A DNA stretch of 64,000 nucleotides, taken from contig NZ_JACCBB010000001.1 of NCBI RefSeq assembly GCF_013409345.1, positions 744,001 through 808,000 of the forward strand, in the 5' to 3' direction. A model generated the notes under the pieces. It worked only from the letters and a program-made list of their open reading frames with translations, made no database searches and was not told the origin of the DNA. Position 1 is the first letter of the stretch, and the number at the start of each line of letters is the position of its first letter. Made by a program: the position numbers and the translations under genes. Origin of the DNA: Kineococcus aurantiacus (lineage in GTDB: Bacteria > Actinomycetota > Actinomycetes > Actinomycetales > Kineococcaceae). This document shows, in pieces, positions 1 to 64,000 of this stretch.

Positions 1-828
1 ACGCACTCCCTCACGGCGCTGCTGGCGGCCCAGGGCCGGCTGCAGGTCCAGCCCGTCGACATCACCGACGTGGACGCGGTGCGCACCGCGCTGGCGGGCC
101 TGGCGGGCCCGGTCCTGCTGTGGCTGGAGTCGCCGACGAACCCGCTGCTGGAGGTGGCCGACCTCGCGGCGCTGGCCGCGGCCGGTCACGAGCACGGCGC
201 GGTCGTGGTGGTGGACAACACGTTCGCCACGCCGCTGCTGCAGCGGCCGCTGGAACTGGGCGCCGACGTCGTCGTGCACTCGGTGACGAAGTTCCTCTCG
301 GGCCACTCCGACGTCGTCCTGGGCGCGGTCGTGGCGCGCGGGGAGGAGACGGTGGCGGCGCTGACGGCGCACCGGACGCTGCACGGGGCCATCCCCGGCC
401 CGCTGGAGGCGTTCCTGGCCCTGCGGGGGCTGCGGACCCTGCCGCTGCGCCTGGAGCGCGCCCAGGCCAACGCGGCGGACCTGGCGCGGCGCCTGCAGGA
501 GCACCCGGCGGTGACGCGGGTGCGCCACCCCTCGCTGCCGGGCGACCCCGGTCACGCGCTGGCGAAGGAGCAGATGAGCGGTTTCGGCGCGCTGGTGTCC
601 ATCGAGGTGACCGGCGGCGCGGCCGGTGCGGACGCCGTCGTGGACGCCGTGCGGTTGTGGGTGCCGGCCACGAGCCTGGGCGGGGTGGAGTCGCTGGTCG
701 AGCGGCGCCGCCGGCACGCCGGTGAGCCGCGCGTGGTCCCCGAGGACCTGCTGCGGCTGTCGGTCGGGGTCGAGGACGTCGAGGACCTGTGGCGGGACCT
801 GCGGCAGGCGCTCGACACGCTGGGCTGA
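1..828 (+). CDS. Cystathionine gamma-synthase/lyase family PLP enzyme, 5'-truncated by window edge
   Basis: The visible 275 residues are the C-terminal three quarters of a Cys/Met-metabolism PLP enzyme (trans-sulfuration, cytosolic). The frame is open from base 1, so the start lies outside the window. The motif SVTKFLSGHSD carries the PLP Schiff-base lysine (residue 97 of the fragment), followed by a G-AVV segment; upstream is VVVDNTFATPLLQRPLELG, typical of the family (Asp contacts the PLP ring nitrogen). The end, RLSVGVEDVEDLWRDLRQAL, is also typical. The family cannot be split into gamma-synthase (metB) and gamma-lyase (mccB) from this part alone. A second relative (MetY type) lies at 18262. 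An 11-bp hairpin follows the stop codon. Confidence 0.93.
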   Translation, partial: THSLTALLAAQGRLQVQPVDITDVDAVRTALAGLAGPVLLWLESPTNPLLEVADLAALAAAGHEHGAVVVVDNTFATPLLQRPLELGADVVVHSVTKFLSGHSDVVLGAVVARGEETVAALTAHRTLHGAIPGPLEAFLALRGLRTLPLRLERAQANAADLARRLQEHPAVTRVRHPSLPGDPGHALAKEQMSGFGALVSIEVTGGAAGADAVVDAVRLWVPATSLGGVESLVERRRRHAGEPRVVPEDLLRLSVGVEDVEDLWRDLRQALDTLG

Positions 829-842
829 GCGAGCGGGAACAA

Positions 843-884
843 GCCGGGCGTGTGGCACGCTGACGAGCGGGTGACACGCCCGGC
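843..884. terminator. Hairpin after the Cys/Met PLP enzyme gene
   Basis: GCCGGGCGTGT at 843-853 pairs perfectly with ACACGCCCGGC at 874-884, with a 20-base loop. It starts 14 bases after the stop codon and lacks a T-run, as is common for actinobacterial terminators. It could also be a structured region ahead of the next gene. Confidence 0.5.
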
Positions 885-903
885 ACGAGCCCTTGACGGG
901 CAA

Positions 904-921
904 TATCTCATCCATGAGATA
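904..921. promoter_or_regulatory. Perfect palindrome upstream of the HTH-MurA gene (likely self-operator)
   Basis: TATCTCAT (904-911), CC, ATGAGATA (914-921): 8-bp arms, no mismatch. It ends two bases before the GTG at 924 and follows a good -35 hexamer TTGACG at 893-898. It is also AT-rich in a very GC-rich neighbourhood. The adjacent gene begins with an XRE-type DNA-binding domain, so autoregulation is the simplest reading (inference). Confidence 0.7.
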
Positions 922-923
922 AC

Positions 924-2483
924 GTGGCCCGCATGGCAGTCTCCACCGAGCAGATGACGCCGACCGGCGACCACTTGTCGCAGATCGGCGCCCTCATCCG
1001 CGACGCCCGCAAGCACCGCGGCCTCACCCAGGTCCAGCTCGCGGAGCGGCTGGGCACGTCCCAGAGCGCAGTGCACCGCATGGAGCAGGGGCAGCAGAAC
1101 GTGTCGATCGACATGCTGCAGCGCGTCGGGCACGCCCTGCAGGACGACATCGTCTCCATCGGCCGCCCCGGCCCGACCCACCTGCGCGTGCACGGCGGCG
1201 TCAAGCTGTCCGGCAGCATCGCGGTCAAGTCCAGCAAGAACGCCGGCGTGGCCCTGCTGTGCGCCGCGCTGCTGAACAAGGGCCGCACGACGCTGCGGGG
1301 CGTGGCCCGCATCCTCGAGATCCACCGCATCCTCGACGTCCTGGGCAGCATCGGCGTGCAGTACGAGTGGATCAACGAGGCCGACCTCGTCCTCGACGTG
1401 CCGAACGACCTCGACCTGGACGCGATGGACGGCGAGACCGCCCGCCGCACGCGCTCGATCATCATGATGCTGGGCCCGCTGCTGCACCGGTACGAGGAGT
1501 TCGCCCTCCCCTACGCCGGCGGCTGCGACCTCGGCACCCGCACCGTGGAACCGCACATGGTCGCCCTGCGCCCCTTCGGGCTGCAGGTCACCGCGACCAC
1601 GGGCTTCTACCACGCGAGCGTGGACCGCTCGGTGAGCCCGCAGCGCCCGATCGTGCTGACCGAGCGCGGGGACACCGTCACCGAGAACGCCCTCATGGCC
1701 GCGGCCCGCATGGACGGCGTCACGACGATCCGCAACGCCAGCCCCAACTACATGGTCCAGGACCTGTGCTTCTTCCTGGAGCTGCTCGGGGTCCGCATCG
1801 AGGGCATCGGCACGACGACCCTGGTGGTGCACGGCGTCCCGGACATCTCCGTCGACGTCGACTACGCCCCCTCGGAGGACCCGGTCGAGGCCATGAGCCT
1901 GCTGACCGCGGCGATCATCACCCACTCCGAGCTCACCGTGACGCGCGCCCCGATCGAGTTCCTCGAGATCGAGCTGGCGATCCTGGAGGAGATGGGCCTG
2001 AAGTACGACCTGTCGCCGGAGTACACCGCGGCCAACGGCCGCACCCGGCTGGTCGACATCACGGTCCACCCCTCCGAGCTCAAGGCCCCCATCGACAAGA
2101 TCCACCCGATGCCGTTCCCGGGGCTGAACATCGACAACCTGCCGTTCTTCGCCGTCATCGCGGCGAGCGCGGAGGGTTCGACCACGGTCCACGACTGGGT
2201 CTACGACAACCGGGCGATCTACCTGACCGAGCTGAACCGCCTGGGCGCGCGCGTCAAGCTCCTCGACCCCCACCGGGTGCTGGTCGAGGGGCCCACGCGC
2301 TGGTCCGGCGCGGAGGTGCTGTGCCCGCCGGCGCTGCGCCCGGCCGTCGTGGTGCTGCTGGCGATGCTCGCGGCCAAGGGCACGTCGGTGCTGCGCAACG
2401 TCGACATCATCGCCCGCGGGTACGAGCAGCTCGCCGAGCGCCTGACGCCCCTGGGCGCGCAGATCGAGACGTTCAAGGACTGA
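924..2483 (+). CDS. XRE-type HTH domain fused to UDP-N-acetylglucosamine 1-carboxyvinyltransferase (MurA-like)
   Basis: Residues about 19-75 form an XRE helix-turn-helix (RGLTQVQLAERLGTSQSAVHR); from about 86 onward the protein is an EPSP-synthase/MurA fold. MurA transfers enolpyruvate from PEP to UDP-GlcNAc, the first step of peptidoglycan synthesis. Active-site features kept: K105-N106 in SSKNAG, R177, the PEP-binding cysteine C201 in GGCDLGTR, R206, and the late RGYEQL arginine. The segment equivalent to the E. coli PTDMQ loop (Asp305) reads FPGLNIDNLP, so that aspartate is shifted or replaced. Length 519 aa compares with about 420-450 for plain MurA, the excess being the HTH. Start is GTG 924; ATG 933 is in frame and equally possible. 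It may be an enzyme, a UDP-GlcNAc-sensing regulator, or both. Confidence 0.88.
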   Translation: MARMAVSTEQMTPTGDHLSQIGALIRDARKHRGLTQVQLAERLGTSQSAVHRMEQGQQNVSIDMLQRVGHALQDDIVSIGRPGPTHLRVHGGVKLSGSIAVKSSKNAGVALLCAALLNKGRTTLRGVARILEIHRILDVLGSIGVQYEWINEADLVLDVPNDLDLDAMDGETARRTRSIIMMLGPLLHRYEEFALPYAGGCDLGTRTVEPHMVALRPFGLQVTATTGFYHASVDRSVSPQRPIVLTERGDTVTENALMAAARMDGVTTIRNASPNYMVQDLCFFLELLGVRIEGIGTTTLVVHGVPDISVDVDYAPSEDPVEAMSLLTAAIITHSELTVTRAPIEFLEIELAILEEMGLKYDLSPEYTAANGRTRLVDITVHPSELKAPIDKIHPMPFPGLNIDNLPFFAVIAASAEGSTTVHDWVYDNRAIYLTELNRLGARVKLLDPHRVLVEGPTRWSGAEVLCPPALRPAVVVLLAMLAAKGTSVLRNVDIIARGYEQLAERLTPLGAQIETFKD

Positions 2484-2496
2484 CCCCGCTCCACCC

Positions 2497-2546
2497 ACGA
2501 CGACGGCCCCCGTCCCCGCGCGAGCGGGGACGGGGGCCGTCGTCGT
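2497..2546. terminator. Bidirectional terminator between HTH-MurA and HU genes
   Basis: A perfect 23-bp stem: 2497-2519 pairs with 2524-2546 around the tetraloop GCGA (2520-2523). It sits between convergent genes, 13 bases after one stop and 8 before the other. Confidence 0.85.
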
Positions 2547-2554
2547 GCGGAACC

Positions 2555-3109
2555 TCAGGCCTTCTTGGCGACCCGGCGGGTGGTCGCCGCGGTCTTGGCC
2601 GGGGCGGTCTTGGCCGGGGCGGCCTTCTTGGCCGTGGTGGCCGTGCGGGCGGCCGGCGCGGTCTTCTTGGCCGCGGTCGCGGTGCGGGCGGCCGGGGCGG
2701 CGGTGCGGGTCGCGGGGGCGGCCTTCTTCGCCGTCGCGGTGGTCTTCTTGGCGGTGGCCGTCGACGCGGTCGCCGGCGCGGCGCCGGTCGAGCCCGCCCG
2801 CTCCTTGGCCGCGGCCTGGAACGCCCGCAGCGCCTTGGTGTCGGAGACGACCTCCTTGAAGGCCGTGCCGGGGCGGAAGCGCGGCACGGACGTCTTCTTG
2901 ATCTTCACCGCTTCGCCGGTGCGCGGGTTGCGGCCGGTGCGGGCGTTGCGGGCCTGCTTCTCGAACGTGCCGAAGCCGCTGATGGCGACCTTGTCACCCT
3001 TGGCGACGGTCAGGGTGATGAGCTCGACGATCGCCTCGACGGCGGTCACCGCCTGCTTGCGACCGCCGAGCTGCGCTTCGAGCGCCTCGACCATCTCTGC
3101 CTTGTTCAC
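2555..3109 (-). CDS. HU-family nucleoid protein with Ala/Lys-rich C-terminal tail (HupS/HupB type)
   Basis: Encodes 184 aa. Residues 1 to about 95 are a standard HU/IHF DNA-bending domain (VNKAEMVEALEAQ at the start, GFGTFEKQARNARTGRNPRTG in the arm). Residues about 105-184 are a low-complexity tail of repeated AKKT/APAARTAT units ending RRVAKKA, the histone-H1-like extension of mycobacterial HupB and Streptomyces HupS. The GTG at 3109 was chosen because AGGAGGAG lies just upstream and the HU fold begins exactly there; the frame stays open further upstream without HU similarity. It compacts the chromosome and is often linked with dormancy or stress in relatives. A -35/-10 pair is at 3229-3201. 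A second, tail-less HU gene is at 28691. Confidence 0.95.
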   Translation of the reverse strand: MNKAEMVEALEAQLGGRKQAVTAVEAIVELITLTVAKGDKVAISGFGTFEKQARNARTGRNPRTGEAVKIKKTSVPRFRPGTAFKEVVSDTKALRAFQAAAKERAGSTGAAPATASTATAKKTTATAKKAAPATRTAAPAARTATAAKKTAPAARTATTAKKAAPAKTAPAKTAATTRRVAKKA

Positions 3110-3200
3110 GGGGGCTCCTCCTGGGTACCGGACGTCGTGCGGACCGAACATCTCCTCGCGCAACGGGTCGCGCAGGGCCGAGCAGGAGCCCGACGGGGAA

Positions 3201-3229
3201 ACGGTACGACCGTCGATCACCGGAGTCCA
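3201..3229 (-). promoter_or_regulatory. Predicted HU promoter
   Basis: On the minus strand, TGGACT (3229-3224) and TACCGT (3206-3201) are separated by 17 bp. The implied leader before the GTG at 3109 is about 85 nt and carries the AGGAGGAG ribosome-binding site. Confidence 0.5.
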
Positions 3230-3251
3230 CCACCTGCGTGGCGGCGAGTCG

Positions 3252-3372
3252 TTGCGGCGCAGCACACCTCGTCGCCGGCGGCCGTCGTCGGCTTGCGCCG
3301 CAGGGCCTTCCGGCGGGCCCCCGCCGCTGCCCGCGGCCGCGGCACACCAGCGCCGGAAGCGTTGCGCCGCAA
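3252..3372. repeat. Three copies of the near-palindromic decamer TTGCGSCGCA
   Basis: TTGCGGCGCA at 3252-3261, TTGCGCCGCA at 3293-3302 and TTGCGCCGCA at 3362-3371 (the last within the 17-bp perfect palindrome GCGTTGCGCCGCAACGC, 3359-3375). All lie upstream of the HU -35 element. Possible regulator sites; no regulator can be assigned. Confidence 0.45.
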
Positions 3373-3386
3373 CGCACCCGGACGCA

Positions 3387-3432
3387 CGACGGCCCCGGTC
3401 CCGCTGCGGGGCAGCGGGTACCGGGGCCGTCG
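3387..3432. terminator. leuCD terminator
   Basis: CGACGGCCCCGGT plus CCCGCTG (3387-3406) pairs with 3412-3432 around loop CGGGG, with one bulged A on the right arm. It lies 8 bases after the leuD stop codon. Confidence 0.75.
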
Positions 3433-3440
3433 CGGGAGCC

Positions 3441-4046
3441 TCAGGCGGTGGGGGCCAGCGGGGTCGTCGTCGGCTTGAACGAGGGCCGGCGCGCCTCGAA
3501 GTCGGCGATGGCGTCGGCGTGGCGCAGGGTGAGGCTGATGTCGTCCAGCCCCTCCATGAGCCGCCAGCGGACGTAGTCGTCGACCTCGAAGGGTGCGGTG
3601 AAGTCGTCGACCTGGACGACTCGCTCGACGAGGTCGACCGTCACCTCGGTGCCGGGGTGCGCCTCCAGCGCCTTCCAGATGAGGTCGATGTCGCTCTGCT
3701 CGACGACGGCCGCCAGCAGCCCCTGCTTGCCGGAGTTGCCGCGGAAGATGTCGGCGAAACGGGGCGCCAGGACGGCCCGGAACCCGTAGTCGCGCAGCGC
3801 CCACACGGCGTGCTCACGGCTGGAGCCGGTGCCGAAGTCCCGGCCCGCCACGAGGACGGACCCGGGCCGGTAGGGCTCCTGGTTCAGCACGAAGCCCGGG
3901 TCGTTGCGCCAGCCGGCGAACAGCGCGTCCTCGAAGCCGGTCTTGGTGACCCGCTTGAGGTAGACGGCGGGGATGATCTGGTCGGTGTCGACGTCGGTGC
4001 GGCGCAACGGCACGCCGACACCGCGGTGGACGGTGAACTTCTCCAC
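3441..4046 (-). CDS. leuD: 3-isopropylmalate dehydratase small subunit
   Basis: 201 aa, the usual size. With LeuC it isomerises 2-isopropylmalate to 3-isopropylmalate in leucine synthesis. Recognisable segments: [16 protein letters not shown] near the N-terminus, [17 protein letters not shown], and [15 protein letters not shown], the actinobacterial form of the substrate-specificity loop. GTG 4046 has the purine-rich GAGAGGGGA upstream. It starts 13 bases after the leuC stop, so the two are one transcript, ending at the hairpin 3387-3432. Confidence 0.97.
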
Positions 4047-4059
4047 GGTCGGTCCCCTC

Positions 4060-5484
4060 TCAGGCGTTCACGGGTTCGAGGTCGGCGGGGGAACTGAGCG
4101 TCCCGCGCACGGCCGTGGCGGCCGCGACGAGCGGGGAGACCAGGTGCGTGCGGCCCCCCTTGCCCTGCCGGCCCTCGAAGTTGCGGTTGGAGGTGGAGGC
4201 GCAGCGCTCCCCCGGCGCGAGCTGGTCGGGGTTCATGCCCAGGCACATGGAGCACCCCGCGAACCGCCAGTCGGCGCCGAACTCCTTGAAGACGGTGTCC
4301 AGGCCCTCGGCCTCGGCCTGCAGCCGGACCTTGGCCGACCCGGGGACGACCATCATGCGGACCGAGTCGGCCTTCCTGCGCCCGCGCACGACGTCCGCGG
4401 CGGCGCGCAGGTCCTCGATGCGGCTGTTGGTGCACGAGCCGAGGAACACGGTGTCCACGGCGATGTCGCGCATCCTCGTGCCGCCCTCCAGGCCCATGTA
4501 CTCCAGGGCGCGCTCGACGCCCTGGCGGACCCCGTCGTCGCCGATCCGCTCGGGCACGGGCACCGAGCCCGACAGCGGGACGCCCTGGCCGGGGTTGGTG
4601 CCCCAGGTGACGAAGGGTTCGAGCGAGGCGCCGTCGAGGACGACCTCGGCGTCGAACTCGGCGTCGTCGTCGGAGGCCAGGGTGCGCCAGTAGGCCACGG
4701 CGGCGTCCCAGTCCTCGCCCTGCGGGGCGTGCGGGCGGCCCTTGAGGTACTCGAACGTGGTGTCGTCGGGGGCGACCATGCCCGCGCGGGCACCGGCTTC
4801 GATCGACATGTTGCAGATCGTCATCCGGCCCTCCATCGACAGGCTGCGGATGGCCTCCCCGCGGTACTCCAGGACGTAGCCCTGGCCGCCGCCGGTGCCG
4901 ATCTCGGCGATCACGGCGAGGATGATGTCCTTGGCGGTGGTGCCGGGCTTGAGCTGCCCGTCCACGGTGATCGCCATGGTCTTGAAGGGTTTGAGCGGCA
5001 GGGTCTGGGTCGCCATGACGTGCTCGACCTCGCTGGTGCCGATGCCCATGCCCAGGGAGCCGAAGGCGCCGTGGGTGGAGGTGTGGGAGTCCCCGCACAC
5101 GACCGTCATGCCCGGCTGGGTCAGCCCGAGCTGGGGGCCCACGACGTGCACGATGCCCTGCTCGGCGTCGCCGAGGGGGTGCAGGCGGACACCGAACTCG
5201 GTGCAGTTCTCACGCAGCGTCTGCAGCTGCTTGGCGGAGGTCTTGTCCTCCAGCAGCGACAGGGGCCGGTCGATGTCCGCGGTGGGGGTGTTGTGGTCCT
5301 CGGTCGCGATGGTGAGGTCGAGCCGGCGCACGGGGCGCCCGGCCATCCGCAGCCCGTCGAAGGCCTGCGGGCTCGTCACCTCGTGGACGAGGTGCAGGTC
5401 GATGTAGAGCAGGTCCGGTTCCCCGTCCTCACCCCGCCGGACGACGTGGTCGTCCCAGACCTTCTGCGCCAGCGTGCGGCCCAT
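4060..5484 (-). CDS. leuC: 3-isopropylmalate dehydratase large subunit
   Basis: 474 aa aconitase-superfamily enzyme; carries the [4Fe-4S] cluster and works as a heterodimer with LeuD. The three cluster cysteines are visible in GSCTNSR (about residue 351) and GCSMCLG (about 411 and 414); the N-terminus [15 protein letters not shown] and the HNTPT segment are typical. ATG start at 5484, with GAGGGGAG upstream. It is transcribed divergently from ndgR, and a 21-bp palindrome (5501-5521) lies 17 bases upstream of the start, where NdgR-type repression would act. Confidence 0.98.
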
Positions 5485-5498
5485 GCTCGGCTCCCCTC

Positions 5499-5527
5499 TT
5501 GCGTCTCACGATTTGAGACGCCAGTAT
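5499..5527 (+). promoter_or_regulatory. Predicted leaderless ndgR promoter
   Basis: TTGCGT (5499-5504), 17-bp spacer, CAGTAT (5522-5527), then exactly 6 nt to the GTG at 5534. Transcription would start on the first base of the start codon. Confidence 0.6.
5501..5521. promoter_or_regulatory. Perfect palindrome between leuC and ndgR (predicted NdgR operator)
   Basis: GCGTCTCA (5501-5508), five bases, TGAGACGC (5514-5521), no mismatch. It overlaps the predicted ndgR promoter and lies 17 bp upstream of leuC. In Streptomyces and Corynebacterium the NdgR/LtbR IclR regulators control leuCD from this divergent position (established); this exact site is an inference. Confidence 0.7.
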
Positions 5528-5533
5528 CGCTTC

Positions 5534-6250
5534 GTGGACAAGAGTAGCGGAGTCGGCGTCCTGGACAAGGCCGTGCTGGTCCTGGACGCCCTCGAGGCCG
5601 GGCCCGCGAGCCTGGCCCAGCTGGTGACGACCACGGGCCTGGCCCGCCCCACGGCCCACCGCCTCGCGGTCGCCCTGGAGCACCACCGGCTCGTCAGCCG
5701 GGACCTGCGGGGCCGGTTCGTGCTCGGCGCCCGGCACGCCGAGCTCGCGGCCGCCGCGGGCGAGGACCGCCTCGTGGCCGTCGCCGGACCCCTGCTGACG
5801 GCGCTGCGCGACGCCACGGGCGAGAGCGCGCAGCTGTACCGCCGGCACGGCGAGCACCGCGTCTGCATCGCCGCCGCCGAGCGGCTGCACGGGCTGCGCG
5901 ACACCGTCCCCGTCGGCTCGTCCATGACCATGCACGCCGGGTCGGCCGCGCAGGTCCTGCTCGCCTGGGACGACCCGGAGCGGCTGTCGGTGGAGCTCAT
6001 CGGCTCCCGCTTCGACGCCGGCGTCCTGTCGGGGGTGCGGCGGCGCGGCTGGGCCCACTCCAGCGGTGAGCGGGAGGCGGGCGTGGCCTCGGTGAGCGCC
6101 CCCGTGCGCGGCCCGTCCGGGCGCGTCCTGGCGGCGGTGTCGGTGTCCGGCCCCGCCGAGCGCTTCGGGCGGCACCCGGGGCGCCGGCACGCCGACGCGG
6201 TGCTGTCGACGGCGGCGGCCTTCAGCGCGGCCCTGACCCCGGCGACCTGA
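5534..6250 (+). CDS. ndgR: IclR-family regulator of leucine/amino-acid metabolism (NdgR type)
   Basis: 238 aa from GTG 5534. It closely follows Streptomyces NdgR as I know it: SSGVGVLDKAVLVLDALEAG at the start, winged HTH with TGLARPTAHRLAVALEHH (about residues 25-60), then the IclR effector domain with GESAQLYRR, AAERLHGLRDTVPVGS and a C-terminal VSGPAERFGRHPGR. The frame is open upstream to 5474, but GTG 5534 starts the conserved sequence and has an ideal leaderless -10. Divergence from leuCD and the shared palindrome imply control of leucine biosynthesis and probably of itself. Confidence 0.92.
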   Translation: MDKSSGVGVLDKAVLVLDALEAGPASLAQLVTTTGLARPTAHRLAVALEHHRLVSRDLRGRFVLGARHAELAAAAGEDRLVAVAGPLLTALRDATGESAQLYRRHGEHRVCIAAAERLHGLRDTVPVGSSMTMHAGSAAQVLLAWDDPERLSVELIGSRFDAGVLSGVRRRGWAHSSGEREAGVASVSAPVRGPSGRVLAAVSVSGPAERFGRHPGRRHADAVLSTAAAFSAALTPAT

Positions 6251-6265
6251 GGGCGGGCAAAGGAA

Positions 6266-6295
6266 GAGGCCCCCGGTCAGGTGACCGGGGGCCTC
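6266..6295. terminator. Terminator shared by ndgR and tRNA-Glu
   Basis: GAGGCCCCCGGTC (6266-6278), loop AGGT, GACCGGGGGCCTC (6283-6295): a perfect 13-bp stem between convergent genes. Confidence 0.8.
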
Positions 6296-6300
6296 GTCTG

Positions 6301-6373
6301 TAGCCCCGACGGGATTCGAACCCGCGCTACCGCCGTGAGAGGGCGGCGTGCTAGGCCGCTACACAACGGGGCC
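6301..6373 (-). tRNA. tRNA-Glu (anticodon CTC)
   Basis: A 73-nt cloverleaf on the minus strand. The 7-bp acceptor stem (GGCCCCG/CGGGGCT, one G-U pair) is complete, the anticodon loop is CTCTCAC on the CCGCC/GGCGG stem, and the T-loop is GGTTCGAATCC. CCA is not encoded. It is 19 bases downstream of tRNA-Gln and likely cotranscribed with it; gltX, whose enzyme charges this tRNA, is the next gene upstream. Confidence 0.97.
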
Positions 6374-6392
6374 CTAGCTTGCAGTACAAGCG

Positions 6393-6464
6393 CTGGGGTA
6401 CCAGGACTCGAACCTAGACTAACTGAACCAGAATCAGTCGTGCTGCCAATTACACCATACCCCA
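6393..6464 (-). tRNA. tRNA-Gln (anticodon CTG)
   Basis: A 72-nt cloverleaf on the minus strand with acceptor TGGGGTA/TACCCCA, anticodon loop TTCTGGT on the ACTGA/TCAGT stem and T-arm GGTTCGAGTCC. CCA is not encoded. Lies between gltX and tRNA-Glu. In most Actinobacteria this tRNA is charged by GluRS and then amidated by GatCAB, so linkage to gltX is sensible. Confidence 0.97.
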
Positions 6465-6569
6465 TGGTGACTTGCCCGGCCGGCGGACCGCCCGAACGAG
6501 ATGAACTCTAACGGGTGCCGCGCCTGCTTCCCAAATCGGCTCCCCGGCCGCGGACCTGAGGCCGCGCGG

Positions 6570-6603
6570 GCGGTCACGTCGCCCCGTGGGGCGACGTGAC
6601 CGC
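6570..6603. terminator. gltX terminator
   Basis: GCGGTCACGTCGCCCC (6570-6585) pairs perfectly with 6588-6603. It begins 8 bases after the gltX stop codon and separates gltX from the tRNA pair. Confidence 0.8.
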
Positions 6604-6611
6604 GGGCACCG

Positions 6612-8129
6612 TCAGAGGGTCGCGCGCAGGCGGCGCAGCCGCGCCAGCGAGGACTCCCGGCCCAGGATCTCCATCGACTCGAACAGCGGCGGCGAGACGC
6701 GCCGGCCCGTGACGGCCGTCCGCAGCGGCGCGAAGGCGAACTTCGGCTTGACCCCCAGACCGTCCACGACGGCCGCGCGCAGGGCCGCCTCCAGGTCCGC
6801 GGTGGTCCACGCCGGCAGGGCCTGCAGCGCCGCGAGCGAGGCGTCCAGGACGTCGGCCGCCTCCGGGCGCAGCGCCTTGAGGGCGTCCTCCTCCAGCACC
6901 ACGTCCTCGTCGGCGGCGAAGAGGAAGCCCAGCATCCCCGGGGCCTGCCCGAGCAGGGTCATGCGCTCCTGCACCAGCGGGGCCGCCGCGGCCAGCCGGT
7001 CGAGCTGGCCGGCGTCCGGCTCGGCGGGCAGCACGCCCCCCGCCTGCAGGTACGGCACGAGCCGGGCGCGGAAGTCCTCCGGGGCCAGCAGGCGCAGGTG
7101 CGCGGCGTTGATCGCCTCGGCCTTGGCGACGTCGAACCGCGCCGGCGAGGCGTTGACGTCCGCCACGTCGAACGCCGCGACCATCTCCTCGACGCTGAAC
7201 AGGTCGCGGTCGTCGGCGATCCCCCAGCCCAGCAGGGCCAGGTAGTTCAGCAGCCCCTCGCGGATGAACCCCCGGTCGCGGTGGTGGAACAGGTTCGACT
7301 CGGGGTCGCGCTTGGACAGCTTCTTGTTGCCCTCCCCCATGACGTAGGGCAGGTGGCCGAAGCGCGGGACGGCCTGCGCCACGCCGATGTCGACCAGCGC
7401 CTCGTACAGCGCGACCTGCCGCGGCGTGGAGGACAGCAGGTCCTCCCCGCGCAGGACGTGGGTGATCCCCATCAGCGCGTCGTCGACGGGGTTGACGAGC
7501 GTGTACAGCGGGTCGCCGTTGGCGCGCACCAGGACCGGGTCGGGGAAGGAACCGGCCTTGAACTCGATGCGCCCGCGCACCAGGTCGTCGAAGGAGTAGT
7601 CGCGCCCCTCGGGCAGCCGCAGCCGCAGCGTGGGCTGACGGCCCTCGGCCTTGAACGCGGCGACCTGCTCGGGGGTCAGGTCCCGGTCGAAGCCGTCGTA
7701 GCCCAGGACCTTGGGACGGCCCGCGGCCTCGTGCCGGGCCTCGATCTCCTCGGCCGTGGAGAACGACTCGTACAGGTGCCCGGCGGCCAGCAGCCGCTGC
7801 ACCACGTCGTCGTACAGCGCACGGCGCTGGGACTGCCGGTACGGCTCGTGCGGGCCGCCGACGCCGATCCCCTCGTCCCAGTCCAGGCCGAGCCAGCCCA
7901 GGGCGTCGAGGATCTGGGCGTAGCTCTCCTCGGAGTCGCGCGCCGCGTCGGTGTCCTCGATGCGGAACACGAGCTTGCCGCCCGTGTGCCGGGCGTACGC
8001 CCAGTTGAACAGCGCGGTCCGGATGAGCCCGACGTGCGGGGTCCCGGTCGGCGAGGGGCAGAAGCGGACGCGGACCGGCGAGGGGGCGGCGGCCGGGTCG
8101 GACGGGGCGGGCGCGGGGATCTCAGTCAT
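6612..8129 (-). CDS. gltX: Glutamyl-tRNA synthetase
   Basis: 505 aa class I aminoacyl-tRNA synthetase. The HIGH-type signature is [19 protein letters not shown] (about residues 24-42) and the KMSKS-type loop is KKLSKRD (about 268-273). [15 protein letters not shown], which contacts the substrate, is intact. The Pro/Ala-rich N-terminal 18 residues are an extra tail. ATG 8129; a TAGGCT hexamer lies 9 nt upstream, so the leader is very short. It starts 12 bases after the stop codon of the preceding FAH-family gene and may share its transcript. Confidence 0.98.
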
Positions 8130-8141
8130 GGCCCGCCCAGC

Positions 8142-8939
8142 CTATTCGGGTGCGGTGAACGGCGTGGACAGGACGCCGATGCCCTCGACCTCCACCTCCA
8201 CGCGCTGGCCCGGGCGCACGGGACCCACGCCCGCCGGGGTGCCGGTCATGATGACGTCCCCGGGCAGCAGGGTCATGGCCGAGGAGACGTGGGCCACGAT
8301 GGAGGGGACGTCGTGGATCATGAGCGAGGTCCGGCCGTCCTGGACGACCTCGACGTCGTCGCCGGTCACCCGCCGCGTCTCGATCCGCACGTCCGAGGGG
8401 TCCAGCTCGGTCTCGATCCACGGCCCCAGCGGGGTGAACCCGTCGGCCCCCTTGGCCCGCCACCACTGCTTGTCGCTCTGCTGCAGCGCCCGGGCGGTGA
8501 TGTCGTTGGCGATCGTGTACCCGTACACGACCTCCTCGACGCGCTCCTCGGGGACGTCCTTGCAGATGCGCCGGATGACGATCGCCAGCTCGCCCTCGTA
8601 GTGCAGCTCCTCCCCCGCCCAGGCCGGGATGACCAGCGGGTCCCCCGGGCCGGCGACGGAGGTGTTCGGCACCGTGAACACGAGGGGCTCGTCGGGGACC
8701 TCGTTGCCCAGCTCCGCCGCGTGCGCGGCGTAGTTGCGGCCGATGCCCAGGACCTTCGAGCGCGGGATGACGGGCGCCAGGAGGCGGGCGTCGACGAGCG
8801 GCACGCGCTCACCGGTCGGGTTCAGCGGGGTGAACAGCGGGTCGCCGGTGACGACGAGGATCTCCTCCTCGCCCGGTGCGCCCTCCACGACGCCGAACCG
8901 CGGGTCGGAGCCACCGGACGTGAACCTGGCGATGCGCAT
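8142..8939 (-). CDS. Fumarylacetoacetate hydrolase (FAH) family protein
   Basis: 265 aa. The FAH fold begins near residue 60 after a short N-terminal region. Metal-binding residues lie in LHYEGELAIVIRR (Glu pair), NDITARALQ (Asp) and GADGFTPLGPW (Lys), and the end GDVIMTGTPAGVG is diagnostic. Family members hydrolyse, decarboxylate or isomerise 2-hydroxy-hepta-dienedioate or acylpyruvate-type compounds; neighbours do not reveal which. In Actinobacteria a gene of this class often sits beside gltX, so it may be a housekeeping acylpyruvase or oxaloacetate tautomerase. ATG 8939 is set by a leaderless promoter. Confidence 0.92.
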   Translation of the reverse strand: MRIARFTSGGSDPRFGVVEGAPGEEEILVVTGDPLFTPLNPTGERVPLVDARLLAPVIPRSKVLGIGRNYAAHAAELGNEVPDEPLVFTVPNTSVAGPGDPLVIPAWAGEELHYEGELAIVIRRICKDVPEERVEEVVYGYTIANDITARALQQSDKQWWRAKGADGFTPLGPWIETELDPSDVRIETRRVTGDDVEVVQDGRTSLMIHDVPSIVAHVSSAMTLLPGDVIMTGTPAGVGPVRPGQRVEVEVEGIGVLSTPFTAPE

Positions 8940-8945
8940 GCGCTC

Positions 8946-8951
8946 ACCCTA
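8946..8951 (-). promoter_or_regulatory. -10 element of a leaderless FAH-gltX promoter
   Basis: Minus-strand TAGGGT followed by GAGCGC and then ATG at 8939: exactly 6 nt between the -10 hexamer and the start codon. Confidence 0.6.
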
Positions 8952-8988
8952 GTGAGCGCGTGACCCCGCCCGTCCCGCGGGGACCGGC

Positions 8989-10092
8989 TCAGACGATCCG
9001 GCGCAGCCAGCCGTGGGTGTCCTCGGCGCGGCCGTACTGCAGGTCCAGCAGCTTGCCGCGGATCGCCATCGTGACCTCGCCGGCGGCCCCGCCGCCGTGC
9101 ACCAGTTCCCCGTCGGCGGAGACGAGCCTGCCGACGGGGGTCACCGCGGCGGCCGTCCCGCAGGCGAAGACCTCGGTGATGCGCCCGGAGGCGACGCCCT
9201 CGCGCCACTCGTCGATGCTGACGCGGCGCTCGCTCACCTCGTGCCCGAGGTCCTTGGCCAGCTGCACGATCGAGTCGCGCGTGATGCCCTCGAGGATGGT
9301 GCCGGTCAGCTCGGGGGTGACGATCGAGCCGTCGTCGTGGACGAAGTAGAGGTTCATCCCGCCGAGCTCCTCGACGTACTTGCGCTCGCCGGCGTCGAGG
9401 AAGCAGACCTGGTCGCAACCGTGCTCGGCGGCCTCGGTCTGGGCGACCAGGCTGGCGGCGTAGTTGCCCCCGCACTTGGCCGATCCGGTGCCGCCGAAGG
9501 CCGCGCGGGTGTAGTTCTGCGACAGCCAGATCGAGACGGGTTTCACCCCGCCGGGGAAGTACGAGCCCGCCGGGGAGGCGATGACGAGGAACTTCACCTC
9601 GCGCGCGGCGCGGACCCCCAGGAACGCCTCGGTGGCGACCATGAACGGGCGCAGGTACAGCGAGCTCTCGCCCCCGGTCGGCACCCACGCCTCGTCGGCG
9701 CGGATGAGCTGGGTGATCGCCTCCAGGAACGTCGCCTCGTCGACCTCGGGCAGGGCCAGGCGCCGGGCCGAGCGCGCCATCCGGGCCGCGTTGGCCTCGG
9801 GGCGGAACGTCCAGACCGACCCGTCGGCGTGCCGGTAGGCCTTCAGCCCCTCGAAGACCTCCTGCGCGTAGTGCAGGACGGCCGCGGCCGGGTCCAGCTG
9901 CAGCGGCCCGTAGGGGACGACGGCCGCGTCGTGCCAGCCGGCGTCGACCGTCCACGTCGCCACCGCCATGTGGTCGGTGAAGTGCTTGCCGAACCCGGGG
10001 GCGGCCAGGATCTCGGCCCGGCACTCCTCGGAGACCGGCACGGCCGACGGCGTGACGGGGAACGTCAACCCAGCGGTCGGCGTGGCGGTCAT
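8989..10092 (-). CDS. ilvE: Branched-chain amino acid aminotransferase
   Basis: 367 aa fold-type IV PLP aminotransferase; final step of Leu, Ile and Val synthesis. The PLP lysine is K206 in SAKCGGNYAASL, and GERKYVEELGGMNLYFV and the late FACGTAAAVTPVG (phosphate-binding turn) are present. The size matches the long actinobacterial/eukaryotic-type BCAT rather than the 309-aa E. coli form. ATG 10092 has AGGAGCCCTCC upstream, deciding the start although the frame is open for 188 more codons. It follows leuB on the same strand after about 100 bases, so leuB-ilvE probably form one operon. Confidence 0.97.
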   Translation of the reverse strand: MTATPTAGLTFPVTPSAVPVSEECRAEILAAPGFGKHFTDHMAVATWTVDAGWHDAAVVPYGPLQLDPAAAVLHYAQEVFEGLKAYRHADGSVWTFRPEANAARMARSARRLALPEVDEATFLEAITQLIRADEAWVPTGGESSLYLRPFMVATEAFLGVRAAREVKFLVIASPAGSYFPGGVKPVSIWLSQNYTRAAFGGTGSAKCGGNYAASLVAQTEAAEHGCDQVCFLDAGERKYVEELGGMNLYFVHDDGSIVTPELTGTILEGITRDSIVQLAKDLGHEVSERRVSIDEWREGVASGRITEVFACGTAAAVTPVGRLVSADGELVHGGGAAGEVTMAIRGKLLDLQYGRAEDTHGWLRRIV

Positions 10093-10193
10093 GGAGGGCT
10101 CCTCGGGATCTGGCCGGTGGTGCGGTGGGCGGTCTTCGGCGGTGTTCTGCGCGGTTCGGCGCGGTGCGGCGGTGGTCCGACGGTACCCCGCCG

Positions 10194-11246
10194 TCAGGCG
10201 ACGGCGGCGGCGGCCAGCGCGTCCCCGACGGCGGCCGTGGAGCGGCCGCCGACCTCCCCGGCGGCGCGGCGGGCCAGGTCGGCGGTGACGGCGGCGTCGA
10301 CGCGGGCGGCGGCCCCGGTGCGGCCCAGGTGCTCCAGCATCAGCGAGACCGACAGGACCGCGGCCGTCGGGTCGGCCAGCTGCTGCCCGGCGATGTCGGG
10401 GGCCGAGCCGTGGACGGGCTCGAACATGCTCGGCGCGGTCCGGTCGGGGTTGACGTTGCCGGAGGCGGCCAGGCCGATGCCGCCGGTCACGGCCGCGGCC
10501 AGGTCGGTGAGGATGTCGCCGAAGAGGTTGTCGGTGACGATCACGTCGAAGCGCGCGGGGTCGGTGACCAGGAAGATCGTCGCGGCGTCGACGTGCAGGT
10601 AGTCGACGCTCACGTCGGGGAACTCGGCGTGCACGGCCTCGACCGTGCGGCGCCACAGGTGCCCGGCGTGCACGAGCACGTTGTGCTTGTGCACCAGGGT
10701 CAGCTTCCGGCGCGGGCGGGCGGCGGCGCGGGCGAAGGCGTCGCGCACGACGCGCTCGACGCCGAACGCGGTGTTGACGCTGACCTCGGTGGCGATCTCG
10801 TGCGGGGTCCCCACGCGCAGGGCACCGCCGTTGCCGACGTAGGGCCCCTCGGTGCCCTCGCGCACGACGACGAAGTCGATCTCGCCGGGCTGGCCCAGCG
10901 GCGTGGCGACCCCCGGGTACAGCTTGGAGGGCCGCAGGTTCACGTAGTGGTCCAGGGCGAAGCGCAGCTTCAGCAGCAGCCCGCGCTCGAGGACGCCGCT
11001 GGGCACGCTGGGGTCCCCGACCGCGCCGAGCAGGATCGCGTCGTGCCCGCGGACCTCCTCCAGGACGCTGTCGGGCAGCGTCTCCCCCGTCCGGTGGTAG
11101 AGGCGGGCCCCGAGGTCGTACTCGGTGGTCGCGACCTGCTCGCCCTGCGCGCCGAGCACCGCGGTCAGGACCTTCAGCGCCTCGGCCGTCACCTCCTGGC
11201 CGATGCCGTCGCCGGGGATGACTGCCAGTCGCAAGGTGTCCGCCAT
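10194..11246 (-). CDS. leuB: 3-isopropylmalate dehydrogenase
   Basis: 350 aa isocitrate/isopropylmalate dehydrogenase family; oxidises and decarboxylates 3-isopropylmalate with NAD+. Segments: [17 protein letters not shown] (N-terminus), [18 protein letters not shown] (catalytic Lys), [15 protein letters not shown] (metal Asp), and [13 protein letters not shown] (NAD binding). ATG 11246 was chosen over an open upstream frame because it begins the conserved sequence and has TACCCT 7 nt upstream (leaderless). With ilvE downstream it completes the pathway begun by leuA and leuCD. Confidence 0.97.
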
Positions 11247-11253
11247 GCGCGCG

Positions 11254-11259
11254 AGGGTA
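11254..11259 (-). promoter_or_regulatory. -10 element of a leaderless leuB promoter
   Basis: Minus-strand TACCCT, then 7 nt, then ATG at 11246. Confidence 0.5.
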
Positions 11260-11394
11260 CTGGACCGTGGCGACGGGGTGTCCAACATGCGGTCACCCGG
11301 TCTCAGCATCCGGACCGCACGACGGGTCCCCGTCCCCCCGGGTCTGACCCGGGGAGTCGTCCCGCGGGCCGACGACGGCACCCCGGGCGCCTCC

Positions 11395-11400
11395 TAGGCT
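11395..11400 (+). promoter_or_regulatory. -10 element of a leaderless histidine-kinase promoter
   Basis: TAGGCT, then GGGCGG (6 nt), then GTG 11407. Confidence 0.6.
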
Positions 11401-11406
11401 GGGCGG

Positions 11407-12609
11407 GTGCGAGGGCTGGACGTCGGGGAGCGCGCGGGGCGGGACGCCGGGCGGAACGTCTTCGACCGCGTCGTGGCCTGGACGCGGGCCAACGGCGTCC
11501 TCATCGACGCGCTCCTGGCGCTCGCCCTGGCCGCGGTCACCTGGCTGGGCAGCCTCACCGTCACCAGCGGGTTCCTCGCCGGCCTCGTCGCGCTGGGCAT
11601 GACCCTGCCGCTGGCCGTGCGGCGCCGGTTCCCCGAGGTCAGCGGTGGCCTCGTCGCCTGCTTCGGCCTCGCCCAGCTCGCCCTGCCCGTGCCGTCCTAC
11701 GGCAACGTCGCCGTCCTGGCGTCGGTGTACGCCCTGGCCGGGTACGCCAGGCCGTGGGCCTCGCGCGGGGGGCTGCTGCTGGGCCTGGCCGGGGCGGTGG
11801 TCTGCGCCGTGCGCTACTTCCCCAGCGGCCTCGGGGTCGTCGTCCTGCTCTCGGCCCTCATCGGCTTCTCCGTCCTGGCCAGCTGGTCCCTGGGCAGCCT
11901 GCGGCGCGCGCAGCGGCAGAACGAGACCGCCCTCGTCGAGCGCGCGCGGCTGCTGGAGAACGAGCGGGAGAACGAGTCGCGGCTGGCGGCGACGGCCGAG
12001 CGCCAGCGCATCGCCCGGGAGGTGCACGACGTCGTGGCGCACTCCCTGTCGGTGATCATCGCCCAGGCCGACGGGGGCCGGTACGCCGCGACGGCCGACC
12101 CGGCGGTCGCCGTGCAGGTCCTGGAGACGATCTCCGGCACCGGCCGGCAGGCCCTGGCGGACATGCGGAACCTGCTCGGCGTGCTGCGCCAGGGCCCCGG
12201 CGACGAGCGCGCCCCGCAGCCGGACGCCGGCCGGATCGGCGACCTCGTCGAGCAGGTCCGGGCCAGCGGCCTGGAGGTCGACGCCGAGGTGAGCGGCCGG
12301 GCCCGGCCACTGCCGCCGGCCATCGGCCTGGCCGCCTACCGGATCGTGCAGGAGTCGCTGACGAACGTCCTCAAGCACGCCGGGCCCCGCGCCCGCGCGC
12401 AGGTGCTGGTGCGCTGGGACCCCGACGCGCTGCGGCTCAGCGTCGAGGACGACGGCCGCGGCGCGGCGTCGATGGTCGAGCCGAGCCCGGGCGGGCAGGG
12501 ACTGGTGGGCATGGCCGAGCGGGCGCGGCTGCACGGCGGCTCGGTGACCACCGGGCCGCGCCCCGGCGGGGGTTTCTCCGTGCGCGCGACGCTTCCCTAC
12601 AGTTCCTGA
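11407..12609 (+). CDS. NarL-type sensor histidine kinase (HisKA_3)
   Basis: 400 aa. Residues about 30-165 contain five or six hydrophobic membrane segments with no recognisable extracellular sensor domain, followed by a short coiled coil (about 165-195). The phospho-acceptor is H207 in RQRIAREVHDVVAHS, the HisKA_3 form, and the ATPase domain has NVLKHAG (N box) and VEDDGRG (G1 box). It has the layout of intramembrane-sensing kinases such as DesK/LiaS relatives. The partner response regulator starts one base after its stop codon. The signal is unknown. Confidence 0.94.
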   Translation: MRGLDVGERAGRDAGRNVFDRVVAWTRANGVLIDALLALALAAVTWLGSLTVTSGFLAGLVALGMTLPLAVRRRFPEVSGGLVACFGLAQLALPVPSYGNVAVLASVYALAGYARPWASRGGLLLGLAGAVVCAVRYFPSGLGVVVLLSALIGFSVLASWSLGSLRRAQRQNETALVERARLLENERENESRLAATAERQRIAREVHDVVAHSLSVIIAQADGGRYAATADPAVAVQVLETISGTGRQALADMRNLLGVLRQGPGDERAPQPDAGRIGDLVEQVRASGLEVDAEVSGRARPLPPAIGLAAYRIVQESLTNVLKHAGPRARAQVLVRWDPDALRLSVEDDGRGAASMVEPSPGGQGLVGMAERARLHGGSVTTGPRPGGGFSVRATLPYSS

Positions 12610-12610
12610 C

Positions 12611-13330
12611 GTGAGCGAGAACGTGAGCGAGAAGGGGATCCGCGTGGTCCTCGCCGACGACCAGCAGCTCGTCCGGGCCGGTTTCCGGATGGTCATCGAC
12701 TCCCAGCCGGACCTCACGGTCGTGGCCGAGGCCTCCGACGGCGCCGACGCCGTGCGGGTCGTGACGGCGACCCCCGCCGACGTCGTCCTCATGGACGTCC
12801 GCATGCCGGGCCTGGACGGCATCGAGGCGACGCGGCGGCTCACCACCTCCCTCGGCGAGGCGGCCCCCAAGGTCGTCGTGCTCACGACCTTCGACCTCGA
12901 CGAGTACGTGGTGTCCGCGATCGGCGCCGGGGCCAGCGGTTTCCTGCTCAAGGACGCGCCGCCGGAGGAGCTGCTCACCGCGATCCGCACGGTCCACTCC
13001 GGCGACGCCGTCATCGCGGCCAGTTCCACCCGCCGGCTCCTGCAGCACGTCGGCCCGCTGCTGCGCGCCGGGGCGGCCACGCCCGCGAACGCCCCGCAGG
13101 GCCTGCCCACCGACCTCACCCCGCGCGAGCTGGAGGTCCTGGAGTGCATGGCGCACGGCCTGACCAACGGCGAGATCGCCGAGCGGTTCGTCGTCTCCGA
13201 GGCCACCGTGAAGACCCACGTCGGGCGGGTGCTGGCCAAGACCCGCTCGCGCGACCGCGTCCAGGCCGTCGTGCTCGCGTTCTCCGCCGGGCTCGTCCAG
13301 CCCGGTGAGGTGCTGCGCGACGCGCGGTAG
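12611..13330 (+). CDS. NarL/FixJ-family response regulator
   Basis: 239 aa. N-terminal receiver domain with the acidic pair D16-D17, phospho-acceptor D62 in LMDVRMPG and Lys of FLLKDAP near 112; C-terminal LuxR-type HTH (about 168-215: LTPRELEVLECMAHGLTNGE, then VSEATVKTHVGRVLAK). Separated from the kinase gene by one base, so the pair is translationally coupled. No obvious target site was found in front of the kinase gene. Confidence 0.95.
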   Translation: MSENVSEKGIRVVLADDQQLVRAGFRMVIDSQPDLTVVAEASDGADAVRVVTATPADVVLMDVRMPGLDGIEATRRLTTSLGEAAPKVVVLTTFDLDEYVVSAIGAGASGFLLKDAPPEELLTAIRTVHSGDAVIAASSTRRLLQHVGPLLRAGAATPANAPQGLPTDLTPRELEVLECMAHGLTNGEIAERFVVSEATVKTHVGRVLAKTRSRDRVQAVVLAFSAGLVQPGEVLRDAR

Positions 13331-13364
13331 GGAAGGGCCCGGGCCCGCGGGGCGTTCCCCCCAC

Positions 13365-13631
13365 GTGACCCTGGAGCTGTACACGTCCGCCTTCTGCGCC
13401 CCGTGCCGCACCGCGCGCCGCGTCGTGCAGGAGGCGGCGCGCCTGGTCCCGGCCGCGCGGGTCCGTGAGACCGACGTCGCCGACGACGTCGAACGCGCTG
13501 CGGCGGAACGGATCACCAGCACCCCGACCGTCATCGTGCGCGACGACGCCGGCCGCGAGGTGTTCCGCGCGGCCGGTGCCCCGCGGCTGCCGCAGGTGCT
13601 GGCGGCGATGGGCCTGGCGCTGGGGCGCTGA
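13365..13631 (+). CDS. Small thioredoxin/glutaredoxin-like protein
   Basis: 88 aa from GTG 13365. It has the thioredoxin-fold start LELYTSAFCAPCRTARRV with redox pair C11-x-x-C14, a cis-Pro region TSTPTVIVRD, and a C-terminal helix. The size matches the short thioredoxin-like proteins of Actinobacteria, and the likely role is a thiol-disulfide exchange protein in the cytosol. It follows the response regulator by 34 bases on the same strand, so it may be cotranscribed; a functional link is not shown. The upstream part of the open frame is not counted because the fold begins at this GTG. Confidence 0.8.
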   Translation: MTLELYTSAFCAPCRTARRVVQEAARLVPAARVRETDVADDVERAAAERITSTPTVIVRDDAGREVFRAAGAPRLPQVLAAMGLALGR

Positions 13632-13755
13632 CGCGCTGCGGCACGCGGGGGTCACCCGGACAGGCGCTGTCGTCACGGCCCCCGCCGCCCGACCTCCTAC
13701 ACGTCACCCACCGGCTCCGCCGCACCCAGCGCACCACCCGAGAGGTTCTCCCCCG

Positions 13756-13920
13756 ATGGCCGCAGCACTCGCCCCGAACGACCGCCTCGCCGACCACGGC
13801 GCCCCGCGCCCGGCCGACGCGCCCCGTCGTGCCAACGCCTCGGTCGCGGTGCTGCCCACCCGTCCCCGCACCCCGCGCGGCCGGATGCTGAACGTGCTGC
13901 GGGCCAGGGCGTCGCACTGA
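13756..13920 (+). CDS. Small basic hypothetical protein (54 aa)
   Basis: ATG 13756 to TGA 13918-13920. The product is Ala/Pro/Arg-rich, has no hydrophobic segment, and ends RTPRGRMLNVLRARASH; about ten arginines make it strongly basic. AGAGG lies 10 bases before the start. It ends 3 bases from the convergent CAT tRNA. I do not recognise a family. It may be a real small protein or a chance frame in GC-rich DNA. Confidence 0.4.
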   Translation: MAAALAPNDRLADHGAPRPADAPRRANASVAVLPTRPRTPRGRMLNVLRARASH

Positions 13921-13923
13921 CGG

Positions 13924-13997
13924 TGGGGCGGGTGGGGCTCGAACCCACGACCGAGGGATTATGAGTCCCCTGCTCTGACCGACTGAGCTACCGCCCC
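13924..13997 (-). tRNA. tRNA with CAT anticodon (probably tRNA-Ile2, alternatively elongator Met)
   Basis: A 74-nt minus-strand cloverleaf: acceptor GGGGCGG/CCGCCCC with discriminator A, D-arm TAGCTCAGTCGGTCAGAGCA, anticodon loop CTCATAA on the GGGGA/TCCCT stem, T-arm GTGGGTTCGAGCCCCAC. It is not initiator tRNA, which has an unpaired first acceptor pair and three G-C pairs in the anticodon stem. The G-rich acceptor resembles tRNA-Ile2, whose C34 is modified to lysidine by TilS, but the sequence alone does not exclude elongator Met. The terminal CCA is not encoded. Confidence 0.95.
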
Positions 13998-14051
13998 GCT
14001 GCGCGGGACGGTCCCCCCGCAGCGCCGAGGGTACCCGCCCGGGGCCCCCGG

Positions 14052-15068
14052 TCAGGCCGCCGGCGGAGCCCCGACGAGGGCCGACCGGCCCTGCGCCCAC
14101 GAGGCCAGCAGGTGCTGCCCGAGCCGTTCGTCGAGCGCGAGCGCCGCCTGGACGCCGAAGACGACGTCGGCGGCCATCGCCGGGTCCTGCGCCACCAGCG
14201 GCGCGATGATCCCGTGCCGCACCACCTGCTCGTGCACGGCGTCGGCCTCGACGTGCTCGGCGTAGAAGTGCTCGGTGGCCGGCCCGCAGCCCAGCCGCTG
14301 CGCGGCGTCGACGAGCCGCTTCGACCCCGGCGAGGACGTCAGCTCCACGACGGCGAACTGACCGACCAGCGCCCCGCGCAGGCTGCGGTGCAGCCCGAAC
14401 AGCGACATGAGGTTCACCTCGGCGAGGACGGCCGCGGGCGCCTGGTCGAGGTAGGCGCCGTAGGCGTCGGTGAGCCCGAGCTCGAGCATCATGTCGGCGA
14501 ACAGCCTGGCGTGCATGCGTTCACCGCGGCCCGCGCCGTACTCGTCGTGCTCGACGGTGACCAGCGCCGCCTTGGCGGCCCCGTCCAGGCGCGGGATGAC
14601 CCAGGCCTGCGGGTCGGCCTCCTTGAGGTGGTAGACCGAGCGCAGCGCGATGTACTCGCGGAACTGCCACCGCTCCCCCTGCTCGCGCAGGTGGTGCGAG
14701 ACGCCCCCGGCGCCGTCGTCGGCGACCAGCAGGTTCGCCACCTCGCCGTCCAGGTCGTCACCGCCGGCGACGACCGACCGGAGCGCGGCCAGGAACGGCG
14801 CCTCCAGCTCCCCCCGCAGCGCCAGCAGGGCGGGGTCCCACTCCAGGTCGTCCTCGACCCCCGCGAAACCCCGGTAGTGCAGCTCGTAGCAGGTGTACAG
14901 CGCCAGCTGCAGGTCCTCGCCCCAGGGGTCGGCGCCCGCGACGTCCACGGCGGGCAGCGCGCCGCCGCGCAGGCGCGTCAGCACCGCGGCGCTGAGGGGG
15001 CCGCGCGGCCGGGGCAGGGCGGGGCCGTCCGCGCTCAGGGGCAGCACGTCGGCGAGGGTGTCGGTCAC
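14052..15068 (-). CDS. Haem-oxygenase-like iron-containing redox enzyme (HDO superfamily)
   Basis: 338 aa, helical throughout, from GTG 15068 with GGAGGAGACC upstream. It carries the spaced acid/His motifs of haem-oxygenase-like di-iron oxidases: E62-L-H64 in YELHYRG, E173-H174 and E176 in VEHDEYGAGRGERMH (H186), and E271-H272, D276, H279 in EHVEADAVHEQV. Superfamily members use a labile di-iron centre and O2 for N-oxygenation, decarboxylation or C-C cleavage; the substrate here is unknown. The start codon overlaps the stop of the CDGSH gene (GTGA), and that gene overlaps a methyltransferase gene, giving a three-gene translationally coupled operon in which the Fe-S protein could supply electrons (inference). 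Confidence 0.8.
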   Translation of the reverse strand: MTDTLADVLPLSADGPALPRPRGPLSAAVLTRLRGGALPAVDVAGADPWGEDLQLALYTCYELHYRGFAGVEDDLEWDPALLALRGELEAPFLAALRSVVAGGDDLDGEVANLLVADDGAGGVSHHLREQGERWQFREYIALRSVYHLKEADPQAWVIPRLDGAAKAALVTVEHDEYGAGRGERMHARLFADMMLELGLTDAYGAYLDQAPAAVLAEVNLMSLFGLHRSLRGALVGQFAVVELTSSPGSKRLVDAAQRLGCGPATEHFYAEHVEADAVHEQVVRHGIIAPLVAQDPAMAADVVFGVQAALALDERLGQHLLASWAQGRSALVGAPPAA

Positions 15069-15340
15069 GGGGTCTCCTCCGGGCTGGACGCGGGGCTGGA
15101 CGAGGGGCTGGGCGAGGGGGCGGGGCGGCGGCGCCGGCGGTGGCTGGTGTCGCACCAGGGGAAGATCTGGCTGCGGCGGCACGCGCACACCGCGGTCACA
15201 GGCCGCTCGGAGACGACACGGCGGCCGTCGGGCAGCACGACCTCCAGCGGCCCCTCCACCAGGTAGGGGCCGTCGCCGGTGACGACGAGCCGCTGGGCGG
15301 GCTCGTCGGGGCGCTCGGGGTGCACGGGCTCAGACGACAC
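15065..15340 (-). CDS. CDGSH-type iron-sulfur protein
   Basis: 91 aa from GTG 15340 (an ATG-initiated form from 15364 is possible). The cluster motif CACRRSQIFPWCDTSH gives C52, C54, C63 and H67, the 3Cys-1His [2Fe-2S] ligand set; the usual Gly of CDGSH is Thr. The N-terminal half is a short beta-rich region (DGPYLVEGPLEVVLPDGR). The tail is a basic RRRRR run followed by a Ser/Pro-rich stretch. It overlaps the methyltransferase gene by 11 bases upstream and the HDO gene by 4 bases downstream. Probable electron carrier or redox sensor. Confidence 0.9.
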   Translation of the reverse strand: MSSEPVHPERPDEPAQRLVVTGDGPYLVEGPLEVVLPDGRRVVSERPVTAVCACRRSQIFPWCDTSHRRRRRPAPSPSPSSSPASSPEETP

Positions 15341-16022
15341 GACCGAACCCCCGCGCCGCCGCACCGCTGGGGACGGGCAGCCGGGCCTCGACCACGACCA
15401 GCTCCTCGTGCTCCTGATCGGCCCGCAGCAGCCCCCGGGACCGCAGCAGCTCCGCGCGGGCGCTCATCACGGGCCCGAACGGCTCCGGGGCCCGGGCCGC
15501 CACGGCCGCGGTCATGCCGCGGGACCGCAGGTGGCTCAGCGTCGCCTCCTCGCCGGACAGCGTGGACTGCACCAGCAGCAGCCGCCCCCCGGGGACCAGC
15601 ACCCGGTGCGCCCCGGCGCAGATCCGGTCCAGCAGGGCACGGCCGTCGACACCGGCGTCCCAGGACCGGCCGGGGTGGTGCCGCGGCAGGCGGTCGGTCT
15701 CGGCCGGCACGTAGGGCGGGTTGGCCAGGACCAGGTCGAAGCGCTCGTCCTGGACCGGCTCGAACAGGTCCCCGCGCCACACGCGCACGCGGGCGCGGGC
15801 CAGCAGCGCGTTGGCCCGCGCGGTCAGCACGGCGCGGTGGGACAGGTCGACGGCCGTCACCCTGCGGGCCCCGGCCCGGACCGCGGCCAGCGCCACCGCC
15901 CCACCGCCGGTGCACACGTCGAGGACCGAGCGGCCGCGGGCGTACCCGAGGCGGGCGAGGGTGTCGGTCAGCAGGCGGGTGTCCCCTTGAGCGGGGTAGG
16001 TACCGGGCAGGCGCAGGAGCAC
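15330..16022 (-). CDS. HemK/PrmC-like class I SAM-dependent methyltransferase
   Basis: 230 aa from GTG 16022. SAM-binding motif I is VLDVCTGGGAVAL (about residues 34-46), the acidic end of motif II is AVDLS, and the catalytic NPPY is at 101-104, the signature of enzymes that methylate amide or amino nitrogens (PrmC, RlmG, N6-adenine MTases). It lacks the N-terminal helical domain of true PrmC, so it is probably not the release-factor methylase. First gene of the overlapping MTase-CDGSH-HDO operon. The frame is open to 16097, but the conserved sequence starts at 16022. Confidence 0.85.
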   Translation of the reverse strand: MLLRLPGTYPAQGDTRLLTDTLARLGYARGRSVLDVCTGGGAVALAAVRAGARRVTAVDLSHRAVLTARANALLARARVRVWRGDLFEPVQDERFDLVLANPPYVPAETDRLPRHHPGRSWDAGVDGRALLDRICAGAHRVLVPGGRLLLVQSTLSGEEATLSHLRSRGMTAAVAARAPEPFGPVMSARAELLRSRGLLRADQEHEELVVVEARLPVPSGAAARGFGRVV

Positions 16023-16085
16023 TGACTCATCGTGTGCCGGGCACGGCCGACGCGCGCGCGGAAACGGTGACGGGGGCGGAAAGCA

Positions 16086-16115
16086 CGAGGGGCGCACCAG
16101 CCGGTGCGCCCCTCG
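16086..16115. terminator. Terminator of tRNA-Asn
   Basis: CGAGGGGCGCACC (16086-16098), loop AGCC, GGTGCGCCCCTCG (16103-16115): a perfect 13-bp stem 7 bases downstream of the tRNA. Confidence 0.75.
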
Positions 16116-16122
16116 TCGTCTG

Positions 16123-16195
16123 CTCCCGCAGTTGGACTCGAACCAACAACCTGCCGGTTAACAGCCGGCTGCTCTGCCAATTGAGCTATGCGGGA
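16123..16195 (-). tRNA. tRNA-Asn (anticodon GTT)
   Basis: A 73-nt minus-strand cloverleaf: acceptor TCCCGCA/TGCGGGA with discriminator G, anticodon loop CTGTTAA on the CCGG/CCGG-type stem, T-arm TTGGTTCGAGTCCAA. CCA is not encoded. Lies between dnaG and the methyltransferase operon. Confidence 0.97.
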
Positions 16196-16305
16196 CCACT
16201 TCTCGTCGCGGTGGTTGACCCGCCGTGACGACTCTCCAACCGTACCAGCCCCCCGGGCCGCTCCGTGCCACCGCCCCGTGCCACCGCCCATGGGCGCACC
16301 GGGGC

Positions 16306-18210
16306 TCAGGCCCCGCCCTGCGCCCGTTCCTGCCACGTCCGGCGCGCCTGCTCCAGCCGGAACAGCTCGGCTGAGGCCGCCTGGTACTCCGCGGCCTGCG
16401 CCGAGGGGTCCAGCCGCATCAGGGTGCGGCGGGCGTCGGCGACGGCGCGGGTCGCGGCCTGCCCGGCGAGGGCGGCCACCAGGGAACGCGCCCAGCGCTC
16501 CAGCTCCTCCTCGCTGGAGACGGGCAGGTCGCTGGCCGCGAGCTCGTCCACCAGGGCCGCGACCGGGCCCGCGGAGTACTCCAGGACCGCGGCCAGCCAC
16601 GCCGGCCCCTGCGGCGCCTCCACGGGCCCCCCGGCGGCCACCACCGCGTCGTGGACGGCGCGGTGGCCAGGGGCGCCGAAGGCGTCGGCCCCCAGCGCGT
16701 CGAAGACCTCCGCCACCGACCACGGCGCCTGCAGGGCGCAGGCCAGCACCTGCCGCTCCAGCTGGGCCACCGGGTCGGACAGGTCCACGGCCGGGCGCGG
16801 GGACGGCGCCGGCTGGGCCGCACCCCGCGGGGCCGGTCCCCGCGGGTGCGGGGTGCCGCCGGAGCCGCCCTGGGCGCTGCGGCGCACCCGGTCCAGCACG
16901 AAGCGCTCGTCGAGGAACCCCGTCCAGCGGTCCAGGTTGATGGCGTAGCGCTGCTGCAGGCCCCGGTCGCGGATCGCCCCGACGATGGGCGCGGCCGCGT
17001 CCAGCGCCGCCAGCCGGCCGCCCTCGGAGTCCAGGTCGAACCTCTCGATGGTGGAGCGGATGGCGAACTCGAACAGCGGCACCCGGCCCTCCACGAGCTG
17101 GGCCACCGCCGTCTCCCCCGCCGACAGGCGCAGCTCGCACGGGTCCTGCCCGCCGGGGGCGACCGCGACGTACGTCTGGGCGCTGAAGCGCTGGTCCAGC
17201 TCGTAGGCCTTCATGGCGGCCTTCTGCCCGGCGGCGTCGCCGTCGAAGGTGAAGACGACCTCGGCCGAGGCGTCGGCCTCCCCCAGCATCCGCTGGACGA
17301 TCCGCGCGTGGTCCTCCCCGAAGGCCGTCCCGCACGTCGCCACGGCCGTCCCGACCCCGGACAGGTGGCAGGCCATGACGTCGGTGTAGCCCTCGACGAC
17401 GACGACGCGCTTGGTGCGGGCGATCTCCCGCTTGGCCAGGTCCAGCCCGTACAGGGCCTGCGACTTCTTGTAGACCGGCGTCTCGGGCGAGTTCAGGTAC
17501 TTGGCCTCGATGCGGTCGTCGTCGAACAGCCGGCGCGCGCCGAAGGCGACGGTGTGCCCGGACACGTCGCGGATCGGCCAGACGAGGCGGCCCCGGAACC
17601 GGTCGTACAGCCCGCGCTGGCCCTGCCCGGCCAGGCCGGAGGTGACCAGCTCCTCCTCGCCGTACCCCTTGGCGCGCAACTGCCGCAGCAGCGCGTCGCC
17701 GGTGCCCGGGGCGAAACCCACCCCGAAGCGCGCGGCGTCCTCGCGGCTGAAGCCGCGGGCGGCCAGGAAGGCCCGCGCGGTCTCGGCCGGCCCGTCGGCC
17801 TCCAGCTGGCGGGCGTAGAACTCCTCGGCGACCTGGTGCATGGCCAGCAGCCGCTGGCGCTGGCCGGCGGTGCCCGCGGGGCGCTGGGCGGTGCGGCCGC
17901 CGTCGTCGACGTAGCGCAGCTGGACCCCGGCGCGCTGGGCCAGGCGCTCGACGGCGTCGGCGAAGCCCAGGCCGTCGATCTTCATGACGAACTCGATGGC
18001 GTCGCCGGACTCCCCGCAGCCGAAGCAGCGCCAGCGACCGGTCGCGGGGCGGACGGTGAAGCTGGGCGTGCGCTCGTCGTGGAAGGGGCACAGGCCCTTG
18101 AAGGAGCCCACGCCGCCCGAGCGGAGGGTGACCTGCTCCCCGACGACCTCGTCGAGCCGCACCCGCTCCTTGACCGTCAGCAGATCGTCTGGATGGATGC
18201 GCCCGGCCAC
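16306..18210 (-). CDS. dnaG: DNA primase
   Basis: 634 aa, close to the usual size. Zinc-ribbon CHC2 with C41, H44, C62, C65 in CPFHDERTPSF and RCFGCG; catalytic core; TOPRIM domain with VVVVEGYTDVMACH and the DGDAAGQKAA metal site; C-terminal helicase-binding region preceded by a Gly/Pro-rich linker. It synthesises the RNA primers for replication forks and loads through DnaB. GTG 18210 is 6 nt behind TACACT, and the zinc domain begins there, although the frame is open for 410 codons upstream. Divergent from the sulfhydrylase gene, 51 bp away. Confidence 0.97.
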   Translation of the reverse strand: MAGRIHPDDLLTVKERVRLDEVVGEQVTLRSGGVGSFKGLCPFHDERTPSFTVRPATGRWRCFGCGESGDAIEFVMKIDGLGFADAVERLAQRAGVQLRYVDDGGRTAQRPAGTAGQRQRLLAMHQVAEEFYARQLEADGPAETARAFLAARGFSREDAARFGVGFAPGTGDALLRQLRAKGYGEEELVTSGLAGQGQRGLYDRFRGRLVWPIRDVSGHTVAFGARRLFDDDRIEAKYLNSPETPVYKKSQALYGLDLAKREIARTKRVVVVEGYTDVMACHLSGVGTAVATCGTAFGEDHARIVQRMLGEADASAEVVFTFDGDAAGQKAAMKAYELDQRFSAQTYVAVAPGGQDPCELRLSAGETAVAQLVEGRVPLFEFAIRSTIERFDLDSEGGRLAALDAAAPIVGAIRDRGLQQRYAINLDRWTGFLDERFVLDRVRRSAQGGSGGTPHPRGPAPRGAAQPAPSPRPAVDLSDPVAQLERQVLACALQAPWSVAEVFDALGADAFGAPGHRAVHDAVVAAGGPVEAPQGPAWLAAVLEYSAGPVAALVDELAASDLPVSSEEELERWARSLVAALAGQAATRAVADARRTLMRLDPSAQAAEYQAASAELFRLEQARRTWQERAQGGA

Positions 18211-18216
18211 GGGGGG

Positions 18217-18255
18217 AGTGTAGGCGCCGGGCCCGACACGGACGGGTGGCAGGAT
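18217..18255. promoter_or_regulatory. Divergent leaderless promoters of dnaG and metY-like gene
   Basis: Minus strand: TACACT (18222-18217), 6 C residues, then GTG 18210. Plus strand: CAGGAT (18250-18255), CGCCCC, then GTG 18262. Both spacings are exactly 6 nt. The two promoters must overlap in their upstream halves. Confidence 0.6.
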
Positions 18256-18261
18256 CGCCCC

Positions 18262-19581
18262 GTGAGCAGTGAGCAGAGCAGCGAGCGCAGCACCGACCGC
18301 AGCTGGGGCTTCCGCACCCGCGCCGTCCACGCCGGGGCCGTCCCGGAGCCGACGACGGGCGCGCGGGCGGTCCCGATCTTCCAGACGACCAGCTTCGTCT
18401 TCGAGGACGCCGCCGACGCCGCGAACCTCTTCGCGCTGCAGAAGTACGGCAACATCTACTCGCGCATCTCCAACCCCACCGTCGCCGCCCTGGAGGAGCG
18501 GGTCGCCTCCCTCGAGGGCGGTCTGGGGGCCCTGGCCTGCGCCAGCGGGCAGTCCGCGGAGTTCCTCACCTTCGCCGCACTGGCCGGCGCCGGGGACCAC
18601 GTCGTCGCCTCGAACAACCTCTACGGCGGGACGGTCACCCAGCTCGACGTCACGCTGCGCCGCTTCGGCGTCGACACGGTGTTCGTCGACCCCGAGCCGG
18701 AGACCGTGCGCGCGGCCATCACCGACCGCACGCGGTTCGTCTTCACCGAGCTGGTCGCCAACCCCTCCACGGTGGTCGCCGACGTCCGGGCGCTGGCCGA
18801 CGTCGCCCACGAGGCCGGGATCCCGCTCGTCGTCGACGCCACGACGGCCACCCCGTACCTGTGCCGGCCCATCGAGCACGGCGCGGACATCGTCATCCAC
18901 TCCGCGACGAAGTTCCTCGGCGGCCACGGCACGACGCTGGGCGGCGTCGTCGTCGACGCCGGCACCTTCCCGTGGGACAACGGCAAGTTCCCCGCGATGA
19001 CCGAACCGGTCGCCTCCTACGGGGGGCTGTCGTGGTGGGGGAACTTCGCCGAGTACGGGTTCCTCACCAAGCTGCGCAGCGAGCAGCTGCGCGACATCGG
19101 CGCGACGCTGTCGCCGCACTCGGCGTTCCTGCTGCTCATGGGCGTCGAGACGCTGCCGCAGCGGATGCGCGAGCACGTCGCCAACGCCCGCAGGGTCGCC
19201 GCCTGGCTGGAGGCCGACGAGCGGGTGTCCTGGGTGCGCTACTCCGGGCTGCCCTCGCACCCGCACCACGCGCGCGCGGAGAAGTACCTGCCCGAAGGTC
19301 CCGGCGCGGTGTTCTCCTTCGGCGTCGTCGGCGGCCGCGCGGCCGGGGAGCGGTTCATCGACAGCGTCCAGCTCTGCTCGCACCTGGCGAACATCGGCGA
19401 CGCCCGCACGCTCGTCCTGCACCCGGCCTCCACGACGCACCAGCAGCTGTCGGCCGAGCAGCTGACCTCGGCCGGGGTGCCGGAGGACCTCATCCGGATC
19501 AGCGTGGGTCTGGAGGACGTCGAGGACGTCCTGTGGGACCTGGACCAGGCCCTGTCCGCCGCCGTGAAGGAGAACCGGTGA
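18262..19581 (+). CDS. metY: O-acetylhomoserine aminocarboxypropyltransferase (sulfhydrylase)
   Basis: 439 aa, within the 420-440 typical of MetY and longer than cystathionine enzymes. Makes homocysteine from O-acetylhomoserine and sulfide, a PLP reaction in the cytosol. The PLP lysine is K217 in [16 protein letters not shown], and [16 protein letters not shown] and SLHLASTTH-like segments ([10 protein letters not shown]) are MetY-like. N-terminal [20 protein letters not shown] is typical. The stop codon overlaps the start of the CoA-binding gene (GTGA), a pairing I know from other Actinobacteria. Confidence 0.93.
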
Positions 19582-20189
19582 CCGAGCAGCACCTCCCCGA
19601 CGCGAGCCTCGACACCGGCAGCGTCGCCGCCCCGCAGGCCCTGCGGGAGGCCGCGGCCGACGCCGCCGCCGCGACCGGCTCCAAGGACGCCCCCGCCGCG
19701 TCGGGGTCGTCGGGGTCCTGGACCGCGCCCAGCGCCGGTGAGCGGCTGCGGATCCTGCGCCGCACGAAGACCGTCGCGATCCTGGGCGCCTCGAACAAGC
19801 CCTCGCGCGCCTCGTACTTCGTCGAGACGTACCTGCTGGCCGACTCCGACTTCGAGCTGTGGTTCGTCAACCCCAACGAGACCGAGGTTCTGGGCCGGCC
19901 CAGCTACCCGTCGTTGGAGGCACTGCCCGGGGTCCCCGACCTCGTCGACGTGTTCCGCCGCCCCAGCGAGCTGGACGCCGTCCTCGACGACGTCATCGCC
20001 GTCGGCTCGCCGGTGATGTGGATGCAGCTGGGCCTGGCCGACGAGGCCGTGGCCCGGCGCGGGGCCGAGCACGGGGTGACGGTCGTCATGAACCGCTGCC
20101 TGAAGATCGAGCACGCCCGCTTCCACGGCGGGCTGCACCTGGCCGGTTTCGACACGGGCGTGATCTCCTCCCGGCGCCGGGCCCGCTGA
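19578..20189 (+). CDS. CoA-binding domain (Rossmann) protein
   Basis: 203 aa from GTG 19578, four bases inside the sulfhydrylase gene. The first 55 residues are Ala/Ser-rich and probably disordered. The CoA_binding_2 domain (about 60-200) starts TKTVAILGASNKPSRASY, a succinyl-CoA-synthetase-like nucleotide fold, and contains VFRRPSELDAVLDDVIAVGSP, MWMQLG and VMNRCLKIEH. Related single-domain proteins bind CoA or act with methionine/sulfur genes; the coupling to MetY suggests a role in cysteine or homocysteine metabolism, but no reaction is known. Confidence 0.88.
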   Translation: MTEQHLPDASLDTGSVAAPQALREAAADAAAATGSKDAPAASGSSGSWTAPSAGERLRILRRTKTVAILGASNKPSRASYFVETYLLADSDFELWFVNPNETEVLGRPSYPSLEALPGVPDLVDVFRRPSELDAVLDDVIAVGSPVMWMQLGLADEAVARRGAEHGVTVVMNRCLKIEHARFHGGLHLAGFDTGVISSRRRAR

Positions 20190-20204
20190 GGCCCGGCCCC
20201 GGGC

Positions 20205-21458
20205 TCAGGCCGTGAGCCGGTCGTGCCAGGCCAGCGCCGACACGTCCGTCAGCGACGCCACCTGGTCCACCACGACCCGCAGGCGGGCGGCGTCGTCGAC
20301 GGCGTCGTGGTGGTCCTCGCGGAACGGCGGCTCCAGGACGTCCGGGCCCTGCTCGACGAGGGCGGCCACGAGCTCGTGCAGCAGCTCGCGCTGGCGGGCG
20401 TAGAACGGCTGCCGCTCCTGGGCGCTCATGACGAACGTCGCCGCGACGCCCTTGAGCACCGCGACCTCCAGGGCCGTCTCCTCGGGCACCACCACGTCGG
20501 CGGCGTACCGGGTCAGCCGGCCGTCGCCGTGGCGCGCGCGGGTCGCGTGCTCGGCGGCGTTGGCGAACCGGCCGATGAGCTGGGACGTCATGTCCTTCAG
20601 CGCCGCCAGGTGGCGGCGGCCGCCGAACACCTCCCCCGGCTGCTCCGCGGCCCAGAACCGGGACGAGGACAGCCGCCACAGCGCGGCGTCGACGGCCTCG
20701 TCGGAGGCGTCAGCGACGTACCAGTCGCGGACCTGGGCGGCCACGCGGGCGCGGATCTCGGCCCGCTGCAACCAGTCCAGCCGCACGTGCCCCGCGACGA
20801 CGGCGTCCTCGACGTCGTGGACCGAGTACGCGACGTCGTCGGCGAAGTCCATGACCTGCGCCTCGACGCACGGGCGGTTCTCCGGGGCCCCGTCGCGCAG
20901 CCACGCGAAGACGTCGGCGTCGTCGGCGTAGGCGCCGAACTTGGACGTGGCGCGCGGCGCCTTGCCGTGCAGCCACGGGTACTTCGTGGCGGCGTCCAGG
21001 CTGGCGCGGGTCAGGTTCAGCCCGACGGGTGAGCCGTCGGCGGCGACCGACTTCGGTTCCAGCCGGGTCAGGATCCGCAGCGTCTGCGCGTTGCCCTCGA
21101 ACCCGCCGACGTGCGCCGCGGCCTCGGCGAGCGCCCGCTCACCGTTGTGCCCGAACGGCGGGTGCCCCAGGTCGTGCGCCAGGCACGCGGTGTCGACGAC
21201 GTCGGGGTCGCAGCCGAGCGCGGCGCCCAGCTCGCGGCCGACCTGGGCGACCTCGAGGGAGTGGGTCAGCCGGTTGCGGACGAAGTCGTCGGTGCCCGGC
21301 CCGACGACCTGCGTCTTGGCCGCCAGCCGCCGCAGCGCCGAGGAGTGCAGGACGCGGGCGCGGTCGCGCATGAACGCGCTGCGGGCGTGCGTCTTGGGCG
21401 GTTCGGGCGCCCAGCGCGCGACGTCGGCCGCCGCGTAGCCCGGGCCGTCGCCGCTCAT
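20205..21458 (-). CDS. dgt: Deoxyguanosinetriphosphate triphosphohydrolase-like protein
   Basis: 417 aa HD-superfamily dNTPase; hydrolyses dNTPs to deoxynucleosides and triphosphate. Metal-binding residues: H66 in [13 protein letters not shown]95-D96 and H104 in [14 protein letters not shown], and the later [16 protein letters not shown]. It resembles the actinobacterial dNTPase family often annotated next to dnaG. Its ATG overlaps the dusB stop (ATGA), so it is the last gene of a usp-dusB-dgt operon. It converges with the CoA-binding gene, only 15 bases apart. Confidence 0.95.
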
Positions 21459-22621
21459 CCGCCGGACACCGACAGCTCGGCCTGGCGGATCATCTCGGCG
21501 GCGACGCCGGTCAGCTCCTGGCTCTCGAGCCAGCCCTCGGGCAGGGCGACCTTCGCCTGCGGCGACCCGGCGCGGCCCCGGGCCCCCTCGGCGGCCTCCC
21601 CCGGGTAGGGCTGGTCGAGGTCGAGGTCGGCGATGAGCTCGTCGAGGGCGTCGAGGGTGTCGACGAGACCGAGCTTGGCGCGCATGTCCCCGCCGACGGC
21701 GTAGCCCTTGAAGTACCAGGAGACGTGCTTGCGGATGTCCCGGCAGCCGCGCAGCTCGTCCTCGTAGAAGTCGCACAGCAGCTCGGCGTGCCGGCGCAGC
21801 ACGCGGGTCACCTCCCGCAGCCCCGGCTTGACGCGCTCGGGGCGGCCCGCGAAACCGGCTTCGAGGTCGGCGAACAGCCAGGGCCGGCCCAGGCAGCCGC
21901 GGCCCACGACCACCCCGTCGACCCCGGTGCGCCGCACCATCTCCAGGGCGTCCTCGGCGCTCCAGACGTCGCCGTTGCCCAGGACGGGGATCGTGGTGAC
22001 GGTGTCGCGCAGCCGCGCGATGGCGTCCCAGTCGGCCGTGCCGGAGTAGTGCTGGGAGGCCGTCCGGCCGTGCAGCGCGACGGCCGCGACGCCCTCCTCC
22101 TCGGCGGCCTTGCCGGCCTGCAGGTAGGTCAGGTGGTCGTCGTCGATGCCCTTGCGCATCTTCACGGTCAGCGGGACGCCGCCCTTGGCGGCCTCCCGCA
22201 CGGCGCCGCGGACGATGTCGCGGAACAGCCCGGCCTTCCACGGCAGCGCCGACCCGCCGCCCTTGCGGGTGACCTTGGGGACGGGGCAGCCGAAGTTGAG
22301 GTCGACGTGGTCGGCGAGGTCCTCGGCGACGATCATCTCGACGGCCTTGGCGACGGTGAGCGGGTCGACGCCGTAGAGCTGCAGGCTGCGCGGGGACTCG
22401 TCGGGTTCGAAGGTGATGAGCCGCATGGTCTCGGGGGTGCGCTCGACGAGGGCGCGCGAGGTGATCATCTCGCTGACGTAGAAGCCCTCACCCTGCTCGC
22501 GGCACAGCCGGCGGTACGCGGAGTTGGTGATCCCGGCCATCGGCGCCAGGACGACGGGCGTCGAGGAGACGAGCGGGCCGATCCTCAGCGGCCGGGCGGC
22601 GGTCAGCGTGGGTGCACTCAC
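21455..22621 (-). CDS. dusB: tRNA-dihydrouridine synthase B
   Basis: 388 aa FMN enzyme reducing uridines in the tRNA D-loop. N-terminal TIM barrel begins [18 protein letters not shown]; catalytic cysteine is C112 in [18 protein letters not shown] phosphate binding at VLGNGDVWS and [16 protein letters not shown] 22621 sits in a GTGA overlap with the upstream usp stop codon. The C-terminus (about 330-388) is a little longer than in E. coli. Confidence 0.96.
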
Positions 22622-23052
22622 GCCCCCATTGTGACCGCTTCGGCGGGTGCCGGGCGGCCGGCGCCGCCGGGCTCGGGCACGGACAGCACGGGGCAGGGGG
22701 CGTCGAGGACGACGAGGCGGGCGCGGCCGCCCAGGAGGTCGTCGACGCCGCGGCGGGCCAGGCCCACGACGAGCAGCGCGGCGCGCTCGCGCTCGGCGAG
22801 GTCGAGCAGGGCCTCGGTGAGGTCGGCGCCCTCCGGCGGCAGCCGCACGTCGAGACCGCCCAGCGCGGTGCGGCAGCGCAGCAGCAGGCCGTCGGGCAGC
22901 GGCGCGGCGGCCACGACGGTCAGGGCGCCGCGGCGCAGCCGGGCCTGGGCGAGCGCCTCGAGGACGGCGTGCTCGTCGCCCGGTTCGTAGCCGACGACCA
23001 CCAGGGGGTGCTGGACCGGGCGCTGCGGGTGGTGGTGCCTCGGATCGCACAT
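22618..23052 (-). CDS. Universal stress protein (UspA) domain protein
   Basis: 144 aa. It begins LVVVGYEPGDEHAVLEALAQAR and ends LLGGRARLVVLDAPCPVLSV, the UspA alpha/beta fold with the ATP-loop region VVGLARRGVDDLLGG; the usual G-x2-G-x9-G-S/T spacing is only partly kept. ATG 23052 is preceded by GAGGGAG. It is the promoter-proximal gene of the usp-dusB-dgt operon, with a -10 at 23099-23094 and a -35 lying inside the LacI-type palindrome. Confidence 0.82.
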   Translation of the reverse strand: MCDPRHHHPQRPVQHPLVVVGYEPGDEHAVLEALAQARLRRGALTVVAAAPLPDGLLLRCRTALGGLDVRLPPEGADLTEALLDLAERERAALLVVGLARRGVDDLLGGRARLVVLDAPCPVLSVPEPGGAGRPAPAEAVTMGA

Positions 23053-23093
23053 CAGGACGCTCCCTCGCGACGGTGGATCTGCTCCGGGTGTGG

Positions 23094-23123
23094 ACCCTAG
23101 AATCACGACAAGCGCTTGCGCAA
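23094..23123 (-). promoter_or_regulatory. Predicted usp-dusB-dgt promoter
   Basis: Minus-strand TTGCGC (23123-23118), 18-bp spacer, TAGGGT (23099-23094). The -35 is inside the 26-bp palindrome, so a bound LacI protein would block it. Confidence 0.6.
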
Positions 23124-23132
23124 GCGCTTGTC
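23107..23132. promoter_or_regulatory. 26-bp perfect palindrome, predicted LacI-family operator
   Basis: Two AAGCGCTT octamers (23110-23117 and 23122-23129) with 12 bp between centres and GCGC between them, flanked by GAC and GTC: the whole 26 bp is its own reverse complement. AAnCGnTT is the usual LacI-family core. It lies between usp and the LacI gene. Confidence 0.75.
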
Positions 23133-23190
23133 CGGGGTGTTGCGAGACCGTGACGGTCCGGTTCCGGCGGAGGCGAGGAGGCTGACGACC

Positions 23191-24228
23191 GTGGTGACGA
23201 TGGCGGACGTGGCGCGGCTGGCGGGGGTGAACGCGTCGACGGTCTCGCACGTGCTCAACGGCACCCGGACCGTCAGCGGACCCACCCGGGAGGCCGTGCT
23301 CGACGCGGTCGCCCGCACCGGCTACCGGCAGAACACCCTGGCGCGGTCTCTGGCCCGCTCCTCCACGACGACCCTGGGCCTGGCCAGCCGGTTCGTCTCC
23401 AACCCGCACTTCGCCGACCTGGTGACCTCCATCGAGTCCACCGCCCGGCGCGCCGGCTACTCCCTCGTCCTGGCCGACACCCACGACGACCCCGCGCAGG
23501 AGCTGCGCGCCGTCCACGAGCTCGCCGACCGCCGCGTCGACGGGCTGCTCCTGGCCCCCTCCGTGCACGCCGTCGACGAGGCCCTGCCCTTCCTGGCCCG
23601 CGCGGGGATCCCCACCGTCCTGCTGGACCGCTTCGCCGACTGCGTCTTCGACCAGGTCGCGCCCGAGAACACCGACGCGACGGCCCTGCTCACCGCCCAC
23701 CTCGCCGACGCCGGGCACACGTCCGTGGCGTTCGTGGCCGGCCTGGCCGGGCTCAGCTCCACGTCCGAGCGCACCGCCGGGTTCCACCGCGTCGTCCGCG
23801 AGCGGGGCCTGGACGGCGTGGTGCTCGACGGCCGCAGCGAGACCCCCGTGGCCGAGGCCGCCGTCCTGTCGGCGTTCGCCTCCCCCGGCCACCCCACCGC
23901 CGTCGTCGTGGGCAACAACTCCATGACCGTCGGGGCGCTGCGCGCCCTGCGGACCCTGCGCCTGCGCATCCCGGACGACGTCGCCCTCGTCTGCTACGAC
24001 GACCCCGAGTGGGCCGACCTCGTCGACCCGCCCCTGACCGCGATCCACCAGGACGTGCCCGCGATGGCGACCCGCGCCGTCACGATGATCCTCGAGCGCC
24101 TGGCCGGCACGGCCCCCGCCGCCCCCCGCCGCGAACGCATCCGCCCCACCTTCCGGCACCGCGCCTCCTGCGGCTGTGCCGGGCCGGTCCGCCACGACCG
24201 CGGGGAGCTCCTCACCCCCGTGCCGTGA
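23191..24228 (+). CDS. LacI-family transcriptional regulator
   Basis: 345 aa from GTG 23191, with GAGGAGG ending 9 bases upstream. Residues 3-25 are the LacI HTH (TMADVARLAGVNASTVSHVL), with the hinge SLARSSTTTLGL near 55 and a periplasmic-binding-like effector domain from about 62 (ALVCYDDPEWADLV near 265). The C-terminal CGC motif is followed by an unusual basic/Pro tail. The effector, probably a sugar, is unknown. Its palindrome covers the -35 of the divergent usp-dusB-dgt operon, so it may control itself and these genes. Its 3' end overlaps benE by 17 bases. Confidence 0.93.
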   Translation: MVTMADVARLAGVNASTVSHVLNGTRTVSGPTREAVLDAVARTGYRQNTLARSLARSSTTTLGLASRFVSNPHFADLVTSIESTARRAGYSLVLADTHDDPAQELRAVHELADRRVDGLLLAPSVHAVDEALPFLARAGIPTVLLDRFADCVFDQVAPENTDATALLTAHLADAGHTSVAFVAGLAGLSSTSERTAGFHRVVRERGLDGVVLDGRSETPVAEAAVLSAFASPGHPTAVVVGNNSMTVGALRALRTLRLRIPDDVALVCYDDPEWADLVDPPLTAIHQDVPAMATRAVTMILERLAGTAPAAPRRERIRPTFRHRASCGCAGPVRHDRGELLTPVP

Positions 24229-25432
24229 GGGGTGCCGCGGGCCGGGAGGTCCACGCGAAGACGGCCAGGCCGGCGACCAGGCCCCAGAACGCGCTGCCGA
24301 CGCCGGCGAAGGTGAGGCCGGAGGCGACCACGGCGAACGTCAGGCCCGCGGTGAGGCGGTGGGCGGCGTCGGCGAGCGCGGAGACGAGGCCGCCGACGAA
24401 GGAGTCCAGCAGGGCCAGGCCGGCGACGGCTTCGACGAGGACGGGGTCGGTGTCCCCCACGAGGGCGGCGATGGGTGCGGCCAGCAGCCCCAGCAGCAGG
24501 TAGCCCGCGCCGCCGGCGAGCGCCGCGATCCAGCGGCGGGAGGGGTCGCGGCCGGCACCGGGGCCGGCGATGATGCCGGCGGCCAGGGCGGACAGGTTCA
24601 CGGCGTGCCCGCCGAACAGGGCCGCGGCGCCGCTGCCCAGGCCCGCGCCGAGCAGGACCCGGCCGGTGGGGACGTCGCGGTAGCCCAGGGTCTCCAGGAT
24701 GGTGAACCCGGGGATGTTCTGCCCGGCCATGGTCACGACGTACAGCGGGACCCCGAGGGAGACCAGGACGAAGGGGTCGAGGGCGGGGACGACGGGGACC
24801 AGGTGCGGGGTCCACGGCAGCGAGGCCGGTCCGGGCAGCCCGGCGACGGTGAACCCGAGGGCGAGGACCATCGCGGCGGGCACCGCGGCGGCGGGGGCCA
24901 GCCGGCGCAGCGCGAGCCAGACGAGGACGACGCACGCGGCCGCGAGGGGCCGGGCGCCGACGGCGGTGACGGGGGCCAGGCACAGGGGGAACAGCACCCC
25001 GGCCAGCAGCGCCCCGGCCACGGGGGTGGGGACGCGCCGCACGAGCCGGGCCAGCGCGGGCCAGGCGCCGGTGACGACGACGAGCAGGGCGCACAGGAGG
25101 AAGGCCCCGACGGCGGCCTCGATCGACCCGGTCCGCCCCTGCGCGGCGACGAGGAGCGCGGCCCCGGGGGTGGACCACACGAACGACAGCGGCAGCCGCG
25201 TCCGCCACGACAGCAGGCACGCCACGGCGCACTGGGCCAGGCACAGCGCGAGCAGCCCGGAGGCGGCCTGCCGCGGGCTCGCGCCGACGGCGGTGAACCC
25301 GGCGAGCACCAGGACGAAGGAGGAGGCGAAGCCGGTGACGGCGGCGACGGCACCGGCCGAGACGGGCCGGGTGAGCCCGCCGGGTCGGCGGTGCCTGCTG
25401 GGGCGGTGGTCCACGGGCCCCGATCCAACCAC
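24212..25432 (-). CDS. benE: BenE-family benzoate/H+ symporter-like transporter
   Basis: 406 aa with about 11-12 hydrophobic segments. Family markers: TGFASSFVLVLAGFTAVGAS in TM1, STPGAALLVAAQG, VVTMAGQNIPGF near residue 230, and GGHAVNLSALAAGIIAGPGA. BenE proteins move benzoate with protons, but no aromatic catabolic genes are nearby, so the substrate may differ. GTG 25432 or GTG 25414 could be the start. It converges with the LacI gene; co-regulation is not implied. Confidence 0.88.
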   Translation of the reverse strand: MVGSGPVDHRPSRHRRPGGLTRPVSAGAVAAVTGFASSFVLVLAGFTAVGASPRQAASGLLALCLAQCAVACLLSWRTRLPLSFVWSTPGAALLVAAQGRTGSIEAAVGAFLLCALLVVVTGAWPALARLVRRVPTPVAGALLAGVLFPLCLAPVTAVGARPLAAACVVLVWLALRRLAPAAAVPAAMVLALGFTVAGLPGPASLPWTPHLVPVVPALDPFVLVSLGVPLYVVTMAGQNIPGFTILETLGYRDVPTGRVLLGAGLGSGAAALFGGHAVNLSALAAGIIAGPGAGRDPSRRWIAALAGGAGYLLLGLLAAPIAALVGDTDPVLVEAVAGLALLDSFVGGLVSALADAAHRLTAGLTFAVVASGLTFAGVGSAFWGLVAGLAVFAWTSRPAAPLTARG

Positions 25433-25496
25433 CGGCGCGGGCCCCGCCCGTCCCGCCGGGGCGGGGCGGGCGGGGCGGGCGGGTGGGCGGGGACCC

Positions 25497-26879
25497 TCAG
25501 GCGCCGAGCAGGCGCGACCCCAGCCACTGCGTGACCTGGGACAGGCCGACGCGTTCCTGGGCCATGGTGTCGCGCTCGCGGATGGTCACGGCCTGGTCCT
25601 CGAGGGTGTCGAAGTCGACCGTGATGCAGTACGGCGTGCCGACCTCGTCGTGCCGGCGGTAGCGGCGGCCGATGGCGCCGGCGTCGTCGAACTCCACGTT
25701 CCAGTGCTTGCGCAGCTCCGCGGCGAGGTCCTTGGCCTTGGGGGACAGCTGCTCGTTGCGCGAGAGCGGGAACACCGCGGCCTTGACGGGCGCGAGGCGG
25801 TGGTCCAGGCGCAGGACGGTGCGCTTGTCCACGCCGCCCTTGGTGTTGGGCGCCTCGTCCTCGGTGTAGGCGTCGACGAGGAAGGCCATGAGGGAGCGCG
25901 TCAGGCCGGCCGCGGGTTCGATGACGTAGGGCACCCAGCGCTCGCCCTTGGTCTGGTCGAAGTAGGACAGGTCGACGCCGGACTCCTTGGAGTGCGTCGA
26001 CAGGTCGTAGTCGGTGCGGTTGGCGATGCCCTCCAGCTCGCCCCACTCCGACCCCTGGAACCCGAAGCGGTACTCGATGTCGACGGTCCGCTTGGAGTAG
26101 TGCGACAGCTTCTCCTGCGCGTGCTCGTAGAAGCGCAGGTTGCCCGGGTCGATGCCCAGGCCGGTGTACCAGGACATGCGCTCGTCGAGCCAGTACTGGT
26201 GCCACTGCTCGTCGGTGCCGGGCTCGACGAAGAACTCCATCTCCATCTGCTCGAACTCGCGGGTGCGGAAGATGAAGTTGCCGGGGGTGATCTCGTTGCG
26301 GAAGCTCTTGCCGATCTGGCCGATGCCGAACGGCGGCTTCTTGCGGGCCGAGCCCATGACGTTGGCGAAGTTCACGAAGATGCCCTGGGCGGTCTCGGGG
26401 CGCAGGTAGTGCAGCCCCTCCTCGTTGTCGACGGCGCCGAGGTAGGTCTTCATGAGGCCCGAGAAGTCCTTGGGCTCGGTCCACTGCCCGCGCACGCCGG
26501 TGTCGGGGTCGGGCACGTCGGCCAGGCCGTTGACCGGCGGGTGGCCGTGCTTGGCCTCGTAGGCCTCCAGGAGGTGGTCGGCGCGGTAGCGCTTGTGCGT
26601 CTGCAGCGACTCCACCAGGGGGTCGGTGAAGACGGCGACGTGGCCGGAGGCCTCCCACACGCGGCGGGGCAGGATGACGGCGGAGTCCAGGCCCACGACG
26701 TCGTCGCGGGTGGAGACCATGGTCCGCCACCACTGGCGCTTGATGTTCTCCTTCAGCTCCACGCCGAGGGGGCCGTAGTCCCAGGCGGAGCGGGTCCCGC
26801 CGTAGATCTCCCCCGACGGGAACACGAAACCTCGGCGCTTGGCGAGGTTGATGACGGCGTCGAGGCGGGATGCGGCCAC
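25497..26879 (-). CDS. glyS: Glycyl-tRNA synthetase (alpha2 type)
   Basis: 460 aa class II synthetase of the single-chain (eukaryote/actinobacterial) type. Segments: [20 protein letters not shown]-like N-terminus ([20 protein letters not shown]), [12 protein letters not shown], motif 2 [20 protein letters not shown] and motif 3 near [13 protein letters not shown] 26879; minus-strand TAACCT about 70 bases upstream is a likely -10. Divergent from zur, as in many Actinobacteria. No T-box leader was seen. Confidence 0.97.
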
Positions 26880-27064
26880 GCTGGGGTCTCCTGTCCGGCT
26901 GGGTGTCGGCGGTGCGCCCGCTCGGGGTCGGCGGGCACCGGCACGAGGTTACGCGCTGAGCGAGCAGCGGCGCCCGCGGCCTGCCGCCGACCGGGCGACG
27001 ACGTAGGGTGTCCTGACCGCCCGGTGCCGTCCGGGCACGACGAGCACGAGGAGGACGAGGACCC

Positions 27065-27466
27065 GTGTCGGCGCCCGCCCGTCGGTCCACGAAGCAGCGC
27101 TCGGCCGTCTCCGCCGTCCTCGACGAGGCCGACGCCTTCCTCTCGGCCCAGGACCTGCACGCCCGGCTGCGCGAGCGCGGCGAGAACGTGGGGCTGGCGA
27201 CGGTCTACCGCGCCCTGCAGGTCCTGGCGCAGGACGGCGACGTCGACGTCCTGCGCACCGACGACGGCGGCGAGGCCGTGTACCGGCGGTGCAGCACGGG
27301 CCACCACCACCACCTCGTGTGCCGGCGCTGCGGCGCGACGGTCGAGGTCGAGGGTCCGCAGGTGGAGACGTGGGCCCGGCGCGTGGGCGCCGAGCACGGC
27401 TTCACGGCCGTCCAGCACGTCGTGGAGGTCTTCGGCGTCTGCGCGGAGTGCTCCGCCCGGGCCTGA
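27065..27466 (+). CDS. zur: Fur-family zinc uptake regulator
   Basis: 133 aa. Winged HTH at about 28-62 (LHARLRERGENVGLATVYRA); structural zinc site C86/C89 and C126/C129; sensory site in the HHHH run (80-83) and H118. The four-histidine run before VCRRCG is characteristic of actinobacterial Zur/FurB. It represses zinc uptake when zinc is abundant. GTG 27065 has GAGGAGGACGAGG upstream and TAGGGT as a likely -10 at 27006. The convergent CobW-like gene downstream has a Zur-box-like palindrome, which supports the zinc assignment over Fur. Confidence 0.9.
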   Translation: MSAPARRSTKQRSAVSAVLDEADAFLSAQDLHARLRERGENVGLATVYRALQVLAQDGDVDVLRTDDGGEAVYRRCSTGHHHHLVCRRCGATVEVEGPQVETWARRVGAEHGFTAVQHVVEVFGVCAECSARA

Positions 27467-27484
27467 GGCCCTGCCCGGCCGCGC

Positions 27485-28531
27485 TCAGCGGTCCCCGAGC
27501 CACGGTTCGAGGCCGTCGTGCGGCGCGGTCCAGGCCGCGCTCTCGGCGGGGGTGGCCAGGATCCGCCCGAACGCGGCGCTGACCCGCTCGGCGTCGCCGG
27601 CGTCGACGCCGGTGACGACGAGCCGGGTGTGCGGGCGTTCCCCGCGCCGGGCGTCCCACTCCCCCGCGGTGCCGATGCTGACCTGACCGCCGGCCCCGTC
27701 CCAGGCGCACACGACCCCGGGCCGCGAGGGCACCCAGAACACCCCGCGGGCCCGCAGCCGGCCGGCGCCGACGGCCTCGACCTCCTCGAGCAGCCGCCGG
27801 GGGTGCAGCGCCGAGCCGGCCCGCAGGTCCAGCGTGAAGACGCCGAGCCGGTCGTCGGCCCCGCTGGGCCGCGCGGCGCGCGGGTCGCTGCGCCGCAACG
27901 GGTCCGGCGTCGGGGCCCGGCGGGTGGCGAGCAGGTCGGCGGCGTCGGCGGCGAGCAGGTCGGCCACGACGCTGCCGGGGGCGGTGACGTGGTCGAGCAG
28001 CACCGCGGAGCGCCGGGGCAGGTCGCCGTCGACGAGGACGAGGTCGGCCTCGTCGAGCTGGTGGGCCAGCACCTCCCCCACCGCGCGCTCGGAGCCGGGC
28101 AGCAGCTCGTCGCCGAGCAGGTCCTCCAGCAGGGTCGGGCCGTGGGTGACGGCGACGACGCCGCCGACGCTCACGAGGTCGGCCAGGGCGTCCGCGCCGT
28201 CGTGGCCCAGGGCGAGCGCCTGCAGGGCCGCGAGCGGTTCGGCGGCGGCGGGCAGGGCGAGCACGAGCCGGGTGAAGCGCCCGCCGCGGGCGGCGGCGGC
28301 GACCGTGGGCAGGACGTCCTCGCGCAGGGCGCAGCCCAAGCACGTGTGCTCCAGGGGGACCCGGACGTCCTCCAGGACGCGGCCGAACTCGCTGACGAGC
28401 CGGTGCAGGCCGTCGTCGTGCAGGTCGTAGCGCAGCAGCCCGGTGCCGGGCTCGCCCCACAGCGCGGCGGCGGTGGCGCTGTCGCGCAGCACGGGGTCCA
28501 TCGAGGTCAGCAGGGTCACGGGAAGCGGCAC
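27485..28531 (-). CDS. CobW/COG0523-like protein lacking the GTP-binding P-loop
   Basis: 348 aa. Overall CobW-type layout: N-terminal domain with metal motif CLGCALRED (C64, C67) and a C-terminal CobW_C region ending RLVVTGVDAGDAERVSAAFG. But where GxxGAGKT should stand, the sequence reads LLTSMDPVLRDSATAAAL, so there is no Walker A and GTP hydrolysis is unlikely. A similar P-loop-less subgroup exists in Streptomyces as I recall. COG0523 proteins are zinc-sparing metallochaperones often under Zur. GTG 28531 has GAGGAGTGCC upstream, and a Zur-box-like palindrome lies 28 bp before it. Confidence 0.8.
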   Translation of the reverse strand: MPLPVTLLTSMDPVLRDSATAAALWGEPGTGLLRYDLHDDGLHRLVSEFGRVLEDVRVPLEHTCLGCALREDVLPTVAAAARGGRFTRLVLALPAAAEPLAALQALALGHDGADALADLVSVGGVVAVTHGPTLLEDLLGDELLPGSERAVGEVLAHQLDEADLVLVDGDLPRRSAVLLDHVTAPGSVVADLLAADAADLLATRRAPTPDPLRRSDPRAARPSGADDRLGVFTLDLRAGSALHPRRLLEEVEAVGAGRLRARGVFWVPSRPGVVCAWDGAGGQVSIGTAGEWDARRGERPHTRLVVTGVDAGDAERVSAAFGRILATPAESAAWTAPHDGLEPWLGDR

Positions 28532-28559
28532 GCGGCACTCCTCATCGAGGATCGTTGTC

Positions 28560-28572
28560 GAGAACGGTTCTC
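28560..28572. promoter_or_regulatory. Zur-box-like palindrome upstream of the CobW-like gene
   Basis: GAGAAC-G-GTTCTC is a perfect 13-bp palindrome; read on the minus strand with flanks it is TGAGAACCGTTCTCG, resembling the TGA-AAnnnnTT-TCA form of Zur boxes. It lies 28-40 bp upstream of the start, with zur itself 1.1 kb away. Confidence 0.55.
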
Positions 28573-28690
28573 AGGTAGGGGACGCTAGCAGACGCCCGAC
28601 GCGCCCCGGGTGGCGCCACGTGCCGAGCACGACCGGTGACCACAGGTAACGTCAACCCCCGCCACCGTCCACGACACACCGGGAGAAACC

Positions 28691-28969
28691 GTGAACCGCT
28701 CCGAACTCGTCACCGCCGTCGCCCAGCGCGCCGGCCTGACGCAGTCCGACGCCGATTCCCTGCTCAGCGCCTTCGGCGACGTCCTCGTCGAGGCCGTCGC
28801 CCAGGGCGAGACCGTCAAGCTGCCCGGCCTGCTGACCGTCGAGCGCGTCGAGCGCGCCGCCCGCACCGGCCGCAACCCGCGCACCGGCGAGACCATGGAG
28901 ATCGCCGCCTCCTTCGGCGCCAAGCTGACCGCCGGGTCGAAGCTGAAGGCCGCCGCGAACGGCAGCTGA
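28691..28969 (+). CDS. HU-family DNA-binding protein, short form (HupA type)
   Basis: 92 aa, the bacterial HU size. MNRSELVTAVAQRAGLTQSDAD at the N-terminus and the DNA-contacting arm RTGRNPRTGETMEI are intact; no Lys-rich tail. GTG 28691 with GGGAGAAACC upstream. Together with the tailed HU at 2555 it gives the two-HU set (HupA plus HupS) seen in Streptomyces. The DNA-bending proline in RNPRTG is kept. Confidence 0.95.
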   Translation: MNRSELVTAVAQRAGLTQSDADSLLSAFGDVLVEAVAQGETVKLPGLLTVERVERAARTGRNPRTGETMEIAASFGAKLTAGSKLKAAANGS

Positions 28970-29148
28970 CGCCCCGCGGCGCCCCGCCTCCCCCTCCGCT
29001 TCCCCATCGGGGGGCGGACACGCCAGACTGCCCCCGCCGCTCGCTCGTGAGGGGTGCTGTGACAATCGACACGGCAAGCAGGCAGTCACCACGTGCACAC
29101 GGAGTCAGCGTCGACCCCCGGGCACCCGGCAGGGAGGCGAGGCGTCGC

Positions 29149-31986
29149 ATGAGCGCACCGACCGACGAGGGTCGAAGGACCCCCGAGCAAGCACCCGTCC
29201 GCACGTCCCGGGACGTGCTGACGGTGGACGGGGTGTCCTCCGACGAGGGCCACGCCGCCCTGCGGGCCTCGGTCCGCAAGCTCGGTGAGCTCCTGGGCGA
29301 GTCCCTGACCCGTCACGAGGGCCGCGAGCTGCTCGACCTCGTCGAGCAGGTCCGCGCCCTGGCCCGCCGTCCCGACGACGGCGCCGAGCTGGCCAAGCTG
29401 CTGTCGGGCGTCGACGACGCCACCGCGATCGTCCTGGCCCGGGCCTTCACGGCCTACTTCCAGCTCGCCAACGCCTCCGAGCAGGTGCACCGCGGGCTGG
29501 AGCTGTCCCGGGCCACCACCGGCGGCCTCGACGGCACGTTCGAACGCCTCGGCGAGGCGCTGGCGGCCGGTGACCTGGACCACGGCACCGCCCAGCAGAT
29601 CCTGGGCCGCCTGCAGCTGCGCCCCGTCTTCACCGCCCACCCCACCGAGTCCAGCCGCCGCTCGGTGCTGGACCTGCTGCTGCGCATCACGGGCATCGTC
29701 GAGGCGTCCGAGGACCCCGCGGTGCGCCCGCTGGACGCCGCCCGCGGCCAGCGCCGCCTCGCCGAGCTGGTCGACGAGCTGTGGCAGACCGACGAGCTGC
29801 GGGTCCTGCGCCCCCGGCCCACCGACGAGGCCCGCTCGGCGCTGCACTACCTGCGCAACCTCACCTCCACGGTCCTGCCGGACCTGCTGGAGGACCTCGC
29901 CGTGGGCCTGGCCGACCTGGGCCTGGAACTGCCCGCGGGCGCCCAGCCGCTGCGGTTCGGCAACTGGGTCGGCGGTGACCGCGACGGCAACCCCAACGTC
30001 ACCCCCGAGGTGACGGCCGAGGTCCTGGCCATGCAGCACGACGCCGCGCTCGACGTCCTGACCGCCGCCACGCGCGACCTCATGACCGAGCTCGCCGCCT
30101 CCACCCAGATCGTCGGGGTCTCCGAGGAGCTCCTGGCCTCGCTGGAGGCCGACGCGCAGGCCCTGCCCGAGGTCCGCGCCGCCCGCGCCCACCTCAACGG
30201 CGAGGAGCCCTACCGCTTCAAGCTGTCCTACGTGCTGGCCCGCCTCGAGGGCACCCGCGCCCGCTGGCACAGCGGCACCGACCACGTGCCCGGCCGCGAC
30301 TACTCCTCGGTCGAGGAGTACACCGCCGACATCCGGATGCTGCAGGACTCGCTGCGCGCCAACGACGGCGAGCTCGTCGCCGACGGGGCCGTGGCCCGCC
30401 TGCTGCGCGTGGTCCGCGCCGTCGGGTTCAGCCTGGCCACCCTGGACGTGCGCGAGGACGCCGGCAAGCACCACGCCGCGCTGGCCGCGATCTACGACCG
30501 CCTGGGCGAGCTCATCACCCCCTACGCCGACCTCGACCGGTCCGCGCGCACGAAGCTGCTGTCCAAGGAGCTGACCGGTCACCGCCCGCTCATCGGCGCC
30601 GCCGCGCAGACCCTCACGGGCACCCCGGCCAAGGTCGTGGAGCTGTTCTCGACGATCCGCACCTCGCTGGACCGCTACGGCGACGACGTCATCGAGACGT
30701 ACATCGTGTCCATGACCAAGGGCATCGACGACCTGTTCGCCGTCGTGGTCCTGGCCCGCGAGGTCGGTCTGGTGGACCTGGCGCAGACCCCGGGCGCCAG
30801 CGACGTGGCGCGCATCGGGTTCGCCCCGCTGTTCGAGACCGTCACCGAGCTGGAGAACGCGGAGGAGCTCCTGGAGGGGCTGCTGTCGGACCCCTCCTAC
30901 CGCCGCGTCGTCGCCGCCCGCGGCGACGTGCAGGAGATCATGCTCGGCTACTCCGACTCCTCCAAGGACGCCGGGATCGCCGCCTCCCGCTGGCAGATCC
31001 ACCGCGCCCAGCGCGCGCTGCGCGACGTCGCCGCCCGCCACGGCGTGACCCTGCGCCTGTTCCACGGCCGCGGGGGTTCGGTCGGCCGCGGCGGTGGCCC
31101 CACCGGCGAGGCGATCCTGGCCCAGCCGTACGGGACGCTGGACGGCCCGATCAAGGTCACCGAGCAGGGTGAGGTGATCTCCGACAAGTACGTCCAGCCC
31201 CGGCTGGCCCGGCACAACCTCGAGGTCGCGCTGTCCGCCGCGCTCGAAGCGTCCACCCTGCACCGCACGCCGTTGCAGTCCGGGGAGATCCTCGACGGCT
31301 GGGACGAGACCATGTCCGTCGTGGCCGCCAAGGGCCAGGAGGCCTACCGGGCGCTGGTCCGGGACCCGGGCCTGGTGGCGTTCTTCGTCTCGGCCACCCC
31401 CGTCGAGGAACTGGGCAACCTCAACATCGGTTCGCGCCCGGCCCGCCGCCCCGGCGGGCTCGGCGGCCTGGAGGACCTGCGGGCCATCCCGTGGGTGTTC
31501 GGCTGGACGCAGAGCCGCATCAACGTCCCCGGCTGGTTCGGCGTGGGCTCCGGCCTCCAGGCCGCCCGGGAGGCCGGGCACGGCGACGACCTGCGCGAGA
31601 TGTTCGCGAACTGGAACTTCTTCCGCAGCTTCGTGTCCAACGTGCAGATGACCCTGGCCAAGACGGACCTGGGCATCGCCGCGCACTACGTCGAGGAGCT
31701 CGTCTCCGCCGACGCGCGTGCGACGTTCGACGTCATCCGCGCCGAGCACGCCACCACGCTCGAGCAGGTCCTGTGGCTGACCGGTCAGGACGAGCTCCTG
31801 GAGTCCGCCCCCGTCCTGAAGCGGACGCTGGAACTGCGCGACGCCTACCTGGCCCCGCTGCACGCCCTGCAGGTCTCCCTGCTCGCCCGCTCGCGCGCCA
31901 GCGGCGACGACGTCGACCCCGCGCTGCGCCGCGCGCTGCTGCTGACGATCAACGGGATCGCCGCCGGGATGCGCAACACCGGCTGA
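29149..31986 (+). CDS. ppc: Phosphoenolpyruvate carboxylase
   Basis: 945 aa homotetrameric anaplerotic enzyme making oxaloacetate from PEP and bicarbonate. Catalytic H164 in FTAHPTESSRR, the YSDSSKDAGIAAS region, and the FHGRGGSVGRGGGPTGEAI loop (about residue 640) are intact, and the C-terminus NGIAAGMRNTG is the conserved end. ATG 29149 has AGGGAGGCGAGG upstream; an in-frame GTG at 29058 would add 30 residues without similarity. It ends 18 bases before a large hairpin shared with convergent uppS. Confidence 0.97.
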   Translation: MSAPTDEGRRTPEQAPVRTSRDVLTVDGVSSDEGHAALRASVRKLGELLGESLTRHEGRELLDLVEQVRALARRPDDGAELAKLLSGVDDATAIVLARAFTAYFQLANASEQVHRGLELSRATTGGLDGTFERLGEALAAGDLDHGTAQQILGRLQLRPVFTAHPTESSRRSVLDLLLRITGIVEASEDPAVRPLDAARGQRRLAELVDELWQTDELRVLRPRPTDEARSALHYLRNLTSTVLPDLLEDLAVGLADLGLELPAGAQPLRFGNWVGGDRDGNPNVTPEVTAEVLAMQHDAALDVLTAATRDLMTELAASTQIVGVSEELLASLEADAQALPEVRAARAHLNGEEPYRFKLSYVLARLEGTRARWHSGTDHVPGRDYSSVEEYTADIRMLQDSLRANDGELVADGAVARLLRVVRAVGFSLATLDVREDAGKHHAALAAIYDRLGELITPYADLDRSARTKLLSKELTGHRPLIGAAAQTLTGTPAKVVELFSTIRTSLDRYGDDVIETYIVSMTKGIDDLFAVVVLAREVGLVDLAQTPGASDVARIGFAPLFETVTELENAEELLEGLLSDPSYRRVVAARGDVQEIMLGYSDSSKDAGIAASRWQIHRAQRALRDVAARHGVTLRLFHGRGGSVGRGGGPTGEAILAQPYGTLDGPIKVTEQGEVISDKYVQPRLARHNLEVALSAALEASTLHRTPLQSGEILDGWDETMSVVAAKGQEAYRALVRDPGLVAFFVSATPVEELGNLNIGSRPARRPGGLGGLEDLRAIPWVFGWTQSRINVPGWFGVGSGLQAAREAGHGDDLREMFANWNFFRSFVSNVQMTLAKTDLGIAAHYVEELVSADARATFDVIRAEHATTLEQVLWLTGQDELLESAPVLKRTLELRDAYLAPLHALQVSLLARSRASGDDVDPALRRALLLTINGIAAGMRNTG

Positions 31987-32004
31987 GGCGCAGCGGTGTG
32001 AGGC

Positions 32005-32100
32005 CGCAGGCCGACCCGCTGGTGATCGAGCACAACACCCAGGCGCGAACCGCAGCCGACCGAGTACGTGTTGTGCTTGATCACCAGCGGGTCGGCTGCG
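32005..32100. repeat. Long hairpin between ppc and uppS containing the GTGATCRAGCAC repeat core
   Basis: Arm 32005-32038 (34 nt) pairs with 32068-32100 (33 nt): one bulged G and one G-to-A difference, loop 29 nt. The loop holds a third partial copy, CGCAGCCGACC at 32051-32061. The 11-bp core GTGATCRAGCAC-type sequence is shared with the array at 62445. It probably ends transcription from both convergent genes, but it is far longer than needed for that. Confidence 0.8.
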
Positions 32101-32101
32101 T

Positions 32102-32932
32102 TCAGGTGGTGCGGGGGGTGTCCGCGGCGCCCCCGTACCGGCGGTTGCGCGTGGCGTAGGTCTCGATCGCGGCCCACAGCGCCCGGCGGTCCACGTCGGG
32201 CCACAGCACGTCGGAGAACACCATCTCCGCGTACGTGGACTGCCAGGGCAGGAAACCCGACGTCCGCTGCTCCCCGGAGGACCGCCAGAACAGGTCGACG
32301 TCGGGCATGTCGGGTTCGTCGAGGTAGCGCGCGAGGACCGTCTCGTCGATGCGGTCCGGGTTCACCTTCCCCGCGGCGACGTCCTGGGCCAGGGCGCGGG
32401 CGGCGTCGGCGATCTCGGCGCGGCCGCCGTAGTTCACGCACATCGTCAGCGTGCAGACGGTGTTCTCCCGGGTCAGTTCCTCGGCCGCCTCCAGTTCGGC
32501 GATCACGCTGCGCCACAGGCGGGGACGGCGCCCGGCCCAGCGGACGCGGACCCCCCAGGAGTTCATGACGTCACGGCGGCGGCGGATGACGTCGCGGTTG
32601 AACCCCATGAGGAACCTCACCTCCTCGGGGCTGCGCTTCCAGTTCTCGGTGGAGAACGCGTACGCCGACACGTGCCCCACGCCGATCTCGACGGCCCCGG
32701 CGACGACGTCGAGCAGCGAGGCCTCGCCCATCTTGTGCCCCTCGACGCGCGACAGGCCCCGCTGGTTGGCCCAGCGGCCGTTGCCGTCCATGACGATCGC
32801 GACGTGCCGCGGGACCAGTTCGGCGGGCAGCTGCGGCGGCCGGGCGCCGGAGGGGTGCGGCGGCGGCGCGACGACCTCGCGGGGGGTTGCCGGGGTGGCG
32901 GTACGGCTGCTGGTGCGGCGGAGTCCTGGCAC
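32102..32932 (-). CDS. uppS: Isoprenyl (undecaprenyl/decaprenyl) diphosphate synthase
   Basis: 276 aa cis-prenyltransferase making the lipid carrier for cell-wall synthesis. Signature [17 protein letters not shown] (catalytic D49), [28 protein letters not shown], and [17 protein letters not shown] near the C-terminus. The first 38 residues are a Pro/Arg-rich extra tail. GTG 32932 lies 6 nt from CACCCT. The gene is usually beside recO in Actinobacteria; here a divergent phosphatase gene is inserted between them. Confidence 0.96.
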
Positions 32933-32938
32933 CCGCCC

Positions 32939-32958
32939 AGGGTGCCAGGTGAGACGAT
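32939..32958. promoter_or_regulatory. Overlapping divergent leaderless promoters of uppS and the histidine phosphatase
   Basis: Minus strand CACCCT (32944-32939), 6 nt, GTG 32932; plus strand GACGAT (32953-32958), 6 nt, GTG 32965. The -10 elements are only 8 bp apart, so the two promoters would compete. Confidence 0.45.
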
Positions 32959-32964
32959 GGGCCC

Positions 32965-33534
32965 GTGCACCCCCACGCGACCCTCCCCCTCACGGCACTG
33001 GTCCGTCACGGCGAGACCGACTGGAACCGCGACGGCCGGCTGCAGGGCCGCACCGACATCCCGCTCAACGACACCGGCCGGGCCCAGGCGCAGGCCCTGG
33101 CCGAGCAGCTGGCCGGCCAGGGGTGGGCGGCCATCACGTCCTCGCCGTTGTCCCGGGCCCGCGAGACCGCGCGCATCATCGCCGCCGAGCTCGGCCTGGA
33201 ACTCCTGCCGGCGCACGACGACCTCGTCGAGCGGCGCTTCGGCGAGGCCGAGGGCGGGACCGCCGCGGAACTGCGCGTGCGCTTCCCCGGCGGGGAGCGG
33301 CCCGGTCAGGAACCGTGGGAGGAACTCGTCGCCCGCGGGTCCGCGGCCCTGCGCCGGCTGCGCACCGCGCACGGCGACGCGCCGCTGGTCGTCGTCGCGC
33401 ACGGCACGTTCCTGCGCGCGACCGTCGAGGGCCTGGCGGGGGTGGAGCTGCCGCGGATGGCGAACGCGACGTCCGTCGTCGTCGAGGGCGCGGGCGCGAA
33501 CTGGCGGCTGGCCCGGGAACCGCAGCGGGCCTGA
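32965..33534 (+). CDS. Histidine phosphatase (phosphoglycerate mutase-like) family protein
   Basis: 189 aa. Phospho-acceptor H15 in [20 protein letters not shown], substrate-binding [11 protein letters not shown], catalytic Glu near [12 protein letters not shown], and second histidine in [11 protein letters not shown]. Members include phosphoglycerate mutase, alpha-ribazole phosphatase and broad phosphatases; substrate not evident. The gene sits as the only plus-strand gene between uppS and recO, and its end is 7 bases from the recO stop. Confidence 0.93.
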
Positions 33535-33541
33535 GACCGGT

Positions 33542-34366
33542 TCAGCGCACGGGGACGTGCGCGGGGACGAGCACGGGGGTGTCGTCGCGCTCGACGTGCC
33601 GCAGGGAGCGGATCCCGCGTTCGAGGTGCCACTGCAGGAACGCCGCGACGAGCCCGCTGCCCTCCCGGCGGCAGCGCTCCTCGGCGTCGCGGGCCACCTG
33701 CCAGTCCCCCGTGAGCAGCGCGGCGAGCAGTTCCAGGGTCTGCGGGTCCGGGGCGGCCGAGCCGGGCGGGCGGCACGCGGAGCACACCGCTCCCCCGGCG
33801 GCGACGTTGAAGGCGGTGTGCGGTCCGGGGGCCCCGCACCGGGCGCAGTCGGCGAAGCTGGCGGCGTACCCGGCGATCGCCAGGGACCGCAGCAGGAACG
33901 CGTCGAGGACCAGGGGGGCGTCGTGCTCGCGCCGGGACAGGGTGCGCAGCGCCCCGACGAGCAGCAGGTACTGCTGGGTGGCGTTCTCCCGCTCGACCTC
34001 GGTGAAGCGCTCGGCCGTCTCCACCAGGGCGTGCCCGACGGTGTAGAGGCCGTAGTCGGCGGCCAGCACCTGCCCGTAGGGGGCCAGCACGTCGACCTGG
34101 GTGACGGTGTCCAGGGACCGTCCGCGGTGCAGCTGCACGTCGACGCACGTGAACGGCTCCAACCGCGCCCCGAAGCGGGAGGAGGTGCGCCGCACGCCCT
34201 TGGCGACGGCGCGGACGCGGCCGTGGTGGCGCGTCAGGAGGGAGACGATGCGGTCGGCCTCCCCCAGCTTGGTGGTGCGCAGGACGACGGCCTCGTCGCG
34301 GTAGCTCTTGGCCCCGCCGATGCTCGAACCCCTGGACCCACCTGAACCCCGCGAACCACCCGGCAC
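33542..34366 (-). CDS. recO: DNA repair protein RecO
   Basis: 274 aa. OB-fold N-terminal domain from [20 protein letters not shown], central helical domain, and a zinc site C174/C177/C195/C198 (CARC and CSAC). It loads RecA with RecR in gap repair. The first 20 residues contain a repeated GGSRGS element encoded by imperfect tandem repeats. GTG 34366 lies 6 nt behind TACAGT (leaderless); no alternative ATG/GTG is near the fold start. Confidence 0.95.
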
Positions 34367-34372
34367 CGTTCC

Positions 34373-34378
34373 ACTGTA
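34373..34378 (-). promoter_or_regulatory. -10 element of a leaderless recO promoter
   Basis: Minus-strand TACAGT, GGAACG, then GTG 34366. Confidence 0.6.
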
Positions 34379-34436
34379 GGTGGCGGCACCGACACCGCCC
34401 GCCCGCGCGCGCCGGGGCGGGCGCGGCGGGGGCTCG

Positions 34437-36035
34437 TCAGGCGGTGACGAGCCGGTCGCGGCCGGCGCGCTTGGCCTCGGCGGCCGCGAGGTCGGCGGCG
34501 GCCAGCGCCTCGGCGGCCGGGGCCGGCCCGGCCAGGCCGACCGAGACCGTGATCCGCAGCCCGAGGGAGATCTCCAGCCACGGTTCCTTGCGGACGACCT
34601 CCAGGAGGCGCTCGGCCGTGGCGGCCGCCCCGAAGCCGCCGGGGACCAGGACGACGAACTCGTCGGCGCCGTAGCGCACGACGACGTCGCCGTCGCCGAC
34701 GTTGCGCTGCACGAGGTCGGCGGTGCGCCGCAGGACCGCGTCGCCGATCTCCTGGCCGTGCTCGTCGTTGACGGTCCGGAACCGGTCGATGTCGAGCAGC
34801 ACGGCGGCGAAGCGCTGGTCGGGCCGTTCGAGGACCTGCTGGAGCCGGCGGCGGTTGCCGAGCCCGGTCATGGGGTCGACGAGGGAGGCGCGGCCGATGC
34901 GCTCGTGCTGCTCGGCCATCTCCCGCTGGCGGATGCGGTCCTGCAGGGCCTCGAAGCGGCTCTCGCGGTCCTCCCACAGCCGGGCCAGGGACACCTGGGC
35001 GAGCTGCTCGAGGGCGTCGGCGGCGTCGCTGCGGCCGTCGCGCTGGACGGCGTTGCGGGCGCGCACGGCCAGCGCCGTGAGCCCCCACACGTCGAGCTGG
35101 GTCGCGGAGGAGACGCGCTGGACGGCGGCGAGCAGCTCGGCGGCGGTGTCCTGGTCCCCGGCGTCGGAGGTGGCCAGGGCCAGGGCGATGCGCGCGATCT
35201 GGGTCTCGGCCAGCTCCTCGCGCAGGCGGAAGGCGTCCATCGCGGGCCGCAGCCGGGCCAGGCCCAGCCCTTCGTGGCCGGTGCGGTGCAGGACGAACGC
35301 CTCGATGGCCTCGGCCCGGGCGCGCATCTCGGGGTAGTCGGCCTCGGCGGCCAGGGCGCGCATGCGGGCGGTGCGCGAGAGGGCCTCGGTGTAGTGCGGC
35401 CAGGCCTCGGCGGCGCGCCCGGCGACCTCCAGCATCGAGCCCCAGGCGGTCTGCAGGACGGCGGCTTCCTGGGCGACGTTGAGGCGGACCCGGGCGGGCG
35501 GGAAGGTCAGGGCGAGCATCTGGACCATGAGCTCGTCGGCTGGTTCGAACAGGGCGAGCGCGTTGAGGGCGAGCGCCACCGACATGGTCGCCGAGAGGTG
35601 GTCGTAGGTGCGGATGCGCTGGGCGGAGACGATGAGCTTGCCCTCGGCGAGGTGGTCCATGGCCAGGGCCGTCATGCCGAGGTCGACGCGGGACTCGGCC
35701 AGCAGCGCCAGGGCCTTGGCGCGCCAGACGGGGTCGGTGCCGGGGCCGAGGCGGCGCAGGAGGCGGCCGGCCTCCTCGCTGGCCTCGGCGGCGCGGCCGA
35801 GCTGGTGGAGGGCGACGCCGCAGATGAACTGCAGGTAGCGGGCGGTGCGCTCGTCGCGGGCGGCCTCGACGAAGGCGAGGGCCTGGCGGCTGACGGCGAT
35901 GGCGCGCTCGCCGTAGCCGTCGAGGTAGAGCTTGTGCGACCACTCGGCCAGGGCGTCGAAGGGTCCGAAGGGGCTGAGTGGTTCCAGCTCGGTGCCCACC
36001 GCGTCCCCTTCGTCCAGCTCCGGCGTGTCGATCAC
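34437..36035 (-). CDS. TPR-like domain protein with C-terminal GGDEF domain (variant GADEF)
   Basis: 532 aa, no membrane segment. Residues about 25-335 are all-helical with TPR-like pairs ([38 protein letters not shown]); about 345-370 a coiled coil; about 372-532 a GGDEF domain ([33 protein letters not shown]). The signature is Y455-GADEF, so the second glycine of GGDEF is alanine, and no RxxD inhibitory site was seen in its usual place. It may be an active cyclase, a weak one, or a c-di-GMP/GTP-binding effector. GTG 36035; TAAGAT (36053-36048) gives a leader of about 5 nt. Confidence 0.88.
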
Positions 36036-36096
36036 ACGAGGTGACTGATCTTAACGGTTCGTGCGCCCGTTGGGCACCGGACCCCGAGGACGACGA

Positions 36097-36140
36097 CGCC
36101 CCGCGGCCCCGCGCGCCGCAGCGCGCGGGACCACGGGGCG
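36097..36140 (-). terminator. leuA terminator
   Basis: 20-bp stem, 36097-36116 with 36121-36140, loop CGCA. The two mismatched columns become U-G wobbles in the minus-strand transcript but C-A mismatches in the plus-strand one, so it is oriented for leuA. Confidence 0.75.
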
Positions 36141-36157
36141 GGGCCCGGTCGCCCGGC

Positions 36158-37894
<1,737 letters not shown>

Positions 37895-37956
37895 TCAGGG
37901 GCGGGGCGGTGTGGCGGCCGGCGCGCACGACGAGGTCCCGCGACGGGGAGACCGGC

Positions 37957-38007
37957 CTAGCTGGCCCCGCCGCGGCGACGAAGGAGGAGGTTCTCCAGAC
38001 GAGCCAC
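37957..38007 (-). CDS. leuL: leuA leader peptide (attenuator)
   Basis: A 16-residue frame, GTG 38007 to TAG 37957, reading (M)ARLENLLLRRRGGAS. Four of 16 residues are Leu, three in a row (CTC CTC CTT). It ends 71 bases before leuA, and the segment after it can form alternative pairings: GGCC-AGCTA-GGCC across the stop codon and GGCCGG with CCGGCC over 37914-37956. Leucine-codon stalling would choose between them. Leader peptides of this kind precede leuA in other Actinobacteria. Confidence 0.75.
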   Translation of the reverse strand: MARLENLLLRRRGGAS

Positions 38008-38101
38008 GGGACCACCGTACCCCTCCGCCTCGGGCGGGCGACACTCGAGCGGCCCCACCGCGACCGGGACGGGAGGCCGCGGTCGCTACGTCCGCGAGCA
38101 T

Positions 38102-38118
38102 TGTCCGCAGATGTGGAC
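38102..38118. promoter_or_regulatory. Operator-like element 1 of the sugar-acid cluster
   Basis: TGTCCGCAGATGTGGAC; its inner 16 bp form an imperfect palindrome (GTCCrCAn/nTGyGGAC). It overlaps a TTGTCC (38101-38106) and CACGAT (38125-38130) promoter with 18-bp spacing, 46 bp upstream of the dehydratase ATG. The same element recurs at 40573. Confidence 0.6.
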
Positions 38119-38163
38119 ATGTGGCACGATGCTGGAACCGCCTGCCGACGACGAAGGACGGAC

Positions 38164-39429
38164 ATGCCCAGCCGGATCACGCACGTCGAGATCACGCCCG
38201 TCGCCTTCCGCGACCTGCCCCTCCTGAACAACGTCGGCGTCCACGAACCCTTCGCCCTACGCAGCGTCGTCGAACTGCACACCGAGGACGGGTTCAGCGG
38301 CCTGGGCGAGAGCTACGGCGACGCGGCCCACCTCGACCGGCTGCGCGCGGCGGCCGCGCGGCTGGCCGGCGTCGACGTCTTCGACCTGCACGCCCTGGCC
38401 CGCGAGGTCTCCGCGTCGCTGCCCGCCGACACCGCCGGCGGGCACGGCATGGGGCTGCAGATCACGACCTCGAACACCGCCGACCGCGTGTTCTCCCCCT
38501 TCGAGGTCGCCGCCCTCGACGTGCAGGGCAGGCTCGTCGGCCGGCCCGTCAGCGACCTGCTCGGCGGAGCCGTGCGCGACGAGGTCGCCTACAGCGCCTA
38601 CGCCTTCCACAAGTGGGCCGGGCACCCCGGGGAACCCGACGACGAGTGGGGCGCGGCGCTGGACCCCGCGGGGGTCGTCGCCCAGGTCCGCCGCATGGTC
38701 GACGAGTTCGGATTCACGGCGGTCAAGCTCAAGGGCGGCGCGTTCCCGCCCGCGCAGGAGGTCGAGGCGATCCGCGCGCTGCGCGCGGAGTTCCCCGGCC
38801 TGCCCCTGCGCCTGGACCCCAACGGCGCGTGGACCGTGGAGACCTCGGTCCGGGTGGCCGAGGAGCTCGAAGGGGTCCTGGAGTACCTGGAGGACCCCAC
38901 CCCCGGCATCGAGGGCATGGCGGCCGTGGCGGCGCGGACGGACGTGCCGCTGGCCACCAACATGTGCGTCGTCGCCTTCGGCCACCTGCCCCCGGCGATC
39001 GCGGCCGACGCCGTCCAGGTCGTCCTGTCCGACCACCACTTCTGGGGCGGCCTGCGCCGCTCGCAGGACCTCGCCCGGATCTGCGAGGTGTTCGGCAAGG
39101 GGTTGTCCATGCACTCCAACTCCCACCTGGGCATCAGCCTGGCGGCCATGACCCACCTCGCCGCCGCCACCCCGAACCTCGACTACGCGTGCGACACGCA
39201 CTGGCCGTGGAAGCGCCCCGAGGACGACGTCGTCGTGCCCGGCGTCCTGCGGTTCTCCGGCGGGGCCGTGGAGGTCCCGACCACCCCCGGCCTGGGGGTC
39301 GAGCTCGACCGGGACGCCCTGGGCCGCCTGCACGAGCAGTACCTGCGCACCGACGTCCGCGAGCGCGACGACACCGGGTACATGCGCCGGTTCGACGCCG
39401 GGTTCAGCCCGCGCTCGGCGCACTGGTGA
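38164..39429 (+). CDS. Enolase-superfamily sugar-acid dehydratase (glucarate dehydratase subgroup)
   Basis: 421 aa from ATG 38164 with GAAGGA upstream. Mandelate-racemase-type capping domain then barrel: K188-x-K190 in AVKLKGGAF, metal ligands beginning D218 in RLDPNGAW and Glu in LEDPTPGIEG, and catalytic H317 in MHSNSHLG. It differs from true GudD (41657) in the TNMCVV and SDHHFWGG segments, so it probably acts on galactarate or another hexarate. The product would feed the 5-dehydro-4-deoxyglucarate dehydratase at 40669. An operator-like element is shared with that gene. Confidence 0.85.
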   Translation: MPSRITHVEITPVAFRDLPLLNNVGVHEPFALRSVVELHTEDGFSGLGESYGDAAHLDRLRAAAARLAGVDVFDLHALAREVSASLPADTAGGHGMGLQITTSNTADRVFSPFEVAALDVQGRLVGRPVSDLLGGAVRDEVAYSAYAFHKWAGHPGEPDDEWGAALDPAGVVAQVRRMVDEFGFTAVKLKGGAFPPAQEVEAIRALRAEFPGLPLRLDPNGAWTVETSVRVAEELEGVLEYLEDPTPGIEGMAAVAARTDVPLATNMCVVAFGHLPPAIAADAVQVVLSDHHFWGGLRRSQDLARICEVFGKGLSMHSNSHLGISLAAMTHLAAATPNLDYACDTHWPWKRPEDDVVVPGVLRFSGGAVEVPTTPGLGVELDRDALGRLHEQYLRTDVRERDDTGYMRRFDAGFSPRSAHW

Positions 39430-39466
39430 CCGCCTCGGGGGGAACGGGGACCGGCGCGCGGGGTGC

Positions 39467-39472
39467 CACCAT
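39467..39472 (+). promoter_or_regulatory. -10 element of a leaderless deaminase promoter
   Basis: CACCAT, GGCGGC (6 nt), then GTG 39479. Confidence 0.4.
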
Positions 39473-39478
39473 GGCGGC

Positions 39479-40483
39479 GTGTCGACGTACGCTGCGCTGC
39501 CCAAGGTCGAGCTCCACCTGCACGCCGAGGGGACGCTGGAACCCGAACTGGCCTTCACCCTCGCCCGCCGCAACGGGGTGAGCCTGCCGTTCGCCTCCGA
39601 GGAGGAGTTGCGGGCCGCCTACGACTTCACCGACCTGCAGTCGTTCCTGGACCTTTACTACGCCACGACGGCCGTCCTGCGGACCCGCCGGGACTTCCAC
39701 GACCTGCTGTGGGCGTACCTGGAACGCTCTGCGGCGCAGGGGTTGCGCCACGTCGAGGTGTTCTTCGACCCGCAGGCGCACACGAGCCGCGGGGTCGCGT
39801 TCACCGACGTCGTCGACGGCCTGCACGACGCCCTGACCCGCGCGGGCACCGAGCTGGGGATCACCGGGGGGCTCATCCTGTGCTTCCTGCGCGACCGCCC
39901 CGTCGACGAGGCCGCCCGGACCCTGGAGGAGGCGCGGACCCGGCTCGACGTCCTGCTCGGCGTCGGCCTGGACTCCGCCGAGGTGGGTTTCCCGCCCGGC
40001 CCGTTCGCCGGGGTCTTCGCCCGCGCCGCCGAGCTGGGCCTGCGCCGCGTCGCCCACGCCGGGGAGGAGGCGCCCGCCTCCTCGGTCGCCGAGGCCCTGG
40101 ACGCCCTCGGCGTCGAGCGCGTCGACCACGGCGTGCGCTGCCTGGACGACCCCGACCTCGTCGCCCGCCTCGTGCGCGAGGAGGTCCCGCTGACGGTGTG
40201 CCCGCTGTCGAACCTGCGGCTGCGGGTCGTGCAGGACCTGGCCGAGCACCCGCTGCCGGCGATGCTCGCGGCGGGCCTGAAGGTCAGCCTGCACTCCGAC
40301 GACCCGGCGTACTTCGGCGGGTACGTGGGCGACACCTTCGACGCCGTCGCCGCGGCGCAGGGGCTGGACGACGCGACCGCGGCCCTGCTGGCCCGCAACG
40401 CCGTCGACGGCTCCTTCGCGAGCCCGCAGCGCAAGGCCGACCTGCGGGGCGAGATCGAGGATTGGCTGGCCGCGCGCCGCTGA
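39479..40483 (+). CDS. Adenosine deaminase-family protein, probably adenine deaminase
   Basis: 334 aa amidohydrolase-fold deaminase. Zinc ligands H13 and H15 in PKVELHLHAEGTLEP, later HAGEE (catalytic Glu) and SDDPAYFGGY (Asp). The GLDSAEVGFPPGPF segment, VERVDHGVRCLDDP and PLTVCPLSNLRLRV match the adenine-deaminase branch (Pseudomonas/yeast Aah1 type), whereas adenosine deaminases have GxDLAGxE there. It would make hypoxanthine from adenine in purine salvage. It separates two sugar-acid genes without an obvious metabolic link, and a 34-bp-stem hairpin follows its stop codon. Confidence 0.88.
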   Translation: MSTYAALPKVELHLHAEGTLEPELAFTLARRNGVSLPFASEEELRAAYDFTDLQSFLDLYYATTAVLRTRRDFHDLLWAYLERSAAQGLRHVEVFFDPQAHTSRGVAFTDVVDGLHDALTRAGTELGITGGLILCFLRDRPVDEAARTLEEARTRLDVLLGVGLDSAEVGFPPGPFAGVFARAAELGLRRVAHAGEEAPASSVAEALDALGVERVDHGVRCLDDPDLVARLVREEVPLTVCPLSNLRLRVVQDLAEHPLPAMLAAGLKVSLHSDDPAYFGGYVGDTFDAVAAAQGLDDATAALLARNAVDGSFASPQRKADLRGEIEDWLAARR

Positions 40484-40489
40484 GGGGCC

Positions 40490-40562
40490 GCGGGGGGTTC
40501 GGATCGTTGTGACAGCGCTCGCGGTCATCGCGAGCGTTGTCACAACGATCCGAACCCCCCGC
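40490..40562. terminator. Very long hairpin after the deaminase gene
   Basis: Arm 40490-40523 pairs with 40529-40562: 34 bp with a single mismatch and loop GTCAT. It starts 7 bases after the stop codon. There is no T-run. The length and near-perfect pairing exceed an ordinary terminator; it may be a repeat element or a processed RNA. Confidence 0.75.
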
Positions 40563-40572
40563 ACCCCAGCAC

Positions 40573-40589
40573 TGTCTACGGATGTGGAC
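40573..40589. promoter_or_regulatory. Operator-like element 2 of the sugar-acid cluster
   Basis: TGTCTACGGATGTGGAC, identical to the element at 38102 in 14 of 17 positions, all three differences being transitions. It is 79 bp upstream of the KDG-dehydratase ATG, just after the long hairpin. Confidence 0.6.
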
Positions 40590-40668
40590 GCTGTTCCCAC
40601 TCGTGAGCAGAACTGTTACCGTGAGGTCCGCCGTAGGCACCGCCGCCCGCCCAGACCCCGGAGCCCCC

Positions 40669-41598
40669 ATGAGCAGCCGCAGCAGCTACGCCCCCGACGA
40701 CCTGCGCCGGGCCCTGGGCTCGGGGCTGCTGTCGTTCCCGGTCACCCACACCCACCCCGACCTGTCCTTCGACGAGGCCGGGTACCGCGACCACGTGAGC
40801 CACCTGTCCGGGTTCGGCGCCGCGGGCCTGTTCGCCGCCGGGGGGACCGGGGAGTTCCCCGCCCTCACCCACGACGAGGTGTTCCGCGTCGTCCGCGCCA
40901 CCGTCGAGGCCAACGCGGGCGCCAGCCCCGTCGTCGGGCCCGCCGGGTACGGCACCGCCACGGCCGTCGCCATGGCCCGCGAGGTCGAGGCCGCCGGCGC
41001 CGACGGCGTGTTCCTGCTGCCCCCCTACCTCAACGAGATCACCCAGGACGGGCTGTACGCGCACGTCGCCGCCGTCTGCCGCGCCACCTCGCTCGGGGTC
41101 GTCGTCTACCACCGCGCCAACATGCGGTTCACCGCCCGCACCGTGGCCCGCCTCGTCGGGGAGTTCGACAACCTCGTCGGCTTCAAGGACGGCGTCTGCG
41201 ACATCGACCTGCTCGCCACCCTGCACGCCACCCACGGCGACCGCCTCGTCTACGTCGGCGGCCTGCCCACCGCCGAGACGTACGCCCTGCCGTACCTGGA
41301 ACTGGGAGCCACCACCTACTCCTCGGCCATCTTCAACTTCGCCCCCGAGTGGGCCAAGGAGTTCTACGACCGCGTCGTGGCCCGCGACCGCGACGGCGTG
41401 TACGACCGGTTGCGCGAGTTCGTCCTGCCCTACCTGGAGATCCGCGACCGCGCCGCCGGGTACCCCGTCTCCATCGTCAAGGCCGGGATGACCGCCGCCG
41501 GCCGGCCCGCCGGGCCCGTCCGCCCGCCGCTGACCGACCTCACCGCCGGTGAGCTCACCGAGCTCACCGACCTCGTGAAGAAGGTGGTGCGGGCGTGA
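40669..41598 (+). CDS. kdgD: 5-dehydro-4-deoxyglucarate dehydratase
   Basis: 309 aa DapA/NAL-superfamily aldolase fold. Schiff-base lysine K173 in [10 protein letters not shown], catalytic Y147 in VVVYHRANM, and the carboxylate loop [15 protein letters not shown]. It dehydrates and decarboxylates 5-keto-4-deoxyglucarate to 2-oxoglutarate semialdehyde, linking glucarate and galactarate to the TCA cycle. ATG 40669. gudD follows 58 bases later on the same strand, so both are one transcript. Confidence 0.94.
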
Positions 41599-41656
41599 AC
41601 CCCACGGGGGAACGGTCCACCGCCGGGCTGCCGCCGGCGGACCTGCGGGAGGGCTC

Positions 41657-42985
41657 GTGAGCGACACCCCCGTCGTCGTCGGCGTCCGCGTCGTGCCCGT
41701 CGCCGGGCACGACGACATGCTGCTGAACCTCTCCGGCGCGCACGCCCCGTTCTTCACCCGCAACGTCGTCGTCCTCACCGACTCCGACGGGCGGACCGGC
41801 GTCGGGGAGGTCCCCGGCGGGGAGGCCATCCGGCGGACCCTGGAGGAGGCGGGCCGGCTGCTCACCGGGGAACCCGTCGCCCGGTACCGCACGCTGCTGC
41901 AACGGGTCCAGCGCACCTTCGCCGGCCGCGACGCCGCCGGCCGGGGCCTGCAGACGTTCGACCTGCGCACCACCGTGCACGTCGTGACGGCCCTGGAGGC
42001 CGCGCTGCTGGACCTGCTCGGCAAGTTCCTGGAGGTCCCCGTCGCCGACCTGCTGGGCGAGGGCCGCCAGCGCGACCGCGTCCAGGCGCTGGGGTACCTG
42101 TTCTTCGTCGGTGACCGCCACCGCACCGACCTGGCCTACCGCGGCGAACCCGACGGGGACGACTGGGAGCGGCTGCGGCACGAACCGGCCCTGGACGCCG
42201 ACTCCGTGGTGCGGTTGGCCGAGGCCGCCCAGGCCCGGTACGGGTTCGCCGACTTCAAGCTCAAGGGCGGGGTCCTGCCGGGCGAGCAGGAGGTCGAGGT
42301 CGTCACGGCCCTGGCGCGGCGGTTCCCGCAGGCCCGCATCACCCTGGACCCCAACGGCGGCTGGCTGCTGGCCGACGCCGTGCGGTACGGCCGGGCCCTG
42401 CGCGACGTCCTGGCCTACGCCGAGGACCCGTGCGGGGCAGAGGGCGGGTACTCCGGCCGGGAGGTGATGGCCGAGTTCAAGCGCGCCACCGGGCTGACCA
42501 CGGCGACCAACATGATCGCCACCGACTGGCGGCAGCTCGGGCACGCGGTCCGCACGAACGCCGTCGACATCCCGCTGGCCGACCCGCACTTCTGGACGAT
42601 GGCCGGCTCGGTGCGGGTCGCGCAGCTGTGCGACGCGTGGGGGCTGACCTGGGGTTCGCACTCGAACAACCACTTCGACGTCTCCCTGGCCATGTTCACC
42701 CACGTCGCCGCGGCCGCCCCCGGGGACGTCACCGCCATCGACACGCACTGGATCTGGCAGGACGGGCAGCGCCTCACGAAGGAGCCGCTGCGGATCCGCG
42801 ACGGTTTCCTCGACGTGCCCACCACGCCCGGCCTCGGGGTGGAGCTCGACGAGGACCAGCTCGCCCGGGCCCACGAGCTGTACCTGCGCGAGGGGCTCGG
42901 CGCGCGCGACGACGCGGTCGCCATGCAGTTCCTCCTCCCCGGCTGGACGTTCGACCCGAAGCGGCCGGCGCTCGACCGGGCGTGA
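41657..42985 (+). CDS. gudD: Glucarate dehydratase
   Basis: 442 aa, the E. coli GudD size, with very high motif identity: [17 protein letters not shown] (K201, K203), [59 protein letters not shown], and [16 protein letters not shown] with the catalytic His. Dehydrates D-glucarate (and idarate) to 5-keto-4-deoxyglucarate for kdgD. GTG 41657. The conserved C-terminal [16 protein letters not shown] is present. No transporter gene of the cluster is in the window. Confidence 0.96.
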
Positions 42986-43023
42986 GGGGCCGGGCGTGAG
43001 GGGCCCGGCGTAGGGTCGGGCCG

Positions 43024-43797
43024 GTGACCTCGCCGACGTGGGACCCGGCCCAGTACGCCCGGTTCGCCTCCCCCCGCGCCCGCCCCTTCCACGACCTGCT
43101 GGCCCGGGTCGGGGCGCAGGACCCCGCGGTCGTCGTCGACGTGGGCTGCGGGCCGGGGACGCTGACGCTCGACCTGGCCCGCCGGTGGCCGCGCGCCACC
43201 GTGCGGGGTCTGGACTCCTCCCCCGAGATGGTCGCGCAGGCCCCGGCCGGGCGGGGGGTGGAGTTCTCGGTCGCGGCGGCCGAGGAGTTCGACGCGCGCG
43301 GGGTCGACGTCGTCGTCTGCAACGCGGTGCTGCAGTGGGTGCCCACCCACCGGGAGCTGCTGCGGCGCTGGGCCTCCCAGCTGGCCCCCGGGGCCTGGCT
43401 GGCGTTCCAGGTCCCCTCGAACTTCGACGCCCCCTCCCACCGGCTGATGCGCGAACTGGCCGCGTCCCCGCCGTGGCGGCACCGGCTGGCCGGTGTCCTG
43501 CGCGGGACCGAGTCGGTGGCCTCCCCCGCGCAGTACCTCGACCTGCTCGCCGGGCAGGGACTGGTCGCCGACGTGTGGCAGACCGAGTACCTGCACGTCC
43601 TGCCCGGGCAGGACCCCGTCCTGGAGTGGGTGCGCGGCACGGGGTTGCGCCCGGTGCTGCAGGCCCTGGACCCCGGCAGCGCGGCGGAGTTCGAGCGCGA
43701 GTACGCCGCGCTGCTGCGCGAGGCCTACCCGGCGCGCGACTACGGCACGCCGTTGCCGTTCCTGCGGACGTTCGCCGTCTCGACCGTCCCGGCCTGA
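43024..43797 (+). CDS. tam: Trans-aconitate 2-methyltransferase-like protein
   Basis: 257 aa SAM-dependent methyltransferase. Starts WDPAQYARFASPRARPFHDL as in Tam; motif I VVDVGCGPGTLTLDLA, then RGLDSSPEMVAQA, and NAVLQWVPTHRELL, the Tam-type NA-LQW segment. It detoxifies trans-aconitate, a by-product of the TCA cycle. GTG 43024 lies 7 nt behind TAGGGT (43011-43016), suggesting its own leaderless promoter. Its last 58 bases overlap the convergent LysR gene. Confidence 0.9.
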   Translation: MTSPTWDPAQYARFASPRARPFHDLLARVGAQDPAVVVDVGCGPGTLTLDLARRWPRATVRGLDSSPEMVAQAPAGRGVEFSVAAAEEFDARGVDVVVCNAVLQWVPTHRELLRRWASQLAPGAWLAFQVPSNFDAPSHRLMRELAASPPWRHRLAGVLRGTESVASPAQYLDLLAGQGLVADVWQTEYLHVLPGQDPVLEWVRGTGLRPVLQALDPGSAAEFEREYAALLREAYPARDYGTPLPFLRTFAVSTVPA

Positions 43798-44660
43798 TCG
43801 ACCTCCAGCAGTTCCAGCAGGTGCGGGGCCGGCGAGCCCGTCGAGGCGGTCACCACCGAGACGACCCAGTCGGGGGCGTCGGCCGGCATCGCGACGACCG
43901 CCAGCCGGGCGGCCTCGGGTTTGGCCGCGACGTGCCGCGGGACGACCGCGACCCCGAGCCCACGGCCGACGAGGTCGAGCAGGGCGTGGACGTCGCCGAC
44001 GCTGAACCGCACCTGCCGGTGCACGCCGTGCCCGGCGCAGGCGGCGTCGGTGAGGGGCCGCACCCCCCAGGAGGGAACGAAGTCGATGAACGGCGAGGCG
44101 GCCAGCTCGCCCCAGTCCACGACGGCCCGCCCGGCCAGCGGGTGGGCCGGCGGGAGGAGCAGCACCAGCGGTTCGCGGCCCAGCTCCGTGGAGGGCAGCG
44201 ACCCGAGGTGCTCGGTGGTGGCGACGAAGGCGAGGTCCAGCTCGCCCTCGCGCACCCGGCCCACCAGGTCGTGCGAGCCGGCCTGCTCGAAGTGCACCTC
44301 GACCTGCGGGAAGCGCCGGTGGAACCGCTCCAGCAGGGTGGAGACGTCGACGACCCCCAGGCACTGCTCGGCGCCGACCCGCAGCGTCCCGGACAGCCGG
44401 CGGGTGGCCTGGACGACGGCGTCGCGGGCCGCGGTGGCCTGGGCGAGCATCGTGCGGGCGTAGGGCAGCAGGGCCAGCCCGGCGTCGGTGGGCCGCACCT
44501 GCCGCGGGCTGCGGTCGAACAGCGCGGTGCCCAGCTCGTCCTCCAGGGTGCGGATCGCGGCGGACAGCCCCGACTGCGAGACGCCGCTGAGGGCGGCGGC
44601 GCGGGTGAACTGCCGCTCGTCGGCGAGGGCGACGACGTACTGCATCTGGCGCAGGTCCAT
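43740..44660 (-). CDS. LysR-family transcriptional regulator
   Basis: 306 aa. N-terminal winged HTH MDLRQMQYVVALADERQFTR with SGVSQSGLSAAIRTLEDELG (1-58), then the LysR substrate-binding domain (RVGAEQCLGVVDVSTLLERF, GVAVVPRHVAA). ATG 44660. Divergent from two aldo/keto reductase genes, with a LysR-box-like palindrome between. The effector is unknown. The C-terminal 19 codons are read from DNA that also encodes the end of tam. Confidence 0.95.
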   Translation of the reverse strand: MDLRQMQYVVALADERQFTRAAALSGVSQSGLSAAIRTLEDELGTALFDRSPRQVRPTDAGLALLPYARTMLAQATAARDAVVQATRRLSGTLRVGAEQCLGVVDVSTLLERFHRRFPQVEVHFEQAGSHDLVGRVREGELDLAFVATTEHLGSLPSTELGREPLVLLLPPAHPLAGRAVVDWGELAASPFIDFVPSWGVRPLTDAACAGHGVHRQVRFSVGDVHALLDLVGRGLGVAVVPRHVAAKPEAARLAVVAMPADAPDWVVSVVTASTGSPAPHLLELLEVDQAGTVETANVRRNGNGVP

Positions 44661-44671
44661 CCATGAACTGT

Positions 44672-44710
44672 ACTTCTGCCCGGGAGAAGAATCAGTTGTT
44701 GGACTTCTGC
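44672..44710. promoter_or_regulatory. LysR-box-like site between lysR and aldo/keto reductase genes
   Basis: TTCTGCCCGGGAGAA (44674-44688) is a palindrome containing T-N11-A; ACTTCTGC at 44672 recurs at 44703, 31 bp (three helical turns) away. This fits the recognition plus activation site layout of LysR regulators. Confidence 0.6.
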
Positions 44711-44722
44711 GGTGCCGGTTCC

Positions 44723-44728
44723 TAGGCT
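44723..44728 (+). promoter_or_regulatory. -10 element of a leaderless aldo/keto reductase promoter
   Basis: TAGGCT, CGCCGC (6 nt), then GTG 44735. Confidence 0.6.
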
Positions 44729-44734
44729 CGCCGC

Positions 44735-45622
44735 GTGAAGCAGCGCAGCCTCGGGCGCCCCGGCGCCCCCACCACCCGGCAGGTCTCCGCCATCGGCCTC
44801 GGCGGCATGCCGCTGAGCATCGAGGGCCGTCCCGACACCGACCGGGCCCTCGCCACGATCCACGCCGCCCTCGAGGCCGGCGTCACCCTCATCGACACCG
44901 CCGACGCCTACCACCGCGACGCGGACGAGGTCGGCCACAACGAGGAGCTCATCGCCCGCGCCCTGCGCGAGTTCGGCGGCAGCACCGACGACGTCGTCGT
45001 CGCCACCAAGGGCGGCCACCTGCGCCCCGGCGACGGGTCCTGGACGCAGAACGGCGACCCCGCCTACCTCAAGGAGGCCGCCAAGGCCTCCGCCCGCCGC
45101 CTCGGCGTGGAGGCCATCGGCCTCTACCAGTTCCACCGCCCGGACCCGAACGTCCCCTACGCCGAGTCCGTCGGGGCCCTGGCCGAGCTGCTCGACGAGG
45201 GCGTCATCGTCCGCGCCGGCATCTCCAACGCCGACGTGGCCCAGATCGAGGAGGCCGACACCGTCCTGGGCGGCCGCCTGGTCTCGGTGCAGAACCAGTT
45301 CTCCCCCGCCTTCCGCAGCAGCCAGGGCGAGCTGGAGCACTGCGCGGCCCGCGGCATCTCCTTCCTGCCCTGGTCCCCGCTGGGCGGGATCTCCAACGCC
45401 GCCGAGCTCGGCAGCCGCCACGCGGTGTTCGCCGAGGTGGCCGAGGCCCACGGCGTCAGCCCGCAGCAGGTCACGCTGGCGTGGGAACTGGCCCTGGCCG
45501 AGCAGGTCCTGCCCATCCCCGGCTCCTCCCGCCCGGCGAGCATCCTGGACTCCCTGGCCGCCGCCGACCTGGAACTGACCGCCGACGAGGTCGCCCGCCT
45601 GTCCGAAGGAGCCCGCTCGTGA
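44735..45622 (+). CDS. Aldo/keto reductase 1
   Basis: 295 aa NADP(H)-dependent oxidoreductase, TIM-barrel. Catalytic tetrad segments: LIDTADAYHRD (Asp, Tyr), VVATKGGHLRP (Lys), LYQFHRPDPN (His). C-terminal LPIPGSSRPASILDSLAA matches the cofactor-binding end. First of two AKR genes under the divergent LysR regulator; likely reduces an aldehyde or sugar-derived carbonyl. It ends in a GTGA overlap with the second. Confidence 0.93.
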   Translation: MKQRSLGRPGAPTTRQVSAIGLGGMPLSIEGRPDTDRALATIHAALEAGVTLIDTADAYHRDADEVGHNEELIARALREFGGSTDDVVVATKGGHLRPGDGSWTQNGDPAYLKEAAKASARRLGVEAIGLYQFHRPDPNVPYAESVGALAELLDEGVIVRAGISNADVAQIEEADTVLGGRLVSVQNQFSPAFRSSQGELEHCAARGISFLPWSPLGGISNAAELGSRHAVFAEVAEAHGVSPQQVTLAWELALAEQVLPIPGSSRPASILDSLAAADLELTADEVARLSEGARS

Positions 45623-46557
45623 GGACCGTCCCGCTGGGGACCACCGGCCTGCAGGTGCCCAACGTCGTCCTCGGCCTCATGCGCATCGCCGAGATGGACG
45701 ACGAGGCCATCCGCACCCTCGTCGCCACCGGCCGCGAGGTCGGCATCACGATGGTCGACCACGCCGACGTCTACGGCGGTGCCCCGCACCGCTGCGAGGA
45801 GCGGTTCGCCCAGGCCGTCAAGCTCAGCTCCTCCGAGCGCGAGCAGACGGTCATCCAGACCAAGTGCGGCATCGTGCCCGGCGAGGACGGGGCGTACTTC
45901 GACTTCTCGTACGAGCACATCATCTCCTCGGTCACCGGGTCGCTGAGGGCGCTGGACACCGACTACCTCGACGTCCTGCTGCTGCACCGCCCCGACGCCC
46001 TCGTCGAACCCGAGGGCGTGGCGAAGGCGTTCGACGAGCTGCACGAGGCCGGCAAGGTCCGCGCGTTCGGCGTCTCCAACCACACCCCCGGCCAGCTGGA
46101 ACTGCTGCGCAAGCACGTGCGCCAGCCGCTCGTGGCCAACCAGCTGCAGCTGTCGATCACCCACGCGCCCCTCGTCGCGCAGGGCGTCGCGGCGAACATG
46201 CAGGGTCTGGACCAGTCGATCTCGCGCGACTACGGCACCCTGGACTACTGCCGGCTGCACGACATCACGGTGCAGGCGTGGTCGCCGTTCCAGGCCGGGT
46301 TCTTCGACGGGGTGTTCCTCGACAACCCGAAGTACCCCGAGCTGAACGCCGTGCTGGACCGCCTCGCCGCGCAGTACGACGTCCCGACGATCGCGATCGC
46401 GACCGCGTGGATCACCCGCCACCCGGCGAACATGCAGGTCGTCCTCGGCACCACGAACCCCGACCGGGTCCGCGCCGCGGCCCAGGGTTCGGACGTCCCG
46501 CTGACCAGGGCGGAGTGGTACGAGCTGTTCCGCGCCGCGGGCTACCAGGTGCCCTGA
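45619..46557 (+). CDS. Aldo/keto reductase 2 (YdhF-like)
   Basis: 312 aa from GTG 45619 with GAAGGAG upstream. Tetrad segments: MVDHADVYGG (Asp, Tyr), VIQTKCGIVPG (Lys), LLLHRPDALVEP (His). TPNPDR-type end reads LGTTNPDRVRAAAQG, and the overall pattern resembles the E. coli YdhF branch. Sequence identity with AKR 1 is low, so the two are not a recent duplication. Translationally coupled to AKR 1. Confidence 0.92.
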   Translation: MRTVPLGTTGLQVPNVVLGLMRIAEMDDEAIRTLVATGREVGITMVDHADVYGGAPHRCEERFAQAVKLSSSEREQTVIQTKCGIVPGEDGAYFDFSYEHIISSVTGSLRALDTDYLDVLLLHRPDALVEPEGVAKAFDELHEAGKVRAFGVSNHTPGQLELLRKHVRQPLVANQLQLSITHAPLVAQGVAANMQGLDQSISRDYGTLDYCRLHDITVQAWSPFQAGFFDGVFLDNPKYPELNAVLDRLAAQYDVPTIAIATAWITRHPANMQVVLGTTNPDRVRAAAQGSDVPLTRAEWYELFRAAGYQVP

Positions 46558-46590
46558 CCCGCGCCGCGCAGCGGTCCACGACCGTCAGGC

Positions 46591-46636
46591 CGGCGGGGGC
46601 GGAACCCGGGGTCGACCCCGGGTTCCGCCCCCGCCG
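46591..46636. terminator. Bidirectional terminator after the aldo/keto reductase and MBL genes
   Basis: 21-bp perfect stem, 46591-46611 with 46616-46636, loop TCGA, between convergent genes. Confidence 0.85.
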
Positions 46637-46694
46637 CCGTGGATCCCGGTGGTCGCGCGCAGCGACCCCGGGCGCTCCCCGCGCGACCCGCAGG

Positions 46695-47528
46695 TCACAC
46701 GCTCAGCGAACCCCCGACCGGTAGCTGCACCGCGCCGGCGACCCCCAGCCTCGACGCCTCCCGCACGAAGCGGCGGCCGGGTTCGACGAACCGGTCGCCC
46801 ATGGTCGCCCCCAGGGCGACGGGGTGCAGCGTCCCCCAGTGCACCGGCACCGAGACCCCCGGCCGGACCCGCGCCACGAGTTCGGCGGCCTGGCGCGGGT
46901 CGAGGTGGTGCGGGCCCAGGGTGTGGCCCCAGCCGCCGACGGGGACCAGCGCGACGTCGGGGGCGCGGCCGGCCGCGGCCAGCACCGCGTCGGACCCCGC
47001 GAACTCGCCGGTGTCCCCGATCGCCCACAGCAGCAGGTCGTCCAGGTCGCGGCCGGGGAACGCGCCCGGGACCCGCAGGAGGTGCTCGACGGCCTCGGCC
47101 CCGCGCGGGGCGCGGCTGAACCCGCTGCCCGTGCGGTGCCCGGCGTGGTGGGCGGGCAGGGCCGTGACCTGCACCGGGCCGCACGGCGTGGGCAGTTCCC
47201 GCGTCTGCCCGACGGCGACCTCCACGACGTGCGTGGCGGGCCGCCGCAACCGCCACCGCACCCAGTCCGAGGAACCCGGCGGGGTCACCAGAACCGTGGG
47301 CCGCATCCGCCGCAGCGACGGCAGGTCCAGGTGGTCGTGGTGCAGGTGCGAGACCAGCGCCAGGTCGCACCCGGCCCACGCGGCCGGGTCGGGCGTCGCG
47401 GGCCGGCGGCGCAGGTGCGCCAGCCCCGGCCGCAGCACGGGGTCGGTGACCACCCGCAGCGACCCTCCCGGCGTCCGCACGTCGACCGTCACGGTCGAGT
47501 GCCCCAGCCACCTCACGTCGACGCTCAC
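46695..47528 (-). CDS. MBL-fold metallo-hydrolase (UlaG-like)
   Basis: 277 aa. Metal motif SHLHHDHLDLPSL (HxHxDH), then a second histidine near LPAHHAGHR, IGDTGEFAG and VPVHWGTLHPV, the layout of UlaG / NAPE-PLD-like hydrolases. The N-terminal VRWLGHSTVTVD is typical. Substrate unknown. GTG 47528; it follows the phosphodiesterase gene by 22 bases and closes the era operon. Confidence 0.92.
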   Translation of the reverse strand: MSVDVRWLGHSTVTVDVRTPGGSLRVVTDPVLRPGLAHLRRRPATPDPAAWAGCDLALVSHLHHDHLDLPSLRRMRPTVLVTPPGSSDWVRWRLRRPATHVVEVAVGQTRELPTPCGPVQVTALPAHHAGHRTGSGFSRAPRGAEAVEHLLRVPGAFPGRDLDDLLLWAIGDTGEFAGSDAVLAAAGRAPDVALVPVGGWGHTLGPHHLDPRQAAELVARVRPGVSVPVHWGTLHPVALGATMGDRFVEPGRRFVREASRLGVAGAVQLPVGGSLSV

Positions 47529-47550
47529 CGTTCCTCCTCCCCCTGGCCCC

Positions 47551-49572
47551 TCACGAGCGCAGGTCGACCTGCTGCATCCACCGGACCAGCTGCTCGTGGA
47601 CCGTGGCGGCCCCCACGAGCGGCGCCTCGCCCGGCACGGACCGGTCCCGCAGGTCCTCGTCGACCTTCCACTCCGCCGGGTGCACCAGGACCGCCTGCTC
47701 CTGCCACCCGCCGAGCCCGCCGTGGGACCCGACCTGCTCCTCGAAGGCGTGCACCTCCCCGGTCACCGGGTCCACCGTGGAGTGCACGAACAGCGCCGGG
47801 GCGGTGCGGAAGCGCATGACCCGCAGCAGGTCGCCCGCGGCGCGGGGCCCGACGGCCGCGAGCGGGTCGGCGCCCTTGACCACGCCGGAGACCAGTTCGT
47901 GCTCCCCCTCGGTCCCGATGACGACGACCTCCTCGCCGCGGAACCCCGCGACGAAACCGATCCCGCGCGTCTGCAGGAGTCCGGGCACGAGCGCGGGCCA
48001 GCGGCGGTCGAACTCGGCGAGGTCGACGCGCCCGTCGGCGGCGCCGGGCACCGACAGCAGCGCCGTGCAGCCCGAGGTCGCGACGACGACGGCGTCGCGG
48101 TCGCCGTCGGGTTCGTCCTCGTGCCGGGTGCTGACGCGCTCGGCCTTGGCGTGGGGGGCGAACTCGCGCACCAGGACGTCCACCCGGCCGCGCATCTCCT
48201 CCCCGGCCGCGGTCGTCACCACGGGGTGCTCGGGCCCGGCCTCGTCGAGGAGCCCGGCGACGACCTCCTGCAGGGACCGCCCGCAGACCTGCTCGAACGT
48301 GGCCCCCTGCGCCTGGCCGTGGTCGGAGACGACCACGACGCGGTACTCGCGCGGGGAGACGGCCGCGACGTCGGCCAGCGTCTGCAGCACCCGGTCGATG
48401 CCCGCGAGCGCGTCGAGGGACTCGGCCCGCGCGACGCCGGCGTGGTGGGCGACCTCGTCGTAGTCGAGGAAGTCGACGAAGACGACGGGGCGGCCGTCGG
48501 CGAGCTCCTGGGCCACGACGGAGACGTTCAGGTCGCGCAGCAGCGCGTTGGTCAGGGCCCGCAGCAGGACGTACCAGCCGCGGCGCGGGATGCGGGGCTC
48601 GATGCGGCGCACCCGCTGCTGCCAGCCCTGGTACAGCTCCTTGACGATCTCCCCGAGGGTCAGGATGAGGCTGCGCAGCAGCACGAACGGGCGCGCGACG
48701 TACCGCAGGTAGGGGCGGCCCGAACCGCCTGCGCGGGACGTGGAGACGACGAGGTGGGCGTGCGAGGCCTCCCCGGAGAACAGGTTCCCGACGCTGGCGC
48801 CGTCGTCGGCCAGCAGCCCCCGCCGGCCGGCGGCGTGGGCGGCCTCGCGCGCGCGGCGCTCGATGACGGCGGCGTCGGCGGGCCGGTTCGCCACGAGGAC
48901 GCGGCCCAGCTCGGGGTCCCACCAGCGGAAGGCGGGGATGCCCTCGGTGGAGCCGTGCAGGAACCCGGCCTGGCTCGCGGGCGTGGTGGAGGGCAGCTGG
49001 GCGTGCCAGCCCTCCGCGAGGTGGGTGCCCTCCCGCAGCCAGCGGGAGACGGTCGTCAGCGTCCCCGAGTGCAGGCCGAACCGCAGCAGCGGCATCGACA
49101 GCCCGTCGACCTGGACGACGAGCAGCCCCGGGGGCCGCACGTCCCCCGGCGGGCTCGGCCGGTGCCGCAGCAGGCCGCGCACGACCCAGCGGCTGTCGTT
49201 GGAGCCGACGAGCCAGCGCACGGCGACGCCGACCAGGCCGGTCCACAGGTACACCTGCCACAGCGCGTTGAGGGAGCTGAGGTCGAGGCCGGGCACCGCC
49301 GTCAGCGCCGTGTGCAGCAGCAGCAGCTGCACCGCGACGCCGAGGACGACCGTCGGCAGCGGCCCCAGGACCCCCACGAGCGGCCCCAGGACGGGGCGCA
49401 CCAGCAGGTCGCCGACGGCGAGCACGGCCGCCGAGGCCAGCAGCCAGAACGGCGAGTCGACCCGCACGCCCGCGACGAGGTGCACGCTGATCCACAGCGC
49501 GAACGCGGTGGGCAGCAGCGACAGCAGCAGGTCGCGGACGTCGCGGGCGGTGAGGGCGAACCGGGAGCGCAC
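47551..49572 (-). CDS. Membrane protein: holin-like TM domain fused to a type I phosphodiesterase/alkaline-phosphatase domain
   Basis: 673 aa. Residues about 1-125 hold four hydrophobic segments resembling the Phage_holin_4_2/DUF group; about 145-673 is an alkaline-phosphatase superfamily domain: VVQVDGLSMPLLRFGL (metal Asp), nucleophile region LPSTTPASQAGFLHG, FVDFLDYDEVAHHAG (Asp/His) and VVVSDHGQAQG. It probably faces the periplasmic side and cleaves a phosphodiester or phosphonate on a lipid or glycan. Same fusion occurs next to era in other Actinobacteria in my recollection. GTG 49572, 22 bases after era. Confidence 0.85.
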   Translation of the reverse strand: MRSRFALTARDVRDLLLSLLPTAFALWISVHLVAGVRVDSPFWLLASAAVLAVGDLLVRPVLGPLVGVLGPLPTVVLGVAVQLLLLHTALTAVPGLDLSSLNALWQVYLWTGLVGVAVRWLVGSNDSRWVVRGLLRHRPSPPGDVRPPGLLVVQVDGLSMPLLRFGLHSGTLTTVSRWLREGTHLAEGWHAQLPSTTPASQAGFLHGSTEGIPAFRWWDPELGRVLVANRPADAAVIERRAREAAHAAGRRGLLADDGASVGNLFSGEASHAHLVVSTSRAGGSGRPYLRYVARPFVLLRSLILTLGEIVKELYQGWQQRVRRIEPRIPRRGWYVLLRALTNALLRDLNVSVVAQELADGRPVVFVDFLDYDEVAHHAGVARAESLDALAGIDRVLQTLADVAAVSPREYRVVVVSDHGQAQGATFEQVCGRSLQEVVAGLLDEAGPEHPVVTTAAGEEMRGRVDVLVREFAPHAKAERVSTRHEDEPDGDRDAVVVATSGCTALLSVPGAADGRVDLAEFDRRWPALVPGLLQTRGIGFVAGFRGEEVVVIGTEGEHELVSGVVKGADPLAAVGPRAAGDLLRVMRFRTAPALFVHSTVDPVTGEVHAFEEQVGSHGGLGGWQEQAVLVHPAEWKVDEDLRDRSVPGEAPLVGAATVHEQLVRWMQQVDLRS

Positions 49573-49594
49573 GGTGTCGTGGAGCGGGCGGGGC

Positions 49595-50506
49595 TCAGAA
49601 ACCGAGGCGCTGCAACTGCTTGGGGTCGCGCTGCCAGTCCTTGGCGACCTTCACCCGCAGGTCCAGGTGGACCCGGGTGCCCAGCAGAGCCTCGATCTGC
49701 CGGCGGGCGCGGGTGCCGACGTCCTTCAGCCGCGCGCCGCCGCGGCCGATGACGATGCCCTTCTGGGACTCGCGCTCGACGTAGAGCCACACGAAGACCG
49801 TGAGGACGCCGTTGTCGCCCTCCTGCATCTCCTCCACGACGACGGCCAGGGAGTGCGGCAGCTCGTCGCGGACGCCCTCCAGGGCCGCCTCGCGGACGAG
49901 CTCGGCGACCATGACGGTCTCGGGTTCGTCGGTCAGCTCGCCGTCGGGGTACAGCCGGGGCCCCTCGGGCAGGTGCTGCAGGAGGACGTCGGCGACGGTG
50001 TCGACCTGCTCGCCGGTCAGCGCCGAGGCGGGGACGACGTCGGAGAAACCCCCGAGCACCTCCTCGCCGAGGGCGGAGACCGCCAGCAGCTGCTCGGCGA
50101 CCTGCTGCTTGGAGGCCTTGTCGGTCTTGGTGACCAGGGCGACCTTCGTCGAGCGGGGGACCGCGCCGAGGGCGTCGGCGATGAAGCGGTCACCGGGGCC
50201 GATCTTCTCGTCGGCGGGGATGCACAGCGCGACGACGTCGACCTCGGCGAGGGTCTCGTGGACCAGGTCGTTGAGCCGCTGGCCCAGCAGGGTGCGGGGC
50301 CGGTGCAGTCCGGGGGTGTCGACGAGGACGAGCTGGGCGTCGGGGCGGTGCACGATGCCGCGCACGGTGTGCCGGGTGGTCTGCGGCCGCGAGCTGGTGA
50401 TCGCGACCTTCTGCCCGACCAGCGCGTTCGTCAGCGTGGACTTGCCGGCGTTGGGCCGGCCCACGAGGCAGGCGAAGCCGGAGCGGTGGGGGGTTGCTTC
50501 AGGCAT
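49595..50506 (-). CDS. era: GTPase Era
   Basis: 303 aa. G1 GRPNAGKS, G2/G3 DTPGLH, G4 TKTD, G5 SAL, and the C-terminal KH domain with VRVERESQKGIVIGRGG-type sequence (YVERESQKGIVIGRGG). Checks 16S rRNA 3'-end maturation and 30S assembly. ATG 50506 is 8 bases inside the CBS-domain gene. Part of the phoH-ybeY-CBS-era operon devoted to rRNA processing. Confidence 0.98.
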   Translation of the reverse strand: MPEATPHRSGFACLVGRPNAGKSTLTNALVGQKVAITSSRPQTTRHTVRGIVHRPDAQLVLVDTPGLHRPRTLLGQRLNDLVHETLAEVDVVALCIPADEKIGPGDRFIADALGAVPRSTKVALVTKTDKASKQQVAEQLLAVSALGEEVLGGFSDVVPASALTGEQVDTVADVLLQHLPEGPRLYPDGELTDEPETVMVAELVREAALEGVRDELPHSLAVVVEEMQEGDNGVLTVFVWLYVERESQKGIVIGRGGARLKDVGTRARRQIEALLGTRVHLDLRVKVAKDWQRDPKQLQRLGF

Positions 50507-51809
50507 GGTCGAGGCCTCCGGCGTCGAGGAGTTCGGTCTCGGGTTCGGGCAGGCGGTGGACGAGGACCGTCCGCACCTGGTTGCGGCGGCCGGCGCGGGC
50601 GTCGGCCTCCAGCCGCAGGCCGTGCACCTCGGCGACGGCACCGGGGACGAGCACCTCACCGAGCGTCTTGGCGAGCAGGCCGCCGACGGTGTCGACGTCC
50701 TCGTCCTCGATCTCCCGGTCGAACAGCTCCCCGAGGTCCTCCACGTGCAGCCGCGAGGACACCCGGAACCCGCCGTCGTCGAGGTGCTCGACCTCGGGCC
50801 CGGCGCGGTCGTACTCGTCGGAGATGTCCCCGACGATCTCCTCGAGGATGTCCTCGATCGTGACCAGGCCGGCGGTGCCGCCGTACTCGTCGACGACGAT
50901 CGCCACGTGGACGTTGTCGCGCTGCATCTGCCGCATGAGGTCGTCGACGGGCAGGCTGTCGGGGACGAACACCGCCGGGCGGGCGACCTCCTCGACGTGC
51001 TCGGTGCGGGCCCGCGCGGGGTCGGTGTGGAAGCGGCGGGCGACGTCCTTGAGGTAGACGACGCCGAGGACGTCGTCGGCGTCCTCGCCCACGACCGGCA
51101 TCCGGGAGAACCCCGAGCGCAGGAACAGCGCCTCCGCCTCGTGCAGGCCCGTGCCGCGGCGGGCGGTGACGAGGTCGGTGCGGGGCACCATGACCTCGCG
51201 GGCGAGGGTGTCGCCGAGCTCGAAGACGGAGTGGATCATCCGCTGCTCGCGGGCCTCGATGACGGAGGTCTCCCCCGCCAGCTCGACGATCTCGCGCAGC
51301 TCGGCCTCGGACCCGAACGGGCCGTGGCGCAGGCCCCGGCCCGGGGTGACGGCGTTGCCGACGGCCACCAGGGCCCGGGCCACCGGCCCCAGGACGGTGG
51401 TCAGCGGGGCCAGCACGGGCGCGGCGAGCAGGCCGACGGTCTCGGCGTGCAGCCGGCCCAGCGTGCGGGGGCCGACGCCGACGAGGACGAAGTCGAGCGC
51501 CGACATGCCCAGCCCGGCGCCGAGCAGGACCAGGGACCACGAGTCGGTCCAGCTGGCCACGACGACGGTCACGCAGACCGCCGCGAGGGTCTCCAGGACG
51601 ACCCGCAGCAGGGTGCAGACGGTCAGGACGGGCGCGGCGCGCTCCAGCACGCGGGCCAGCGCCGGGGCGCCGCGGCGGCCGTCGTCCTGCAGCTCCCGGG
51701 CGCGGCGCCGGGACGTGCCGGCGATGGCCGACTCGGCGGCCGCGACGAGCCCGGCCGCCACGACGAGCAGCAGGGCCAGCAGCAGCAGCGGGCCCGCGGG
51801 AGCGTCCAC
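50499..51809 (-). CDS. CNNM/CorC-family membrane protein with CBS domains
   Basis: 436 aa. DUF21/CNNM transmembrane domain (1 to about 165, four hydrophobic segments), paired CBS domains (about 195-320: VMVPRTDLVTARRG, GLVTIEDILEEIVGDISDEYD), and a CorC_HlyC domain (about 335-425). Related proteins export magnesium or cobalt; older annotation calls them hemolysins. Overlaps the era start by 8 bases; follows ybeY by 3 bases. Confidence 0.94.
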   Translation of the reverse strand: MDAPAGPLLLLALLLVVAAGLVAAAESAIAGTSRRRARELQDDGRRGAPALARVLERAAPVLTVCTLLRVVLETLAAVCVTVVVASWTDSWSLVLLGAGLGMSALDFVLVGVGPRTLGRLHAETVGLLAAPVLAPLTTVLGPVARALVAVGNAVTPGRGLRHGPFGSEAELREIVELAGETSVIEAREQRMIHSVFELGDTLAREVMVPRTDLVTARRGTGLHEAEALFLRSGFSRMPVVGEDADDVLGVVYLKDVARRFHTDPARARTEHVEEVARPAVFVPDSLPVDDLMRQMQRDNVHVAIVVDEYGGTAGLVTIEDILEEIVGDISDEYDRAGPEVEHLDDGGFRVSSRLHVEDLGELFDREIEDEDVDTVGGLLAKTLGEVLVPGAVAEVHGLRLEADARAGRRNQVRTVLVHRLPEPETELLDAGGLDHA

Positions 51810-51812
51810 GCC

Positions 51813-52334
51813 TCAGCCCCCCGACGGCAGCGCCCGGTGCCCGACCGTGGGGGTCGGGTCGCCGGGACGGCCGATGCGGGCCAGGAAGCCCAGCACGAGC
51901 CGGCGCTGCAGGGTGAACATCTCCCGCTCCTCGTCCGGCTCGGCGTGGTCGTAGCCGAGCAGGTGCAGGATGCCGTGCGTCACGAGCAGCAGCACCTCGT
52001 CGGCCGTGGCGTGGCCCGAGGCCTTGGCCTGCGCCGCGGCCACCTCCGGGCACACCACGACGTCCCCCAGCAGGCCCGGCTCGGACGTGCCGCCCTCGCG
52101 GCCGGGGCGCAGCTGGTCCATGGGGAAGGACATGACGTCGGTGGGGCCGGGCTCGTCCATCCACTGCACGTGCAGGCGGGACATGGCCTCGGTGTCGACC
52201 ATGAGGATCGACAGGTCGGCCAGCGGGTGCACCCGCATCTCGTCCAGCACGTACCGGGCCAGGTGCGTCACCTCGACGGTGTCGACGCCGCGGCCCTGGG
52301 CGAAGCAGCTCTCGTCGACGACGTCGATGCTCAC
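51813..52334 (-). CDS. ybeY: Endoribonuclease YbeY
   Basis: 173 aa. Zinc site HGILHLLGYDH with H120, H124, H130; TDVMSFPMDQ near 65. Processes the 16S rRNA 3' end and contributes to ribosome quality control. GTG 52334 overlaps the phoH stop (GTGA). The tail after about 155 (RPGDPTPTVGHRALPSGG) is Gly/Pro-rich. Confidence 0.97.
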   Translation of the reverse strand: MSIDVVDESCFAQGRGVDTVEVTHLARYVLDEMRVHPLADLSILMVDTEAMSRLHVQWMDEPGPTDVMSFPMDQLRPGREGGTSEPGLLGDVVVCPEVAAAQAKASGHATADEVLLLVTHGILHLLGYDHAEPDEEREMFTLQRRLVLGFLARIGRPGDPTPTVGHRALPSGG

Positions 52335-53395
52335 CGCTTCCTCCCGCCGTGCGCGGCACCGGCCCGCGGGCGGGCCTCCTCCCAGCGGCCGTAGGCGTCG
52401 ACGATCTCCCCGACGAGGCGGTGCCGGACGACGTCGCTGGAGGTCAGCCGGGAGAAGTGGACGTCCTCGATGCCCTCGAGGATGTCCTGCACGACGCGCA
52501 GGCCCGACTCGGTGCCCGAGGGCAGGTCGACCTGCGTGACGTCACCCGTCACGACGATCTTGGACCCGAAGCCCAGGCGGGTGAGGAACATCTTCATCTG
52601 CTCGGGGGAGGTGTTCTGCGCCTCGTCCAGGATGATGAAGGCGTCGTTGAGGGTGCGCCCGCGCATGTACGCCAGGGGCGCGACCTCGATGGTCCCGGCC
52701 GCCATGAGGCGCGGGATGGAGTCGGGGTCGAGCATGTCGTGCAGCGCGTCGTACAGCGGGCGCAGGTACGGGTCGATCTTGTCGGTGAGCGTGCCGGGCA
52801 GGAAGCCCAGCCGCTCCCCGGCCTCGACCGCCGGGCGGGTCAGGACGATGCGGTTGACCTGCTTGGCCTGCAGCGCCTGCACGGCCTTGGCCATCGCCAG
52901 GTACGTCTTGCCCGTGCCCGCCGGGCCGATGCCGAAGACGACGGTGTGCTCGTCGATGGCCTCGACGTAGTGCTTCTGGTTGACCGTCTTGGGCCGGATC
53001 GTGCGCCCGCGGCTGGACAGGATGTTCATCGTCAGGACGTCGGCGGGGCGGTCGTCGCCGGTGCCGTTGGCCTGGGCGCGCAGCATGGCCACGGACCGCT
53101 CGACGGCGTCGGGCGACAGTGCCTGGCCGCTGCGCAGGACGGTCGTCATCTGGTCGACCAGGCGCTCCAGGAGGGCGACCTCGGCGGCCGTGCCCGTGAC
53201 GGTGATCTCGTTGCCGCGCACGAGGACGTCGACCCGGGTGAAGGCCCGCTCCAGCACGCGCAGCAGTTCGTCGCGCGCGCCGAGCAGCCCCACCATGGGG
53301 ACCTCGGGCGGCACCACGATGACGTGCCGCGCCGTGCCGAGGGCCTGGCCGGACGGCGCGGCCGTGGGTTCGGGGGTGGGTTCGGTGCTGGCCAT
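52331..53395 (-). CDS. phoH: PhoH-like ATPase
   Basis: 354 aa from ATG 53395. N-terminal KH-like region, then a helicase-like NTPase domain with Walker [11 protein letters not shown] (about 155-164) and Walker [11 protein letters not shown]. Thought to act in RNA metabolism with YbeY. An in-frame GTG at 53452 lies 12 nt behind TAGGAT and would add 19 residues; the promoter position favours that longer form, sequence similarity favours ATG 53395. First gene of the operon. Confidence 0.95.
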
Positions 53396-53552
53396 GGTCG
53401 CCCCGAGGGGCCGCTCGCCTCCGTGTCGAGATGTGCGCGCCTGGGGGTGCACGCTGTCACCCCGATCCTAACGAGCCGGGCGCGCGCAGGTCTCCCGCGT
53501 TCGCCACCGGCTGCTCCCGGGTCCGCGCCGGGCCCCCGCTCGGCCACCGGGC

Positions 53553-53558
53553 TAGCCT
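53553..53558 (+). promoter_or_regulatory. -10 element of a leaderless Gfo/Idh promoter
   Basis: TAGCCT, CGCCCC (6 nt), then GTG 53565. Confidence 0.6.
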
Positions 53559-53564
53559 CGCCCC

Positions 53565-54644
53565 GTGGACCGGCCCGCGCGCATCGCCCTGACCGGCGGG
53601 GGCTTCCGCGCCGGCCTGCACCTGGACCTGCTGGGCCGCCTGCCCGGGCGCTTCGAGGTGACCGGGGTCCTGGCCCGCAGCGCCGCCACCGCCGGGGCGC
53701 TCGCGGCGCGCGGGCTGCCCGTCCACCGCGACCTCGACGGGCTGCTGCGCGCCGCGCCGGACGTCGTCGTCGTCTCGGTGCCCGCGCGGGTGGCCCCCGG
53801 CCTGGTCCGCGAGCTCGACGGGCGCGGGGTGCACGCCGTCACCGAGACCCCCGCGGCCGCCGACCTCGACGGGCTGCGCGCGCTGTGGGACGCCGTCGGG
53901 GCGCACGGCCGCGTCCAGGTCGCCGAGCAGTACCTGCTCTTCCCGCACAACGCGGCCCGCGCCGAGCTCGTGCGCCGCGGCGCGGTCGGGACGCCCACCT
54001 CGGTGCAGGTCTCCTCCACGCAGCTGCACCACGCGACGTCGCTGGTCCGGGGCCTGCTGGGGACGCGGTGGCGCGGCGCCCGCGTGGTCGCCACCGCGAC
54101 GACCGCGCCGCTGGCCGACCCGATCACCCGGGCGGGCTGGACCGGCAGCGCCGAGCCGCGCCCGCAGACCACGACGATCGCCACGTTCGACTTCGGCGAC
54201 GGCCGCAGCGCCCTGTACGACTTCACCGAGACCCAGACGCGCAACCCGCTGCGGGCGCGGCGGCTGGTCGTGCGCGGCAGCGCCGGCGAGCTCGTCGACG
54301 ACCGGCTCGTCCGGCTGACCGGCCCCACGACCGTCGTGCCCTCCACGCTCGAGCGGCGCTGGACCGGTCACCACCAGGACGTGCAGGGCCACGACCTGGA
54401 CCACCTGTCCCTCGACGGCGAGGTGCTGTTCCGCAACCCCTTCCCCACCTCCCGGCTGTCCGACGAGGACATCGCGGTGGCCACGCTCCTGCAGCGGTGC
54501 GCGGCCTGGGCCCGGGACGAGGGCCCGCCGCCCTACCCGCTGGCCGAGGCCGCGCAGGACCAGCTCCTCAGCGCGGCGATCGAGCGGTCCCTGGCCACCG
54601 GCGGGCCCGTCGCGACCGGCGAGGGACCGTGGGCGCGCAGCTGA
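53565..54644 (+). CDS. Gfo/Idh/MocA-family oxidoreductase
   Basis: 359 aa. N-terminal Rossmann fold ARIALTGGGFRAGLHLDLLG; the place of the catalytic EKP motif reads VTETPAAAD, so lysine is replaced by threonine. Other family elements (VSVPARVAPGLVRELDGRG, GRVQVAEQYLLFPHN) are present. The Lys loss suggests altered chemistry or a non-catalytic role. Its last 16 bases overlap a class IV aminotransferase gene, so the two are coupled. Natural substrate unknown. Confidence 0.85.
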   Translation: MDRPARIALTGGGFRAGLHLDLLGRLPGRFEVTGVLARSAATAGALAARGLPVHRDLDGLLRAAPDVVVVSVPARVAPGLVRELDGRGVHAVTETPAAADLDGLRALWDAVGAHGRVQVAEQYLLFPHNAARAELVRRGAVGTPTSVQVSSTQLHHATSLVRGLLGTRWRGARVVATATTAPLADPITRAGWTGSAEPRPQTTTIATFDFGDGRSALYDFTETQTRNPLRARRLVVRGSAGELVDDRLVRLTGPTTVVPSTLERRWTGHHQDVQGHDLDHLSLDGEVLFRNPFPTSRLSDEDIAVATLLQRCAAWARDEGPPPYPLAEAAQDQLLSAAIERSLATGGPVATGEGPWARS

Positions 54645-55444
54645 GCGGGCCGCGGCGGACCCTGGTCCTGGGGGTCGGGGAGGTCCCCTGGGACGCCCCC
54701 GTCGCCGCCGCCGACGACGCGGGCCTGCGCGGGGACGGGTTCTTCGAGACCCTGCTCGTGCGCGGCCGGCACGCCGTGCGGCTGGCGGCGCACCTGGACC
54801 GGTTCGAGCGGTCGGCCGCCGCCTTCGGGGTGGGCCTGGACCGGGACGCGTGGACCGCCCTGGCGGTGGCCGCGACCGCGGACCTGCCCGCCGCCGGCGA
54901 GGCCGTCCTGCGGTGGAGCCTGTCGCGCGACGGGCTCGGGCTGGTCACGGTGCGGCCCGTCCCCGACGGCGTGCGGGCGGGCCGGCGCGGGGTCGACGTC
55001 GTGACCCTGGCCCGCGGGACCGCGACCGTGCCCGACGCGCCGTGGCTGCTGGCCGCGGCCAAGACGTCCTCCTACGCCGTGAACTCCGCCGCCCTGCGGG
55101 AGGCGGCGCGGCGCGGGGCGCAGGACGCGCTGTTCGTCGACGCCGACGGCCTCGTCCTGGAGGCCCCGACCGCGAACCTGCTGTGGACCGCGGGGGGCCG
55201 CTGGTTCACCCCGCCGCGGTCCGGGCGGGCGGTCCTGCCGGGCACGACCCTGGAGGCCGTGGCGGGCGAGCTGAACGTCGAGGAGGCCCACGTGCGCCCC
55301 GCGGAGCTGGCCGGGGCCGACGGCGCCTGGCTGCTGTCGAGCCTGCGCGGGGCCGCCCCCGTCCTGCGCCTGGACGGCACCGCGCTGCCGCACGACGCCG
55401 ACCGCACCGCCGCCCTGCGGGGGATCGCGCTGGGGACGGGCTGA
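54629..55444 (+). CDS. Class IV PLP-dependent aminotransferase (aminodeoxychorismate lyase-like)
   Basis: 271 aa from GTG 54629. PLP lysine K145 in LAAAKTSSYAVNSAALREA, then GAQDALFVDADGLVLEAPTANLLW and the phosphate-binding LPGTTLEAV. N-terminal DDAGLRGDGFFETLLVRG is typical. Branches include PabC (4-amino-4-deoxychorismate lyase, folate), D-alanine aminotransferase and BCAT; the short length and K-T-S-S-Y pattern favour PabC. The overlap with the Gfo/Idh gene is unusual for pabC. Confidence 0.87.
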   Translation: MGAQLSGPRRTLVLGVGEVPWDAPVAAADDAGLRGDGFFETLLVRGRHAVRLAAHLDRFERSAAAFGVGLDRDAWTALAVAATADLPAAGEAVLRWSLSRDGLGLVTVRPVPDGVRAGRRGVDVVTLARGTATVPDAPWLLAAAKTSSYAVNSAALREAARRGAQDALFVDADGLVLEAPTANLLWTAGGRWFTPPRSGRAVLPGTTLEAVAGELNVEEAHVRPAELAGADGAWLLSSLRGAAPVLRLDGTALPHDADRTAALRGIALGTG

Positions 55445-55493
55445 GGACGCGCCGCGGTTCGCGCCGGGCGGTCCGCGGTGCCACAGTCGGGGG

Positions 55494-55781
55494 GTGGGCA
55501 CGGGCGCTTCCGAGGACTGCCGGCTGACCGTGGTGCTGGCCACGGAGTCGGAGCAGGAGCACCGCTGCCTGCGGGTCCTGCGCGAGGCCGGGCTGGACGC
55601 CGCGATCGAGCGGGTCACCCCCACCGGAGAGGACCCGGTGGTCGTGGTGACCCTGCCCTGCGGGCACCGGCCCACGGCGGTCGACGTCTCGGCGGCCACC
55701 GCGCGCGTCACCGGCGAACTCCTGGCGGTGGGGCTGCACGCGGAGGTGCGCGGCACGGGTTTCCGGTCCCCGGCCGGCTGA
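55494..55781 (+). CDS. Hypothetical protein (95 aa)
   Basis: GTG 55494 to 55781. Codon use and the clear CACAGT-6-GTG promoter support a real gene. The product alternates beta-like strands and helices: RLTVVLATESEQEHRCLRVL then AIERVTPTGEDPVVVVTLPC then TARVTGELLAVGLHAEVRG, a small alpha/beta fold that looks ACT- or ferredoxin-like; one Cys pair member near CGHRP. I do not recognise a family. Lies between the class IV aminotransferase and phoD on the same strand. Confidence 0.6.
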   Translation: MGTGASEDCRLTVVLATESEQEHRCLRVLREAGLDAAIERVTPTGEDPVVVVTLPCGHRPTAVDVSAATARVTGELLAVGLHAEVRGTGFRSPAG

Positions 55782-55819
55782 GCCCGCCCGGCCGCCCCGC
55801 CCGGCCGCACCGCCCGGCG

Positions 55820-55863
55820 CTTCACCGGGAGTTCTCCCGGGCTGCACGGGGACGTCACCCGGG
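55820..55863 (+). promoter_or_regulatory. PHO-box-like array of four 11-bp direct repeats
   Basis: Units: CTTCACCGGGA (55820), GTTCTCCCGGG (55831), CTGCACGGGGA (55842), CGTCACCCGGG (55853). The PhoP box of Streptomyces is made of 11-bp direct repeats with GTTCACC; the four units match it in 6, 6, 4 and 5 of 7 positions. Ends 18 bp before the phoD start codon. Confidence 0.65.
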
Positions 55864-55881
55864 TTCGGCAGCCTGCGGGGC

Positions 55882-57429
55882 GTGCAGACCCCCTCCTCCC
55901 CCTTCTCGCGCCGTTCCCTCCTCGCCGCCGGCGGCACCGGGCTGCTGGCCCCCGCCCTGCTGCGCAGCGGTGCCCCGCGGATCACCCACGGCGTGCAGTC
56001 CGGGGACGTCACCTCCAGCACCGCGACGATCTGGACGCGCGCCGACCGCACCGCGCGGATGTTCGTGCAGGTCTCCCCGACCGGCACGTTCGGCCGCGAC
56101 TGCCGCACCTACCGCGGACCGCTGCTGAAGGGGTCCAGCGACTTCACCGGCCGCCTGGACGTGAACGGCCTGCCGTCGGCCACCGACGTCCCCTACCGGG
56201 TCGTCCTGGGCGCGCCCGACGCCCACCGCCCGGACGGGGAGTCGGTGGAGGGTTTCCTGCGGACCGCACCGGCCGCGGGCGACCACCGGCGCCTGCGGTT
56301 CCTGTGGAGCGGTGACCAGGCCGGTCAGGGCTGGGGCCGCAACCCCGACCTGGGCGGGTTCCCGATCTACCGGGCGATGGCGCGGCGGGACGCGGACTTC
56401 TTCCTGCACTCGGGGGACACGATCTACGCCGACGGGGTCATCACCGGCGACGTGACGCTGCCCGACGGGCGCGTCTACCGCAACGTCGTCACCGAGGCGA
56501 AGTCCCACGTGGCGCAGACCCTCGACGACTTCCGGGGCGCCTTCCAGTACAACCTCGAGGACGAGGCCTACCGGCGGTTCTTCGCCCGCGTCCCGCAGGT
56601 GAACCAGTGGGACGACCACGAGGTGCACAACAACTGGTTCCCGCACGAGGTCCTCGACGACGACCGGTACACCGAGAAGCGCGTCGACGTGCTGTGGGCC
56701 CGCGGCGAGCAGGCGTGGCGCGAGTACGTCCCGATCTCGCGGCGGCGCACGTCCGACGTCTACGGGAAGTTCTCCTTCGGCCCGCTGCTGGACGTCTTCG
56801 TCCTGGACATGCGCAGCTACCGGGACCCGAACCCGTGGGGCTGGGCCGGGGGCGGCGTCCGCCCCGACGGGGGGATCCTCGGCACCGAGCAGGCGCGCTG
56901 GCTCGTCGAGGCGATGGCGGCCTCCACGGCGCGCTGGAAGGTCGTGCAGGCCGACATGCCCGTCGGGCTCGTCGTGCCGGACTCCCAGACCGACCCCGCG
57001 GGCATCGAGGCCGTCGCCCAGGGCGACCCGGGGGTCCCGCGCGGCCGGGAACGGCAGATCGCGTGGATCCTGCGCGAGCTGAAGCGGCGCGGGGTGCGCG
57101 ACCACGTGTGGCTGACCGCGGACGTGCACTACACCGCGGCGCACCACTACTCCCCCGACCGGGCGTCCTTCACCGAGTTCGACCCGTTCTGGGAGTTCGT
57201 CTCCGGCCCCCTGCACGCCGGGTCGTTCGGGCCCAGCGACCTCGACCCGACGTTCGGGCCGAAGGTGGAGTTCCAGGCCGTGCCGCCGCGCCCGAACACC
57301 TCGCCGCTGGAGGGTTCGCAGTTCTTCGGCGAGGTCGAGATCGACCCCGACTCCCAGGTGCTCACGGTGACCCTGCGCGACGTCGACGGCGCCGCGCTGT
57401 GGAGCCGGGACCTGCAGCCGCACGGCTGA
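55882..57429 (+). CDS. phoD: PhoD-like alkaline phosphatase, secreted
   Basis: 515 aa from GTG 55882. Twin-arginine signal at the N-terminus (SRRSLLAAGG, Arg-Arg at 10-11, then a hydrophobic stretch), PhoD N-terminal domain (about 33-130), and the calcineurin-like metallophosphatase core: LWSGDQ, HSGDTIYADG, QWDDHEVHNN, ADVHYTAAHHY. PhoD hydrolyses phosphodiesters and phosphomonoesters outside the cell, exported folded by Tat. A four-unit PHO-box-like array ends 18 bp before the start, so PhoP control under phosphate limitation is likely. Confidence 0.95.
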   Translation: MQTPSSPFSRRSLLAAGGTGLLAPALLRSGAPRITHGVQSGDVTSSTATIWTRADRTARMFVQVSPTGTFGRDCRTYRGPLLKGSSDFTGRLDVNGLPSATDVPYRVVLGAPDAHRPDGESVEGFLRTAPAAGDHRRLRFLWSGDQAGQGWGRNPDLGGFPIYRAMARRDADFFLHSGDTIYADGVITGDVTLPDGRVYRNVVTEAKSHVAQTLDDFRGAFQYNLEDEAYRRFFARVPQVNQWDDHEVHNNWFPHEVLDDDRYTEKRVDVLWARGEQAWREYVPISRRRTSDVYGKFSFGPLLDVFVLDMRSYRDPNPWGWAGGGVRPDGGILGTEQARWLVEAMAASTARWKVVQADMPVGLVVPDSQTDPAGIEAVAQGDPGVPRGRERQIAWILRELKRRGVRDHVWLTADVHYTAAHHYSPDRASFTEFDPFWEFVSGPLHAGSFGPSDLDPTFGPKVEFQAVPPRPNTSPLEGSQFFGEVEIDPDSQVLTVTLRDVDGAALWSRDLQPHG

Positions 57430-57438
57430 CCCGCCCGG

Positions 57439-57828
57439 TCAGGTCTTGCGCAGCCCGCGCGCGAGCTCGGCCTGCGCGACGACCTCGGCCAGGCCCGCGC
57501 CCGTGGAGGCCGTCACGACCGCCGCGACGGCCCCCTCGAGGAAGGGCGCGTCGACCAGGGCGACGGGGGCGTCGTCGTCGAGGTCGGCCAGCACCGTCCG
57601 GGCGGTGAGCACGGCGCTGCCGAGGTCGACCAGCAGGGCCACCTCCTCACCGGCCGCGAGGGCCTGCCCGACGGCGCCCTCGAGGGCGTCCGCGTCGGTG
57701 CCCAGGCGCCCGTCGGCGGTGCCGCCGACGGGCACGACGGTCGCCGACGGGGCCATCTGCCCCGCGAGGTCGGCGACCCCGCGGGCGACGGCGGCGCTGT
57801 GCGAGAGCAGCACCACCCGGACGCTCAC
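57439..57828 (-). CDS. dhaM: Dihydroxyacetone kinase phosphotransfer subunit (PTS EIIA-man domain)
   Basis: 129 aa, a single EIIA-Man domain. Phosphorylation site H10 in VRVVLLSHSAAVARGVADL; LVDLGSAVLTARTVL near 68. It passes phosphate from HPr to DhaL-bound ADP. The domain is short (HPr and EI-like regions of longer DhaM forms absent), as in many Actinobacteria. Its GTG overlaps the dhaL stop. Last gene of dhaKLM, and its end is 9 bases from convergent phoD. Confidence 0.93.
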   Translation of the reverse strand: MSVRVVLLSHSAAVARGVADLAGQMAPSATVVPVGGTADGRLGTDADALEGAVGQALAAGEEVALLVDLGSAVLTARTVLADLDDDAPVALVDAPFLEGAVAAVVTASTGAGLAEVVAQAELARGLRKT

Positions 57829-58412
57829 GCGCCGGCCCCGGCGAGCGCGGTGAACAGCAGCGCGACGGACTCCGCGCCGGGGTCGCGGTGCCCCACCCCG
57901 CGCTCGCCGAGGTAGCTGGCGCGGCCCTTGCGGGCCACGAGCGGCTCGGTCGAGGCGGCCCCCCGCGCCGCGGCCTCGGCCGCCTCGGACAGCGACCGGC
58001 CCGCCTCGAGCGCCTCGACGGCCGGGGTCAGGGCGTCGACGAGGGTGGCGTCCCCGACCTGGGCCCCGCCGAGCTTCACGACGCCGTCCAGACCGGCCCG
58101 CAACGCGCTCGCGAGGTCACCGCCGTCGAGGGCCTTCCCCGCCCGCCGCAGCAGCGTCCCGAACAGCGGTCCGCTGGCCCCGCCGACGGTGCTGACGAGC
58201 GTGGACCCGGCCCTGGTGAGGACGGCTCCCGCGGTCTCGGGGGTCTCCTGGTCGAACGCGGCGACGACGGCGTGCATCCCGCGCTGCAGGTTCACGCCGT
58301 GGTCGGAGTCGCCGATGGGCCGGTCGAGGTCGGTGAGCTCACCCGCCCGCTCGTCGACGAGCCCGGCGAACGCGCGCAACCAGGCGAGGGCGGTCGGGGC
58401 GTCGAGGTTCAC
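57825..58412 (-). CDS. dhaL: Dihydroxyacetone kinase subunit DhaL
   Basis: 195 aa all-helical ADP-binding subunit. The Mg-ADP aspartates D30, D35, D37 in LDRPIGDSDHGVNLQRG fall at the same residue numbers as in E. coli DhaL; GGASGPLFGTLLRRAG and GDATLVDALTPA follow. GTG 58412 overlaps the dhaK stop (GTGA). Keeps ADP bound as a cofactor rephosphorylated by DhaM. Confidence 0.96.
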   Translation of the reverse strand: MNLDAPTALAWLRAFAGLVDERAGELTDLDRPIGDSDHGVNLQRGMHAVVAAFDQETPETAGAVLTRAGSTLVSTVGGASGPLFGTLLRRAGKALDGGDLASALRAGLDGVVKLGGAQVGDATLVDALTPAVEALEAGRSLSEAAEAAARGAASTEPLVARKGRASYLGERGVGHRDPGAESVALLFTALAGAGA

Positions 58413-59422
58413 GCGCCCCACCGCAGGGCCGGGGTGCGGACGGGGGCGTCCCACAGCTCGAGCAGTTCGGGGGTGGTGGTGCAGACGCTGACCATCGCCC
58501 CGGCCATCTCCAGGCTGGTGACGTGGTTGCCGACCAGCGCCCGCGCGACGCGGGCCCCCCTCGCGGAGAGCTCGTCGACGACGTCGGCGGCCAGGACCTG
58601 CAGTTCCAGCAGCGGTGTGCCGCCCATGCCGTTGACGAGCAGGAGCAGGTCCTGGTGGGCCAGGGGCAGGTCCTCGTCGATGGCCGCCACCGACGTCCGG
58701 GCGACCTCGCGGGCCACGCCCGTCGCGGGGACGGGGACCCGGCGGCGGCCGGGTTCGCCGTGGATGCCGATGCCCAGTTCCATCTCCCCGGGCGGCAGGT
58801 CGAAACCGGGCTGGTCGGAACCCGGTGTGGTGCAGGGGCTCAGGGCGACGCCGAAACTCCGGCTGCGGGACACCACGTCCCGGCCCAGGGCGGCGACCTC
58901 GGCCAGCGGCAACCCCTTCTCGGCGGCCGCGCCGAGGACCTTCTCGACGAACAGCGTCCCGCCCGTGCCGCGGCGGCCGGCGGTGTACAGGCTGTCGGTG
59001 ACGGCGACGTCGTCGTCGACGAGGACGGTCTCCACCTCGATGCCCTCGTCGTCGGCGAGCTCGGCGGCCATCTGGAAGTTCAGGACGTCCCCGGTGTAGT
59101 TCTTCACCACGTGCACGACGCCCGCCCCGGAGGAGGCGGCCCGCGTCGCGGCGAGCACCTGGTCGGGCACGGGTGAGGTGAACACGGCCCCGCAGGCCGC
59201 GGCGTCGAGCATGCCCAGACCGACGAAACCGGCGTGCAGGGGTTCGTGACCGGACCCCCCGCCGGAGACGAGACCGACCTTGCCCGGGCGCCGCTCGTCC
59301 CCGCGGGCCACGACGTGGTGCTCGAGGTCGACGGACAGTTCGGGGTGGACGGCGGCCAGTCCGCGCAACGCGTCGGTGACGGCGTTCGCGGGGTCGTCGA
59401 GCAGCTTGGCGGCTGCGGTCAT
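58409..59422 (-). CDS. dhaK: Dihydroxyacetone kinase subunit DhaK
   Basis: 337 aa. Binds dihydroxyacetone covalently through H221 in MELGIGIHGEPG, with the active-site segments SGGGSGHEPLHAGFVG and VKNYTGDVLNF. With DhaL and DhaM it phosphorylates dihydroxyacetone to DHAP using PEP, joining glycerol use to glycolysis. ATG 59422 with GAAGGAGCTCC upstream; likely -10 near 59450. First gene of the dhaKLM operon; three-subunit PTS-dependent form. Confidence 0.97.
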   Translation of the reverse strand: MTAAAKLLDDPANAVTDALRGLAAVHPELSVDLEHHVVARGDERRPGKVGLVSGGGSGHEPLHAGFVGLGMLDAAACGAVFTSPVPDQVLAATRAASSGAGVVHVVKNYTGDVLNFQMAAELADDEGIEVETVLVDDDVAVTDSLYTAGRRGTGGTLFVEKVLGAAAEKGLPLAEVAALGRDVVSRSRSFGVALSPCTTPGSDQPGFDLPPGEMELGIGIHGEPGRRRVPVPATGVAREVARTSVAAIDEDLPLAHQDLLLLVNGMGGTPLLELQVLAADVVDELSARGARVARALVGNHVTSLEMAGAMVSVCTTTPELLELWDAPVRTPALRWGA

Positions 59423-59458
59423 GAGGAGCTCCTTCGCCCGGGGACGCCCAAGCTATCC

Positions 59459-60199
59459 TCAGTCGGCGAAGTTCGGAACCGCCCCCCGGGCGTCGGGGAC
59501 GCGGTCGTGCGGTTCCTGCCACGCCTCCTGCCGGCCCAGTGCCGTCATGTCCAGGAACGCGTAGGCACCGCCGAGCTGCTCGGTGCCCCGCGCGAAGGTG
59601 GAGTACGTGTGGAAGACGCGGCCGCCGTCGGTGAGGAAGCAGCTGTACCCGGGCACCTCCCCCGGCTGCTCCAGCGCCCAGCCCATCCCCGCGGCGCGCA
59701 GCTCGTCGGCGTCCCGGTGGTTCAGCTGGACCGGGGCGACGCCGGGGTCCAGCGTGGCGTGGAAGTCGTGGTTGAACCGGCTGCCGTGCGAGCTGACCCA
59801 CGGGAACGTCCAGCCGCGCGCCGCCGCGGAGGCGGCGAGTTTCCCGTACGGGGCGCGCGAGACGGCCGTGAACGTCGTGCGCCGCGCGTTCAGGTGCCTC
59901 AGCAGGCCGTCGCTGAGCTCGTCCAGCGCGGCCGTGCAGGACGGGCACACCTCGTCCCAGGACGGGTCGAACATGACGTGCTGGACGACGAGCTGGTCGC
60001 GGCCGGCGAACAGGTCCAGCAGGCCGACCTCGCCGTCGGGGCCGGTGAAGCGGTGGTCGGTGGTGACCTGCACCATCGGCAGCCGCCGCCGGTCGGCGGC
60101 CAGGGCGTCCTGGGCGCGGGTCAGCTCCTTCTCCCGGACCAGCAGGTCCTTGCGGGCGCGCAGCCACTCCTCGCGCGTGGTGACCTCCGGCAGAGCCAC
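59459..60199 (-). CDS. DUF899 thioredoxin-like family protein
   Basis: 246 aa. Typical DUF899 start EVTTREEWLRARKDLLVREKE and MVQVTTDHRFTGPDG; redox-type C85-PS-C88 in FDPSWDEVCPSCTAALDE; FPWVSSHGSRFNHDF and GYSCFLTDGGRVFHTYSTFAR toward the C-terminus. Function unknown, probably a thiol-dependent cytosolic protein. GTG 60199 with GGAGGAGGAC upstream. It shares orientation with the M42 peptidase 64 bases away and with dhaK. Confidence 0.9.
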   Translation of the reverse strand: MALPEVTTREEWLRARKDLLVREKELTRAQDALAADRRRLPMVQVTTDHRFTGPDGEVGLLDLFAGRDQLVVQHVMFDPSWDEVCPSCTAALDELSDGLLRHLNARRTTFTAVSRAPYGKLAASAAARGWTFPWVSSHGSRFNHDFHATLDPGVAPVQLNHRDADELRAAGMGWALEQPGEVPGYSCFLTDGGRVFHTYSTFARGTEQLGGAYAFLDMTALGRQEAWQEPHDRVPDARGAVPNFAD

Positions 60200-60263
60200 G
60201 GTGTCCTCCTCCGTCGTGCCGACGTGCTCCTGACGAGGTGGTGACTCCGCCGGGGGCCCGGAC

Positions 60264-61460
60264 TCAGCGGTGCTCGTCGGGCACGACCGTGCGGTCCACG
60301 GGTTCGGGGTCGGCGGGCTGCACGCTGAGGCTGGGGAAGTCCGCCAGCGGCCCGGCCTCCTCCCGGTCCCAGTCGTCGAACGTCAGGCCGCTCTGCAGGT
60401 AGACCGCGAGGAGCCGGGCGAGGGCGACGAGGCCGTCGACGTGGGCGCGCTCGTGCCCGTGGCTGGAGTCCAGGCCGAACCCGAGCAGCGCGTGCCGGGC
60501 CTCGATGCCGGCCTCCAGCGCGGGGGCGGCGTCGGAGCGGTAGTGCCGGTACACGTCGCGGACCGCGGGGATGCCGTGCTCGCGGGCCAGGGCGTGCAGG
60601 CGCCGGGACAGGTGGTAGTCGAAGGGCCCGGTCATGTCGAGCATCGCGACGCTGGCCAGTTCCTCACGGGAGTTCTGGCCCTCGGCGACCACGGCGTTGT
60701 CGACGGCGACCAGTTCGGCGACGTCGGGGGCCAGGCCGTGGGTGGCGCCGAACCCGACCTCCTCGCCGATGGTGACGAGGAACTGGGCGCTCACCGCGAG
60801 CGGCAGGTCGGCGTCGCGCAGCGCCTTCAGCGCCGCCAGGCACGCCGCGAGCCCGGCCTTGTCGTCGAGGTGCCGGGACTTGACGTAGCCGCGGCGGGTC
60901 AGCTGCGGGGCCGCGTCGAGGGCCACGTGGTCACCGACCTCGATGCCCAGGGCGCGCACGTCCCCGGCCGACTCGACCGGTTCGTCGATGCGGACCTCGA
61001 CGTACGGCCACCCGACGCCCTGGGTGTCGATCTCGTCGCCGAAGGTGTGCCCGCTGCTCTTCAGCGGCAGGACCGTCCCCGTGTACACGCGGTCGTGGTC
61101 GTCGGTGAAGATCGTCACGTGGGCGCCCTCGGAGAACCGGGCGCTGTGGCTGCCGACGGGCACGACCTCCAGCCGGCCCGACGGCTTCACGCGCTTGACC
61201 ATCAGCCCGATGGTGTCGGCGTGCACGACGACGGCGCGGTGCACCCCCTCGCTGCGGCCCCGCAGCGTCGCGCGCAGGATGCCGCGGCGCGTGAGGTCGA
61301 ACGGCAGCCCCAGGGCGGCGATGTGGTCGCCGACGGCCTGCATCACGGCGTCGGTGCGGCCCGAGGGGCTGGGGATGCGCAGCATCTCCATGAGCGTGCT
61401 CGTGAGGTACTCGACGTCGATGCTGACGTCGACGGGCTGGGGGGTGTCGGCGGTGCTCAT
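60264..61460 (-). CDS. M42-family peptidase of the NAGGN osmolyte system type
   Basis: 398 aa zinc peptidase-fold enzyme: H80 and D82 in VVVHADTIGLMV, bridging Asp in SRHLDDKAGLAA, catalytic Glu pair in TIGEEVGFG, and DSSHGHERAH near the end. The start DVEYLTSTLMEMLRIPSPSGRTD matches the M42 subfamily I know from N-acetylglutaminylglutamine amide (NAGGN) loci, where it accompanies asnO and ngg. A C-terminal part of Ngg is encoded at 63362, supporting this. The substrate is unproven. ATG 61460. Confidence 0.85.
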   Translation of the reverse strand: MSTADTPQPVDVSIDVEYLTSTLMEMLRIPSPSGRTDAVMQAVGDHIAALGLPFDLTRRGILRATLRGRSEGVHRAVVVHADTIGLMVKRVKPSGRLEVVPVGSHSARFSEGAHVTIFTDDHDRVYTGTVLPLKSSGHTFGDEIDTQGVGWPYVEVRIDEPVESAGDVRALGIEVGDHVALDAAPQLTRRGYVKSRHLDDKAGLAACLAALKALRDADLPLAVSAQFLVTIGEEVGFGATHGLAPDVAELVAVDNAVVAEGQNSREELASVAMLDMTGPFDYHLSRRLHALAREHGIPAVRDVYRHYRSDAAPALEAGIEARHALLGFGLDSSHGHERAHVDGLVALARLLAVYLQSGLTFDDWDREEAGPLADFPSLSVQPADPEPVDRTVVPDEHR

Positions 61461-61512
61461 CGCGGTCGATGCTGCCAGGCGGGGCGGGCGGACGGCGCGG
61501 GAGGATGCCCCG

Positions 61513-62436
61513 GTGGACCTCGCTGACGTGCTCGACGACCTCTACGGCTCCGCGCCCACGGGGTTCACCGCCGCGCGCGACGCCTTCGCCCGGCAGGCCC
61601 GCGCCGAGGGCGACCGCGAGCTCGCCGGCCGCATCGGCGCGCTGCGCAGACCGCTGGTCCCCGCGTGGGCCGTGAACCTGCTGGTGCGCGAGCGCGGGGA
61701 GGACGTCGAGCGGCTGCTGGAGCTGGGCGCGGCCATGCGGGAGGCGACGGCCTCGCTGGCCGGCGCGGAGCTGCGGGAGCTGCGGGTGCGGCAGCACGAG
61801 GTCCTGGAGGCCGTGCGGGTGCAGGTGGTGCGGCTGGCCCGCGAGGCGGGGGTGCGGCTGTCCCCGGGGGCCGGGGAGCGGGTCGTCGCCACGCTGCGGG
61901 CCGCGATGGCCGACGCGGCCGCCGCGGACGCCGTGCGCTCGGGGCTGCTGGTGCGGCCCCTGGAGCCCGCGGGCTTCGGGGAGGTCGACCTGGCGGGGGC
62001 GACCGCGTCGGACGCCGCCCCGCCCCGGCCGCCCGCCGCGTCCCCCCGGCGCCCCGCGGTCCCCCGCGACGAGCTGAGCGCCCGCCGGGAGGTGAGGGCG
62101 GCCCGCGACGCCGAGCGGCAGCGGGTCGAGACCGAGCGCCGCGAACGGGAGCGGGCCGAGCTGCACGAGGCCGTCCGCGCGGCGCGCACCGAGCTCGACG
62201 ACGCCCGCGGGGAGTCGTCCTCGGCGGCCGCGGAGCTGTCCTCGGCGCGCCGGCGCTACGACGACCTGGTGCGCCGCCGCGACGACCTGCAGGCGCGGCT
62301 CGACGCCGTCGCCGCCCAGCTCGCCCCGGCCGCGGGCGCGCTGCGCGCGGCCGAGCGGGCCGCCCACGCGGCGCAGGAGCGGGTCGCGGCCGCCGAGCGG
62401 GAGCTGGAGCGCCTGCGCGCCCGCCTCCCCGACTGA
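61513..62436 (+). CDS. Coiled-coil protein of unknown function
   Basis: 307 aa from GTG 61513, 6 nt behind GAGGAT. Residues 1-165 are helical and contain DVLDDLYGSAPTGFTAARDA and VPAWAVNLLVRERGEDVERLL, a pattern I recall from hypothetical proteins widespread in Actinobacteria; a Pro-rich linker (about 175-190) leads to a long charged coiled coil (about 195-307, Arg/Glu heptads such as RREVRAARDAERQRVETERR). No membrane segment or enzyme motif. Divergent from the M42 gene. Function not assigned. Confidence 0.72.
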   Translation: MDLADVLDDLYGSAPTGFTAARDAFARQARAEGDRELAGRIGALRRPLVPAWAVNLLVRERGEDVERLLELGAAMREATASLAGAELRELRVRQHEVLEAVRVQVVRLAREAGVRLSPGAGERVVATLRAAMADAAAADAVRSGLLVRPLEPAGFGEVDLAGATASDAAPPRPPAASPRRPAVPRDELSARREVRAARDAERQRVETERRERERAELHEAVRAARTELDDARGESSSAAAELSSARRRYDDLVRRRDDLQARLDAVAAQLAPAAGALRAAERAAHAAQERVAAAERELERLRARLPD

Positions 62437-62444
62437 CCGCGGGG

Positions 62445-62583
62445 AGTGCTCGATCAGGGAAGTGCTCGATCAGGAGAGTGCTTGATCACGACAGTGCTTG
62501 ATCACCGCCGGGGGGGTGGGGCGCACCACCACCTCGCCGTGATCAAGCACTTCGGTGATCAAGCACTTCGGTGATCAAGCACT
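62445..62583. repeat. Inverted array of a 16-bp-periodic repeat (4 forward, 3 reverse units)
   Basis: Forward AGTGCTYGATCA at 62445, 62461, 62477 and 62493 (exactly 16 bp apart; the first two have C, the last two T). Reverse TGATCAAGCACT at 62540, 62556 and 62572 (also exactly 16 bp apart). Central spacer 62505-62539. The two halves can fold into one long stem. It fills the gap between convergent genes. The core recurs in the ppc/uppS hairpin. Confidence 0.9.
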
Positions 62584-62609
62584 TTGTGGTCGGGCGCAGC
62601 GGGAGCGGG

Positions 62610-63353
62610 TCAGCGCTGGTCGCGGGGGCAGACGTAGGCGGTGCGGCCGGCGACGGTGCGGGTCTGCACCGTCGTCCCGCAGCGGCGGCACGTGTCGCGC
62701 TTGTACACCCAGCGCTCGTCGGGGGCGGTGGGGTCGGACACGACCTGCCCGGCGTCGACGCCCAGGCGCAGGAGCTCCACCGCCAGGTCCCACAGCAACC
62801 CGGCCTCCTCCTCGCCGACGCGGCGGGCCGGGTCGAGGCCGGCCAGGAACAGCAGCTCGGCGCGCCAGGCGTTGCCGATGCCCGCCCACACCGACTGGTC
62901 CAGCAGCGCGGCGCCCACCGCGGTCCCGGCGGCCGCCAGCCGCCGGGCGGCGTCCTCGCGGCCGGCCTCCCCCACCCGCAGCGGGTCCGGCCCCAGGGAG
63001 GCCAGCAGTGCGTCGCGGGCCTGCGGCACCAGCGCCTCGCACCGGCTGGGGGCGATGAGGGAGAACGCCTCCCGCTCCCCCGCCAGCCGCATCCGCGTCC
63101 CGCCGCGCGGGGGCAGCGCCAGGTCGGCGGTGCGCAGGTAGATCCCCTTCAGGCCCAGGTGGACGTGCACGTCGGGGGCCTCGTCGAAGGAGTACAGCAG
63201 GTGCTTGCCGTACGCCTGGACGTCGTCGAGGCGGTGGCCGTCGAACGGTGCCGCGTCGAACCTGCCCTGCGGGCTGGACACCGCCAGGACCTGACCGGCC
63301 AGCGCCTCGCGCTGGTCGCGGGCGTGGCGGTGCAGGCTGTGCGCCTCGGGCAC
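62610..63353 (-). CDS. Fpg/Nei-family DNA glycosylase
   Basis: 247 aa from GTG 63353. N-terminal catalytic P2-E3 (MPEAHSLHR; the usual Gly4 is Ala), Lys in QAYGKHLLYSF (K50), H2TH motif with AALLDQSVWAGIGNAWRAELLFLAG, and a C-terminal zinc finger C222-x2-C225-x16-C242-x2-D245: the fourth Cys is Asp. Closest to the actinobacterial Nei2 branch; removes oxidised pyrimidines and cuts the strand. It follows the ngg stop by 8 bases and is probably cotranscribed with it. Confidence 0.9.
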   Translation of the reverse strand: MPEAHSLHRHARDQREALAGQVLAVSSPQGRFDAAPFDGHRLDDVQAYGKHLLYSFDEAPDVHVHLGLKGIYLRTADLALPPRGGTRMRLAGEREAFSLIAPSRCEALVPQARDALLASLGPDPLRVGEAGREDAARRLAAAGTAVGAALLDQSVWAGIGNAWRAELLFLAGLDPARRVGEEEAGLLWDLAVELLRLGVDAGQVVSDPTAPDERWVYKRDTCRRCGTTVQTRTVAGRTAYVCPRDQR

Positions 63354-63361
63354 GACGGTCC

Positions 63362-64000
63362 CTAGTCCTGGGACCGGGTCTCGGGGAACAGCAGGTCCAG
63401 GAACCGCTGGGCCGTCGGCCGCGGCGAGTGGTTGGCCAGCCCGGGCCGCTCGTTGGCCTCGATGACCACGTGCTCGGGGCCGGACACGTCGGGGACGAGG
63501 AAGTCCAGGCCCGTCACGGGGATCCCGATGGCGCGGCTGGCGGCCACGGCCGCGTCGACGAGGTCGGGGTGCAGGTCGTCGGTGACGTCGTCGATCGTGC
63601 CGCCCGTGTGCAGGTTCGCGGTGCGCCGCACCTCCAGGCGCTGCCCGCGGGGCAGGACGTCGTCGAGGCTGAAACCGGCGTCGGCGACGACGTGCTCGGT
63701 GGTGGCGTCCAGCGGGATGCTGGACTCCCCGCCCGTCGCGGCCTCCCGGCGGCGGCTGTGCCGGGTGATGAGGGTGCGGACGTCGTCGGTGCCGGTGCCG
63801 ATCACGGCGGCCGGCCGGCGGACCGCGGCCGCGACGACCTCGTGGTCGATGACCACGACGCGCAGGTCCTGCCCGGCGACGAGTTCCTCGACGAGGACGT
63901 CGGGGCAGTGCGCGGCGGCCTCGGCGACCGCGGCCCGCAGCTCCTGCCCGCCCCGGACGCCGACCGTGATGCCCTTGCCCTGCTCCCCCCGCGCGGGTTT
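63362..64000 (-). CDS. ngg: N-acetylglutaminylglutamine synthetase (Ngg), C-terminal ATP-grasp part, cut by window edge
   Basis: The last 212 codons of a minus-strand gene running off the right edge. They are an ATP-grasp domain: KPARGEQGKGITVGV, VLVEELVAGQDLRVVVIDHE, AAAVRRPAAVIGTG, RTANLHTGGTIDDVTDDLHP, GLDFLV and the end IEANERPGLANHSPRPTAQR. This order is that of cyanophycin-synthetase-like Ngg, in which a GNAT domain (outside the window) precedes the ATP-grasp. It builds the osmoprotectant NAGGN together with AsnO; the M42 gene at 60264 is the third usual member. Confidence is limited because only the tail is visible. Confidence 0.72.
   Translation of the reverse strand, partial: KPARGEQGKGITVGVRGGQELRAAVAEAAAHCPDVLVEELVAGQDLRVVVIDHEVVAAAVRRPAAVIGTGTDDVRTLITRHSRRREAATGGESSIPLDATTEHVVADAGFSLDDVLPRGQRLEVRRTANLHTGGTIDDVTDDLHPDLVDAAVAASRAIGIPVTGLDFLVPDVSGPEHVVIEANERPGLANHSPRPTAQRFLDLLFPETRSQD

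Follow-up and report, generated by a model that had tools for sequence, protein, structure and literature searches.

REP sequences of the GTAG and CGTC classes lie between convergent genes and at gene 3'-ends, and the CGTC class is described as having no dedicated transposase (PMC3733652, in the part of the paper that was available). Stem-loop repeat families have been surveyed in 40 bacterial genomes, and the available text of that survey does not contain the word Kineococcus (PMC2267715). No report of the arrays described here appears in the accessible parts of the literature that joins Kineococcus with palindromic, intergenic or inverted repeats. To our knowledge, how convergent genes are separated in very GC-rich actinobacteria is poorly understood, and classic U-tailed terminators are scarce there.

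The window analyzed here is a stretch of 64,000 nucleotides (G000:C1:744001-808000) from a genome with a 4.85-Mb contig and a 175-kb contig. It contains, between two convergent genes, an array of short units whose geometry agrees with the original prediction: four units face three inverted ones with an exact 16-bp period on either side of a 35-bp centre (Table 1). The stop codon of the left gene lies 9 bp ahead of the first GTGCTYGATCA, and the Y of the four 5'-arm units reads C, C, T and T in order. Allowing one mismatch, GTGCTYGATCA was found 11 times in the window, compared to a mean of 1.34 and a maximum of 4 in dinucleotide-shuffled sequence (0 of 100 shuffles reached 11). RNA from either strand of the array is predicted to fold far better than dinucleotide shuffles (z of -10.2 and -10.3). 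A terminator scan of 61400-63500 found none, and Rfam 15 at gathering score reported only four tRNAs in the whole window and no RNA family at the array. The best reading is that this array is one of more than 50 members of a species-private, REP-like extragenic repeat family, whose observed copy number, architecture, placement, foldability, core and linker conservation and absence from the searched congeners are given below.

Table 1. Positions in the window of the array, its flanking genes and a second, related element.
Feature	Position	Strand	Details
Left convergent gene, 307 aa, coiled-coil-like	61513..62436	+	Pfam matches solely below curated cut-offs
5' arm, four 12-bp units AGTGCTYGATCA, 16-bp period	62445..62504	+	Units 62445-62456, 62461-62472, 62477-62488, 62493-62504
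G/C-rich centre, 35 bp	62505..62539	.	Unlike the centres of other inward arrays
3' arm, three inverted units TGATCAAGCACT, 16-bp period	62540..62583	-	Units 62540-62551, 62556-62567, 62572-62583
Right convergent gene, formamidopyrimidine-DNA glycosylase family	62610..63353	-	H2TH, Fapy_DNA_glyco and zf-FPG_IleRS domains
Second related outward element, not a 16-bp array, between convergent genes	32005..32099 (limits approximate)	.	Long hairpin; stem holds TGATCGAGCAC (32023-32033) and GTGCTTGATCA (32073-32083)

Across the whole genome, GTGCTYGATCA occurs in 192 exact copies and the reversed-word control in 0. As a null the reversed word is lenient: three other actinobacterial genomes hold 13, 25 and 23 units with control counts of 0 to 1, so part of the 192 may be background; the tandem pairs are not. 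Pairs at 16-bp spacing numbered 107 with up to one mismatch (pattern with N) and 131 with up to three mismatches in a slightly stricter pattern (R before the second unit), and the control gave 0 in both searches. The 52 loci that were examined account for 185 of the 192 exact units, the seven others lying outside these loci, and hold 218 units at up to two mismatches. They form 56 clusters, of which 19 are inward (> <), 21 outward (< >), 14 direct-only, 1 mixed and 1 single; both orientations are present in 41. The unit consensus is GTGCTYGATCAC (Y being C in 88 units and T in 130), joined to a linker with the consensus S-G-N-R, and the spacing of same-strand neighbours is 16 bp in 115/120 cases. 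Outward arrays have a start-to-start step across the centre of 23 bp in 14/22 cases, the step in inward arrays ranges from 14 to 58, and the number of units varies between arrays. The outward centre (TGTCCACAA-like) resembles the DnaA-box consensus, but it differs between loci. A second short palindrome, GGAGCCGGCGCCCAGCGCCGGAG, recurs within the centres of two outward arrays (L048 and L055).

To place the arrays relative to genes, we used gene calls from a purpose-written codon-usage caller. Counted by a rule slightly different from that of the architecture count, 56 clusters divide into 22 in convergent gaps, 24 in tandem gaps, 6 in divergent gaps and 4 inside genes, whereas the 101 gaps without an array in these loci (60 bp or longer) comprise 8 convergent, 50 tandem and 43 divergent. 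Convergent gaps are therefore favoured (22/52 clusters versus 8/101 array-free gaps; Fisher p = 1.7e-6) and divergent gaps disfavoured (6/52 versus 43/101; p = 9e-5). Because array-free convergent gaps are short (median 64 bp), the 60-bp limit costs convergent gaps the most. With gaps of 30-600 bp for both classes, taken from the window, 50 loci and four further stretches, array gaps were 23 convergent, 24 tandem and 7 divergent and array-free gaps 20, 103 and 63, respectively; the convergent share (23/54 versus 20/186) gives the same picture. In tandem gaps the array lies nearer the upstream stop codon than the downstream start codon in 20/24 cases, and the modules are placed within a few tens of bp past stop codons. 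Avoidance of promoters could by itself produce this 3'-end bias.

Ordinary hairpins occupy similar positions. Strong hairpins were found in 12/20 convergent, 23/103 tandem and 5/63 divergent array-free gaps, and in 20/23, 21/24 and 4/7 of the corresponding array gaps. Many array-free convergent gaps thus have a strong hairpin, and the arrays therefore share a niche that is often filled by a long one. Very long locus-specific hairpins, with stem scores far above those of shuffled sequence, also lie between convergent genes at 2476-2570 and 46550-46705 of the window; hairpins of this kind are common at the gene ends of this genome. In the second element of Table 1 the stem is locus-specific around the array word, and the orthologous gap of the congener G005 has another long hairpin.

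The clusters are also unevenly spread along the chromosome. With dnaA at 2.393 Mb and the contig assumed to be circular, 44/54 clusters fall in the half around dnaA (p = 3e-6), a count that leaves out the single unit at L043 and the pair at L054:2138. By successive 0.4-Mb steps away from dnaA the numbers are 9, 21, 14, 7, 2 and 1, so that the peak lies 0.4-0.8 Mb off and not at the origin.

The original prediction named a multi-stem hairpin as one possible nature of the array, and the strong predicted folding of both strands at this locus agrees with that; the family as a whole agrees only in part. Against 30 mononucleotide shuffles each, which is a lenient control, the mean folding z was -8.3 for outward and -7.6 for inward arrays but -0.7 for direct-only ones. 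As a group, then, the 14 direct-only clusters fold no better than shuffled sequence, and most of them still lie at gene ends. Among nine unambiguous direct-only gaps, a further strong hairpin is present in four (L031, L038, L060 and L077) and absent from five (L069, L073, L074 and L075 twice). Linkers that face each other in the stems were not complementary: 50/108 positions could pair (46%, compared to 53% when shuffled), and 5/27 pairs matched fully. Since direct-only arrays stay unfolded and facing linkers do not complement one another, the hairpin appears to be part of the story only. No U-tract follows the arrays; the longest T-run was 0-1 on 105/112 array sides.

Conservation of the unit points in another direction. 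Linkers are 87% alike within an arm and 58% alike between loci, which suggests that an arm lengthens when a 16-mer is duplicated in place. Among 45 interior units compared between loci, the core (Y left out) differs at 3.6% per base and the linker at 46.7%; adjacent units of one arm differ at 3.2% of core positions (16/495) versus 13.3% of linker positions (24/180; p = 7e-6), and the core, again without Y, matches fully in 40/45 interior units. Units were found through their core, which favours core conservation in these figures, and the use of interior units lessens this bias without removing it. The Y itself differs between adjacent units in 14/45 cases. In facing units the Y positions pair in 48/69 cases (p = 0.0014 versus shuffling across loci), but this apparent covariation is not convincing, as the effect is no stronger for facing pairs than for pairs within a locus that do not face each other (p = 0.21). 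With a constant core, drifting linkers and facing linkers that pair like shuffled ones, recognition of the sequence, and not pairing alone, seems to be what is kept. We read this as a constraint that would act on the 12-mer itself.

The original prediction considered that the array might be a local accident, absent from close relatives and without other tandem copies in its own genome. The tandem pair at up to one mismatch was indeed absent from 10 congeners, as well as from 48 further genomes, but dozens of arrays lie elsewhere in the genome, so the array is no local accident; the family is real, genome-wide and absent from the searched congeners. Among the named genomes of genome_contigs, a set from which the source genome of the window and very close ones may be missing, the records with exact matches were three: a Pseudonocardia MAG with 3 units, Gordonia desulfuricans with 2 and Modestobacter sp. 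DSM 44400 with 5 in direct orientation, the 16-bp period in all three being imposed by the search pattern. The Gordonia array is flanked by convergent genes and begins at a stop codon.

Some congeners have hairpin repeats of their own. When six congeners were screened de novo for frequent words (400 kb of G005 and 200 kb each of G001, G006, G007, G008 and G010), long-hairpin families emerged in two of them, two families in G005 and one in G007. The 200 kb sampled from each of G001, G006, G008 and G010 held no dispersed hairpin family, and a rarer one could escape stretches of this size. Across the 11 genus genomes, CGAGGTGTGCCT occurs 43 times in G005 and at most 5 times in any other; GGCGGAAAGTGTGTTTTCC, at up to one mismatch, occurs 52 times in G007 and 0 times in the other 10; and GGGGAGKCAACGYG occurs 39 times in G005, 5 times in G007 and 0 times in the other nine. 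Two of these families are thus private to one species and the third is nearly so. Their contexts, 5 clusters each with 0, 1 and 2 divergent, are too few to prove a 3' bias alone. At the gene junction orthologous to that of the window array, G005 has three arms of its own hairpin palindrome and G008 and G007 have short gaps only; other orthologous gaps hold a different hairpin or none. Because the searched sister species lack the arrays and some have other repeats, the arrays look like fast-changing gene-end signals. Arm spacing in the congener families (L118, L120, L125 and L126 in G005; L145, L148 and L152 in G007) is nearly constant, mostly 38-40 bp, and the G005-A and G007 units are distantly alike by eye, each arm being itself a small palindrome.

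A mobile repeat was another of the originally predicted possibilities. The family is indeed dispersed through the genome, but a search for Y1 transposases found no mobiliser: PF01797 at E 0.001 gave 0/11 genus genomes, with the positive control found in 5/14, including E. coli. On this result a RAYT-driven REP was rejected. GTAG or CTAC lay within 8 bp of the outer units in 0/56 clusters, and GTAG, CTAC or CTAG anywhere within 30 bp in 6/56; CGTC or GACG lay within 8 bp in 6/56. A phage origin was rejected, as the tandem pattern occurs in 0 stretches of viral_contigs. At L075 (3000-3984), a gene with weak similarity to the DUF559/MTES_1575 nuclease lies between <<< and >>>> arrays; it could be a cassette that occupies the middle of an outward element. 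The second DUF559 match of this genome is at L197, a 3.2-kb locus that contains just two 2-mismatch strings and not one array unit, and the idea of this gene as mobiliser is therefore weak. As for insertion of units into the loops of older locus-specific hairpins, the outer flanks of outward arrays pair just slightly better with one another than with flanks from other loci (p = 0.084), and self-complementarity is not clear in the inward centres either (median p = 0.27).

One possibility, less likely than the boundary reading given below, is a sequence-specific protein, perhaps a dimer on GTG-N6-CAC, that would sit side by side on units 16 bp apart (about one and a half turns) and either form a roadblock for RNA polymerase or mark the half of the chromosome around the origin. 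The conservation of the core relative to the freer linkers adds weight to such a protein-binding array, which the original prediction had also named, as do the nearly equal numbers of inward and outward arrays (19 and 21) that double-stranded recognition predicts, the lack of a sense-strand preference among direct-only arrays in tandem gaps (3/6 each way), the presence of non-folding arrays at gene ends and the origin-half bias. The binder is putative, however, and the same marks would be expected if a copying machinery recognized the core; in addition, a simple binding array does not need the two orientations seen in 41/56 clusters, and the clusters peak away from the origin itself. We hold a more doubtful view of the arrays as a purely selfish, REP- or MITE-like repeat with no role for the host, tolerated at gene ends since insertions elsewhere were lost. 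Absence of the tandem pair from 10 congeners, the different families of G005 and G007, orthologous gaps with different hairpins or none, and the variable unit number would all fit, but no Y1 transposase was found in the 11 genus genomes (the search covered the Y1 family only), the REP tags are absent or rare beside the clusters, and cores within an arm diverge about four times slower than linkers, which is unexpected for dead copies.

Two further explanations carry little weight. A word resembling a DNA-uptake sequence, taken over into terminators in the manner of Neisseria and Pasteurellaceae, would explain the conserved 12-mer with its freer flanks, the inverted pairs at gene ends, the different words of congeners and the origin-half bias; it is very unlikely, as 192 copies compare to generally 1,000 or more in the available part of the description of such words (PMC1852404), only 4/56 clusters were called inside genes, and the copies are tandem and not single. 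A trap for translation is less credible again. T-type units hold TGATCA and so read TGA on either strand, C-type units on one strand alone; as each 16-bp step also changes the reading frame, several units would place stop codons in many frames of a genome that is poor in stops. All six frames are stopped in 19/56 clusters, compared to 1/1120 length-matched draws from array-free gaps, and a gene's stop codon overlaps a unit 16 times in 15 loci (by our own gene caller). This would follow trivially from any repeated TGATCA, though, and 37/56 clusters do not cover six frames, the C-type units (88/218) lack TGA on one strand, and the equally conserved GTGC part and the inverted form are left unexplained.

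We therefore favour the reading of the arrays as REP-like, RAYT-less, species-private, bidirectional 3'-end boundary elements, to which we give about an even chance; in terms of function, a gene-end boundary is their most likely role. The module would be the 12-bp duplex GTGCTYGATCAC, multiplied at 16 bp through what was probably local tandem duplication. With both orientations usually present around a centre, the transcript, and in principle the DNA, could form a long interrupted stem. At their most characteristic site, between convergent genes, or else past the upstream gene of a tandem pair, the arrays may end or block transcription leaving either gene, with the hairpin as the means in about three quarters of them (the 41/56 with both orientations). 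As the sequence of the 12-mer is itself kept, something presumably recognizes the double-stranded word, and this could be a putative protein that binds DNA or the apparatus by which the repeat is copied. The original interpretation is thus partly supported overall. A wider proposal, which we consider rather unlikely, is that the genus invents a private gene-end code species by species: a double-stranded 12-bp word, stacked at 16 bp in either direction behind genes of the origin half, would be read by a putative protein, roadblock polymerase or insulate genes, spread without a known transposase and give way to another word in the next species.

Gene-end repeats that differ wholesale between species, without Y1 transposases, are a natural experiment in how such elements arise, multiply and persist. 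This genome also supplies dozens of natural array copies, varied in unit number and orientation, for a read-through assay.

Several known systems share features with the arrays. Like REP, BIME and REPIN sequences of the RAYT-associated GTAG type, as far as the available part of their description goes (PMC3733652), the arrays are short, present in many copies, extragenic, located between convergent genes or just past stop codons, arranged head-to-head and tail-to-tail and species-specific. Unlike them, the family lacks the GTAG tag (0/56 clusters within 8 bp) and a Y1 transposase (11 genomes), and its 12-mer, hardly palindromic alone, is arranged in tandem arms with an exact 16-bp period. CGTC-type REPs, in the same source, are likewise palindromic gene-end repeats without a transposase of their own, but a CGTC or GACG tag stands beside 6/56 of our clusters only, and these REPs are rarely clustered according to its table, whereas tandem arms are the rule here. 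The arrays also resemble the uptake signal terminators of Neisseria and Pasteurellaceae, which, in the accessible text of PMC1852404, combine a conserved short word, inverted pairs, gene-end hairpins and group-specific words. The array word, in contrast, has at least fivefold fewer copies, few of them in genes, is tandem and has no U-tail.

Intrinsic (Rho-independent) terminators likewise place a strong hairpin straight after stop codons that can be used from both sides of a convergent pair. Such a hairpin is found in the 41/56 clusters with both orientations and not in the 14 direct-only clusters, which do not fold, and the arrays have no U-tract. CRISPR arrays have unique spacers of at least 20 nt, unlike the 4-nt linkers here that are 87% alike within an arm, and the original view that the array is not a CRISPR holds. 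With the stem-loop repeat families of bacterial genomes the arrays share an intergenic location and a common stem-loop, by the available part of that survey (PMC2267715). In their behaviour the arrays are REP-like, but they have neither the tag and transposase known from the described REP classes nor the U-tract of classic intrinsic terminators.
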